Positions 1 through 41,805 of a stretch of 41,805 nucleotides of DNA are shown piece after piece; within the stretch, counting starts at the first letter, position 1, and each line of letters starts with the position of its first letter. The notes under the pieces are model-generated. The model was not told the DNA's origin. It ran no database searches and saw only the letters and a list, made by a program, of their open reading frames with translations. This DNA is from a virus. The stretch covers positions 1-41,805 of IMG/VR virus record IMGVR_UViG_3300046721_000214. One strand, given 5' to 3'. The position numbers were made by a program, and so were the translations under genes.

Positions 1-232
1 CAGCGCTCAGGTTCCCGGCGGTACTAAAGTTTCCAGCCGTGACCACGCCACTCACGCCCAGGTTGCCGGTAATTGAGCCGCCACCGCTCAGCTTCAGGTA
101 TCCCGACGACAACCCGTGGATCGCGTTGTCGGCCGTCGTCCAGTTGGCGTTGAGCAGGTTGCCCCACGAGTCTTGATTCCCGCCAATAGCGGGAAGGCTG
201 AACCCGTAGTTGGGCGTGGTGGTGCCGCTCAT
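1..232 (-). CDS. Tail fiber/spike, N-terminal part (runs off left edge)
   Basis: The frame opens at ATG 232 and stays open to base 1, giving 77 complete codons. It starts MSGTTTPNYG and contains PNYGFSLP and DSWGNLLNANW, a short anchor module also seen in degraded form at the start of the 801-2249 spike ([18 protein letters not shown]). After it come glycine-rich GNL repeats of the kind that begin phage fiber shafts. The likely role is host recognition at the tail tip. The start overlaps nothing, and a TAGGAC sequence formed by the upstream stop lies about 8 bases before it. The missing C-terminus may be the open frame at the right edge of the window. Confidence 0.75.
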   Translation of the reverse strand, partial: MSGTTTPNYGFSLPAIGGNQDSWGNLLNANWTTADNAIHGLSSGYLKLSGGGSITGNLGVSGVVTAGNFSTAGNLSA

Positions 233-242
233 GGCTGCGGTC

Positions 243-566
243 CTATGCTATGCCTGCCGGCGGCTTGCCTGGCCATGGAATAGGCGGCGTCAGCGCTGTC
301 TCGACTGGATCGTCAGCAAGAGAGATTTTCCAGGTGGCACCGGGGTCCCGAGGGACCAAAATCAGCCATCCTAGCGGCCCTAAGCCACGCCTGCGCCCCT
401 GCCAGCCGACCAGGCGGATGTAGTCCTGCCTGTTGCCTTCACTCAGCACGCCTTTGGTGCGCCGCGCCTGCTTGTCCTCCAGCACATAATACGGCTTACC
501 GTCGCAGGCGACCCATTGCGGGTTGGGCTGCGCGGTGTTGGACATCGAACCTGCGAAAGTGGCCAT
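243..566 (-). CDS. Small late protein, unknown (107 aa)
   Basis: This 107-residue frame starts at ATG 566. AGGAG lies 6 bases upstream, and its first bases are part of the preceding gene's TAG stop. The protein is basic in the middle (GWQGRRRGLGPLGW) with a short hydrophobic strand WLILVP and no signal peptide. It sits between two fiber genes, so a tail-tip or fiber-assembly role is plausible from position only. No family was recognised. Confidence 0.7.
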   Translation of the reverse strand: MATFAGSMSNTAQPNPQWVACDGKPYYVLEDKQARRTKGVLSEGNRQDYIRLVGWQGRRRGLGPLGWLILVPRDPGATWKISLADDPVETALTPPIPWPGKPPAGIA

Positions 567-575
567 CGTTGTCTC

Positions 576-788
576 CTATGGTCCGTCTGGAATGAAGCGT
601 TCCACGTCTTCCGCGGTCATTCGTTGCTGCGCCTGCTGCTGAAGCTGCGTTGTCAGGCCCTCGATGATGGGCGCGGAGATCTCGAACGGCATGGCGTGCT
701 TGCGGAGCGCGAACAGCACGACGTTCCACTGCTCGGCCACCAGGTTGCACGTCATCGGTCGGTTCGGCTCGATCGGCTGCATCTCCAT
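576..788 (-). CDS. Small late protein, unknown (70 aa)
   Basis: This 70-residue frame starts at ATG 788. AGGAG lies about 9 bases upstream and overlaps the TAG stop of the spike gene, as at the next gene. It contains a Q-rich helix (LTTQLQQQAQQRMTAED) and no hydrophobic segment. It is probably cotranscribed with the spike genes. A chaperone or small tail subunit is possible by position, but no family was recognised. Confidence 0.7.
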   Translation of the reverse strand: MEMQPIEPNRPMTCNLVAEQWNVVLFALRKHAMPFEISAPIIEGLTTQLQQQAQQRMTAEDVERFIPDGP

Positions 789-800
789 GCGGTGTCGCTC

Positions 801-2249
801 CTACGGTGTGGTGCTGCCGGTGACGGTGCCGCGCGCTCGCACGTTGCCTGACGCATCGACGCTCCACATATCGACGCCAGCGACGGTGTAATAGAGCCGC
901 TGCGTCGCTGAGCGATATTGCAGGATGTGGTTGTTCTGTCCTGCTGCTGTGCCATCACCACTAAAGTCAATCGGCATGTTAGCAGCGAGCCTGATCCCAG
1001 CATCCTTCACGCCGCCATCAACCAGCGTGGCCTGTGAGAACTCCAGGATCGCATCGTAGTAGGCAGCGTTTGAATACAGGAATGCGCCATATGTCGTACT
1101 GGCGGCAGCGGCTGCATTGATGAGCCGTGAGAATTGCATCGCCAGCGTATGGCACTCCCAGGTCACTGTGCCATCAGTGACCGTCGCGCCTACCGTTGTT
1201 GGCCATGTCGGTTGCGTGCTTCCAGTTGTCCCGGCAACGATGCAACGATAGACAAAACCGTTGGCGACTGTCGGCTGTACAAGACCGACAGCGGTTGCCG
1301 TGCCGTTGCTGGCAACGCCATAATCGTGATTAGCCAGCCATGCCGCTGGTGTATTAGCGCGGTTGGCAAAATTGATAGCAACACGCCCGCCTTGATGTGG
1401 ATCGTAAGCCGTGGCCGGGTCTTCCGGGCCGTTGGCTATGATGTCCGACTCCCATCCTATGATATTCCCGGTTGCTGTGGCGTCGAGGCCAGTGTTGTCC
1501 TGGCTTGAACCAAAAAACTGCCACGTTGCAGCGTAACCAAACTTGTGGACACGGCTGGCAATCGACACGTCTTGCGTTGCGTTCGGCGCCCCACCGATCC
1601 CGCCGTAGCTTTCAAGGTTGACGTTGTGCGACCACGTATAACCACTGGCACCTGTGAAACTGGAAGCGCCAACGACCAAACTACTGACGACAGTAGGCGC
1701 CCCAAAGGCGGTGGGGTTATTGTTGATCAGACCAACCTGAACCGTGGCAAAGCCATTGCTGCTGGTCGTCATCTGCTTATAGAAACCCTTACGGCCTATC
1801 AGCATCGTCTCTACGATATCGCCATCACCGATGTACTGTTGAAGACCGGCGTTGCCTTCCACCATGAAGCGGATATTGCCAGTACCGGCACCTCGCACGA
1901 AACCGGCGGTGTTAACATTCCACGTGCCAGGAGGCACATAGACTGTGCCATCGGTTGGTGCCGCATTGTATGCTGCCAGGAATGCCGCCGTGTCATTCGT
2001 GCCATCCATCTTGGCACCGAAGTCCTTGACGTTCATCCGATCGGCCGAGCGATCCTGTGCCGAGCGTGAGGCGGTGCTGCCGGTTGCGGTCCAGTAGAGC
2101 GGTGCCCCGATGCCTCCTGTCCCGCCCCACAGAGTATCCAGCCTGTCGGCGTTGAGGTTGAGGTGGCTGCCCCACTGGTTGATGTCAGCGTTGGCGATCG
2201 GCTTATAAAGACCAAGGTTTGGCGTCAGGGTGTAGTTGGAGCCACTCAT
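801..2249 (-). CDS. Tail spike with pectate-lyase-like beta-helix (482 aa)
   Basis: The N-terminal residues (about 1-45) carry an anchor module, [18 protein letters not shown], related to that of the fiber gene at the left edge. Around residues 70-115 follows the classic start of a phage pectate-lyase-type spike, [15 protein letters not shown], then [12 protein letters not shown] and VYVPPGTW. The long central region would be a right-handed beta-helix that binds or cleaves host surface glycan. The C-terminus ([14 protein letters not shown]) resembles the end of the fiber fragment at the right edge (DAAGNLTVHGTVHG). ATG 2249 overlaps the upstream stop as ATGA. Catalytic residues could not be assigned, so receptor binding without cleavage is equally possible. 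Confidence 0.85.
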
Positions 2250-2476
2250 GCCACCACCTCCAATCGCGGATCATTCGGCGGCCCTGACGGCAGCGTGGTA
2301 GCCGTCCAGGTGCCGGCCTCGCACATCTGGGTTGGGATGGCCCACGTCTCGATCATGTGCGCGGACGGCCCCAACGAGAGGGTCGCCAGGCCGGCGATCT
2401 GCACGACGCTGTATGGCGGCCACGGGCCGACGCCGAACGGGCCTGCACCGAAGGGGTATGCGCCGCTGCCGCTCAT
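2246..2476 (-). CDS. Small late protein between fibers (76 aa)
   Basis: The frame is coupled to both neighbours by ATGA overlaps at 2476 and 2249, which strongly supports translation. It starts [19 protein letters not shown], a Gly/Pro/Phe-rich segment, followed by a more ordered part ([15 protein letters not shown]). No signal peptide or membrane helix is seen. It probably belongs to the fiber module as a small tail or connector protein. No family was recognised. Confidence 0.75.
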
Positions 2477-4080
2477 ACAACACGCACTTGCAGCGCACTG
2501 ACGTTTCGATAGATGCCGCCGACAGGGACGCCGGCACTCGCAGCAGCGGCGTCATTGGCGGCATTGGGCGGCGGCACAGCGAGGTTGACCGTTCCTGTCC
2601 CTGCGGTGGTCAGCGTCAGCGAGGCGTTCGCGCCTGATCCGGACGCGCCGATTGTCGCTGTTGCAGTTGCCGCGCCCGTAGCGCCGACGATCCACGCCAG
2701 CCGCTGCCCCACCAGCAACGTCTCTGCATTGCTATCCGTGTAAACCGCCCTGGTGTGATCAATGCCATGCAACCAGGTGCCGTCCAACTGTAATGGCCCG
2801 TAGGGATACTGTGATGCTGTGCCGGTGATGTCGCCGGTCGCGTAGATACCGCGTCCGGTCAGCCCGGCGACGCTGTTCGGCTCGATCAGGTAGCCGTTAT
2901 AGAACTTGACCGGGAACCCCGTGCTGTTGTTGGCGGCTGAGCGACTGACCGAATAGCCGAACGTGGCGTTCTTGCCCTCGCCCCCGCCCGTGCCGCCGAA
3001 CGTGACGGCTTCCGGCACCATCAGCAGGCCGCCGGTCGGGTTAGCCGGCGTCCGGTCACGCATCCAGCCTTTGTCGGCGCCGCGATTGACGACGTTCAGC
3101 TCACCGACGATGCAGGCCCAGTTGTTGGTTGTATCGTTCGGCGACTGCGCCACGATCCAGGCGGCCATCTTGGCTGGCGCCTGTCCCGCGATGAATGCAG
3201 TGTCGAAGATCGAAAGCAGAGTGGTTCCAACATCGAAGCCAGCCGACCCGGCGGTGCTGAGATAATCAAACCGGTGCCCGTTCGCACCATTGGCGCCAGT
3301 ATTGTTTCCAACGAGATACGCGCCGGTAACGGCATTCGCGCCGGTCGCATTGCTGCTGCTCATCGTGAGACGGAAGTTGGTCGAGACGGTCTGGGTGGAC
3401 TGGGTAAACAGCAAGCCAGTGTCGATAAACGCGCCGCCAGCGCCATACGCATACAGCCCAAGATTATCCGATGCGTCTGTTATGAACCGCCAGCGATTGA
3501 CCCCGGCATTCTGCCAGTTGATGCCCTTGTTAGCACCGGCCGCGCCGTTGAGTGTGAGCGTCGGCACGCCTGTTCCGCTGCCGATGGCTAGATTGCCGGG
3601 TGTGATCGTGCCGCCGGCAGTCGGCAGCCATGGCGATGACGAGGTGCCCCCGACGCCTGACGCCGCCTGCACGTTGAGCGTGGCTGGTGAGAACCGCACG
3701 ATGTCACCGGAGGCGACGGATATGGTCATCGGCACACCGCTCGTCGGGTCCATTAACTGTCCCCAGTAAAGCCGATTGCCGCCGATCTGCGCGTCCCACA
3801 GCTCGAAGTAGCCAACGGTGCCCCAGGCAGCCAATGCCATCGGGAACTCGATGGCGGCGACGTTAGCGGCCATGTTGGCCGGCGTGGTGGCAAGCGCAAA
3901 GGTGGCTGTCGTGCGATAATAGCCAAGACCGGACACCTCAATGCCTGGCGCGCTCTCGGTGGGAGCCTGCGCCGCCATGCACAGCGCCACGAACACTCGA
4001 GTCGGTGATACCATCGGCGCGAACCCGAGGGTATGGCCCAGCACTGCCTGCTCAAGTCCGAGGCTGGCGCTGCCGCTCAT
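2473..4080 (-). CDS. Tail fiber/appendage protein (535 aa)
   Basis: ATG 4080 overlaps the upstream stop as ATGA. About the first 140 residues form a compact domain (LGLEQAVLGHTLG, SGLGYYRTTATFALA, GTVGYFELWDAQIGG, GDIVRFSPATLNVQA) typical of phage tail proteins that act as a structural base for appendages. The rest is Gly/Thr/Ala-rich and low in charge, with repeated TLTLNGAAGA-like strands, consistent with a trimeric fiber. The protein ends in a Val-rich strand (ALQVRVV). It is part of a run of fiber genes that all begin MSG(S/T). Its receptor is unknown. Confidence 0.8.
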   Translation of the reverse strand: MSGSASLGLEQAVLGHTLGFAPMVSPTRVFVALCMAAQAPTESAPGIEVSGLGYYRTTATFALATTPANMAANVAAIEFPMALAAWGTVGYFELWDAQIGGNRLYWGQLMDPTSGVPMTISVASGDIVRFSPATLNVQAASGVGGTSSSPWLPTAGGTITPGNLAIGSGTGVPTLTLNGAAGANKGINWQNAGVNRWRFITDASDNLGLYAYGAGGAFIDTGLLFTQSTQTVSTNFRLTMSSSNATGANAVTGAYLVGNNTGANGANGHRFDYLSTAGSAGFDVGTTLLSIFDTAFIAGQAPAKMAAWIVAQSPNDTTNNWACIVGELNVVNRGADKGWMRDRTPANPTGGLLMVPEAVTFGGTGGGEGKNATFGYSVSRSAANNSTGFPVKFYNGYLIEPNSVAGLTGRGIYATGDITGTASQYPYGPLQLDGTWLHGIDHTRAVYTDSNAETLLVGQRLAWIVGATGAATATATIGASGSGANASLTLTTAGTGTVNLAVPPPNAANDAAAASAGVPVGGIYRNVSALQVRVV

Positions 4081-5285
4081 GTGGTCACCCCCTGCAGTTC
4101 GGCGTTGGACAGTGCCCTCGGCCAGTAGCGTACACGGCGCGCCCAGGCACAGATCTGGCCCTGAAAATGTTCCGGCCCAGCTATTGTCAGATTGACAATC
4201 GTGGGCAGCGATGTGACAGCATTACCGGCTGATGGCGTTCCTAAAATCCCATCATGGGCACTGGCAACAGCACCATTGAGGGTCCACGCGCCAGCGCCTT
4301 TATGCACAATGCCAGCCGTATTAACCGCGGCGGATGCACCAGTGCGAGCAACCTGAGTGCCGCCAACAAAGATAAAGGAACCCGCAACATTTGGGGAAGT
4401 CCCGGCGGGTGATGACATTTCATCAGCGTCGATGAAATCGTTGTTCGAGTTTGCCCCTACGAACTGGGCTGGCGCGTTGAAGGGAGAAGTAGCTCCTTTT
4501 AGTATATACTCTACTGCTAACGAACCCTTGGTCTGGTCATACCACGCTGCAACCGGCATAGAGCACGTCTCGACTGCCCGCGTCACAGTCGCTGCTGTCG
4601 TGGCGATCCACGATGTAGCAAATCCACCGGCCTCCAGGTTGGCATTCAGCACCGATCCAGTGACGGTGCATGTCAGCGTCCCGGCGGTTGGGGTGAACGT
4701 CAGTGTCACGCGAGTTGGGAAAGCACCAGCGCCGACAAGAGAGCCTGTTGACGTGCCGCTCAGCGTCACCGTGCCGGTGCCATAGAATGACAGCGTGTAT
4801 GCCTGTGCAGTGACGGCTACCGACTGCGTGCCAAGCGTCGCACTGTTCAGGAGGATGTTGGTCCGCGCCTCCTCGATCAGCAATCCATTGAGTGCGTGTG
4901 TGCTCGGGTTGTAGTCCCAGCGCGGCGTGTTGGTGGTCGCCGTCTGCAACACACCAGCCGCATCAAAGTATGTGCCGGTGCTGGCGCGGGCGAACGTAAT
5001 GCGGCTGTCTAGGCTTCCCGGCGTCATGAAGGACAGATCGAGCGTCACGCCGGGCGGACCACCGAGGACCGTCTGCTGTCCGGCGTGGTGCGGGGCTGTC
5101 ACCTGGCGCGAGAACAGCATGCACCAGCCAGCCGCGCTGATCGGCCCCTCGATGCGCGCGCAGGAACTCGATGGGGCATAGTGGCGGCACATGCCGCAGC
5201 GCTCGGCGCCGCCGGCTGGCGTATAGCGCGCGGCCTGCCTGGTGGCCTTGGGCGTGGCGCGGGTGGTGAGCATCTGCAGCGGCAT
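4077..5285 (-). CDS. Tail protein with N-terminal HiPIP-like four-Cys domain and LamG/fiber-like C-terminus (402 aa)
   Basis: ATG 5285 overlaps the upstream stop as TGATG; a second ATG four codons on (5273) is possible. Residues about 18-58 hold Cys30-x2-Cys33-x8-Cys42-x12-Cys55, with GPISAAGWCMLF around the last cysteine. As recalled, this satisfies the HiPIP signature C-x(6,9)-[LIVM]-x(3)-G-[YW]-C-x(2)-[FYW], so a [4Fe-4S] site is plausible. Residues about 85-400 resemble phage appendage proteins with a lectin-like fold: RITFARASTGTYFDAAG, GLLIEEARTNILLNS, and the ending RRVRYWPRALSNAELQ, typical of LamG-like modules. It lies between the adaptor and fiber genes. The iron-sulfur assignment is motif-based, and a zinc site is the alternative. 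Confidence 0.8.
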   Translation of the reverse strand: MPLQMLTTRATPKATRQAARYTPAGGAERCGMCRHYAPSSSCARIEGPISAAGWCMLFSRQVTAPHHAGQQTVLGGPPGVTLDLSFMTPGSLDSRITFARASTGTYFDAAGVLQTATTNTPRWDYNPSTHALNGLLIEEARTNILLNSATLGTQSVAVTAQAYTLSFYGTGTVTLSGTSTGSLVGAGAFPTRVTLTFTPTAGTLTCTVTGSVLNANLEAGGFATSWIATTAATVTRAVETCSMPVAAWYDQTKGSLAVEYILKGATSPFNAPAQFVGANSNNDFIDADEMSSPAGTSPNVAGSFIFVGGTQVARTGASAAVNTAGIVHKGAGAWTLNGAVASAHDGILGTPSAGNAVTSLPTIVNLTIAGPEHFQGQICAWARRVRYWPRALSNAELQGVTT

Positions 5286-5962
5286 CAGAAGCACACCGCG
5301 ACTTCGGCACGCAGCGGGGCTCCGCTATAATCGCTCTGCTGCTTCCAAAGATTGGCCCGTGTGATGGCCTGCTGCCATGTAGTGTCAGCCTGCGTCGCCC
5401 TGTCGTCGTCCAGTGCCCACAAGGCGCCTTGCTTAACAACGCCCCACAGGTAGACGGGATACAGATTTTCCAGAATGGGATTGGTGTCAGTCGGGAGGCG
5501 AAGCGGGACGGGCTTTGTATAATAGCCCATCATTATCTGTTGCGGCACCCAGCTTGGGTCAGGAGGATTTGGGATGGTTGGGTGGGGGAGCAGTTCTATG
5601 CAGTCATGCACGAGGCGGTAGGCGGTGCATGGCCCGCTGAAGGCTGTGATGGTGTCGTAGGGCTGCCAGCCGATCGGCGCATACTGCGGTGCCCAATGTC
5701 CCGACCATTGATCCTTGAGGACGAGCATCTCACCCGTGGTGTTGTCCCTGATGGACTCCATGGTGGCGAAGTCGGGCGGCAGGGTGATGTATGCGTTGTC
5801 GATCGGCTGCACGGCGTGCTTGACCTGGCAGCGCGCCCGCAGCGTCTCGGCCAGCTCAGTCTCCACTGCCAGCACCCAGCCCGGCATGACGCCGTTGGTC
5901 AGGATGTCCTGCCGGTTGAGGTAGCTGGCCACGTCGGCCTGGAGTTGCGCGAGGCTGGCCAT
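5285..5962 (-). CDS. Head-tail adaptor protein (SU10 adaptor-like, 225 aa)
   Basis: It starts MASLAQLQADVASYLNRQDI and contains ETELAETLRARC, ITLPPDFATMESI and PVYLWGVVKQGALWALDDD. This pattern fits the phage adaptor family found under SU10-like portals, where a ring of copies joins the portal to the tail. The length of about 225 residues is usual. ATG 5962 overlaps the upstream stop as TGATG, and its own stop overlaps the next start. Its place downstream of the capsid gene and before the tail fibers agrees with this role. Confidence 0.75.
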   Translation of the reverse strand: MASLAQLQADVASYLNRQDILTNGVMPGWVLAVETELAETLRARCQVKHAVQPIDNAYITLPPDFATMESIRDNTTGEMLVLKDQWSGHWAPQYAPIGWQPYDTITAFSGPCTAYRLVHDCIELLPHPTIPNPPDPSWVPQQIMMGYYTKPVPLRLPTDTNPILENLYPVYLWGVVKQGALWALDDDRATQADTTWQQAITRANLWKQQSDYSGAPLRAEVAVCF

Positions 5963-6438
5963 CAGGGGGCCGCGACAACCACGGCATTGGACGGCGGGGC
6001 CGTGCCCGTGCCTGCCGCGTTTTCAGCCGTCACGACACAGGTGACGGAATGCCCGACATCGGCCCCGGTGACGGGAAGGTCCATGCCATCGCTGGGGATG
6101 TCGGCGCCGTCCATCTTCCACTGGTAGACGTAAGCGGCCGGCTCGCCCGTCCAGTTCCCCATGGTGCAGTTGAGCGTGCTGCCCACCTGCGAGACGTAGG
6201 GCACATCGACGTTGGTGGGCGCTGTGACAGTCACAGGCGGCGGGGCGCCGTCCGCATCCAGCATCAGCACCGGCTCGTATTGGCTGCCCTCCAGCACCGC
6301 GCCGGCGGCGGCTGTCTCCTCGCCCTGTGCCAGTGCTTTGACCTTCGCGTCACTGATGCCGTCGGCCTCGGGGTACATGCGGATCAGCGGCACCGGATCG
6401 ATGTCGTCCGCGAGGACTGGCGCTGTGGTGCCGCTCAT
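5962..6438 (-). CDS. Ig-like-domain virion protein, paralog of the upstream gene (158 aa)
   Basis: ATG 6438 overlaps the upstream stop as ATGA; longer readings would run through the neighbouring gene. Residues about 10-65 (DIDPVPLIRMYPEAD, ALAQGEETAAAGAVL, EPVLMLD) repeat the core of the neighbouring 6435-6803 protein. Residues about 72-158 form an Ig-like beta-sandwich typical of phage surface decorations: a Val/Thr-rich start, Cys-x-MGNWTGEP, YVYQWKMDG, VGHSVTCVVTAENAAG. The two cysteines sit where an Ig disulfide would be. The protein may decorate the head or tail and hold phage to glycans. Confidence 0.7.
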   Translation of the reverse strand: MSGTTAPVLADDIDPVPLIRMYPEADGISDAKVKALAQGEETAAAGAVLEGSQYEPVLMLDADGAPPPVTVTAPTNVDVPYVSQVGSTLNCTMGNWTGEPAAYVYQWKMDGADIPSDGMDLPVTGADVGHSVTCVVTAENAAGTGTAPPSNAVVVAAP

Positions 6439-6803
6439 GGCTTGGTCTTTGGCGCTGGCTGCCCCGGTATCACCTGGGGTGCCACTGCGGGGTCGCCCTC
6501 GATCCAGACCGGCTCCTGCTGCGCAGCGACCAGCGTCGCGCCCTGCTCCCAGGTTTCCTTGCCCTGCGCGAGTGCCAGGGCCTCGACATCGGCGGCGCTG
6601 TCTGCCTCCGGGAACAGCCGATGCAGCAGCACGGGGTCGATGCCCTCGACCATGACCGGCTCGGCGCCTTTGGTCTCGGGCGTCTGCGCGACCTGGCCGG
6701 CCATCGGCGTCATGCTCCCCGCGGTTGCGGGAGCGCCACCGACGCCGGGTGTGGGCTTCATGCTGCCGGCATGCGGAGCGTCGTGTTTGGTTGGGCTGGC
6801 CAT
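6435..6803 (-). CDS. Small virion-module protein, paralog of downstream Ig-fused gene (122 aa)
   Basis: ATG 6803 follows AAGGAG with a 6-base spacer, one of the best Shine-Dalgarno sites in the module. The first 45 residues are Pro/Ala/Gly-rich and probably disordered. Residues about 52-105 (GIDPVLLHRLFPEAD, ALALAQGKETWEQGATLV, QEPVWIEGD) match the N-terminal part of the next gene. The function is unknown. The pair probably arose by tandem duplication, and only the downstream copy gained an Ig-like domain. Confidence 0.7.
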   Translation of the reverse strand: MASPTKHDAPHAGSMKPTPGVGGAPATAGSMTPMAGQVAQTPETKGAEPVMVEGIDPVLLHRLFPEADSAADVEALALAQGKETWEQGATLVAAQQEPVWIEGDPAVAPQVIPGQPAPKTKP

Positions 6804-6814
6804 GGTGGTCTCCT

Positions 6815-7141
6815 TTAGATGCGTCGTCCGTCGTCTGTCCTGAACACGCGGTTGTCGCGCTCATCGAGCCAGGCATTGAGCGCCTTCTGGTCTTTCGTGA
6901 TCCCGAGCTTCTGGAGCTGCTGCCAGATGACCATCGGAATGCGCGCGACATGGGTGATGCCGTCGGGCTGGCTTCTGGCCTGGTGCTTATCGAACGAATT
7001 CGCCTGGCGCTTGTTGGCTTCGATGATGGGCTTGAGGTCTTGCGTCTGGACGATGAGCGGCAGCCCGGTTTCGCTGTCGATCTCGATCGTCGTGCCGCGG
7101 CGCGTGACCGGGTTCCAGTTGTCGTACAGGTATTCCGTCAT
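6815..7141 (-). CDS. Late protein of unknown function (108 aa)
   Basis: The 108-residue frame starts MTEYLYDNWNPVTRRG, ends RVFRTDDGRRI, and contains IPMVIWQQLQKLGITKDQKALNAWLDERDNR. It resembles small proteins commonly found just after the capsid gene in podovirus-like phages, but no function was recognised. No good Shine-Dalgarno site precedes the ATG. Instead, a short inverted repeat (AGCGG-TAAT-CCGCT, 7142-7155) abuts the start. On the other side of an 89 bp spacer lies the divergent endonuclease VII-like gene. Confidence 0.75.
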   Translation of the reverse strand: MTEYLYDNWNPVTRRGTTIEIDSETGLPLIVQTQDLKPIIEANKRQANSFDKHQARSQPDGITHVARIPMVIWQQLQKLGITKDQKALNAWLDERDNRVFRTDDGRRI

Positions 7142-7161
7142 AGCGGTAATCCGCTATAAGC

Positions 7162-7197
7162 GGGGCGTTGCTGGCTGTGGGAAGCCAGCAGCGCCCC
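7162..7197. promoter_or_regulatory. Strong 15-bp stem-loop between capsid-side genes
   Basis: GGGGCGTTGCTGGCT (7162-7176) pairs with AGCCAGCAGCGCCCC (7183-7197) across a 6-base loop, with a single G-U wobble in the plus-strand RNA. No T-run follows on either strand, so it is not a standard terminator. It lies downstream of the capsid gene in late transcription and just upstream of the endonuclease VII-like gene. It could be a processing or stability element for capsid mRNA, or the border of an inserted nuclease cassette. Confidence 0.6.
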
Positions 7198-7230
7198 TGA
7201 CCACGATCCTACTGGAGAGGACCGAAGCTG

Positions 7231-7746
7231 ATGCCATATGATGATGACGAGACGCGCAAGTCTATCAAGACTGCTTATATGCGAACTTGGGTTGCGGAAA
7301 ACCGCGAGGCTCGCGCTGCCTATCAGAAGGAATATGCCCAAAAGAACCGCGAAGCCTTGCGCGAGAACCGGCGACGTTATCGCGAGAAGAACCGCCAAAA
7401 GATCAGAGAAGCCAATAACGCGTCCATACGCGATCAGAACGGCGAACTGACCGAGACTTACAAGGAGCGTCTTGAGGCCAAGACCGAAAAATGGCGCCAG
7501 GACTTGGTGGCTATGGCGGGAAGACCGCGACCGAAGGTGTGCGACATCTGCGGCGGACCACCTGATCCCAAGAAGGGGATGCACTACGATCATTGCCATC
7601 AAACCGGCAAGTTTCGTGGCTGGCTTTGCCGCAAGTGCAACCTGATGCTCGGGAACGCCGAGGATGACCCCTCCCGGCTTCGGGAAGGGGCCTCTTACCT
7701 CGAACGCTTCAGTGAAGTAAATCAAAGTATAGACCTCACTGATTAA
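7231..7746 (+). CDS. Endonuclease VII-like HNH/His-Me nuclease (171 aa)
   Basis: Residues about 100-140 contain Cys104-x2-Cys107, then YDHCHQTGKFRGWLC (residues 119-133) and Cys133-x2-Cys136. This is the zinc-bound core of the recombination endonuclease VII family, with Asp120-His121 as the catalytic pair. The first 95 residues form a long, highly basic helix (repeated KNR/REK blocks) that probably binds DNA. GGAGAGG lies 10 bases before ATG 7231. The gene is on the opposite strand to the late operon, between the capsid gene and the next tail gene, and its 3' end overlaps the capsid gene by 11 bases. It may be a selfish homing-type insert or a phage junction resolvase. Confidence 0.85.
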   Translation: MPYDDDETRKSIKTAYMRTWVAENREARAAYQKEYAQKNREALRENRRRYREKNRQKIREANNASIRDQNGELTETYKERLEAKTEKWRQDLVAMAGRPRPKVCDICGGPPDPKKGMHYDHCHQTGKFRGWLCRKCNLMLGNAEDDPSRLREGASYLERFSEVNQSIDLTD

Positions 7747-8719
7747 GGTCAAAAATGGTTGCATGCGCCTTCGGTGCAGTAGGGCGTATGCAACCCTCGA
7801 AAACGACACCCCCCTGAGAATTATCACCAGTTTGTGCGTAATCTTGCTGGATCATGTCCCTCTCAGGTAAAGGCGCCATTTCCACGTAATCTGTACTTAC
7901 CAATAGTATTTGATGCGCCGGACAGAAGCGATCCGGAGCCAACTGGATGGTGCCGAAGTTGGTGCGGTACACGTCCACCGCGCCCTGGATGGTCATCTCG
8001 CCGGTTGGTGACGCCTGGACGATGTTCTGGGCGACGATGGGGTTGCCGGTCCCGCCTTGGCTGAGCGTCGCGAAGTAGTTCTTGATATTCCCGCTCATGA
8101 TGGCGAGCGTCGGATTACCCCCTGCCTGCCAGCACTGCTGCACGGCGGCGTTCACCACGGCGAGGGTGAGGTCGAATGCGGTGCCGACGGTGCCTGCGTT
8201 GCTTCCGTCACCGATCGGCATAACGCCGGCGCCGGCGCCGCGTGCCCCGAAGTTGGTGTAGCAGGGCAGGCCCGACATGTGGCGAGGATCGGTGATGGTG
8301 CGGACGAGTGGCGAGGTGACGGCTAGTTCGAGGTCGCGCTTAACCTCCATGCCCCTCAAAATCATGTTCCTGTTATACTCGTCTTCGCCGCCGACCACGT
8401 CCACGACGCGGAGCGTATTCGATACCCCGACTGTGCGGGCGAGCAGCTGGCAGACATTATTGAGCCGCACCGGCTTGATCACAGCCTGCATGACAGCGGT
8501 GAAGCCCTCAGGCTGAGCATTATCCGCTGCCGGATTGAGTTCCTGCACGATCCACTCGGTCAGGACTTGCTTGGAGCCTACTCGCGAACACGATGACACG
8601 AGCGGTGTCTCGTCGGGATCGATGCGATAGATGATATCCGCGAGGTCTTCGCGGACGCCAACGGCTGCAGTCTCGACATATGTGCCTGACGGTGCAGCTC
8701 CCATTGCGGGAACGGCCAT
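7736..8719 (-). CDS. Major capsid protein, SU10 family (327 aa)
   Basis: The protein matches the SU10-type HK97-fold major head protein: an N-terminal YVETAAVGVREDLADIIYRI, DETPLVSSCSRVGSKQ, a central FDLTLAVVNAAVQQCWQAGG with NPTLAIMSGNIKNYF, and a C-terminal LAPDRFCPAHQILLVS domain. The length of 327 is normal. GGAG lies 8 bases before ATG 8719. The scaffold gene precedes it, separated by a 235 bp spacer (8720-8954) in which I see no supported gene, RNA or terminator. That spacer might hold a capsid-specific promoter. The stop overlaps the convergent nuclease gene. Confidence 0.9.
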   Translation of the reverse strand: MAVPAMGAAPSGTYVETAAVGVREDLADIIYRIDPDETPLVSSCSRVGSKQVLTEWIVQELNPAADNAQPEGFTAVMQAVIKPVRLNNVCQLLARTVGVSNTLRVVDVVGGEDEYNRNMILRGMEVKRDLELAVTSPLVRTITDPRHMSGLPCYTNFGARGAGAGVMPIGDGSNAGTVGTAFDLTLAVVNAAVQQCWQAGGNPTLAIMSGNIKNYFATLSQGGTGNPIVAQNIVQASPTGEMTIQGAVDVYRTNFGTIQLAPDRFCPAHQILLVSTDYVEMAPLPERDMIQQDYAQTGDNSQGGVVFEGCIRPTAPKAHATIFDLNQ

Positions 8720-8954
8720 GGTCTACTCCATTGCTTAGCACGGCGCGGTGCGCCTGGTGCCGGTTGAACCAAAATTGCTGGTTCGCAATGGAGCGACTGG
8801 AGGTCTGCTCGGGCGTTTACCGCTTGGTCTTGCGACTGCGGTGCGTGCCGGCGACCAACTTGGTCATCCTCGCGACTTCACGTCCCGCCCTACCGGTTGG
8901 TGCAAGCACTCCTTCGGGCGACGGCGGGACGCTACGAGCGTATCTACTGTGCCG

Positions 8955-10091
8955 TCAATACCGGGGGCTGCCGTTGGCATTGGAGCGGCGGGCGCTGAGC
9001 AGGGCGGCGGCGTTGCGGGCATTGGGTCGTGCCTCGAACGCCTGTTCGGCTTGTTGCACCTGGGCGGCGGCGGCGGGTGGCGGGCGCACGCCACGCACCT
9101 GTGCGGTCTGCACCGCCTTGGGGGCTGTGGTCTTGGCGCCTTCCAGCATCCTGTCCCACATCATTGCCTTCATCATCGACTCGACGTGGCGCGGGTCGGA
9201 GAGCCCCTGAAGTTCCTGGCGGGTGTAGCCGCCTTTGCTTTCGGCCCATTTGGCAATATCGCGCTGCACCGTGCTGCGCATCGCGTCATCCCGCCAGAAC
9301 TCGTATTTCTCCGACAGCATCTTGTTGCCGGCCTCCACCTGCTGGCTCATTGAGCGCTCGTAGGCCTGCTGCTGGAGTTGGGTGAGGGTGCCGAGGCGTT
9401 GCTGTTCGGCGGTGGCGGCCTGGTAGGCGGCGAACTGGCGGAGGTAGCCTTGCGGGTCGGTCTCGATCATCGACGGGTCTGGCGGGGTTGCGCCCTGGAG
9501 CCGCTCACCAAGCTTGGCCAACTCGGGCTGGATATGGGGCAGCACGGTGGCGAGTGCCTCGGCCTGCTGCTGCAGCTGCTGGCGCTGGGCAGCCAGTTCC
9601 TGCGTTTTCCTCGTGTAGTCCGCGGCCTGGCCCATGGCGGTGCGGATTTGGGCGGCGGTGACGCGGTGTCCGTCGATCGTATAGACGCCATCGGCTGGTG
9701 CTTCGGCGGCTGGTGCCGTCCCGTCGGGTCCCACCGGCGGCTGCACCCCTTCCTGCAGCCCGAGGGCTTTGGCGATGGTATCGTAGCTATCGGTGGGGGT
9801 GGCTGCCTTCGCTTCGGTTGGCTGCACGGCGGGCTGTGCGGGGGCTGCGGGAGCCGCTGGCGCCCCTTGAGGCGTTGGGCGCCCCGCAGGCTGCTGCGCC
9901 TCGCGTGCGGCCTCCTGGCGACGTCTGGCGAGCAGGCGCCCGGCATCGGACAGGCTGATGGACTCTTGGCTGGCTGGCGCGGGGGCGTTGACTAGATTGA
10001 CGGATGACGATGGCGCCGGGGCTGCCGGCTGAGCTGCTGCGGGGGTGGCGGGGGCTGCCGGTGCGGATGGGCTACTGCTACTCTCACTCAT
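8955..10091 (-). CDS. Head scaffolding protein (378 aa)
   Basis: The first 100 residues are Ala/Pro/Ser-rich and disordered. A Q-rich coiled-coil follows (residues about 155-260, QELAAQRQQLQQQAEALATV and TAEQQRLGTLTQLQQQAYE). The C-terminus is basic (ARPNARNAAALLSARRSN), the usual capsid-binding end of scaffolds. It lies directly before the capsid gene and after the portal genes, the standard position. ATG 10091 overlaps the preceding small frame as ATGA. It should form the internal core on which the procapsid assembles and then leave or be degraded. Confidence 0.85.
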   Translation of the reverse strand: MSESSSSPSAPAAPATPAAAQPAAPAPSSSVNLVNAPAPASQESISLSDAGRLLARRRQEAAREAQQPAGRPTPQGAPAAPAAPAQPAVQPTEAKAATPTDSYDTIAKALGLQEGVQPPVGPDGTAPAAEAPADGVYTIDGHRVTAAQIRTAMGQAADYTRKTQELAAQRQQLQQQAEALATVLPHIQPELAKLGERLQGATPPDPSMIETDPQGYLRQFAAYQAATAEQQRLGTLTQLQQQAYERSMSQQVEAGNKMLSEKYEFWRDDAMRSTVQRDIAKWAESKGGYTRQELQGLSDPRHVESMMKAMMWDRMLEGAKTTAPKAVQTAQVRGVRPPPAAAAQVQQAEQAFEARPNARNAAALLSARRSNANGSPRY

Positions 10092-10234
10092 GGTTTGCTC
10101 TTTGCATCTTTATCGTTTAGTCGGACGATTGCGTCTCGGACCTCATTGAAGCATTGAAGCGATACAGCGCTGCTGCAGAACCAGCGTGATCCAGAAATCT
10201 TCCGAGACGCATCCTCATTCGAACCTCCGCCCAT
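10088..10234 (-). CDS. Possible small protein before scaffold (48 aa)
   Basis: The frame ends in DAIVRLNDKDAKSKP and its TGA overlaps the scaffold ATG as ATGA, the coupling used throughout this operon. ATG 10234 has only a weak upstream GAGG. A competing frame with a better ribosome site covers the same DNA (10117-10218), so only one of the two is likely to be real. Third-position GC does not separate them. Confidence 0.4.
   Translation of the reverse strand: MGGGSNEDASRKISGSRWFCSSAVSLQCFNEVRDAIVRLNDKDAKSKP
10117..10218 (-). CDS. Alternative small frame before scaffold (33 aa)
   Basis: ATG 10218 overlaps the preceding stop as ATGA and has GGGCGGAGG 5 bases upstream, an excellent initiation site. 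The product is only 33 residues, begins MRMRLGRFLDHAG, and ends before the scaffold start. It overlaps the 48-residue frame at 10088-10234. It could be a short coupling peptide or a genuine small protein. Confidence 0.3.
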   Translation of the reverse strand: MRMRLGRFLDHAGSAAALYRFNASMRSETQSSD

Positions 10235-10487
10235 CGGCCTCGCGCTGCTGCGTGAGCAGCGCGGTATCGAGGCGTGAGCGCATCTCGGTGGCCAGGTGAT
10301 CGATGGCCCGCGCCAGATTGCGGGCATCCTCGCGCTCACGGACATCGGTACCATGCACAGCGGTCTGCACCGCGCCCTCGCGGATAAAGGTGAGGATGCT
10401 CATCAGTTCGGCATCCTGGAGCAACCTATGCGCCTCACCGCCGCGGCGCTGGATCTCGTAGCGTTCCTCGCGCGAGAGGTCGCTCAC
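10215..10487 (-). CDS. Small head-module protein (90 aa)
   Basis: A GTG start at 10487 overlaps the preceding TGA (GTGA). The protein SDLSREERYEIQRRGGEAHR...LTALLTQQREADGRRFE-like in layout is almost entirely amphipathic helix, with many Glu, Arg and Gln residues and no hydrophobic segment. A longer reading in the same frame would run through the preceding gene and is rejected. Its position between portal and scaffold suggests a head-assembly accessory, but no family was recognised. Confidence 0.7.
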   Translation of the reverse strand: MSDLSREERYEIQRRGGEAHRLLQDAELMSILTFIREGAVQTAVHGTDVREREDARNLARAIDHLATEMRSRLDTALLTQQREADGRRFE

Positions 10488-10735
10488 TTCCGGGTCGTGG
10501 TTCTGCTGATGGTGGGCAGCTTGGCGGTGCCGCGGTCTTTGCCGGCCCCGGCTGCCCCGCCGCTGGCTGGCTTGTTCTGACCTTGGCGGGGCACCGTTTT
10601 CGTTGACTGGCTGCCTGATGCGCGTGTGACCATGGTGGTTCTCCCGAGTTGGTGTTGCCTGAACTTTTCCCGCACATATCCGTCGGCATCGAAATTGCGC
10701 TCCTGCAAGATGCGCAAGAGTTCTGCGGGGCTCAT
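10484..10735 (-). CDS. Small post-portal protein (83 aa)
   Basis: ATG 10735 overlaps the portal stop as ATGA. The N-terminal half is an ordered helical motif, SPAELLRILQERNFDADGY; the second half is basic and Ser/Thr/Gly-rich and probably disordered, ending ISRTTTRK. It may contact DNA or the portal. Function unknown. Confidence 0.7.
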   Translation of the reverse strand: MSPAELLRILQERNFDADGYVREKFRQHQLGRTTMVTRASGSQSTKTVPRQGQNKPASGGAAGAGKDRGTAKLPTISRTTTRK

Positions 10736-13443
10736 TGTCCTGGTTGTGGCGGCGACCCGCCCGGCCGCGGGAGAGGCGGCCCTCCGGGTCCGAACAGCGA
10801 TTTCGCCGCCGCATTAGCCGCGATGTTGCCATACGCGCTCGGCATCTGGCCTTGCATGAGCGCCTGGCGGGTGGCCATCGCCTGCGCTGGATTGAACGAG
10901 CCGGCGGGCGGGCCCATGGGCTGCTGTGGGCGTGGCGGCACCATGGACGGCCCTGGGGCTGCTGGCGCCTGCGGCGGCCGTGGTGGGCCTTGGGGTGGCT
11001 GGCCTGGGGGCGGTCCTGCCGTGGCTGGCATCTGCGGGCTGGTGGGTGGCGGCAGATTGCCGAGCAGTTGGATGCCCGGCACCTTGGACGCCATCGCCTG
11101 CTGGAACTCGGTGAGCGACGGCACGGGGGTGCCGAACTGGGCCCCAGCGACCCAGGTCTTGGTCCAGGCGTCGAGCGCTGCCTTGTCCCTGTTCAGATCA
11201 TCGTCGGTCAGCATCTGCGCCCGCTTAGTCTGTTCCGATGCCCGGTCGTTCTCGACATCGGCCGCGGTCTTGCCGGCCTGCACCTGCGCCAGGATCAGCG
11301 ACGGATCGGGCGGTGTCGGTGGTGGTGGCGGCGCCTGGAACCCGGGGGGTAATGCCTTAAAATACGAGCTGACATCGGCAATGTTGGCGGTTTCCAACAT
11401 GCGCGACAGCGTATTCCGATACTCCGGCACGCCGACCAAGGGATTGGTTAACCCTTGCGTCTGCATGATCATTTCCTGCTTGCCGGCGATCTGGGCGAGC
11501 ATCGCCAGCCGTTCCATCGGCATGCCCTTGCCGCCGACGTTCACGCTGGTCTGCCACATCACGCCGAGCGCCCGCGGATCGATCGGCACCCATTGCCCGC
11601 GGATACGATAGACGTTGGGCCGGTCCTGGTGCCTGGCCATCATGCGCAATAGCCCACTGTAGAGCGGCGCTAGCCCAGTCTCGGCCAACGTCCGCGCCAT
11701 CATGTCGAGCCGGTCCTGAGCTGCGCTGGTCTGCGCCGACACGGCCACGGGTGCCGTGCTCTGCAGCTCGTCCACGGTGAGCCCCTGCGAAGCTCGCGTG
11801 ATGCCTGTCCGGCTCTCCCTGATGGCCTCCAGCGCCTGCATCATGTTGAGCGCGGCCTCGCCGGTATACGGCTTCACCAGCTCGGTGACGGCGCCCGCCT
11901 GGGTCGTCCGGATGATGCTGCCGATGGCGGTCTGACGCGCGTCCGCGAGGTTGACCTGCCCCAGCGTCACCACCGTCCGCGGGAACATGCTCTGGGCTAA
12001 ACTATCCAGCGTCGCGCGCATCACCCGGCTCTCGACCCGCTGCAGGTCCATCACCATGTCGGCCTGGCTGTAACCGATCAGCCGCCCGGGCTCCCGATAC
12101 GGGGTAAAACACGCGAGCGGTATTTCATCCACCCGCTCCCACTGGATCATCTTGGTGGCATTGCCCAGCATGTGGACGTGGATGAGTTCCGCCTTGTGGT
12201 CGTTATCCGTATCGCACCTGATCCAGCCCTCGGCGTAGCGACAGATGCCCATACTGCGGTCACCCGGCGGGCTTGGCTTGATATTGTGCCCCTGGGCCGG
12301 GTTGCGGGCGATCATCTCGCGGCGCTGCTGCGGCCGCATCATGGTGTCGCAGTAGGCGAGGATCTTGTCCTCGGGCAGCCCCATCTCGATCAGGTCGCTG
12401 GCCGGTACATCGCGCACGTGAAAGATGCCACGGGCGCCATCGACGGTATCGGCGTCGGCCACCACCCAGACGCACTCGGCGGGCACGGCCTCGACCACCG
12501 GCCAGTTCTGCTGCGCGGTGCGGGTGATGGTGGCGCTCCACATTTCCGCAGCACCACCCGACTGCAGATACATCGCCCCATCGGGGGTCTTTTGCAGGGT
12601 GGAGACTTCTTCGTCCGTCATCGGGCGCCGGACGATGCGTTGCGCCTCGATGCCCGGCTGCGCCAATAACATCTGGAGCTGCGGCTGCAGTAGGCCCTCG
12701 CAGACATCCGTCCGCACCTGCTCCCGCTTGCCCCAATACCAGCGCGCCCAGCCAGCTTTCCTGGTCAGCGCATCGAGCAGCACGTCGTGCAACACCTGCC
12801 AGCCGTGGTTAGCGGTCATCAGCGCCCAGCGGGCATAATCGGTCGCCTGGCGTGCCAGTGTCGTCGCCAATTGATCGTTGCCGGTGATCTCAGAAGAAAT
12901 CGGCTCAAAGCTGACCGGGTCTTCAACACCCGTGAACACGCGGAGGAGCGAGGGCAGCGTACTCCTGATCGTATCCCGCACCACGGTGAGCACGATCTGC
13001 GAGCGCCCCGGCGTTTCATCCCCCAATGGGCGCCCATCGTAATACTGGGACGCGGTGATCCGCTCGCGGCTGAGATACATGTCATAATTCTGTGCGATAC
13101 GGAAATAGTACTGCGCGACGGCCTCTATCTCGCGATCGTCCTTCCCCAGCCGCTCGAAAACGATCTCCTGCTGCCAGGGCACGCCTTCCGGCTTGACGGT
13201 CGGGCGCAATCCGGCCGCGTAGCGCCGCAGGTTTGGCGGCAGCCCCTGGTCCGGATCGCCGGGAACGTCTGCCCGTGGCTGAGGCACCAGGTAGGCGAGC
13301 ATTTGCTCGCTACCAAGGCTCAACCCCTGTGGCTGCATGCCGGACGGCACCAAGCCTTGCAGCGGCGGCAGGGGCGGGATCATCCCTTGGGGCATTCCCA
13401 TGGGGGACAGCAGGCCGCCGGGTCGTACGATCAGTCCGCTCAC
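10732..13443 (-). CDS. Portal protein, P22 gp1-like (903 aa)
   Basis: A GTG start at 13443 shares its first G with the preceding TAG stop and has GAGGGG about 8 bases upstream. Longer readings run through the upstream gene. Residues about 60-640 show the portal core: AVAQYYFRIAQNYDMYLSRE, RDTIRSTLPSLLRVFTG, GWARWYWGKREQV, the wing and stem region HVHMLGNATKMIQWERVDEI, then VMDLQRVESRVMRATLDSLA and VAVSAQTSAAQDRLDMMART. The last 200 residues are Pro/Gln-rich with little structure. The 12-subunit portal ring is the DNA entry and exit channel and the terminase docking site. At 903 residues it is longer than P22 gp1, mostly through the C-terminal tail. Confidence 0.9.
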   Translation of the reverse strand: MSGLIVRPGGLLSPMGMPQGMIPPLPPLQGLVPSGMQPQGLSLGSEQMLAYLVPQPRADVPGDPDQGLPPNLRRYAAGLRPTVKPEGVPWQQEIVFERLGKDDREIEAVAQYYFRIAQNYDMYLSRERITASQYYDGRPLGDETPGRSQIVLTVVRDTIRSTLPSLLRVFTGVEDPVSFEPISSEITGNDQLATTLARQATDYARWALMTANHGWQVLHDVLLDALTRKAGWARWYWGKREQVRTDVCEGLLQPQLQMLLAQPGIEAQRIVRRPMTDEEVSTLQKTPDGAMYLQSGGAAEMWSATITRTAQQNWPVVEAVPAECVWVVADADTVDGARGIFHVRDVPASDLIEMGLPEDKILAYCDTMMRPQQRREMIARNPAQGHNIKPSPPGDRSMGICRYAEGWIRCDTDNDHKAELIHVHMLGNATKMIQWERVDEIPLACFTPYREPGRLIGYSQADMVMDLQRVESRVMRATLDSLAQSMFPRTVVTLGQVNLADARQTAIGSIIRTTQAGAVTELVKPYTGEAALNMMQALEAIRESRTGITRASQGLTVDELQSTAPVAVSAQTSAAQDRLDMMARTLAETGLAPLYSGLLRMMARHQDRPNVYRIRGQWVPIDPRALGVMWQTSVNVGGKGMPMERLAMLAQIAGKQEMIMQTQGLTNPLVGVPEYRNTLSRMLETANIADVSSYFKALPPGFQAPPPPPTPPDPSLILAQVQAGKTAADVENDRASEQTKRAQMLTDDDLNRDKAALDAWTKTWVAGAQFGTPVPSLTEFQQAMASKVPGIQLLGNLPPPTSPQMPATAGPPPGQPPQGPPRPPQAPAAPGPSMVPPRPQQPMGPPAGSFNPAQAMATRQALMQGQMPSAYGNIAANAAAKSLFGPGGPPLPRPGGSPPQPGQ

Positions 13444-13931
13444 TACATGGTCCCCTCTGCGCCGCCGCCGCCCTCGCTGGCGTCGTGTTCCAGCAGTCCC
13501 GGCGGCACGGGCGCATTCGCCGCCTGCCTGGCCTGTGCCGCCTGGATCATCGCAAGGATGTCGGCCAACCCAGGAAGCTGCGGCGCGGCCTGCGCCGGCG
13601 CTGGTGCCTGCCTGCCCCACATGTCGTAGCCACTGGCACCAGGATTGACGGCGCCGGACCCTTGCTGTGCCTGCGCCAACCCTGGCCCTACGTTCAGCAA
13701 CGGCACGGTGGGTGCGGCCGGCGGCTGCGGCTGTCCCGTGACGACATGCCCCCATTTGTCATAGGCCGTGGGGGCCGCCGGCGCCGGCGCTGCCTGCTGG
13801 GCTGGTATCGGACCATAACCCTGCGGCGCCCACCCCATCCCGACAATCGCATTATACAGGTCGCCCTGCGTCGCAGTCGGGCCGCCTGTCGGCACGCCCA
13901 GCAACCCGGACGGCACCATGGTCCCGCTCAT
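13443..13931 (-). CDS. Pro/Ala-rich protein between terminase and portal (162 aa)
   Basis: ATG 13931 overlaps the terminase stop as ATGA, and its TAG abuts the portal GTG. It begins MSGTMVPSGLLGVPTGG. Most of the protein is low complexity (Pro, Ala, Gln, Gly), with two similar short motifs, YDKWGHVV and YDMWGRQA, and a helical segment LADILAMIQAAQARQAA. It may be a disordered linker or head accessory. Function unknown. Confidence 0.7.
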   Translation of the reverse strand: MSGTMVPSGLLGVPTGGPTATQGDLYNAIVGMGWAPQGYGPIPAQQAAPAPAAPTAYDKWGHVVTGQPQPPAAPTVPLLNVGPGLAQAQQGSGAVNPGASGYDMWGRQAPAPAQAAPQLPGLADILAMIQAAQARQAANAPVPPGLLEHDASEGGGGAEGTM

Positions 13932-15394
13932 ACCTCCACCTCGGCACCCAGTTCCATCCGCATCCCCACCTTGTCGTAGATCCCGCCGCTCATCCCCGAG
14001 CCCACCCCCAGCCCCTGCTGACAGAACGTCAGGTTCAACGCGTCCGCGTAATCACATGATGGCAATCCCCTGGCCCGCATGCTGTTCTTGTCCTCGACCT
14101 TCAACCGGCCATCCGACAGGAACGAATACCGCGGTGCCACCAGGTCGTCCCGCAACCGCTCGTGGCGCGGCAGCCGAACCGCACGCGACGACAACCACTC
14201 CTTGCACCGCACCCACAGCTCGTCGCGCAGCCGGCTATAGCGCCCAGTGGTGCTCGGCGACTCCGAAACATTTATGCCTAATATCGGCAGCCCCTGCTCG
14301 TTGAGGCGATCAACCACCCCGGCCCCAATCCCGATCACGTCTATACAAATCAATACCGGCTTGGTGATCTGGGCGTCCCACTCGGCCTTGATCGCCCCCG
14401 CCAGCATCATGGTATCCAGCTGATGGAAGCTGCGCGGCATCTCAGGCACCACGTTGCCCCGCCGCTTGATCAGGACACTGGCATCCGTCCCGAACCGCGC
14501 GACATCGACGCCCCAGATCTCGGGAGAGCCGTCCAACGCGACATCCCGCACCATCGCGCCATCAACCAACTCAGCCGGGATCAGCGTATCGGCATCGGCC
14601 AGCGGAAATTCCCCGAGGACTCTGACCCTGTACGCATTGCTGTCCTGGCCATACCGGCCGGCAATCTCGTCGGCAAAGTCCTGCGTCACCCGCGGGCTGT
14701 CGGTGTGCCCGACCTTCATGCAGAACCAGCGGTCCCGCTCCAACATAAAGGCCTTCCAGAAGAACCCGGATGACCGTGTCGGGTTGCCGATGAGCAGCGT
14801 AATCGCCCCCGCACTGCTCATGCTCCCACTCGCCGCCTCGAACACCTGTTCCGGCACGCCGGACGCCTCGTCCACCACCAGCAGGATGTTGTCGCTGTGC
14901 AGCCCCGCCAGCGCCTCCGGGGTCTCGGGCCTGCTGGTTCTCGCCGTAATAAAACACTCCGGGTTGCTCTTCAGCGTGATGTGGTCGCTGGTCACATGCC
15001 ACAGCTCGCGCCACGCCCCCGGCAACCGATCCAGCCACTTGATCACCTCGGGGTAAAGGGCATCAAAAAGTTGGGGAGAGGATGGCGCCGTCATCGCCAG
15101 CTTGAACGGTGCGCGCGTATTGCTGAACCACACCGCCACCCACGCCGCCAGCGCGGTCTTGCCGGGCCCGTGGCAGCTGCGCACCGCGATCCGCGTGTGC
15201 CCCCTCGCCAGCGCCCGCAGCACCTTCATCTGCCAGTCGTCCGGCTCGGCCAACAACACTTCCCGAACAAATGCGATCGGCGCCCTCGCATAGCGCGCCA
15301 GAGAGACTTCATAGGGATTTGGTGCCCTCGCGATAGCTTCCGCCCACGAGGGTGGCATCCGTTCCGCATAGTCAGGGGCGGTGTAGTCGTTCAT
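13928..15394 (-). CDS. terL: Terminase large subunit (488 aa)
   Basis: The N-terminal ATPase has Walker A SCHGPGKT (residues 73-80), Walker B ILLVVDE (170-176) with the catalytic Glu, and a coupling motif around GNPTRSSG (203-210). The C-terminal RNase H-like nuclease starts GVDVARFGTDASV (Asp297 as the first metal ligand), followed by LICIDVIGIGAGVVDRL. The length is typical. The enzyme pumps DNA into the procapsid and cuts concatemers. ATG 15394 overlaps the upstream TGA; an in-frame GTG at 15397 is an alternative start. AGGA lies about 6 bases before ATG. Confidence 0.95.
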   Translation of the reverse strand: MNDYTAPDYAERMPPSWAEAIARAPNPYEVSLARYARAPIAFVREVLLAEPDDWQMKVLRALARGHTRIAVRSCHGPGKTALAAWVAVWFSNTRAPFKLAMTAPSSPQLFDALYPEVIKWLDRLPGAWRELWHVTSDHITLKSNPECFITARTSRPETPEALAGLHSDNILLVVDEASGVPEQVFEAASGSMSSAGAITLLIGNPTRSSGFFWKAFMLERDRWFCMKVGHTDSPRVTQDFADEIAGRYGQDSNAYRVRVLGEFPLADADTLIPAELVDGAMVRDVALDGSPEIWGVDVARFGTDASVLIKRRGNVVPEMPRSFHQLDTMMLAGAIKAEWDAQITKPVLICIDVIGIGAGVVDRLNEQGLPILGINVSESPSTTGRYSRLRDELWVRCKEWLSSRAVRLPRHERLRDDLVAPRYSFLSDGRLKVEDKNSMRARGLPSCDYADALNLTFCQQGLGVGSGMSGGIYDKVGMRMELGAEVEV

Positions 15395-15690
15395 CACCCT
15401 TCCTGAAGTTCAGATGGCAGTGGCGGCAGCGTGCGGGCGCCGGGTCTCAGCGGCTGAGCCCGCGCCCGTGCCAGCACCACCCGGCCGGGAGGCGGCTCCG
15501 GCAGCCCCTGGGGGCCTCCACGCGGCCCCAGCTTCAGCGTCTCGATCTCGGAGCGCACGCTGTATTTGGACCGCCCCAGCATGCGCCCCAGGAGCGTGCA
15601 GCCCATGCCGTTCTCCCAGAGTTGGCGTAAGAGCGTGCGCTCTTCGTCCGTCCAGGGAACGCTGATGACGTGCTTCATGCTGGCTGGCAT
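15394..15690 (-). CDS. GcrA-like HTH protein, possible small terminase (98 aa)
   Basis: ATG 15690 follows GAGGAG with a 6-base spacer (ACCACC). Residues about 13-52 (WTDEERTLLRQLWENG, LLGRMLGRSKYSVRSEIETL) have the pattern of the GcrA cell-cycle regulator HTH of alphaproteobacteria: W-T-D/E start, then a helix-turn-helix. The rest is Pro/Arg-rich. The stop overlaps the terminase start, the usual place for the DNA-recognition small subunit, so it may serve as TerS. The alternative is a GcrA mimic that retunes host transcription. Only 28 bases separate it from the divergent gene at 15719. Confidence 0.7.
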   Translation of the reverse strand: MPASMKHVISVPWTDEERTLLRQLWENGMGCTLLGRMLGRSKYSVRSEIETLKLGPRGGPQGLPEPPPGRVVLARARAQPLRPGARTLPPLPSELQEG

Positions 15691-15718
15691 GGTGGTCTCC
15701 TCACTGGGAGGAAAGAGC

Positions 15719-15973
15719 ATGGAACGGAGCAAGCTCATGGAACGGAATGATGTGAGCGACCTGGTGTGGGAGATCGAGCCGCACCTGGCCGGTCAGCCGC
15801 CATCCGTCCAAGGCGCGGCGCTGGCGGATTTACTCGCTACCTGGCTGGCTGGGCACTTCGCTGGCAGTGCTGCCGAGAACGCCGCGCTGCGCGATGAACT
15901 GCTGACAGCACATATCGCTGTGGTTCGCGCGCTGATCCCGGAGAACGAGGCTGAGATACTGTCCCGCCAGTAA
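15719..15973 (+). CDS. Small acidic helical protein (84 aa)
   Basis: ATG 15719 follows GGGAGG with a 7-base spacer; a second ATG seven codons on is possible. The product is acidic and helical (AALADLLATWLAGHFAG, ALRDELLTAHIAVVRAL, ENEAEIL) without signal or membrane features. It starts divergently, 28 bases from the GcrA-like gene, so its promoter must lie within or across that gene. A terminator-like hairpin follows. Function unknown. Confidence 0.65.
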   Translation: MERSKLMERNDVSDLVWEIEPHLAGQPPSVQGAALADLLATWLAGHFAGSAAENAALRDELLTAHIAVVRALIPENEAEILSRQ

Positions 15974-15990
15974 CTGGCTGGAATGGCGGC

Positions 15991-16025
15991 GCCCCGTATC
16001 TCCCGTGTGAGTGCGGGGCCTTTTC
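15991..16025 (+). terminator. Probable Rho-independent terminator
   Basis: GCCCCG (15991-15996) pairs with CGGGGC (16014-16019) and is followed by CTTTTC. The loop is 17 bases, longer than usual. It lies 18 bases after the 84-residue gene and just before the next gene. Confidence 0.5.
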
Positions 16026-16040
16026 TGGCACGTTGGCGCC

Positions 16041-16403
16041 ATGAGAAACCTGCATGAACTGGACGCCCACCGGATGTGCGGCGAAGCCGTCCGCGAGGCC
16101 TACGGCTGGGACGGCGATGAGACCTGTGGGGCGTTTACTGTGCCGTCACCGGTCGATCGTCAGCCCCTGGTGATCATGGCCAGCAGCGGGGGCGGCTGGG
16201 ATCATGTCAGCGTCTCGCGCCGTAACCGGGTGCCCAACTGGGCCGAGATGGAGCACATCGCCAGGCTGTTCTTTCGTGACGACGAAACCGCCGTGCAATT
16301 CCACGTCCCGCCCAGCGACCACATCAACATCCACCCAAACGTCCTGCATTGGTGGCGCCCGCTGGACGCGCCGTTGCCTCGCCCTCCCGGCATTTTCGTG
16401 TGA
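16041..16403 (+). CDS. Conserved phage protein, DUF7694-like (120 aa)
   Basis: The core MASSGGGWDHVSVSRRNR, PNWAEMEHIARLFFRDDETA, FHVPPSDHINIHPNVLHWWRP matches a widespread small phage protein family of unknown function, with invariant-looking GGGWDHVSVS and His residues. I chose ATG 16041 because homologous sequence seems to begin near it and the longer reading overlaps the terminator. It is on the plus strand with two small zinc-type genes downstream. Its role is not known; it is usually found with early or accessory phage genes. Confidence 0.75.
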   Translation: MRNLHELDAHRMCGEAVREAYGWDGDETCGAFTVPSPVDRQPLVIMASSGGGWDHVSVSRRNRVPNWAEMEHIARLFFRDDETAVQFHVPPSDHINIHPNVLHWWRPLDAPLPRPPGIFV

Positions 16404-16446
16404 CCAATTGTGGCATCTGGCACTTCTCTGGGGGTAGCTATCGGAA

Positions 16447-16635
16447 ATGGGCATTTTGGAGAGTGGGGCACCCATGGAACCTCTAGTGGCGCTGCGTGGC
16501 GACGAGTTCCGCATCATGTGCCCAGCGTGTGGCGTTATGTGGAGCACGATGACGCTACCAAGCGAGTGTCCAGACTGCGGGCGAGAGGTCACGTTGCAGA
16601 TTGTCCAGCCACGCCATGGTGAGCAGGAGGGGTGA
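16447..16635 (+). CDS. Small zinc-ribbon protein (62 aa)
   Basis: Two knuckles, CPACG and CPDCG, separated by about 16 residues form a zinc ribbon. ATG 16447 or the in-frame ATG 16474 could be the start; neither has a clear ribosome site. The stop TGA is immediately followed by the next ATG. It is probably a nucleic-acid or protein contact module; no specific role is visible. Confidence 0.6.
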   Translation: MGILESGAPMEPLVALRGDEFRIMCPACGVMWSTMTLPSECPDCGREVTLQIVQPRHGEQEG

Positions 16636-16797
16636 ATGGCCGCCGAAACCGTGCAATTCTGCCCGATCTGCCGAACCAAGACATGGTTCGTTGACGGTGT
16701 GTGCGAGTGGTCTGACGGCCACGCGGTGATGGAGCAGGCCCCGCCGGGTGCAAACGGGGCGGGGGCGGATGCCCGATTGACGCCACATGACGGGTAG
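16636..16797 (+). CDS. Small cysteine-containing protein (53 aa)
   Basis: ATG 16636 directly follows the previous stop, with GGAGGGG just upstream. The first 25 residues hold FCPICRTKTWFVDGVCEW, one CxxC plus a further Cys, which could bind zinc with another ligand such as the nearby His. The rest is Gly/Ala-rich. It is translationally linked to the zinc-ribbon gene before it. Confidence 0.6.
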   Translation: MAAETVQFCPICRTKTWFVDGVCEWSDGHAVMEQAPPGANGAGADARLTPHDG

Positions 16798-16803
16798 GCC
16801 GCC

Positions 16804-16989
16804 TCACGGACACTTGCCCAGCCGCCACACCCGGTCGTCCGCCGTGCCGCCCGTGGTCAGCATCGCACCGTCCACCAGCCCACGCCGATTCAGCCACTGC
16901 AATAGCCGGAACGTCGTCCGCAACTCGCTCTCACGGTGCCAGCCGCCATCCGCCAGCAGCCCGAGGACGCGCCTCTCAGCTTGGGTCAT
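16804..16989 (-). CDS. Small winged-helix-like protein (61 aa)
   Basis: ATG 16989 overlaps the preceding stop as ATGA. The sequence MTQAERRVLGLLADGGWH, SELRTTFRLLQWLNRRGLVD and VWRLG fits a compact winged helix: three helices, then a beta-wing. It is the last gene of the leftward module that begins upstream of the PEP-CTERM gene. A transcriptional role is inferred from fold resemblance only. It converges on the plus-strand zinc-ribbon genes 7 bases away. Confidence 0.65.
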   Translation of the reverse strand: MTQAERRVLGLLADGGWHRESELRTTFRLLQWLNRRGLVDGAMLTTGGTADDRVWRLGKCP

Positions 16990-17186
16990 GGCCGCAGCAG
17001 GCATTTTTCCACGATCCGGTTGAGCAGCTCGGCGCGGGCCATGGTGTTGTGATCGTAGATCCACCAGAACATGAACATGAACATCGCGTTCAAGATCAAC
17101 AGCAAAATGAACGCTGGCGGTAGGACGCGAATGAGTTTTTCACTGATCCCCGCCAGCAGCCCGTTGGTGCGCTCCTGCTCGGTCAC
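16986..17186 (-). CDS. Small single-pass membrane protein (66 aa)
   Basis: A GTG start at 17186 overlaps the preceding TGA (GTGA). Residues about 21-44 form one hydrophobic segment, VLPPAFILLLILNAMFMFMF, followed by WWIYDHN; both ends are charged and helical (SEKLIRV, ARAELLNRIVEK). It could be a holin-type or other inner-membrane protein. No endolysin gene is adjacent, so the lysis role is uncertain. Confidence 0.7.
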   Translation of the reverse strand: MTEQERTNGLLAGISEKLIRVLPPAFILLLILNAMFMFMFWWIYDHNTMARAELLNRIVEKCLLRP

Positions 17187-17350
17187 ACCCGCGGCAACTG
17201 GCGATCGAGATAGGCCCGTAGCTCAGCCCGCGTGACGTACCCCACGATCTTGCCGCACCGGACGCACTGCCCGCCGCAGCCGCCGGCGTCCTCGTAGTGC
17301 CGGCACGGGCACCACCCCCAGCAGAACAGCCGTCGCCACCAGGGACGCAT
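17183..17350 (-). CDS. Cys-rich small protein, DUF1660-like (55 aa)
   Basis: ATG 17350 overlaps the PEP-CTERM stop as TGATG, and its TGA overlaps the next GTG. Six cysteines occur in 25 residues, including CGGQCVRCGKIVGY. This resembles the short prophage zinc-ribbon family often labelled DUF1660 (Cys/Trp-rich start, then CxxCG). The tight coupling links it to both neighbours. Confidence 0.6.
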   Translation of the reverse strand: MRPWWRRLFCWGWCPCRHYEDAGGCGGQCVRCGKIVGYVTRAELRAYLDRQLPRV

Positions 17351-17985
17351 CACACCCGCCGCTGACGCACCAACCCAAGCCCCAGCAACCCCACGCCCAA
17401 CAACGCCAGGCTAACCGGCTCCGGCACCGCGCTGGCACTGAATGTCCCCGACACGCTGCTCGTGAAGCTGCCGATGCTGGTGCCCACAATGCTGAAACCC
17501 GGCGTGATGTTCGCAAACGCCAGGCCCACCGCGCTGGGCTGCAGCAGCGAGGTAATCACATCGGATGTCAGCGTGAGCGCATCAGGCGGCGCACCAACCG
17601 CCAGCGCACCACCCGCACCGCTGCCGAACGTCACGTCAGAGAACACGCCCGACAGGTAGTTCGTGCCGGCGCCACCTGCCGCGCTGGTAATGCTGAACGT
17701 GCCGCTGAACTTCTGCGCGGATCCACCGAGGATGGGTTGTGCAGCGCCAATGGACGCCGCGTTCAGGTCAAAGAACGCCGCCGTCGGCACCCCATTCTCG
17801 ATCTGGGTGATGCTGATGGACGCATCGGTCGCGCTCAGCGTCGTGGCATCCTGGGCGCCGTTCTCAGTGGCGGTGATCGGCGTCCCAGCGGTTTGACCGA
17901 AGCTAAGAATGACCGTGGCATAGGCCGGCGCGTGGAAGAACATGGCGCCCGCGATAATGCTGACGCCGAGCAGTGCGTGTTTCAT
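17350..17985 (-). CDS. Secreted protein with PEP-CTERM sorting signal (211 aa)
   Basis: Residues 1-23 are a signal peptide (MKHALLGVSIIAGAMFF then APAYA). The mature part is a Thr/Ser/Gly-rich beta protein. The C-terminus has VPEP (187-190), a hydrophobic helix SLALLGVGLLGLGLV and RQRR, the full PEP-CTERM tripartite signal cut by exosortase. GAGGG lies 8 bases before ATG 17985. It is coupled by TGATG to phage genes downstream, so it is part of the phage operon and not a chance flank. It probably alters the host surface or matrix during infection or carriage. Sorting would need a host exosortase; none is encoded here. Confidence 0.85.
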   Translation of the reverse strand: MKHALLGVSIIAGAMFFHAPAYATVILSFGQTAGTPITATENGAQDATTLSATDASISITQIENGVPTAAFFDLNAASIGAAQPILGGSAQKFSGTFSITSAAGGAGTNYLSGVFSDVTFGSGAGGALAVGAPPDALTLTSDVITSLLQPSAVGLAFANITPGFSIVGTSIGSFTSSVSGTFSASAVPEPVSLALLGVGLLGLGLVRQRRV

Positions 17986-18019
17986 GACGTAGTTCCCTCA
18001 CTTGACTGTGTAACGAATA

Positions 18020-18036
18020 CCTTCCATACTGGAAGG
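18020..18036. repeat. Left-end inverted repeat of TnpB element
   Basis: CCTTCCA-TAC-TGGAAGG is a perfect 7-bp stem with a 3-base loop. It directly abuts the tnpB ATG and includes its GGAAGG ribosome-site sequence. Such subterminal hairpins are bound by TnpA in this family. Here it could also mask the ribosome site. Confidence 0.6.
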
Positions 18037-19113
18037 ATGAAGCTGGTCGCCGCCCTCAAGATGCTACCGACGCGCGAACAGGCGGTGGTTCTGAGAGCGA
18101 CGCTTGCGCGCTGTAATGAGGCGTGCACGTGGCTCGCCGATATCGGCTTCGGTCGTGAGACCTTCCGCCAATACGACCTGCACAAATTGGCCTACATCGA
18201 CCTGCGGGAACGCTTCGGCCTGACTGCTCAGGCTGCTGTCCGATCCATCGCTAAGGTAGCCGACGCCTTCAAGGTCAACCGCAAGGTCGCGCCTGTCTTT
18301 CGTAAGGACGCTGCACAACCCTACGACGACCGCATTATCCGTTTCGTCCAGGACGGGACTGCCGTCAACCTCTGGACCGTCGAAGGACGCATTGCCGTCC
18401 CGATCGTAATGGGCGAGCACCAACGACGACTGATGGCCTATCGCAAGGGCGAGGTCGATCTGTGCTTCGTGCGTGGCAAATGGATGCTCGCCGCAACCTG
18501 CGACATTCCCGAGACCAACGAGTTCAGAGCAACCGACTGGCTCGGCGTAGACTTCGGTATTGTCTCGCTCGCCGCTGATAGCGATGGCACCGTGCATACC
18601 GGCGCCGATGTTGAGCGCGTCAGGGATCGTCTCTCGCGCCGTCAGCGAGGACTTCAGAAGCGAGGCACCAAGGCCGCAAAACGCAGACTCCGCAAGCTTG
18701 CCGGGAAGGAGGCCCGATTCCGCAAGCATACCAACCACTGCATCTCGAAAGTGATCGTGCAGACTGCCAAACGCACCGATCGTGGTATCGCCCTGGAAGA
18801 CCTGAGGGGAATACGCGGTCGGGTTACGGCCCGGCGCAGTCAACGGTCTCGCTTGCACTCCTGGTCGTTCCAGCAGCTTCGTGCGTTCGTCGCCTACAAG
18901 GCGAAGCGTAGCGGCGTCCCGCTGGTCACTGTCGATCCAAGCTACACAAGCCAAGCCTGCTCGTGCTGTGGTGCGATCGACAGAAAGAACAGACAGGATC
19001 AAGCAACTTTCCTTTGCATCTCTTGCGGTCACAACGAAGCCGCAGACCTCAACGCAGCCCGGAATATCCGGGCGAAGGCGGCTGTCGTCCCGCCTCAAGT
19101 TCTGGCCGCATAA
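18037..19113 (+). CDS. tnpB: TnpB RNA-guided endonuclease (358 aa)
   Basis: The RuvC-like active site is complete: Asp172 (GVDFGIVSLAADSDG), Glu254 (IALEDLRGIRG) and Asp337 (NEAADLNAARNI). A zinc finger is present between the last two motifs (Cys308-x2-Cys311, Cys327-x2-Cys330). The basic region 197-232 (RRQRGLQKRGTKAAKRRLRK) is typical of the guide-binding part. ATG 18037 was chosen because it follows the left-end hairpin; the open frame extends further but only into flank. TnpB cuts DNA matching a guide read from the element's right flank and keeps the element in the population. The gene runs against the surrounding phage genes. At 358 residues it is slightly shorter than common TnpB proteins but not visibly truncated. 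Confidence 0.92.
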   Translation: MKLVAALKMLPTREQAVVLRATLARCNEACTWLADIGFGRETFRQYDLHKLAYIDLRERFGLTAQAAVRSIAKVADAFKVNRKVAPVFRKDAAQPYDDRIIRFVQDGTAVNLWTVEGRIAVPIVMGEHQRRLMAYRKGEVDLCFVRGKWMLAATCDIPETNEFRATDWLGVDFGIVSLAADSDGTVHTGADVERVRDRLSRRQRGLQKRGTKAAKRRLRKLAGKEARFRKHTNHCISKVIVQTAKRTDRGIALEDLRGIRGRVTARRSQRSRLHSWSFQQLRAFVAYKAKRSGVPLVTVDPSYTSQACSCCGAIDRKNRQDQATFLCISCGHNEAADLNAARNIRAKAAVVPPQVLAA

Positions 19114-19157
19114 TCTGCGGCATGGAAAAGCCCCTCCCGCAGGGAGGGGATCGATGA
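18980..19157 (+). ncRNA. Predicted omega RNA (reRNA) of TnpB
   Basis: In this family the guide RNA comes from the 3' end of tnpB and the right end. A CCCCTCCC-GCA-GGGAGGGG stem followed by ATCGATGACG sits where the conserved final scaffold hairpin is expected. The 5' end is a guess. The guide would begin about base 19158 (ACGTGAAGTCCCC). Confidence 0.4.
19124..19149 (-). terminator. Terminator-like reading of the TnpB right-end hairpin
   Basis: Read on the minus strand, an 8-bp GC stem with a 3-base loop is followed by CTTTTCC. This would stop leftward transcription from the proline-rich gene before it reaches the PEP-CTERM gene. The same DNA is the omega RNA hairpin on the plus strand. Confidence 0.45.
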
Positions 19158-19186
19158 CGACGTGAAGTCCCCTGTGTGTTTGTTGG

Positions 19187-19687
19187 TTACTTCGGCTGCG
19201 CGTGCGGCGGCAGCGGCATGCCAGGACGCAGCGATGGGTCCACAGCAATGAACCGCCACCCCAGCGACGGGCAATACGCGACCATCCAGTACGTCTTGCT
19301 GGGCAGCGCGTTGTCGATCTGCCCACCCTGCCCGCCAGGAAGCCCCTGATCGGGTCGCGGCGGGTTCCCAGGCATCGGCCCACCACCAGGGTGTGGCACG
19401 CCTGGCAGCACGTTACTGGCGTGTGGTGGGCGACCAGGCGACGGCCAGATGGTGCCAGGTTGCACCGGCAATGTGTTGTCGGGGCCAATTGGCACGATGG
19501 GATTGCCAAGGCTCGGCGGCGGCCAGATGCCAGGCGGTGGCTCCGGCAGCGCATTGTCGATCCCAGGCTGATTCCCAGGCAGTCCCTGATCCGGATAGGC
19601 AGGCGATCCAGGCAGCCCTTGGTCCGGATATCCGCCGCTCATCCCCTCAACGTTCAAATACCCGCCCGTGACGTGAACCCGTGCCAT
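19187..19687 (-). CDS. Proline-rich repeat protein with C-terminal ordered tail (166 aa)
   Basis: GGAG lies 7 bases before ATG 19687; an upstream ATG in frame has no support. The centre is made of imperfect repeats, DQGLPG (three times), IDNALP (twice), DNTLP and NVLPG, in a Pro/Gly-rich matrix. The last 45 residues are ordered: KTYWMVAYCPSLGWRFIAVD. Similar proteins with DNTLP repeats and a short aromatic C-terminal domain occur in alphaproteobacterial phages, role unknown. They may be flexible virion or surface proteins. It is followed by the TnpB element. Confidence 0.75.
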   Translation of the reverse strand: MARVHVTGGYLNVEGMSGGYPDQGLPGSPAYPDQGLPGNQPGIDNALPEPPPGIWPPPSLGNPIVPIGPDNTLPVQPGTIWPSPGRPPHASNVLPGVPHPGGGPMPGNPPRPDQGLPGGQGGQIDNALPSKTYWMVAYCPSLGWRFIAVDPSLRPGMPLPPHAQPK

Positions 19688-19721
19688 CTTAATTCTCCAT
19701 GCGTTGATCTGTAGATGTCTG

Positions 19722-20738
19722 CTATTGGCGATCAGCCACGACGCCGAGCTGGCTGGTGATGTGTGTGTGGCCATGCCCGTGATGGCCATGCACGACCGGC
19801 GGGGGGGGCGGCGTCACCACCGTGCCCGGGTTGGTGAAGTCGAGCGAGCCGGTATCCAGCACAGGGCGGCTGGCCAGAAAGATGGTGCTCGGGCCGGCCG
19901 GCACCTGCGCCACCGCCAGGCCCCACACGCTGTTGTCGCTAAACCCCGGCTGCGTCGCCGTGGGGTCCAGCAGGAACCGCGCATTGGCCGCCGCGTCGTC
20001 GTTGACGATGGTGTTGCCGGCAATGATGAAGCTCAGGCTTGGGTGGGTGATCCCCTCCTCGCCATACGCAACGATCGCCGGGTTCTGGGTGTTCGGCCCC
20101 TGCTCTATCTGGTTGCCGCTGATCGTCGCATTGCCGCCGTTCGGCAGGTCGATGCTGTAGCTGGCGCTGCCGCCGTTGTCGAAGATACGGTTGCCGGTGA
20201 TGGTGTTGTTGGCAGCTCTGCTCTTGATCTCATGCCCAACTACGGCGTCGTGGATGTAGGAGTTCGTGATAGAGAAATTCGCGATAGCTCCAACATAGAT
20301 ATTGTGAGTTGACCCTGAGCCGTCGCCATTGTTGGCAAACTCTGAGTGGCCGATGGTAATTGCACCGTTGCTATCCGCAGCGCCGAGGAGGCCTTCTTGG
20401 TTGCCGTGGAAGAAGTCGTCCTTGAGCGAGAGGTTGCCGCCCTCGTAGCGGATCGCAGCGCCATTTCGATCCGGTACAGCCACCCCGCTAATGTCGAACC
20501 CATTGATCGCCACGCTGATGCCACTGGCCCCCTCCGTGATCATCGCCTTGCCGTTGGGCGGCTGCACAGTCTCCCGCATCAGCACCTCGCCACTCACCGC
20601 CTGCAGCGTGATCGAGGTGCGGATGGTCAGGAACTGATCGGTGTATGTCCCCGCCTGCACGTCGATCGTGTCGCCCGACGCTGCCGCGTTGATCGCTGCC
20701 TGGATGCTCTGCCCGTTGCTGACAGTCAGGGGTGCCAT
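19722..20738 (-). CDS. Right-handed parallel beta-helix protein (338 aa)
   Basis: It begins with VSNGQSIQAAINAAASGDTIDVQAGTY-like layout, the usual start of NosD/pectate-lyase-like helices. Coil repeats follow (IAINGFDISG-type, ITNSYIHDA, NNTITGNRIFDNG, NATISGNQIE). No signal peptide is seen. Residues about 312-325 are Pro-rich and end in a His tract, HGHHGHGHTH, a likely metal-binding tail. GAGG lies 4 bases before ATG 20738. It is outside the fiber cluster, so it may be a separate glycan-active or structural protein. No catalytic residues were assigned. Confidence 0.8.
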   Translation of the reverse strand: MAPLTVSNGQSIQAAINAAASGDTIDVQAGTYTDQFLTIRTSITLQAVSGEVLMRETVQPPNGKAMITEGASGISVAINGFDISGVAVPDRNGAAIRYEGGNLSLKDDFFHGNQEGLLGAADSNGAITIGHSEFANNGDGSGSTHNIYVGAIANFSITNSYIHDAVVGHEIKSRAANNTITGNRIFDNGGSASYSIDLPNGGNATISGNQIEQGPNTQNPAIVAYGEEGITHPSLSFIIAGNTIVNDDAAANARFLLDPTATQPGFSDNSVWGLAVAQVPAGPSTIFLASRPVLDTGSLDFTNPGTVVTPPPPPVVHGHHGHGHTHITSQLGVVADRQ

Positions 20739-20881
20739 TGGACCTCAGTGTCTCGTTGCGGGCTAGACTCGACCGTGCCGTGATGGCGCACCGCGTCCGT
20801 GCAAGGAGCGCGGGAGAGTGGTGGGCGGTACCGCCAGAAGCCGCCCCTACTCGCTATTGCGGCGTGTCGTCTCGCGACGTT

Positions 20882-21109
20882 CTAGCTTCGCTTACTCTTC
20901 ACCGCCGCCCGACGCGCTACATTGTCCAGCCGCCGAGCCTCATACAAATCCCTCTGCACTCGCTTCGGCAGCGTCAGCACATACGCCGCTTCATTCGGAC
21001 CAACGCTATTCACAAACTGAAACGCCGCCGTCGGATCCTCTCCACTCAACGTCCGGTCCAACGCCTCCCCAGCGCGCCTCCGTAACACAGCATTAGGACG
21101 TATGTTCAT
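20882..21109 (-). CDS. Small basic protein (75 aa)
   Basis: The frame from ATG 21109 reads MNIRPNAVLRRRAGEALDR, FQFVNSVGPNEAAYVLTLP and ends in a very basic helix. A longer reading adds low-quality N-terminal sequence. No ribosome site is seen; the message could be leaderless or start upstream. No family was recognised. The flanking spacers (20739-20881 and 21110-21221) hold no supported feature apart from a 12-bp GGCGGTACCGCC palindrome. Confidence 0.55.
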   Translation of the reverse strand: MNIRPNAVLRRRAGEALDRTLSGEDPTAAFQFVNSVGPNEAAYVLTLPKRVQRDLYEARRLDNVARRAAVKSKRS

Positions 21110-21221
21110 GCGTATATACAGTGAGCTTGTGCCAAAAATTTCGGTGTGAGGGTGGGCGTGGGTGTCGGCCGATGCCGCGTGAAGGGGGGCCACGGCACGG
21201 GGGCCGATCCTGGTGGTGGTG

Positions 21222-21554
21222 CTATACGAACTGGCCAGTCATCGCTGATCGTGGTCTGTCGGAGCTGCGACGGTGATTGCGCGCCTGTTCCTCACGTGTA
21301 GCCCAGCGCACATTGCCTGGCTCATAGTTCCCATCGTTATCAATGCGGTCGAGGGTATGATGCTCTGATGGCTTAGGCCCGATGTGCCGGATGAACAGCC
21401 ATACGTTCTCTCGCCAAGCCTCACAAACCGTGATGCCTCGGGCGCCATACCACTGATAGCTTGGGTGGCGTGGGTTGTGACACCGCTGTGTTGCTGTGAA
21501 TAGGTTGTGAGCAATGGCCCTTTCGGCTGGCGTCTTAACCCTTTGTTTTGCCAT
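21222..21554 (-). CDS. HNH homing-type endonuclease (110 aa, possibly longer)
   Basis: It contains RCHNPRHPSYQWYGARGITV, CEAWRENVWLFIRHIG, HHTLDRIDNDGNYEPGNVRW and ATREEQARNHR. This is the well-known phage HNH group with the D-R-I-D-N-D-x-x-Y-x-P-x-N-x-R-W catalytic block. ATG 21554 is the conservative start. The same frame is open to about 21755 and includes CNLC and CCSAAC pairs like an N-terminal zinc module, so a GTG at 21725 is an alternative start. The segment is poorer in GC at codon third positions than its neighbours, a sign of transfer. Confidence 0.75.
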   Translation of the reverse strand: MAKQRVKTPAERAIAHNLFTATQRCHNPRHPSYQWYGARGITVCEAWRENVWLFIRHIGPKPSEHHTLDRIDNDGNYEPGNVRWATREEQARNHRRSSDRPRSAMTGQFV

Positions 21555-21791
21555 GATCTGCCAAGCCGTTGTGAAGCAACTCCGCGAGTTTACATTCGTC
21601 TCTCGCCACATTCCATAGGCTACGCACGCTGCACTGCAACATGCACTACCGGTAGTTACGTCCGATAATATCCCTTTGTGGACACGATAACGCATATCAC
21701 CGCAGTCTCTCGTTGTTCGTGGCACGCACAGGTTGCAGCCGCTATGTATATACCGATGTCAGCATATGCGAGCGTAGATACGTAGAGCGCG

Positions 21792-22148
21792 CTATTCCTC
21801 GGGCAACGGCGCATCGAGCAATGAGCCTGATGGTGCATCTTGTGCCTGCGGCTCAATGGTTATTGTGCGTCGCGGCTCGGCTTGCATCTGCTTTGAGATC
21901 TGCATCGCTGCTTCGAGATGGAGATGTAGATGCGTGCCAGGCGGCGACACGATATGAGCTGGCATCACCTTGGCGAGCAGCGTCATGAACGTGGTTGGAT
22001 TAGCGATGGCTTGCTCGGCCAGATAGCGCACGCCACCGACGCGATGCAGCGCTTGCAGGACCATACCACGCACGTCGGAATTGACGCCATTTGCGCTGCC
22101 GAGCGGGCGTCCGCCTCGTTTTCTACTTGGCGCCTCTAGAGTTAACAA
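21792..22148 (-). CDS. GRP-motif phage protein, possible small terminase (118 aa)
   Basis: A TTG start at 22148 has GGAG 9 bases upstream and no better option. Residues about 10-60 (RKRGGRPLGSANGVNSDVRG, VGGVRYLAEQAIANPTTFM, LLAKVMPAHIV) match a common phage family with a basic GRP-x-GS N-terminus and a helical core ending in a K-V-x-P motif. These proteins are sometimes annotated as small terminase subunits or DNA-binding proteins. It lies 6 kb upstream of terL on the same strand, so a TerS role is possible but not shown. Confidence 0.65.
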   Translation of the reverse strand: MLTLEAPSRKRGGRPLGSANGVNSDVRGMVLQALHRVGGVRYLAEQAIANPTTFMTLLAKVMPAHIVSPPGTHLHLHLEAAMQISKQMQAEPRRTITIEPQAQDAPSGSLLDAPLPEE

Positions 22149-22175
22149 CAGCTTAAGCTCCGTCCTTCGTTTTGG

Positions 22176-22766
22176 CTAGTAATCCTGACGCTCGACAAGT
22201 GCGTCAAATGGGTAGACAACCTCGCGTAGTTGTCCGAGGAAGAGGATGCCGACGGTGGCGTTTTCGCCCTCGGCTGCGAGCACCACGCCGGGCAGTCCCA
22301 TCAGCGGGCCAACGCGAGGCGCCACAGCGTCGCCCGGGTGCCATTGGGCCTCATTTCTGGTGGCTGTAGCGGCGAACGCCTGAGCGGCCTGTATGGCCTC
22401 GACGGCGCCTGGCCTGGCGTACTGCACTTTCCCTCCTGCGGTGATCACGGAAGCGACGCCTGGGGTTTCGCGAATGGGACGCCAGAGGTCTGGGTTGTCA
22501 TGGGCCACGAACAGGTAGCGGGTGAAGAGCGGGACGACGACGGGATGGGTCATGGTTGGGATGGTTCGGTCGCGGCGCTGGACGGTGTGGAGGGGCAGGT
22601 AGGTTTGGTAGCCGGAGCGCTGGAGGTTGGTGTTGGCGAAGTGCTCGGCTTGGGGGTGGGTTTGTGCGACGGCCCATCGGGGCGATGCAATGCCGCGGCA
22701 CCCGAGGTCACCGGGTGCGGGTTCGGGTGTAGCTACGCACTGTGGCTGGTTGGCGTCAAGCGGCAT
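22176..22766 (-). CDS. NusG-family transcription elongation factor (196 aa)
   Basis: Residues about 30-135 form an NGN domain (RWAVAQTHPQAEHFANTNLQ, GYQTYLPL, VVPLFTRYLFVAHD, WRPIRETPGVASVI). Residues about 143-192 form a KOW domain (WHPGDAVAPRVGPLMGLPGV, FLGQLREVVYPFDALV). A 28-residue N-terminal extension is unlike housekeeping NusG and fits specialised paralogs (RfaH-like). It should bind RNA polymerase and promote processive transcription or antitermination of phage genes. ATG 22766 is the first ATG; a TTG at 22790 would read into the upstream repeats. The preceding 165 bp hold a repeat array. Confidence 0.85.
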   Translation of the reverse strand: MPLDANQPQCVATPEPAPGDLGCRGIASPRWAVAQTHPQAEHFANTNLQRSGYQTYLPLHTVQRRDRTIPTMTHPVVVPLFTRYLFVAHDNPDLWRPIRETPGVASVITAGGKVQYARPGAVEAIQAAQAFAATATRNEAQWHPGDAVAPRVGPLMGLPGVVLAAEGENATVGILFLGQLREVVYPFDALVERQDY

Positions 22767-22772
22767 GGCTGG

Positions 22773-22928
22773 GTGCGCCAATTGCGCCAATTCCGCGCCA
22801 ATTCCAGCTATGGACCGGGGGACTGCTGCGCCATTTTAAATGCCGGTTTACCGGCATAAATTGGCGCACCCCGTCCTCCGCTGCGCCAATTGCGCGCCAA
22901 TTGAAGGGAAGACATCTCGAATTGGCGC
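22773..22928. repeat. GCGCCAATT repeat array (candidate origin or operator)
   Basis: Exact copies of GCGCCAATT occur on the plus strand at 22775-22783, 22784-22792, 22795-22803, 22883-22891 and 22894-22902, and inverted (AATTGGCGC) at 22859-22867 and 22920-22928. A degenerate copy (GCGCCATTT) is at 22828-22836. The palindrome 22840-22857 sits in the centre. Most of the spacer between the zinc-finger and NusG-like genes is repeats. The layout suits cooperative protein binding: replication iterons next to the helicase gene, or an operator or antitermination site before the NusG-like gene. Confidence 0.85.
22840..22857. promoter_or_regulatory. 18-bp palindrome inside the repeat array
   Basis: ATGCCGGT-TT-ACCGGCAT is a perfect inverted repeat with a 2-base spacer. 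It lies in an AT-richer stretch (TTTTAAA before, AAATT after) between the two repeat clusters. It could be a dimer-binding operator or the unwinding site of an origin. Confidence 0.7.
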
Positions 22929-22931
22929 ACT

Positions 22932-23192
22932 TCATAGGGTTGTCGTGAGGAAGGTTTTGCGGTCTGTGGCGACCTGTCTGTTGGGTGATTTGCAGTCGTC
23001 GCACCGCCGGCGAGGGGCGCTGAACAGCATGTTCGTGCTGATGGTAAACTCGCTACCGCAGGAAGGGCAATGAGTGAGCCACTGGATGAGGGTGGTTTGC
23101 CTGCCATCACGGGTGACATGCTGGCGCGAACCGATGGGGCGATAGATTTGCTGGTCGAACTCGACGGCGAAGTCTGGTGGGAAAGTACTCAT
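22932..23192 (-). CDS. Zinc-finger protein (86 aa)
   Basis: ATG 23192 overlaps the helicase stop as ATGA. The C-terminal half has CPSCG and CDDC pairs about 20 residues apart, a zinc ribbon, followed by a basic tail (RQVATDRKTFLTTTL). The N-terminal half (FAVEFDQQIYRPIGSRQ) is compact. Cotranslation with the helicase and the repeat array right behind it suggest a replication accessory or array-binding protein. This is inference from position. Confidence 0.7.
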   Translation of the reverse strand: MSTFPPDFAVEFDQQIYRPIGSRQHVTRDGRQTTLIQWLTHCPSCGSEFTISTNMLFSAPRRRCDDCKSPNRQVATDRKTFLTTTL

Positions 23193-24562
23193 GATGGTCT
23201 CAGTGTGTCGTTGACGATGACGCCTGGGACGGTTTTGCGGAACTTTGGGTGGCGGTATTCTGTGACACGGAGGGTGCCGGATTTGAGCCAGTCGCTGACC
23301 ATTTTGGCTGCCTGTTTCTCTGAGGTGTTGAACATCTGGCAGAGGACGTTGCCGCACCAGCGGTCGGAGGACTGGCCGCGTTTGGTTGCGGTGTAGAGTA
23401 CGCCTGGTTCGGGTCCGTCACGGATGGCGTCGAGGGCGGTATTGAGGTCGTGGTTGGGTGCGGTGGCGAGTTCGTCCTGTGGTGGCTGCCATGCCTCGAT
23501 GACGACGACCTGGTCGCCGTGGGTATAGGTTTCGTCGGCGTTGTCGAGGGTGATGTTGCTGAGATGGAACCAGGAGGCTTTTGGGGCGCGTGGGGCCATG
23601 TTGGCTTTTGCGTCGTCCAGCCTGACGTATTGCAGCCTGGTTTCTGGATCGATGCCGAGATCCTCGGCTTCGGTCTCTGTCATGGTGGACAGCAGCAGGC
23701 CGATGCGTGCGCTGTCGGTGAGGGCTTTAGCGCCGCGCGCGGCCTCGATGCTCTCGACGGGCCCTTTGCGGACGTGGTGAGTGAGCATGACTGCGCAGCC
23801 GCCGGCGCGAGCGACGCGTCTCCAGGCTGCGGCGGCTTGGATCATGGCGGGGTTTGAATTTTCCTCCAGCGTGTGGCTTTCAGCGAACGGGTCGACGGCG
23901 AGGACGCCGATGCGCTCGTCCCGTACTTTCTCGATGATCTGCTTTTCGTCGGGATGGACGATGGAGAAACCGTCTGGGCCGTTCTCGGCGATGCGGACGT
24001 TGCGGCCGGCGGGTGAGACGAACAGGCGGCCATCGAGGTGTTGGTTGGTGATGCCGTAGCGCATGGCGAGTGCGGTGACACGGCGATCGATCTCGTCTTG
24101 GGGGTCTTCCAGGTTGAGCAGGGCGACGTTACACTGCTGGAATATGGTTGAGCCGAGCAGGGCGCGATTGGTGGCGAGGGCCATGCACATACCCAGAACG
24201 AGGCTGGATTTACCGGTGCCGCCTGGGGCGATGAGCAGGGTGACGAAGCCGCGGATGAGGTGGTGGCCATAGATCCATTGCCGGTGCTTGATGGCGCGTT
24301 GGTCGATGATGCGGATGGGTTGGAGGGCGAAGGGGGAGCGGGTCTCCTGCTCTTCATTGCTGCTGACGACCGTCAGTAGCGGCTTATTCTTTTCGTATGC
24401 CTCGAAAATCTGATCAACCCGCTCATCCTGACGCTGCTCCGCTGCCTTCCGTTCCTCGAGCGCGCGATAGGTTTCGGCCATAGCGTCAGCGAGGCTGAGG
24501 TTATCTGTCGGGGTAGGGGATGGCAGCCTGAAAGCGTTGGTTGGCAGCGCGTCATCGGCCAT
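23189..24562 (-). CDS. RepA/AAA_25-type replicative helicase ATPase (457 aa)
   Basis: A RecA-fold core has Walker A APGGTGKSS (residues 112-120), Walker B IGVLAVDPF (218-225), the motif MLTHHVRKG (259-267) and RGAKALTDSAR (276-286). This order is typical of the hexameric RepA (RSF1010-like) helicase family. The N-terminal 60 residues form a charged coiled-coil; the C-terminal third is probably a winged-helix region (AAKMVSDWLKSGTLRV). GGAGG lies 8 bases before ATG 24562. No primase or polymerase was recognised, so it likely recruits host replication proteins. Confidence 0.85.
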   Translation of the reverse strand: MADDALPTNAFRLPSPTPTDNLSLADAMAETYRALEERKAAEQRQDERVDQIFEAYEKNKPLLTVVSSNEEQETRSPFALQPIRIIDQRAIKHRQWIYGHHLIRGFVTLLIAPGGTGKSSLVLGMCMALATNRALLGSTIFQQCNVALLNLEDPQDEIDRRVTALAMRYGITNQHLDGRLFVSPAGRNVRIAENGPDGFSIVHPDEKQIIEKVRDERIGVLAVDPFAESHTLEENSNPAMIQAAAAWRRVARAGGCAVMLTHHVRKGPVESIEAARGAKALTDSARIGLLLSTMTETEAEDLGIDPETRLQYVRLDDAKANMAPRAPKASWFHLSNITLDNADETYTHGDQVVVIEAWQPPQDELATAPNHDLNTALDAIRDGPEPGVLYTATKRGQSSDRWCGNVLCQMFNTSEKQAAKMVSDWLKSGTLRVTEYRHPKFRKTVPGVIVNDTLRPS

Positions 24563-25127
24563 GGTGATGACCTCCGCGTGGCAGTGTCCAGAGCAGTTCG
24601 GCGGCTGCGATGGCGTTCACTTCGGGCTCGAGGAGGGGAAAGCCGGCGGCGCCGTTCACATCGTGTGCCTCGGCCAGGACGGCGTTGCGTGGCTTGCGGA
24701 GGGTGAGTTGCAGCCGCACCCGGCGTTTGACCTGGGCCGATGCCACATCCCTGCGTCTTTCCTCATCTTCGAGGTGCAGCCCGAGGACGTGGCGCTGCAG
24801 CTTCCAGATGCCGAGCACGTCCTGGGGCTGATAGCCGTTGGCGACGGCGTCGAGGGCGGCGTGCAGGAGGGCGACGTGGGCCTCGGTGAGTGTCAGGTAG
24901 CCGCGCGCCACCGGGCGGGCGAGTTCCTTCGCCAGTGGGTATGGATTACGGGTCATGGTACGCGCTCCCTTGCTCAGGCGACGGAGCTGCGTTATGAAGG
25001 GGGCGTCAGCTTCTTCCCCTTCGGTGGGTGCAACCCCGAAGCCGGTTATGCAGTTACAGTTCGCCCCGGTTCCCGCCGGGGCGTTCTCGTTTGTGGCACG
25101 GAATGCGTTGAGTCGGTAGTGGCTCAT
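24552..25127 (-). CDS. Protein of unknown function upstream of helicase (191 aa; or 134 aa)
   Basis: ATG 25127 overlaps the preceding stop as ATGA and has GGGAGGGG upstream, the stronger start. An in-frame ATG 24956 with GGGAG 8 bases upstream would give a 134-residue core. The core is helical and charged (TLTEAHVALLHAALDAVANG, LEDEERRRDVASAQVKRRV, EVNAIAAAELLWTL) and ends in GGHHHGR. The N-terminal extension spans a GC hairpin (25062-25083) and may be poorly conserved. It overlaps the helicase start by 11 bases, suggesting a replication accessory such as a loader, unproven. Confidence 0.65.
   Translation of the reverse strand: MSHYRLNAFRATNENAPAGTGANCNCITGFGVAPTEGEEADAPFITQLRRLSKGARTMTRNPYPLAKELARPVARGYLTLTEAHVALLHAALDAVANGYQPQDVLGIWKLQRHVLGLHLEDEERRRDVASAQVKRRVRLQLTLRKPRNAVLAEAHDVNGAAGFPLLEPEVNAIAAAELLWTLPRGGHHHGR
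25062..25083. promoter_or_regulatory. GC-rich stem-loop near the start of the 191-aa gene
   Basis: CGCCCCGG pairs with CCGGGGCG around a 6-base loop (TTCCCG). On the plus strand it is followed by TTCTCGTTTG, a weak terminator-like tail. On the minus strand it lies about 45 bases inside the long reading of the gene. It may attenuate translation or transcription between the two possible starts. Confidence 0.45.
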
Positions 25128-25225
25128 CGCGCCCCCTCCCCCATCGACACCACCACCACCCACGTCGTGCCGAACGCCAGCGCCCAGGCGACGCCTGTGA
25201 AGGCGATGGCGCGGAGCAGGTTCAT
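25124..25225 (-). CDS. Small membrane peptide (33 aa)
   Basis: ATG 25225 overlaps the methyltransferase stop, and its stop overlaps the next ATG, both as ATGA. MNLLRAIAFTGVAWALAFG followed by TTWVVVV is one hydrophobic helix of about 25 residues. This short frame is the real gene; longer readings run through the methyltransferase. Function unknown; it may act at the inner membrane. Confidence 0.6.
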   Translation of the reverse strand: MNLLRAIAFTGVAWALAFGTTWVVVVSMGEGAR

Positions 25226-25872
25226 GCGGCCACCGCACGCGGCAGGAACGTCCGCGCAATGTGCGTGCTGAGCGGCAGCGGGATTTTGGCGATCAGGGCG
25301 CTTGCAGCTTTGCGGGACGACGACTTGCTGCTGCCGCGCCGCATTGGCGAGCAGTCCCCCCCGAAACCCCCGCCATATCCTCCAAACCAATCCTTGCCGA
25401 CCTTGCGCCCGTCGTTGCGGCTTTGGACGATCGGCATCAAGGCCGGGACATCCCCCCAAAGTGCGAATGAACCGTGACACCACCGCGCGCGCCCCACCCA
25501 TTTCTGCGCCCCACGCACATTCTCCACGATCAGGGGGATGTGCCTGCCAGCCGCTTCACACGCCTCGCGCTGAATGCGGAAGCACGCCTCGAACAGCGTG
25601 TTGTCCGGTGGCGGCAACGCCTTGGCGCGCGACCACGGCATCGCCCGGTAGCTGTATGCCTGACAGGGCGGCGAGGCCACGATCAGGGTCGCGTCCCGGA
25701 ACTGCGAGCCGTGCAGCGTCAACACGTCCTGGATGACCAGCGTCGCCGGGTAGCGGTGCTCGCCGTATGCGTGCCGCTCGATGTCGAAGCCGATCACTCT
25801 ATAATTCTCTGCTAAAAATCCTTCGGCCCAGCCTCCAAGGCCCGCATACAGGTCGATGGCGAGCGGGCGCAT
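25222..25872 (-). CDS. Short C5-cytosine DNA methyltransferase (216 aa)
   Basis: Motif I is DLYAGLGGWAEGF (residues 7-19), motif IV is ASPPCQAYS with catalytic Cys70, and motif VI is ENVRG (117-121). It is much shorter than full C5 methyltransferases: the target-recognition domain and motifs IX-X are not evident, and the C-terminus is a Lys/Ser-rich stretch. It could act with a host partner, have an unusual target, or be decaying. The TAG of the upstream nuclease directly precedes ATG 25872. It probably protects phage DNA from restriction. Confidence 0.8.
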   Translation of the reverse strand: MRPLAIDLYAGLGGWAEGFLAENYRVIGFDIERHAYGEHRYPATLVIQDVLTLHGSQFRDATLIVASPPCQAYSYRAMPWSRAKALPPPDNTLFEACFRIQREACEAAGRHIPLIVENVRGAQKWVGRARWCHGSFALWGDVPALMPIVQSRNDGRKVGKDWFGGYGGGFGGDCSPMRRGSSKSSSRKAASALIAKIPLPLSTHIARTFLPRAVAA

Positions 25873-26331
25873 CTAAGCTGCAACTCGCCCACGAAGAGGT
25901 ACGCCCGCCGCCGCCACCGCATCGAGCGCCTCGGGAACCGAGCGGACCACGCAGACCGGGAAGCCGGCAGCCTCCAGCCGGGGGTGCAGCGCCTTCTGCG
26001 CCGGCGAGAGTTGCCCGCCGCGGCTGCGCTTCAGCTCAAGCAGCACGACGCGGCCATGCCACCAGATCGAACAATCGGGCCAGCCGGCAACACATCCGAG
26101 GCGTTTCTTGCGCGCGCCTTCCATCGCGGATCTGGCATTCGACAAGTCCCAGGCGGTGAACACCGCGTCTGAGGGCAGCAGGTAGGCCATGGCAGACGCC
26201 ACCGAGGCCGCCAACTCGTCCTCCGGCGCGATCGGCGCGGTGAGCCGGAACCGGGCAGGCACCGACACCCGCACGCCCGCAGCGCCGCCACCGACGCGCA
26301 TGGGACGGTCGTCATCGCCGGGCGGGGTCAT
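25873..26331 (-). CDS. VRR-NUC family nuclease (152 aa)
   Basis: Residues 82-132 hold the nuclease core: AGWPDCSIWWHGRVVLLELK (Asp86, Glu99 and Lys101 as PD-ExK residues), then GGQLSPAQKALHPRLEAAGF (Gln112). These match VRR-NUC, a stand-alone structure-specific nuclease found in many phages and in FAN1. It may process replication or recombination intermediates. ATG 26331 overlaps the upstream stop as ATGA. The N-terminal 80 residues are less conserved, with a helical part EDELAASVASAMAYLL. Confidence 0.85.
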   Translation of the reverse strand: MTPPGDDDRPMRVGGGAAGVRVSVPARFRLTAPIAPEDELAASVASAMAYLLPSDAVFTAWDLSNARSAMEGARKKRLGCVAGWPDCSIWWHGRVVLLELKRSRGGQLSPAQKALHPRLEAAGFPVCVVRSVPEALDAVAAAGVPLRGRVAA

Positions 26332-26483
26332 TCGGCCGCCATCCAGCGCTCAGCGATCGCCCACGACTGGCCCATACCCATCGCGATTGCGGCGCGTTTC
26401 GGCTCCCAGCCGGCATTCAGCAGTATCTTCATCACCTCGATGCGGATCTCGCAGATCTCGATATGCCGCTCTTCGTCGGTCAT
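26328..26483 (-). CDS. Small helical protein (51 aa)
   Basis: ATG 26483 overlaps the preceding HTH gene's stop, and its own stop overlaps the next start. The sequence MTDEERHIEICEIRIEVMKI and GWEPKRAAIAMGMGQSWAIAERW looks like a short helical bundle, possibly HTH-like in its second half. Function unknown. Confidence 0.6.
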   Translation of the reverse strand: MTDEERHIEICEIRIEVMKILLNAGWEPKRAAIAMGMGQSWAIAERWMAAE

Positions 26484-26701
26484 TCGGCCGCCGTCTGGCA
26501 GCGGCGCTGCGGATAGCGCGGCTTGGTGCGGTCGAGGTATTCCGGCGTCAGGCCAGGGGTCAGCGCAATGATCCGGTGCCAGTGCCGCGAGGGAATGCCC
26601 CGGACCCGCCATTTCCCCACCGTGTTCTCAGGCATGCCGAACAGGCTGGCCACCCTCTTGTGCCCCCCCAGGTCTGCCAAAATGCGGGCGTGTCGGTTCA
26701 T
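26480..26701 (-). CDS. Cro-like small HTH regulator (73 aa)
   Basis: The frame from ATG 26701 reads LADLGGHKRVASLFGMPENT then VGKWRVRGIPSRHW. It resembles the short carph-isopro/YdaS-type HTH domains of phage Cro proteins. It starts the leftward early operon, divergent from the XRE repressor gene at 26818 across a spacer with palindromes. It probably opposes the repressor in a two-state switch. Confidence 0.7.
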   Translation of the reverse strand: MNRHARILADLGGHKRVASLFGMPENTVGKWRVRGIPSRHWHRIIALTPGLTPEYLDRTKPRYPQRRCQTAAE

Positions 26702-26748
26702 GAGACTGCCACAGTCTGGCGGACGCAATGTCCGTACGTCAAGTAGGG

Positions 26749-26779
26749 TTGACGAAGCGGGACTAAATGTCCCATTTTG
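26749..26779 (+). promoter_or_regulatory. Promoter with embedded operator, upstream of repressor gene
   Basis: TTGAC (26749-26753) is a -35-like box. GGGAC-TAAAT-GTCCC (26759-26773), a perfect inverted repeat, fills the space before a weak -10 (CATTTT). A near-identical arrangement occurs at 27239. It suggests control by the repressor dimer. Confidence 0.55.
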
Positions 26780-26783
26780 GCGG

Positions 26784-26800
26784 AGCTAAATTATTTAGCT
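26784..26800. promoter_or_regulatory. 17-bp AT-rich palindrome before repressor gene
   Basis: AGCTAAAT-T-ATTTAGCT is a perfect inverted repeat 17 bases before the GTG start of the repressor. It is a second type of operator, possibly for the Cro-like protein. The following TTTT would make a weak terminator, but the AT-rich stem argues against that. Confidence 0.55.
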
Positions 26801-26817
26801 TTTTAAAGGAGCGCGCT

Positions 26818-27216
26818 GTGCGCCAGACCCCCTATGACCTCCAGGAAGAAGACGCCCAACGCATAGGGGACCGCTTGCGATGGGTGCGAGAACTGGTTGA
26901 CGCAACGCCAACCCAGCTCGCCGCAGACCTCGGTGTGGATAGCTCGTCAGTGCGTCACATCGAGAACGGCATACGGCTTCCTTCGCTGCGCATGCTCATG
27001 GTTCTCTGCCATGTCTTGCGCATTTCTCCACAGTACCTGCTATGGGGTTCACTCGTTGGAGTTGAGCCAGAATTAGCGGCCAGGCTGAAAGCGGAACATC
27101 CTGAGCTGAGCTGGCCAGCCGCATCATCTGCTCCCGACAGTAGCCGCACGTCGCGACCGAGCAGCGGTCACCGCTCCAGGACACGGGGGAGACACACCGT
27201 ATCGGGGGCTGCGTAG
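26818..27216 (+). CDS. XRE-family repressor-like protein (132 aa)
   Basis: A GTG start at 26818 has GGAG 6 bases upstream; the upstream ATG would place the operator palindrome inside the gene. Residues about 12-70 are an XRE HTH (RIGDRLRWVRELVDATPTQL, AADLGVDSSSVRHIENGI, PSLRMLMVLCHVLRISPQYL). The C-terminal 50 residues are Ser/Arg-rich without a LexA-like peptidase, so it would not be RecA-cleavable. It is divergent to the Cro-like gene and likely represses both early promoters. Confidence 0.8.
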   Translation: MRQTPYDLQEEDAQRIGDRLRWVRELVDATPTQLAADLGVDSSSVRHIENGIRLPSLRMLMVLCHVLRISPQYLLWGSLVGVEPELAARLKAEHPELSWPAASSAPDSSRTSRPSSGHRSRTRGRHTVSGAA

Positions 27217-27237
27217 CCCCCTCCTCTCCCTTTTTTT
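27204..27237 (+). terminator. Rho-independent terminator after repressor
   Basis: GGGGGCT (27204-27210) pairs with AGCCCCC (27215-27221) across GCGT, and a run of seven T follows at 27231-27237. The repressor stop codon (27214-27216) lies inside the hairpin. The T-run is 9 bases from the stem, slightly far. Confidence 0.6.
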
Positions 27238-27536
27238 GTTGACTTGCAGGACTATTTGTCCCAACATCCGGTATCAGAAAGCGTGAGTTACCGGAGAACG
27301 TCCCGTGCGGCATTCGCCTTCCCCTGATTTTCCGACGTGTTGGCGTCCGTTCGACACGCCAAACGCGAGTGTAACCCGCCATTCACACGGAGTGGCAAGC
27401 CCGGATCGAGAGAATTTCGGACTAAACGCAACGAGTTCTAAACCTTTCGATTTAGCGCCCTCCGGTAACCAGCTACCCACAACCAAATTGCTGCATTGCA
27501 GCGGTCAGCGCCGTGAGCGCGAAGGAAACTCGTGCA
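27238..27536 (+). promoter_or_regulatory. Early rightward promoter/operator and leader region
   Basis: TTGAC (27239-27243) is followed by AGGAC-TATTT-GTCC (27248-27261), differing from the 26759 operator at only a few positions, then a weak -10 (CAACAT). This would be the repressor-controlled promoter of the rightward operon. The next 270 bases are a leader without a supported gene. A frame starting at GTG 27305 with GGAG 8 bases upstream is open to 27847, but it overlaps the better gene at 27537. Confidence 0.5.
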
Positions 27537-27728
27537 ATGGCGAAACCAACCAACCGCAAATTTGGCATACCACAGGCGAAACGACGACTGAAGTCGATCA
27601 AGCTGGAACTGGCAGCGATCGGCGGGGCCTACGACATGAGCGCTGGCGAGCTGCGCCGCCGCGTCCTGGCCCTGCTGGCGAGCGTCCACGAACTGATCGA
27701 CCGCTTCCCGCTCCCGCCGTCCGAATAG
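27537..27728 (+). CDS. Small basic protein, first gene of rightward operon (63 aa)
   Basis: AAGGAA lies 9 bases before ATG 27537. The sequence (MAKPTNRKFGIPQAKRRLKS, AGELRRRVLALLASVHELID) is a basic start followed by two amphipathic helices. No family was recognised. Its early position and charge suggest a DNA-binding or host-takeover role. The TAG stop overlaps an ATAG where the next frame begins without a normal start codon. Confidence 0.65.
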   Translation: MAKPTNRKFGIPQAKRRLKSIKLELAAIGGAYDMSAGELRRRVLALLASVHELIDRFPLPPSE

Positions 27729-27847
27729 GCGGCACGCTGCGCCAACAGGCCCTCGATGAGCTGCTGAACGAAATCGGGGAATGGCGAACGGCCAGGCCGC
27801 AGTTCAGGGGGGCGGAACTTGTCTCTGCAATCGCGGCCAAGCAATGA
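27725..27847 (+). CDS. Frame lacking a standard start codon (about 40 codons)
   Basis: The frame GTLRQQALDELLNEIGEW, then AELVSAIAAKQ, looks like a real amphipathic protein, and its TGA overlaps the next ATG as ATGA. There is no ATG, GTG or TTG in frame close upstream; the nearest overlap is ATA at 27725, sharing bases with the previous TAG. It could be a shifted C-terminal part of the 63-residue gene, use a rare ATA start, or be chance. Confidence 0.35.
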   Translation: MGGTLRQQALDELLNEIGEWRTARPQFRGAELVSAIAAKQ

Positions 27848-28662
27848 TGAGCGATCCTGTCCTCCGTGTTCTCTCGCTTGGTGCGGGTGTCCAATCAACG
27901 ACGTTGGCTCTTTTAGCGGCACACGGCGACATAGGGCCGATGCCAGATTGCGCCATTTTTGCTGATACAGGCAGTGAACCAGCCGCAGTCTACAGCCACC
28001 TAGAATGGCTCACGATGCAGCTGCCGTTTCCGGTGCATCATGTGATGGCCAAGATAGGACCGCTCGGAAAGGCAGTCCTCGCCTCGTTTCTGGGCGACAC
28101 CCCACGCAGCGCGTGTCCTCCCTTCTTCACAGCGAACCCGGACAGCATGCTGCCGCGCCAATGCACCAAAGAAGCGAAGGTCCGGCCGATCGTCGCGATG
28201 ATCCGAGAGATGCTTGGCGTTGCGGCGCGCGCGCCGGTTCCGGCCGGAACCGTCGTGGAGCAATGGCTTGGCATCTCCACCGACGAGGCGCACCGCATGA
28301 AGCCAGCGGAACAGCCGTGGATCAGGAACCGCTGGCCACTGATCGAGGCAGAGTTCTCGCGGCGTGCCTGTCTACGGTGGCTGGAGGCGGCTGGTTATCC
28401 GAAGCCTGTCAAGTCGGCTTGCGTGTGGTGCCCGTATCACGACGACGCGGCGTGGCGGACCATGAAAGCCAACCAGCCGGAAGACTTCGCGGTTGCGGTC
28501 GCGTTCGACGCGGCGATCAGGGACGGACCACCCGGCCAGCGTGGCAAGGTCTACCTGCACCGTAGCCGCCAGCCACTCGATCAGGTCGATCTCTCAACCT
28601 GGGAGGAACGCGGCCAGTCCGACTTATTCGGTGAAGAATGCGAAGGGATGTGCGGCGTATGA
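27844..28662 (+). CDS. PP-loop ATPase, PAPS-reductase-like (272 aa)
   Basis: The N-terminus has the PP-loop variant SLGAGVQSTTLALLA (residues 11-25) followed by ADTGSEPAAVY. Later come LPRQCTKEAKVRPI and SACVWCPYHDDAAW, giving three cysteines (Cys, then CxxC) that could bind a cluster or sulfur. Phage members of this family are labelled PAPS reductases, but many relatives thiolate or deaminate nucleic acids instead. It may take part in DNA or tRNA modification. ATG 27844 overlaps the upstream TGA; a second ATG follows. The gene ends ATGA with the next gene. Confidence 0.8.
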   Translation: MMSDPVLRVLSLGAGVQSTTLALLAAHGDIGPMPDCAIFADTGSEPAAVYSHLEWLTMQLPFPVHHVMAKIGPLGKAVLASFLGDTPRSACPPFFTANPDSMLPRQCTKEAKVRPIVAMIREMLGVAARAPVPAGTVVEQWLGISTDEAHRMKPAEQPWIRNRWPLIEAEFSRRACLRWLEAAGYPKPVKSACVWCPYHDDAAWRTMKANQPEDFAVAVAFDAAIRDGPPGQRGKVYLHRSRQPLDQVDLSTWEERGQSDLFGEECEGMCGV

Positions 28663-28940
28663 CCGGCACCTGCCCCGATCTGCTCGCGGCGCTGAAGCTG
28701 CGCATGCGCGATCTGGAACTCGACGCCGTGGAGGTGAAGGCGCGCATCAGCGAATTGGGCGAGATGATCACCATGCTGGAGCACCCGCAGCGCAAGCGCG
28801 GACGCCCACCAGGACCGCGGGCTGTGTTCACCCCCCGCCGCGTCATCCCGTCCGATCCCCCGCTGCATGTCGCCGGCGGCAACCGCCAGCCGCCAGACGA
28901 TGACGAGCTACCGCTGCAATCCGACGCCCCCGGCGCGTAA
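28659..28940 (+). CDS. Coiled-coil protein with AT-hook-like motif (93 aa)
   Basis: ATG 28659 overlaps the upstream stop. Residues about 6-48 form a coiled coil (LLAALKLRMRDLELDAVEVK and so on). KRGRPPGPR near residues 50-58 has the GRP core of an AT-hook, flanked by basic residues. The tail is Pro/Asp-rich. It may bind AT-rich minor grooves such as origin DNA. Function is inferred from motif only. Confidence 0.65.
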   Translation: MTGTCPDLLAALKLRMRDLELDAVEVKARISELGEMITMLEHPQRKRGRPPGPRAVFTPRRVIPSDPPLHVAGGNRQPPDDDELPLQSDAPGA

Positions 28941-28965
28941 CCCCCATCAGCATTGGAAACCGGAC

Positions 28966-29235
28966 ATGAGCCTGACAGGCCAAGGCAAAGCAGCAGTGGC
29001 GCAACTGGCTGCCCGGTTCGTGTTTGACGAGCAGGCATCCGCTGCCAGTCAGCAAGATCTGGCCGAGCGCATCGAGGCAGCAATCAGCGCATTCAAATCG
29101 TCCCGCATGCAGGAAATCATCGCCCACGCACTGCGGCGGGAACTGGAGCGGCATATCGAGGCCGCCATCGATGGCTGGCACCGCGACCACCCGCCGGCAC
29201 CCGCAACTCAGGACACACAGGACGACGCAGCATGA
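28966..29235 (+). CDS. Small helical protein (89 aa)
   Basis: ATG 28966 follows a 25-base spacer; a longer reading begins in the previous gene's other frame and is rejected. The product is helical and charged (GKAAVAQLAARFVFDEQASA, ERIEAAISAFKSSRMQEIIA, RRELERHIEAAIDGWHRD). The stop overlaps the next ATG as ATGA. No family was recognised. Confidence 0.65.
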   Translation: MSLTGQGKAAVAQLAARFVFDEQASAASQQDLAERIEAAISAFKSSRMQEIIAHALRRELERHIEAAIDGWHRDHPPAPATQDTQDDAA

Positions 29236-29450
29236 GCATCGCATCGGACATACAGGGCACGGCCGACTTCATCGCCGGATGGGCCTTGCACAGGAAAGAC
29301 ATCCCCCACCGCACCGCCGGGCTGCTGGCTGAGAAGCTGCTCGCCCTTGCCGATCAGGTGAAGCACCTGGAGGTCGTGCCGCTGCATCTCGATAGCCCTG
29401 AGGTGCGGCTGGGCTTCCACAAGCTCCGCGAGAGCCACGATGCCGATTAG
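29232..29450 (+). CDS. Small protein (72 aa)
   Basis: ATG 29232 overlaps the preceding stop. The sequence DIQGTADFIAGWALHRKDIP, LLAEKLLALADQVKHLEVV is a small helical protein without membrane or zinc features. Its stop lies inside the Gp157-like gene start region (11-base overlap). Function unknown. Confidence 0.65.
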   Translation: MSIASDIQGTADFIAGWALHRKDIPHRTAGLLAEKLLALADQVKHLEVVPLHLDSPEVRLGFHKLRESHDAD

Positions 29451-29913
29451 TCCGCACAGGCTTGAAGAAGTCATGAGTGAGGCGATGCAGCTCATCAGCA
29501 GCGATCCTCGCCTCGGCCGCGATCCGCTCCTTCGCTACGACACGCTCGAAGGAAACTCACGTTTCTTCGCAGCGCTGGATGATGTGGCGGAACTGGCAAT
29601 CGCTGACACCAAGCTGGTCGAGATTGGCGAGGAACGTCTCAAGCGCATCAAGGCGCGTGCTGCAAAGAGCCGCGACATGATGAAGCGTATGCTCGAAGGC
29701 GTCGACCTAACGGGTGCCGATCGCCCACTTTACACCGCGACCATCGCTACGCGCCGCGAACTGGCAGCGCTCGATGAGGCAGCGTTACCTGACGAGTGGT
29801 GGAGGCGGGCGCCGGATAAAGTCGCCATTAAGAAGGCACTGAACGCGGGGCAACGGATACCCGGAGCCACATTGGACAACGGGGAAACCCACTTGGTCCT
29901 GAGAACTCTCTGA
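29440..29913 (+). CDS. Gp157-like recombination/resistance accessory protein (157 aa)
   Basis: The layout matches siphovirus Gp157: an N-terminal helix, a long coiled coil (ELAIADTKLVEIGEERLKRI, ARAAKSRDMMKRMLEG), a short strand RPLYTATIATR, then DKVAIKKALNAGQRIPGATL and a terminal strand. GAGAG lies 5 bases before ATG 29440. Gp157 genes commonly pair with ERF or RecT genes, and here ERF follows after an inserted HNH gene. Its exact role in recombination is unresolved. Confidence 0.8.
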   Translation: MPISPHRLEEVMSEAMQLISSDPRLGRDPLLRYDTLEGNSRFFAALDDVAELAIADTKLVEIGEERLKRIKARAAKSRDMMKRMLEGVDLTGADRPLYTATIATRRELAALDEAALPDEWWRRAPDKVAIKKALNAGQRIPGATLDNGETHLVLRTL

Positions 29914-29914
29914 G

Positions 29915-30652
29915 ATGCCTGTCGTAGCGACATGCAGCCGATGCGGCGCATCGCTTAGGCGTCCACCGTCCGGCGCGCAAACCGCTAACCTGTTTTGCTC
30001 TAAGCGGTGCAATGCATCGTTCCATGCTGAAAAACGGCAGATCAAAACAGCCGAACAGTTTTGGTCTAAAGTCGCTGTTGGATCACCGGAAAAATGCTGG
30101 GAGTGGACTAGCTATCGTAACCCAACCGGCTACGGGCAGACTGCCTGGAAAGGTAAGGTGTGGTTGGCACACCGGGTAGCTTTATCGCTCATTGACGACG
30201 ATTGGGAGAATGGCCTTCACGTTTGCCATGCCTGTGATAATCCGCCGTGCTGCAACCCCGCGCACCTGTGGCGCGGCACTGATAAGCAGAACCATCATGA
30301 TATGATCGCGAAGGGTCGCGCTAAGTACACTCCTATGCGAGGCGAAATGAGCCACCGCGCCAAACTCACAGCGGCGCAGGTATTAGAGATAAGGGAAAGC
30401 AAGGAAGCGCCAGCGATCCTCGCGGCGAAATACGGGATAGCTAAAAGCTATGTAAGCGCGCTCAGATCGCGTGGCGCCTCAACGTGGAGCGACATACCGA
30501 TCACTCCGAGACAGCCACCGACGCATTGCCACAAGGGCCATAAATACTCGGGGAAGCGGAATACCGCCGGCGCTCTCATCTGCGCGATCTGCCATAGCGA
30601 GAAGAATTTCGCATACCGCCAAAGGCGCAAGGAAAGGACTATACAACCATGA
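29915..30652 (+). CDS. HNH homing endonuclease with zinc and HTH modules (245 aa)
   Basis: The N-terminus has CSRCGASLRR and FCSKRCN, a zinc module. The centre is a classic HNH: WLAHRVAL, GLHVCHACDNPPCCNPAHLW and RGTDKQNHHDM. Residues about 150-190 look like a DNA-recognition HTH (LTAAQVLEIRESKE, LAAKYGIAKSYVSALRSR). The end has CHKGHKYS and CAICH, another zinc site. It separates the Gp157-like and ERF genes, a typical homing target. Both ends are tight: 1 base after the previous stop and an ATGA overlap with ERF. Confidence 0.85.
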   Translation: MPVVATCSRCGASLRRPPSGAQTANLFCSKRCNASFHAEKRQIKTAEQFWSKVAVGSPEKCWEWTSYRNPTGYGQTAWKGKVWLAHRVALSLIDDDWENGLHVCHACDNPPCCNPAHLWRGTDKQNHHDMIAKGRAKYTPMRGEMSHRAKLTAAQVLEIRESKEAPAILAAKYGIAKSYVSALRSRGASTWSDIPITPRQPPTHCHKGHKYSGKRNTAGALICAICHSEKNFAYRQRRKERTIQP

Positions 30653-31554
30653 ACGAGATCACCCCTGCCAACGGCGCCTTGATGTCGTTCATCGAGCGCG
30701 CTGCCAAGGACGACAGCTTCGACGTGGCCAAGTTTGGTGAACTGCTTCGGCTGCAACGCGACGTCGGCCACGACCAATCGCGGCGTGCGTTCAACCAAGG
30801 CATGGCTGACGCTCAATCCGAGATGCTGCCGGTCGTGCGTGACGCCAAGAACAGCCACCTCGGCAACAAGTACGCCAAGCTGGAGACGATCGACGCTGCC
30901 ATGCGCCCGATCTACACACGGCACGGGTTCTCGGTGCGGTTCGGCTCAGCCCCCGCACCAACGGAAGGCTACATCCGCATCACCTGCACTGTGGCGCATG
31001 CTGGCGGCTACTTCGAAGAGAACTACCTCGACGCCCCGATTGCCAACCTCGGCTCACAGGGCGGTCGCACGGCCACGACAGGCGTGCAGGCGGTAGGCAG
31101 CGCAGTCACGTATCTACGCCGCTATTTGCTCGGCATGGTGTTCAACATCGTGCTGGCCGACGATGACGACGATGGGGAAGGTATGCGCCGCACCGTCGCT
31201 GCCGCCACACCCCGCCCAGAGCGCAAGGTGGACCAGGAGGTGTATGAGGCCGATCCAGCCCAGAACCGGTTCTACCGCCAGAAGCCCACCGAGCAACCCC
31301 AGCGCACCGACGAGCAATGGCAGGCATGGATCGACAAGCTGCGGGCAGCCTGCGCCGTGCTGAAGCGGCGCCAGGAGGTGGTGGAGATCGGCAACAAGCC
31401 ATCGGTGGGGGACGCCATCGCCACCGCGCCGGACTGGGCACAGCGCGAGATCAGCGCCATCCTGGCCGAGAATTTCGCCCGCTTCCCGGCCGAGCCAGCC
31501 GACGACTTGGACGAGGTGGTGATAGCCGGCGAGGACAAGATCCTGGCTGGATGA
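30649..31554 (+). CDS. ERF-family single-strand annealing protein (301 aa)
   Basis: Residues about 1-165 carry the ERF core: VAKFGELLRLQRDVGHDQ, FNQGMADAQSEMLPV, GNKYAKLETIDAAMRPIYTR, GFSVRFG, TTGVQAVGSAVTYLRRYLLG. Such proteins anneal complementary single strands and circularise terminally redundant phage DNA in P22. The C-terminal 130 residues are acidic and variable, as usual. ATG 30649 overlaps the HNH stop. This fits a circularly permuted genome. Confidence 0.9.
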   Translation: MNEITPANGALMSFIERAAKDDSFDVAKFGELLRLQRDVGHDQSRRAFNQGMADAQSEMLPVVRDAKNSHLGNKYAKLETIDAAMRPIYTRHGFSVRFGSAPAPTEGYIRITCTVAHAGGYFEENYLDAPIANLGSQGGRTATTGVQAVGSAVTYLRRYLLGMVFNIVLADDDDDGEGMRRTVAAATPRPERKVDQEVYEADPAQNRFYRQKPTEQPQRTDEQWQAWIDKLRAACAVLKRRQEVVEIGNKPSVGDAIATAPDWAQREISAILAENFARFPAEPADDLDEVVIAGEDKILAG

Positions 31555-31562
31555 TACAATTC

Positions 31563-31596
31563 GGGCGGGAGCAGCCCTCGGAAGCCGCTCCCGCCC
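31563..31596 (+). terminator. 10-bp perfect stem-loop after ERF gene
   Basis: GGGCGGGAGC pairs with GCTCCCGCCC over a 14-base loop, 8 bases after the ERF stop. No T-run follows (TACCACC), so it may be a Rho-type or partial terminator or an mRNA 3' stabiliser, separating ERF from the membrane-protein genes. Confidence 0.45.
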
Positions 31597-31624
31597 TACC
31601 ACCAACCGAGAGGAAACCTCGATC

Positions 31625-31891
31625 GTGGCTGACGACATACAACCCCGAGTTGCCGTGCTTGAACAGATCGCCAAGGCGACGCTGGCGGTCCTAGGCGAAA
31701 TGCGCACGGACATCCGCGAGATGCGTGGCGAGATGCGCAGCGACATACGCGGCATCCGGGATCGCCAGGATAGCGACTTCCGGGCACTGATCGGCCGGCA
31801 GGACCGTCAACTCTACTGGCTGTTCGGCGTCTACCTCGCTGGCACGGCCGCGATCCTCGGCGTTATGGCGCACGGGTTCCGATGGCTGTGA
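31625..31891 (+). CDS. Coiled-coil plus C-terminal membrane helix protein, XhlA-like (88 aa)
   Basis: A GTG start at 31625 has AGAGG about 11 bases upstream. Residues about 5-60 form a coiled coil with repeated MR-DIRE/MRGEMR motifs; residues about 65-85 are a membrane helix (LYWLFGVYLAGTAAILGVM). The layout and size match XhlA-type haemolysin/holin accessory proteins. The next gene is a two-helix membrane protein, so they may work together in lysis. Confidence 0.65.
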   Translation: MADDIQPRVAVLEQIAKATLAVLGEMRTDIREMRGEMRSDIRGIRDRQDSDFRALIGRQDRQLYWLFGVYLAGTAAILGVMAHGFRWL

Positions 31892-31924
31892 GCGCCGCTC
31901 ATCCACTGTGATCGGATCGATGTG

Positions 31925-32083
31925 ATGGGCTTGCTCGCTCTCGTCGTCATCTCGGCCCTTGCCATCCTAGGCCCCGGCACCCTGATTGCCGTGCTGATCG
32001 GCGCCGCCCCTGCGCTTTACGTGCTGCTCGTCGTCGGCCTGCTCATTGCAATCGTGGTCTTGTACAAGACCCAGCCTCACTGA
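31925..32083 (+). CDS. Two-helix membrane protein, holin candidate (52 aa)
   Basis: ATG 31925 (or GTG 31922) opens a frame of two hydrophobic segments, LLALVVISALAILGPGTLIA and YVLLVVGLLIAIVVLY, separated by GAAPAL and ended by KTQPH. It converges with the internal virion gene, overlapping its 3' end by 7 bases. The size and topology suit a small holin. No soluble endolysin is adjacent. Confidence 0.6.
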   Translation: MGLLALVVISALAILGPGTLIAVLIGAAPALYVLLVVGLLIAIVVLYKTQPH

Positions 32084-34065
32084 CCCGGCTGCGGCCGGAC
32101 GGTGATTTCCGGTATGGCACCCAGCAGGCCGGCTGTGCTGGGAGCTACCGCCCCCGGTCCCATACCCCTCGCTGCCGCCAGGCGCGTCGCGAGCGGGCTT
32201 GTCATCAGCCGCCCCATGCCGGTGCCTAGCGTGGGCGGGACAGTAATGGCAGCCGCCAGCTTTCCTAGCTTCATCTCGCTACCGGCCTCCGCGATTCCCT
32301 GCAGGTACTGCATCCACCCCAACTGCTCTGCTGTGCCTGACGTGTTCAGATGGCGCTCAGTGGCCCGCAAGCGCTGCGCCACGGTGGTCAGGTCATCCAA
32401 CTGCCCTTGCACCGCTGGCGTGTTGAAGAGCGCATTGTAGCCACCAGGCGTCTGCTGGCGCATGCGGTTAACGTTGGACAGGAAAGAGCCGGTCGAGGTG
32501 TCGTCGTAAGCGCCTGCTACCGAAGGCTTGGCGGTTTGCGCCTGCCGCAGTTTGAAAGCAGCGAGCGTATCAGCCGCATCAGGCAGCTCCTGCCGAACCG
32601 CCTGCATCGTCGTGTCGCCGCTGTTCAGGATGTTTCTGGTCGCCTGTTCTGGATCGATCGTCTCCTGCAGGGGATTGTTCGCCTTGGCAATCTTGCTGCC
32701 AACATTCTCGATGAACGTGTGACCGGCCGTCGTCACCGCGTTGGCGTTGTTGAACAGCGCACCCTGACCGTTCGCAACGGCGCTGTTTTCCATACCTTGC
32801 GCCAGGCCGCCATACATCCGTCGTAACTGCTGCATGCCGACAGCGTCAGCGATGCCAGGCGTGCCCATGGCGTCACCGATGCGCGTCCTGATCGCCTGCG
32901 CCTGCTCCCACGTCAGATTGCCACTGCCGATATCGGCAGTGAGCGCCTTGAGCCATCGCTGCGCCTGTCCCGATGCCCATGCCTTCTGCGTCTCTGGCAG
33001 GCTGGCAAGATTTGGCGGCTTTGCCGCATCGGTGAGTGCAGACCGAAATGGTGCTGCATCGACGGACGCCCCTGCCATACGTTGATTAAGCGGTGCCCAC
33101 GCGGTTTCCTGCCTGCCCTGCGGCCCGTTGAAGACGTTGTCCACCCAGTTGCGATAGGTGCTCTGTAGGTGATCGCCGGTCGTCTGTGCAGTAACGCCGA
33201 TCCCGGCAGGATCAAGCTGGCCGGCGGTGCGCTCTACCGAATTACCGAACTGGTCAACCGTCTGCTGCTGCACCGGTCGCATGACCGAGGAGGCGAATGG
33301 AATGCGCGACGCGGCAGCTTCGAGCGACTGGCCGCCCTCGCCACCCGCCACTGTTCCGAGCAGACGCGGATCGACGCCACTGCGCTGAAACGCCTGGTAG
33401 ATGGGACTCATGTTGCCAGCGATGGCATTGACGCCTTTGACACCAAGGTTGGCGGCGGCATCAGCAAATCGTGCTCCGGCAATCGAGCCAGCGATATCGG
33501 CGGTTGGTTTGAGCCACGGCGGCACCAGATCGGACTCCGATGCCGTCTTGCCTGCTACAGCGCCGGCACCGCCCTGCACGAGCAGGCGCAAGGCATTCGC
33601 CACGGTCGGCGCGCCACCAGTCAGCAACGCTGGCAGCGCAGCCGAAGCACCACCAACGACGGTCGATACGTTCTGTTCTGTCGGCGTCTGAGGTGTAGGC
33701 AATCCGGCGGCATCAAGCGCCTTGTCTCGCAGGGTTGATGGCGCATCGGTTGGAATGCCAGCAGCACGCTGTATTGCTCTGCCAGGCCATGTGCCGACAT
33801 CCAGCGCCATGATCGGCAGCGATGAAAGCCCCTCCACAGTGGCGCGTGTGCCAAGCCCAACGCCGCGCGTACCGGCGTCCCACAACCGCTTACCAGCCAC
33901 CGACCACGAGCTATCCAGGATACCAGGCGTCGGCGCAGGAGCGAGCGGCAGAGCATCCCCCGATGGTGCCTGTTGCTCTGTGTGCTGGCGTTGCTGCTCA
34001 GCGAGCGGCGGTTGTGCCGCTACAGCATCAGCGGGCAATAGCGGGAGGTCGTCTCCTACTGCCAT
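32077..34065 (-). CDS. Internal virion/ejection protein (662 aa)
   Basis: A large Ala/Gly/Gln-rich helical protein with hydrophobic stretches around residues 135-215 (STVVGGASAALPALLTGG, LLVQGGAGAVAG, ADIAGSIAGARFADAAA). These are typical of ejection proteins that form a channel across the host envelope. The middle is helical with Trp and Asn (STYRNWVDNVFNGPQG), and the C-terminus is Pro-rich. It is the last gene of the late module and overlaps the preceding SleB gene by 10 bases. It is likely packed in the head and injected with DNA. No enzyme motif is seen. Confidence 0.75.
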   Translation of the reverse strand: MAVGDDLPLLPADAVAAQPPLAEQQRQHTEQQAPSGDALPLAPAPTPGILDSSWSVAGKRLWDAGTRGVGLGTRATVEGLSSLPIMALDVGTWPGRAIQRAAGIPTDAPSTLRDKALDAAGLPTPQTPTEQNVSTVVGGASAALPALLTGGAPTVANALRLLVQGGAGAVAGKTASESDLVPPWLKPTADIAGSIAGARFADAAANLGVKGVNAIAGNMSPIYQAFQRSGVDPRLLGTVAGGEGGQSLEAAASRIPFASSVMRPVQQQTVDQFGNSVERTAGQLDPAGIGVTAQTTGDHLQSTYRNWVDNVFNGPQGRQETAWAPLNQRMAGASVDAAPFRSALTDAAKPPNLASLPETQKAWASGQAQRWLKALTADIGSGNLTWEQAQAIRTRIGDAMGTPGIADAVGMQQLRRMYGGLAQGMENSAVANGQGALFNNANAVTTAGHTFIENVGSKIAKANNPLQETIDPEQATRNILNSGDTTMQAVRQELPDAADTLAAFKLRQAQTAKPSVAGAYDDTSTGSFLSNVNRMRQQTPGGYNALFNTPAVQGQLDDLTTVAQRLRATERHLNTSGTAEQLGWMQYLQGIAEAGSEMKLGKLAAAITVPPTLGTGMGRLMTSPLATRLAAARGMGPGAVAPSTAGLLGAIPEITVRPQPGQ

Positions 34066-36410
34066 GGCCTGACCTCCAGCGTTTTGGTGGTCATGACATT
34101 GCCGTTGGCATCGCGTCTTGGCTGGCCAGGGTTCTTCGGATCAGGCACTGCCCAGACTTTGTAATAGGGTTTGCCGGGAGGCAGGGACTGCTCCCATTGC
34201 GCCTGATTGGCGCCACTCAACTGGCCAGTGAAACTTGGAATGATCGGCCCCAGTTCTTTGTCCATACGTTGCTGAGCGCTCTCGGCGCCGTCAGTGTCAA
34301 GGTTATGCGCCGAACGCATAGCGCCTGGTTTTGCCGACATATCGTCGGGGATTTTGCGGTTGAAATAGTTGTTCATCCAACTGTGCTCTTGGGCAATGCG
34401 ATTGTTCATGTTCATCAGCATCGCGACGGCTTTCTGCTGCCCTGCAGGCGTCGAAAGCAGGCTCGGAAGTTGCGCCTTGAAGGCGTCCCACTCGTATTCT
34501 CGTAGCGCGCCAAGGCCGGTTGGTTTCATCTCGGTCGAGATGTTGGACACCAGGCCATTGACCAGGCGCACCGCATCGGCCGATCGGTCGGTAAGGATGC
34601 CGGCGGTATTGAATAGCGGCGCCAGATCAGGATGGGCATCGAGCACGCTGCCCAACGCGCCACCGCCCTTCGGCAGATCCTGGAGCACTGGCAGGAGTTG
34701 CGACAGGCCCAGGTTCATCTGATGCGCTTTTGTCGCCTGTGCAGCCATCGGCTTGATGGTGTTGTCCTGCGCGTATTGGGCTGATTGCTCCTCGATCTTT
34801 TGATGGAATGTCTGCCCGGCCTTCACCTGCTCCAACTGCACCGCCGCCGCCCGCTGTTTGTCGGCCTCCGCTGCCGCCTGCGCCAGCTCATCAGCCTTCA
34901 GCTTCGCAGCCTGCGCAAGTTCATCGGCCTTCAGCTTCGCCTGCTGCTGGCGGGTCATCTCCTCGCCGTAGAGTTGCCGTTGGGTATCCAGCGCATTCTT
35001 CTGCGCAGCCTGCTGCAGCTCGAGTGACTTGGCCTGCGCGTCCTGCTGCAGCTTGTTCACCGCCTGGGTAGCCGTGTTGTAGTCGGACAGCGACTTGTTG
35101 GGATCTCCGCCGCGTCCCGCGCGCGCCAGCGAGAGTTGCTGTGCGGCCGCGGCCTGCGCTGCCTTAGCCTCGGCCAGACCCGGGGGGGTGACCGTGTAGT
35201 CGGCGGCGTTGATGGCGATCGGATGCTGCGCCTGGAACTGCTCGAACGTCAGCCCGGCGGGCGCTGGAGACGCCGCTGGTGGCGGGGGCGTATCGGTGGC
35301 GGTCGATGGCGCGGCAGGCTCGCTAGGCCCGCTTGGAGGCGCTCCAGGCCCCGCAACCTGTGTCCCTGGACCAAACGGCAGCTTGTAGAACTGATGGCCG
35401 CCGATGACGGTGGAGGGCGTCTGCCCCGCTGCCCAGCTTGGGGTATCGCGCCCGAGGGCTTTCTGCGCCGTTGGGCTGTAGAAGTTGGTGGCGCCGCCGG
35501 TCGGGTCTTGCGCGTCGCCGCTCATCACCGGGCGTACGGCCTTGTTCAGCACGTCCTGATACAGCTGCGAGCCTGGATCGATCGTCTCAAGCTTAGCCCT
35601 GGTCGCCGGGTTGTTCCACGGCTCGAACTGGTTGGGCGCGAAGATGACGCTCTGCGCATCCTGCTTGCCTGCCGCCATCCGGTTCTTGATGACCGCCGCG
35701 ACGCCCTGCTGTCCGGTCAGCGGCTCGCCGCCGGCCTCGCCGATGACGGTGCGCACCATCTGGTCCTCGGCGGGTGTCACGCCTGCCGGCAGGTTCTTGG
35801 CGATGAACGGTGTCAGCGCGACGCCGCCCCCGCCTGGCTTCCCAGCGCCTGTCGCTGTTCCCGGCACGGCTGGCGTGTTAGCGCTGAGCAGTGGGTTGGG
35901 GATGCTCGCCCCGTACTGCATCTGCAGCAGCGGCAGCGCCGTCTTGAGCCGCTCCAGATACTGCTGCTGCTGCCCTGCGGCGTATTGCTGCTGCGCCGCG
36001 AGCGTGGCCGCCGCCTGCTGCTCCGATCCTCGTTGGCTTCGTTCGGCGCCCTGGAAGCCCTCCGCGAAGGCACCGAGCGCCGGCTTGCCGGGATAGTAGC
36101 CAGAGCCCGCGATCAGCGATGTGCCGAAATCGCGCAGCGAGCGCAGTCCGGCCATCTCCTGCTGTGCTGGCGACATGACGCCGCTGACCTGGCCGCCGCC
36201 AAGTGCCTCACCGATCCGCGAGAGTAGCCCGCGTGTGACCGGCGTGGTGTCGGGTTGCGGCAGCGTGGGCTGTTGCAGGAGCTGCTGTGCAAGCGAGCCG
36301 TAATCGAGCGGCGCGCCGCCGCCGCCTAGGTTCTTCAGCGCCGCTAGTAGGTTTGGCGATGCCCCAGAGTAGTCAGGTGGGGCCTGTGTCTCGGTGTCAG
36401 GTGCTGCCAT
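34056..36410 (-). CDS. Virion-associated SleB-type peptidoglycan hydrolase (784 aa)
   Basis: Residues about 214-345 are a SleB (Hydrolase_2) domain: AEDQMVRTVIGEAGGEPLTG with Glu225 as likely catalytic acid, GVAAVIKNRM, FEPWN, GATNFYSP, PSWA and VIGGHQFYKL. Residues about 130-165 and 400-530 are Gln/Ala-rich coiled coils. The C-terminus is a separate helical region. It would make a local hole in peptidoglycan during DNA entry and could also serve for lysis. It is the only cell-wall hydrolase recognised in the window. ATG 36410 follows the previous stop by 2 bases. Confidence 0.85.
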   Translation of the reverse strand: MAAPDTETQAPPDYSGASPNLLAALKNLGGGGAPLDYGSLAQQLLQQPTLPQPDTTPVTRGLLSRIGEALGGGQVSGVMSPAQQEMAGLRSLRDFGTSLIAGSGYYPGKPALGAFAEGFQGAERSQRGSEQQAAATLAAQQQYAAGQQQQYLERLKTALPLLQMQYGASIPNPLLSANTPAVPGTATGAGKPGGGGVALTPFIAKNLPAGVTPAEDQMVRTVIGEAGGEPLTGQQGVAAVIKNRMAAGKQDAQSVIFAPNQFEPWNNPATRAKLETIDPGSQLYQDVLNKAVRPVMSGDAQDPTGGATNFYSPTAQKALGRDTPSWAAGQTPSTVIGGHQFYKLPFGPGTQVAGPGAPPSGPSEPAAPSTATDTPPPPAASPAPAGLTFEQFQAQHPIAINAADYTVTPPGLAEAKAAQAAAAQQLSLARAGRGGDPNKSLSDYNTATQAVNKLQQDAQAKSLELQQAAQKNALDTQRQLYGEEMTRQQQAKLKADELAQAAKLKADELAQAAAEADKQRAAAVQLEQVKAGQTFHQKIEEQSAQYAQDNTIKPMAAQATKAHQMNLGLSQLLPVLQDLPKGGGALGSVLDAHPDLAPLFNTAGILTDRSADAVRLVNGLVSNISTEMKPTGLGALREYEWDAFKAQLPSLLSTPAGQQKAVAMLMNMNNRIAQEHSWMNNYFNRKIPDDMSAKPGAMRSAHNLDTDGAESAQQRMDKELGPIIPSFTGQLSGANQAQWEQSLPPGKPYYKVWAVPDPKNPGQPRRDANGNVMTTKTLEVRPWQ

Positions 36411-36412
36411 GG

Positions 36413-36820
36413 TTACAACCCCAATAAGCCGCTAGGCCGCGAACCGCCCTGGAGGTTGACCGGGCGCGCGTTGGCCGGGTTGGATGCGGCTCGCAGTGCA
36501 GCAACACGCTCCATCAGCATCTGCACGAGGCCGTGCATGCCAGCCGGGTTGCCGCTGTAGGCACCCGAGGAAGCCCCGCCCGATGCCGCTGACGCGCCTG
36601 CCGGCAGGTTTGACGCCGCCGGCTGCTGCGGGGTACCAGCCTTAAGCCCTTCCATCGCCTTGGCAAGACCAGCAGCGTCGATGCCACCGCCAGTGTCGCC
36701 TGGCTGGTTCCAGGTTCCGCTATCAACGAACCCGCCCTGGCCCACAGGGATCTGCTCGTTGCCCCACTGGGCGAGCACATCGGCAGTCGGTGTGAAGGTG
36801 CCATCAAGAGCAGTGGGCAT
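36413..36820 (-). CDS. Small virion-module protein (135 aa)
   Basis: It starts MPTALDGTFTPTADVLAQW, followed by Gly/Ala/Ser-rich low-complexity sequence with one helix (GMHGLVQMLMERVAALRAA). It overlaps the PP-loop gene's 3' end by 17 bases. No family was recognised. Its place among ejection-protein genes suggests a small virion component. Confidence 0.65.
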   Translation of the reverse strand: MPTALDGTFTPTADVLAQWGNEQIPVGQGGFVDSGTWNQPGDTGGGIDAAGLAKAMEGLKAGTPQQPAASNLPAGASAASGGASSGAYSGNPAGMHGLVQMLMERVAALRAASNPANARPVNLQGGSRPSGLLGL

Positions 36821-37550
36821 CGTTCAGCTCCGTCGCTATCTCGTTGGTCAGCAACCGCAACGGCTCGCTGATCTCCTGATCGATCATCCGCAACCGCGCG
36901 ACATACCGCTGATGGATTTCCGGATGCTGCCGCCGCAGCCACGCGCCACGTTTCTCCGACCACCAGGCAGAGCACCCAGCGCAATCCACGCCGTGCTCCA
37001 GCTCCGGATAGAACGCCGGCAGTGGTGCCCCGACGCGCGCCAGATACCCCAGCACGTCGGCGGTGCTCCACGTCTCCAGCGGGTAGAACACCTCGATGCC
37101 GTCCAGCACATCGCCGTCATGCGATGGCATGATCCGCATGTCGTTCTGTCGAATGCCGCTGATCATCATCGTGTTGCCGTCTGCCACGATCCTGGCAAAC
37201 AGCGGGCCGGCGCGATTGTCCCGGCAGCAATCGTAGCGCGAGGCCAGCCGTGTGCTCCCCTCGCCCATCACCTGCCCGAGATAGTGTGCCGTATGCGGCA
37301 CGAGATCGGTGGGGATGCCGTTGCGCTCGATCCAGCTTGTCACATCGGTTTGGACGCGGACGAAATGCGGCACCATGGCCTCGATCGCTGCCACGCTTTC
37401 GCGCATTTCCGGCAGCTCGTCCCCGGTATCAATGTGGTAGACGCAAATGCGGTCCCAGTCCTCCCGGAGTAGATACACGCACGCGAGGCTATCCTTGCCG
37501 CCGCTGAAGGCCAGCGCGATCTTGTCGTGTCGATCCAGGCGCTCGCTCAT
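36804..37550 (-). CDS. PP-loop ATPase, PAPS-reductase family, in virion module (248 aa)
   Basis: The PP-loop SGGKDS (residues 16-21) sits in IALAFSGGKDSLACVYLL, followed by VYHIDTGDELPEM. Cysteines occur in YDCCRD and GVDCAGCSAWW, and GIRQNDMRIMP and YPLETWSTADVLGYLAR match the substrate region of the family. It differs from the 27844 protein in motif spacing, so the two are not recent copies. ATG 37550 overlaps the methyltransferase stop as ATGA. A metabolic enzyme among virion genes is unusual; with the coupled methyltransferase it may modify nucleic acid or a virion component. Confidence 0.8.
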   Translation of the reverse strand: MSERLDRHDKIALAFSGGKDSLACVYLLREDWDRICVYHIDTGDELPEMRESVAAIEAMVPHFVRVQTDVTSWIERNGIPTDLVPHTAHYLGQVMGEGSTRLASRYDCCRDNRAGPLFARIVADGNTMMISGIRQNDMRIMPSHDGDVLDGIEVFYPLETWSTADVLGYLARVGAPLPAFYPELEHGVDCAGCSAWWSEKRGAWLRRQHPEIHQRYVARLRMIDQEISEPLRLLTNEIATELNDAHCS

Positions 37551-38194
37551 TGCCGCACCGCGCGCCAGGCGACCAGGGCGATCTGGCTGAAGATAGCGGC
37601 GCCATCCGGCACGATAGCGCAGGCCATCGAGAACCGCTCGGGATGCGGCTTGAGGCGCTCCCAGGACACGATGCGCCAGCCGGCTGCCTCGGCTGCGGCC
37701 TGTGTCTGCTCGACGCTGACGGCGTGGCATCCTAGCCGCTGCTCCATCAGCGTGTTGTCGCCGCTAAGCCGCTCGAAGTCGTACACGAACAGCCAGCCAT
37801 CCGGTTGCACGAGACGGTGCGCCGAGGGCAGGGCATCGAGCAGACGCCCGTAGCACAACGAGTAGAGGAACATGGCCCCGGAGGCGTAGCCATCCGGCAG
37901 CGGGACGTGGTGGTAATCGGCCAGCACCCGCAGCATTTTCGGGTCGGCCATCGCGAGTTGCAGCGGCTCGCTGTTGACCAGCGCAAATCGCAGATCTGGC
38001 CGCTCGGCGCCCATCAACTGCGCCACGCCACCGATGCCGCAGCCGAGATCCAGTACCGTGGCGTCCTGCTCAGGCTCCATCATCGCCAGCAGCGCGCTGA
38101 CGTGGGCCGCCTCGGTCAGCGCCAACGTGGCACCCTGAAGCACGTTGAAGCGCAGGCCCATAAGCGTATCCAAGGGGGCGGTGGGCTGCGTCAT
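37547..38194 (-). CDS. Class I SAM-dependent methyltransferase (215 aa)
   Basis: Motif I is VLDLGCGIGGVAQLMG (residues about 47-62), followed by ALVNSEPLQLAMAD, PLPDGYASGAMFLYSLCYG and LVQPDGWLFVYDF, the usual order of Rossmann methyltransferases. The fold resembles small-molecule or lipid methyltransferases more than DNA enzymes; no NPPY motif is present. It is coupled by ATGA to both neighbours. Its substrate is unknown. The link to the PP-loop gene suggests joint action. Confidence 0.8.
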   Translation of the reverse strand: MTQPTAPLDTLMGLRFNVLQGATLALTEAAHVSALLAMMEPEQDATVLDLGCGIGGVAQLMGAERPDLRFALVNSEPLQLAMADPKMLRVLADYHHVPLPDGYASGAMFLYSLCYGRLLDALPSAHRLVQPDGWLFVYDFERLSGDNTLMEQRLGCHAVSVEQTQAAAEAAGWRIVSWERLKPHPERFSMACAIVPDGAAIFSQIALVAWRAVRQ

Positions 38195-39279
38195 GCGATC
38201 AGCGCGATGGTACCGGCGACAGCGGCGGCAGTGCCGATGCCACTCGCAACTGTGCTCCCAACGCCGGGATTTGTGCTGCCCGTCGTGGTGCCGGTGGTCC
38301 CGCCTGTGCCTGACTGTGTGCCCGTGGTGCCGTAGGGTACGCCGGTCACCGCGCTGAGCAGCAGATCGAGATTTTGGACCGGCTGCTGCTGCTGCGCGTA
38401 GTAGTTGCCCATCGCCGCGTTGATCCCCGCCTGTTGCTGGCTCTGCTGCCCGGCGCCAATGCCGAGCAGGTTCTGCAGATACTGCTGCGGCAGTCCCGAG
38501 CCGGTTTGCAGCGCGTTGGTAAGATCGGTCTGCCCGTAGCCCGCCAGGGCGCTGCCGGCGTTGCCATACATCGACGCCAGATTGCCGGCCGCACCCTCAC
38601 CGAGCTGCTGCCTGGTATTGGCGAGATTGCCCGCCTGGGTCAGCGCCTGGCCATACCCGGTGTTCAGCAGGTTGCCGAGGACATTTTGCTCATTGAGCGC
38701 GCCCTGCGCCTGCGCCATACCCTCCATAACGCCCTGCCGGCTACCGCCAAAGGCACCGGCCTGATTGGCGTTCGCGCCCACTTGCTGGAGGTTCTGCGCC
38801 AGCGCCTGGCGCCCCAACGCCAGCGTCGGATCGATGACCGATTGCGCGTATGGGCTCATCATGCTCATCGCGTCCTGCGCCACGCCTTGCGCGCTGGCCG
38901 GTCCCTGCCCCGCCCATCCCCCTAGCAGCCCCTGCGCCTGCTGAATGCCGCCCTGTAGATACTGTTGTTGCTGCGGCAGTGCCATGCCGCTGATGGCCGA
39001 ATAGATGTTGCCGGTGGTGCCACCGATCTGCCGCGCCATCTGGTTCGGGTCGGCGTTGGTGCCGTAGTTCCAGCCGGCCTGGATGCCGGGCGACACGTCG
39101 GCAACTTGTTGACCTGGGTAGGGATTGAACAGGTTGGGGTCTTGCGACAGCGTCTGCGCGGTGCCGACAGCTTGCTGCGCCGCACCGGTCAGCCATGACG
39201 GGAGTTGCGTTGACGACGTGCCCGATGTGTTTGATGTGCCGTTATTTGCCGTTTGCTGGCTGCCGCCCTTGCTACCCAT
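38191..39279 (-). CDS. Gln/Gly-rich internal virion protein (362 aa)
   Basis: ATG 39279 begins MGSKGGSQQTANNGTSNTS; a longer reading lies in the previous gene. The protein is rich in Gln, Gly, Ala and Asn with repeated helical segments (LGRQALAQNLQQVGANANQA, GNLLNTGYGQALTQAGNLAN) and a hydrophobic C-terminus (GIGTAAAVAGTIALIA). This resembles internal or ejection proteins and tail-needle-region proteins of podoviruses. The end could enter a membrane during ejection. Overlaps at both ends couple it to neighbours. Confidence 0.7.
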   Translation of the reverse strand: MGSKGGSQQTANNGTSNTSGTSSTQLPSWLTGAAQQAVGTAQTLSQDPNLFNPYPGQQVADVSPGIQAGWNYGTNADPNQMARQIGGTTGNIYSAISGMALPQQQQYLQGGIQQAQGLLGGWAGQGPASAQGVAQDAMSMMSPYAQSVIDPTLALGRQALAQNLQQVGANANQAGAFGGSRQGVMEGMAQAQGALNEQNVLGNLLNTGYGQALTQAGNLANTRQQLGEGAAGNLASMYGNAGSALAGYGQTDLTNALQTGSGLPQQYLQNLLGIGAGQQSQQQAGINAAMGNYYAQQQQPVQNLDLLLSAVTGVPYGTTGTQSGTGGTTGTTTGSTNPGVGSTVASGIGTAAAVAGTIALIA

Positions 39280-39640
39280 GGCGCAAATCCTTGTAGAAGT
39301 TAGGCAGCCACGGCTTCCATCCCGTAGGGGCAGCGACGCGGCCCCAGCCACGCCGGCCACATGCCGTCGCTACGGTGCAACCGTTCTCCACCGCCCATGG
39401 ATTTATGTCGTGTTCCAGTGCGAGCACATCGCGCAAGCTACCAGCGAGGAGCCAATAGTGAACGGCTTTCCGCAGCGGGTAATCGTTGACCTCGGTAATG
39501 ATCACCGCGCCTTCATTCTCCCAAAGTTGCGCCTGTCCTGCCTTCAGCATCCGCACCACGTCATCGAGCCTGTGTGTCGCGCCGCCATACTCCAGCGCCT
39601 TCTGTAGCCGGTGTGCCTTCTCGCCGCCGGAAAGGCTCAT
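39272..39640 (-). CDS. Conserved podovirus late protein (122 aa)
   Basis: ATG 39640 overlaps the preceding stop. The sequence GAVIITEVNDYPLRKAVHYW, LLAGSLRDVLALEHDINPWA, GRRGWGRVAAPTGW is a family often found between tail and ejection genes of short-tailed phages; the GRRGW end is its hallmark. Function unknown, though an acetyltransferase-like fold has been suggested for similar proteins. Confidence 0.7.
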   Translation of the reverse strand: MSLSGGEKAHRLQKALEYGGATHRLDDVVRMLKAGQAQLWENEGAVIITEVNDYPLRKAVHYWLLAGSLRDVLALEHDINPWAVENGCTVATACGRRGWGRVAAPTGWKPWLPNFYKDLRHG

Positions 39641-39852
39641 GGCACAACCTGCGCGGTGACCAGCGCCCCGGTCACATCGACCGATACATTCCAACTGCTG
39701 CCATCCGGCGCGCGCAGCACGATGGCTCCGAAGCTTGGCGTCGCGGTCGCATCGGCCTTGCGATTGATGGCGTTGGCGATCGCCGCCAGCCGCTGCTCGA
39801 GGCTGCCGCTGACCGGCGCGATGAACGGTGCTGGCGCGTAGGGTGTCGGCAT
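39637..39852 (-). CDS. Small virion-module protein (71 aa)
   Basis: ATG 39852 overlaps the gp10-like stop as TGATG, and its stop overlaps the next ATG. It has an N-terminal helix (LEQRLAAIANAINRKADATA) and a C-terminal beta region (FGAIVLRAPDGSSWNVSVD). Small proteins like this recur beside gp10-like genes. Role unknown. Confidence 0.7.
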   Translation of the reverse strand: MPTPYAPAPFIAPVSGSLEQRLAAIANAINRKADATATPSFGAIVLRAPDGSSWNVSVDVTGALVTAQVVP

Positions 39853-41459
39853 CAGCGCTTCCCCGCCTTGGCCAGATCGATCCGGGTGCGACCGACACTG
39901 AACGGCGCATCGGCCGTCGCCTCGAGCCGCATCCGAATGCTGCGCCCGGATACTCTGACATCCATTAAACCATGACTAATCTTGGTGTACAACTCAGTAT
40001 CGGTTTCAACGCTGTCCCACGGTTGCTCTTTCGCCAGGAATTTGAACCCAAAATTGGCTGCCAATGTGGGATCGGTGGTGCTGTCGAACACCAGTTGCTT
40101 GACCGCGAAACGAATATCCCCCTCGCCCTGATTGATGCTGCCGCTTTCCACGAACACCTCGCCGGCACTGGCGCGCGGTGCCCCGTTATCCGTCCAGCCG
40201 GTTTCGTGCTGGAACAGGCAGCCGCCGCCGCCTGTGGCTATGGGGTTGATGCCGCCGAGGATGGGATAGTCCAGCGTGCCGATACGATCGCCCGCGGTGC
40301 GTGCGCGTCGACCCAGCAGCCAGTAGCCCGCCACCGATCCGGCCTGGCCTGAATAGACACCTGGCAATACACCGCTGTAGTTCATCGCGATGTAGCGATT
40401 GCACTCGCCAGAGGCTGAGTTCTCATCCGGCCAGTCCCACCAGATTTCCGCGAACTGCGGATTGGCCGAGCCGAACAGCCGCCCGATGCTGCTGGCCTTC
40501 AGCACGCTGAAAAACCAGTTCTTCACATCGCAGCCCAGCACCTGCACGTTGCCGTTGTAGAGCCAGAAGTTCTGCAGGCTCATCCAGGCAACGAAACCGC
40601 CAGCGCCAGCCACCGCGCGCGGTGAGATGGGGCCACAGCCGGCCGCAATCTGGTTGATGCCATACGCATAGGGCGGCCCGACATAGCTCATCAGATGCAC
40701 GTCGTTGGTGGTGAACAGCAGGATGCCCGCGGCCACCTTGCACGCGGTCAGGGCGTGGGCGTTGGTGACGAGCTGCTTGGAGCCGGCGAGGTTGGTCACG
40801 TCCGGCGCCCAGACCGTCATATCCTCCTGATCCGACCAGGCGACAGCCCGCGGATCGCCGCCTGCGCCATACAGCACGACCTGCCGCTGATCGGTGACGA
40901 TGACGCCGCGGTTGCTGGTCGGCGCGTTGAGCACCTGCGCGGCTTTCGTGTTGGGCGTGTTCGGGTTCCAGCTATACAGATGTCCGTCCTGGGTCGGGAC
41001 GACCACGAGCAGCTCACCGAACGTGTCCATCGACCACCAGTCGGTGACGTGGCCGAGGATGCCTGGCGGGCCGATCGGGCCGCCGCTGGCGCTGCTGATG
41101 CCATAGACGCCATCGCCGTAGAACCCGAGGCCATAGCCGGAGGCATACCCCGGCGGCAGGATCGGGGGCGTCCCTGTCGGGGTGATGTCGTAGAGCACCT
41201 GCGTGTCGAAGCAGTACGCCCACAGCTTGGTATCCGTGCCATACGCCGCCCAGCGCTTATAGCTGTTGTCGTGCCAGGTGATGATGTCTCTGGGAACGTC
41301 GGCAACGCCTGACGCGAACACCATGGCATTGCCGCCAACCGGCACCATGACCCCGCCGCGCCACCTCACGTTATTGCTGTCGTACCAATGCCCCGATGTC
41401 GCCTCGGAGGTTGACTGCCTCACGATGCCGGGGGGCGGTGATTGGGTGAGCCTAGGCAA
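39852..41459 (-). CDS. P22 gp10-like tail/packaged-DNA stabilisation protein (535 aa)
   Basis: A TTG start at 41459 gives MPRLTQSPPPGIVRQSTSEA, which matches the usual beginning of this family; upstream sequence belongs to the fiber gene. Core motifs are YDSNNVRWRGGVMVPVGG, WHDNSYKRWAAYGTDTKLWA, GNVQVLGCDVKNWFF and FRGGD-like strands, and the protein is rich in Trp and Gly as in beta-propeller tail proteins. It should close the portal channel after packaging and join the tail needle or hub. It overlaps the fiber fragment by 8 bases. Confidence 0.8.
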   Translation of the reverse strand: MPRLTQSPPPGIVRQSTSEATSGHWYDSNNVRWRGGVMVPVGGNAMVFASGVADVPRDIITWHDNSYKRWAAYGTDTKLWAYCFDTQVLYDITPTGTPPILPPGYASGYGLGFYGDGVYGISSASGGPIGPPGILGHVTDWWSMDTFGELLVVVPTQDGHLYSWNPNTPNTKAAQVLNAPTSNRGVIVTDQRQVVLYGAGGDPRAVAWSDQEDMTVWAPDVTNLAGSKQLVTNAHALTACKVAAGILLFTTNDVHLMSYVGPPYAYGINQIAAGCGPISPRAVAGAGGFVAWMSLQNFWLYNGNVQVLGCDVKNWFFSVLKASSIGRLFGSANPQFAEIWWDWPDENSASGECNRYIAMNYSGVLPGVYSGQAGSVAGYWLLGRRARTAGDRIGTLDYPILGGINPIATGGGGCLFQHETGWTDNGAPRASAGEVFVESGSINQGEGDIRFAVKQLVFDSTTDPTLAANFGFKFLAKEQPWDSVETDTELYTKISHGLMDVRVSGRSIRMRLEATADAPFSVGRTRIDLAKAGKR

Positions 41460-41805
41460 GACATAGCGCTTCCAGGTCTGCCACGCGCTGGAGCAGATCC
41501 CGCAGGATGTCACCAACATCCAACCCGCCGGCCAGCAGCACATTGGTGCCATGGACGGTGCCGTGGACGGTCAGGTTACCGGCGGCGTCCAGCTTCATCT
41601 GCTGGATCGACAAAGTATTCCAGGTAACACCGCCGTCCGTCTCGCTGTACGCAATGTTAACACCGCTGCTCCACTGCAGCACGCGATTGGGGGCGATGCG
41701 GTAGATGTCGAAGTCGCTGACCTGTTGCGTCGCGATGGACAAGCCGCTGCCGCACGACACGCCGGCGACGGATGACAGGTAGGCACCGGCAGCGAGGCCG
41801 GCCGT
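41452..41805 (-). CDS. Tail fiber, C-terminal part (runs off right edge)
   Basis: The frame is open from 41805 to a TAG at 41452 without a needed internal start (the first in-frame start is a GTG at 41760). It has a beta-rich region (ATQQVSDFDIYRIAPNRV, NIAYSETDGG), DAAGNLTVHGTVHG as in the 801-2249 spike, and a terminal coiled coil ILRDLLQRVADLEALCL. It fits the missing end of the fiber starting at 232, if the genome is circular. A direct join of the two edges is out of frame, so bases may be missing. Confidence 0.7.
   Translation of the reverse strand, partial: TAGLAAGAYLSSVAGVSCGSGLSIATQQVSDFDIYRIAPNRVLQWSSGVNIAYSETDGGVTWNTLSIQQMKLDAAGNLTVHGTVHGTNVLLAGGLDVGDILRDLLQRVADLEALCLA

Follow-up and report, generated by a model that had tools for sequence, protein, structure and literature searches.

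Phage genes for PEP-CTERM proteins and their possible use of the host exosortase

Exosortase sorting has so far been studied as a cellular pathway of biofilm and exopolysaccharide (EPS). What, then, might a protein with the tag of that pathway be doing in a phage? The question is raised by a virus record of 41,805 bases, analysed here over its whole length (the window), which contains a terminase, an SU10-type portal and a capsid, and which also encodes a virion-structure protein and an endolysin-like hydrolase. An earlier note on this DNA had placed a phage-encoded PEP-CTERM protein, a putative exosortase substrate, at positions 17350-17985.

The tagged protein and its surroundings

We found the following gene and protein segments at this position:

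17350..17985, minus strand: PEP-CTERM protein gene, ATG start, 211 residues; PF07589 and TIGR02595 above their cut-offs
17917..17985, minus strand: signal peptide, residues 1-23 (MKHALLGVSIIAGAMFFHAPAYA), by inspection; AF2 helix at 3-15 with low confidence
17434..17916, minus strand: ectodomain, residues 24-184, antiparallel beta in the AF2 model, with no Pfam or NCBIfam match by itself
17350..17433, minus strand: PEP-CTERM tail, residues 185-211 plus stop codon, with VPEP, a transmembrane helix and RQRR (PF07589, TIGR02595, AF2 helix 192-210)

By inspection, the N-terminus carries the Sec-type signal peptide expected of PEP-CTERM proteins, with an A-Y-A cleavage site. The C-terminus, VPEPVSLALLGVGLLGLGLVRQRRV, scores 22.7 bits against PF07589 (cut-off 20.7) and 21.2 bits against TIGR02595 (cut-off 16), and the protein combines the PEP motif, hydrophobic helix and basic cluster of the curated PEP-CTERM definition. 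The earlier note was thus right about both the complete signal peptide and the tail of V-PEP, helix and RQRR. A rule asking for a PEP motif followed by a hydrophobic and basic tail selected a single ORF in the window, against zero among the 34,116 ORFs of 100 resampled windows. The gene has a GC3 of 0.797, inside the range spanned by other genes of the phage. PADLOC gave no match for the protein, and an Rfam search found nothing.

Between signal peptide and tail, the AF2 model built on the family alignment (mean pLDDT 76.7, pTM 0.68) predicts a beta-rich domain of ~160 residues, in an overall layout of N-terminal helix, antiparallel beta domain and C-terminal helix. We could not place this domain in a known fold: the ectodomain alone had no match above cut-off in Pfam or NCBIfam, Foldseek found none at E 0.001 or lower in the PDB and BFVD, a sequence profile gave no convincing match to PDB chains, and the best VIA-align Z (8.2) is a value to be expected even where no relative exists. 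The VIA-align matches were mixed, comprising calycin/dirigent/allene-oxide-cyclase-like barrels and OmpA-like barrels.

The protein resembles the Gram-negative PEP-CTERM/exosortase substrates (PF07589, TIGR02595) in having the same N-terminal signal, the same PEP motif, transmembrane helix and basic end, and an ectodomain of no known family. Unlike them, it is encoded in a late packaging module, where we distinguish these features:

10732..13755, minus strand: portal, SU10 type (PF23899, 1.1e-145)
13928..15397, minus strand: terminase large subunit (phrog_2, 1e-39)
15394..15738, minus strand: HTH-like small protein, possible small terminase (weak phrog_323 match)
16986..17186, minus strand: single-TM protein of 66 residues in a T7-type-holin-like position, recurrent beside the PEP-CTERM gene (locus comparison)
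17183..17350, minus strand: CxxC ORF of 55 residues, its ATG overlapping the PEP-CTERM stop codon (TGATG), recognised via the twin locus L001
18037..19113, plus strand: TnpB, a recent insertion in the PEP-CTERM gene leader (NF040570, 171 bits; D, E and D motifs present)
19159..19176, plus strand: displaced copy of the PEP-CTERM leader (reverse complement CACAGGGGACTTCACGTC), 3' of tnpB, from leader comparison with siblings
19187..19789, minus strand: proline/glycine-rich protein with PDQGLPG repeats, a frequent upstream neighbour in related phages
22176..22790, minus strand: NusG/RfaH-like antiterminator, upstream of the late block (PF02357, 9.4e-13; phrog_6386)

The 66-residue single-TM protein has no family match; divergent analogues of it occur in relatives. 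A TGATG coupling of the PEP-CTERM gene to phage genes had also been claimed. The overlap is real at the 3' end, where it joins the CxxC ORF, but only there; the upstream gene does not belong to a phage operon and is the divergent tnpB of a recently inserted element, 51 bp away.

Among the loci tabulated, the TnpB element (17986-19176) is restricted to the window and its twin (L001; loci of contig 3300046517_001300). In sibling phages, a common leader ending CACAGGGGCTTCACGTC precedes the PEP-CTERM start. In the window, this leader recurs 3' of tnpB with a single additional base, and the PEP-CTERM start retains ...ACGTCATG; we therefore conclude that the element entered the leader. A search for other cargo behind the 18-base leader located it on 36 contigs, and the readable ones run into a PEP-CTERM gene. 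We rejected the idea that the PEP-CTERM gene is TnpB cargo, as the gene is widespread without tnpB. In IS200/IS605 biology, the flank of the element would serve as guide. A TnpB guide taken from the 3' flank could target the leaders of siblings, an effect that the extra base may weaken.

A further observation concerns the 5' end of the gene. The signal peptide (first 24 residues) is near-identical between the window and loci L034 and L036, in proteins that are ~50% identical overall, which suggests recombination at this end; L034 shares the leader with the window as well.

Spread, synteny and selection in viral relatives

A scan of viral sequences with the protein alone yielded 38 loci, and using the alignment raised this to 117 or more IMG/VR stretches with relatives, of which 80 were kept. 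The earlier note had considered that the gene might be host flank, absent from all related phages; this proved false, given homologs in so many viral stretches and conserved synteny among them. The recurrent order begins with a NusG-like gene, sometimes a beta-helix protein, and the proline/glycine-rich protein, whose ORF is often the upstream neighbour in other viral loci. The PEP-CTERM gene follows, and then, on the packaging side, the small single-TM protein, the HTH-like small protein, terminase and portal. In 19/61 cases the PEP-CTERM gene runs into the start of the gene that follows. In five close relatives (L041, L042, L052, L054 and L059) there is no PEP-CTERM gene near the terminase, and the gene is therefore accessory. 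A terminase (phrog_2) is present in 34 of 50 PEP-bearing viral records and an SU10 portal match in 12 (11 above the cut-off), from which it follows that the family spans more than one phage lineage. The 50,697 sequenced phages of INPHARED gave no match, either to the family or to a generic PEP-CTERM tail.

The tag is well preserved. All 61 distinct viral proteins extracted keep the hydrophobic C-terminal tail, and by eye 59 have a literal P-E-P, the other two reading VEPS or FEPS. Where the viral proteins are full length, the plan of signal plus tail is kept. In a set of 46 rows, eight of them bacterial (A2), 36 members match TIGR02595 at E 0.01. Among pairs of at least 80% identity, dN/dS was 0.19 for the whole gene; by part (172 pairs), the ratio was 0.17 in the ectodomain, rising to 0.21 in the tail and 0.33 in the signal peptide. 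By these ratios, purifying selection on the gene extends to the tail. The tree, built from 60 viral rows and 17 bacterial ones, needs two label changes and branches deeply on the viral side, with a few long bacterial branches uncertain in their placement; on this tree the viral proteins are a deep group separate from their bacterial relatives, reflecting long diversification apart from those found. Overall, there is strong support both for a phage origin of the gene and for its exosortase tag.

Beside the family member, the tail rule identified a second PEP-CTERM-like gene in L131, L132, L140 (8645-9367) and L135 (2594-3355).

Cellular relatives and exosortases

The nearest cellular relatives found, ~40-45% identical, belong to Sabulicella rubraurantiaca, a Roseococcus sp. 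(both Acetobacteraceae) and one Planctomycetales MAG. The Sabulicella and Roseococcus paralogs are chromosomal and homologous to the phage protein across most of the ectodomain and the tail. Unlike the phage family, they occur as many dispersed copies per genome (at least 10 in Sabulicella and 9 in Roseococcus), with a tail motif that is mostly VPAP, and the homology of these copies does not extend beyond the gene and its immediate flanks.

Exosortases accompany these relatives. We detected one in each of the three genomes of the nearest cellular relatives (chosen via loci L072, L074 and L076) and, in a family search started from Sabulicella, in 111 of 299 family genomes. Of the latter we searched 44 for the tag. 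Strong PEP-CTERM tails were present in all 23 exosortase-positive genomes sampled (best E 5.1e-6 or lower) and in 4 of the 21 negative ones (best E 6.8e-6 or lower); exosortase and tag therefore largely travel together there, a co-occurrence that does not point to a particular phage host.

On the viral side, unlike in the Gram-negative systems, no exosortase was found in the records searched: it is absent from the window and from all 50 PEP-bearing viral records, many of which are fragments. Processing would therefore depend on the host. Because the phage gene is tagged, occurs on many viral contigs and has no viral exosortase found with it, use of the host enzyme, as the earlier note suggested, is the natural reading of a phage PEP-CTERM protein. 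A tagged family under selection with no viral exosortase found would imply that phages exploit the exosortase pathway. It would also provide a host clue for uncultured soil phages, since exosortase-positive bacteria would be the expected hosts. Weak host hints come from tnpB, for which a counterpart with 70% identity exists in a genome from the same family group, and from the window terminase, whose best named isolate is Sinorhizobium phage phiM5 (49%).

A prophage route to the host led no further. Terminase relatives occurred in 10 of the 299 family genomes at no more than 36% identity, and a capsid search of 348 Acetobacterales genomes gave no match; a prophage close to the window was thus not found in the genomes covered by these searches.

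Possible roles of the tagged protein

How might a phage benefit from such a protein? Our preferred reading, held tentatively and at a little under even confidence, is that this phage-resident family of exosortase substrates alters the surface of the infected cell late in the lytic cycle, masking receptor or matrix sites. The protein would be made alongside the packaging genes, late in infection, exported by Sec, and retained by its tail in the inner membrane. The host exosortase would then cut the PEP-CTERM signal and let the freed beta-structured domain reach the cell surface or the exopolysaccharide. There, the domain may mask receptor or matrix sites and so alter the surface of the dying host, a form of lytic conversion; superinfection would be prevented, and the debris and slime left by lysed hosts would cost the phage no progeny.

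Anchored envelope proteins encoded by phages offer a precedent. Llp of the lytic phage T5 is an anchored protein with the same purpose as the masking proposed here (PMC9586334), and T5 Llp and Cor (PMC9586334), as well as Ltp of a Streptococcus phage (PMC3952083), are likewise phage-encoded, exported and anchored in the envelope. These three are lipoproteins; the window protein has no cysteine in residues 1-30, which rules it out as a lipoprotein of the T5 Llp/Cor type, and bears an exosortase tag instead. We found no sequence relationship to Llp, Cor or Ltp, and the link to Llp, an unrelated periplasmic lipoprotein, is a functional analogy that we propose. It is conceivable, with somewhat less than an even chance, that several phage lineages use the host exosortase as a display system, achieving lytic conversion through it rather than through lipoproteins. 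The family would then serve as a natural reporter of exosortase specificity and as a testable link from phage infection to the biofilm matrix. Searches of the open-licence literature on PEP-CTERM with phages, prophages or auxiliary metabolic genes brought up no report of a phage-encoded PEP-CTERM protein; as this covers open-licence literature only, priority cannot be claimed.

Exclusion of superinfection by a lysogen is less natural than lytic conversion, because none of the window proteins scanned could be recognised as an integrase and the genomes searched gave no close prophage, but a CI-like regulator gene at 26767-27216 tempers this preference.

Among the alternatives, the one that survives best, although we consider it unlikely, has the processed protein join the host exopolysaccharide and alter flocculation or release, so that progeny leave or stay in the biofilm. 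In Zoogloea and Aquincola, PEP-CTERM proteins bind EPS to the cells (PMC9850573), and roles of such proteins in EPS binding and floc formation are known (PMC9850573; PMC12188702). Genes for a pectate-lyase-like and a NosD/beta-helix protein lie in the window too. The flocculation protein PepA (NF033554) has the PEP-CTERM tail in common with the phage family, and 45 of 46 members reach its model at a weak similarity of 41.2 bits. This score lies under the cut-off of 80 and is lost once the tail is removed, so membership in floc_PepA was rejected; nor was a glycan-binding domain recognised in the protein.

A role in lysis appears distinctly improbable. Here the protein would stay uncleaved, its tail in the inner membrane beside the holin-like protein, and aid envelope disruption. 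In T7, the holin and the small and large terminase form one block, and the PEP-CTERM gene adjoins a small single-TM protein and the terminase in an arrangement that resembles it. The PEP motif itself is conserved, however, and a plain anchor would not need it; for this reason we prefer lytic conversion to a plain inner-membrane anchor.

Less probable still is that the protein is a decoy, an abundant phage substrate that would occupy the host exosortase to saturation and leave the surface stripped of host PEP-CTERM proteins. A conserved tail on an ectodomain without known function would suit such a decoy, but it would need the tail alone, and purifying selection on the ectodomain (dN/dS 0.17) is no weaker than on the tail (0.21), which is why we favour lytic conversion. 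Finally, that this is a host gene recently picked up or an assembly chimera, with no phage role, as the existence of cellular relatives and the absence of the gene in some close phages might suggest, is barely credible, being contradicted by the conserved synteny across many viral contigs and by purifying selection, and at odds with the deep viral group and a GC3 in the range of other phage genes.

Elsewhere in the window we observed two PAPS-reductase-like proteins, at 27781-28662 and 36804-37730, the former of which also matches the SspD defence model (2.7e-14).
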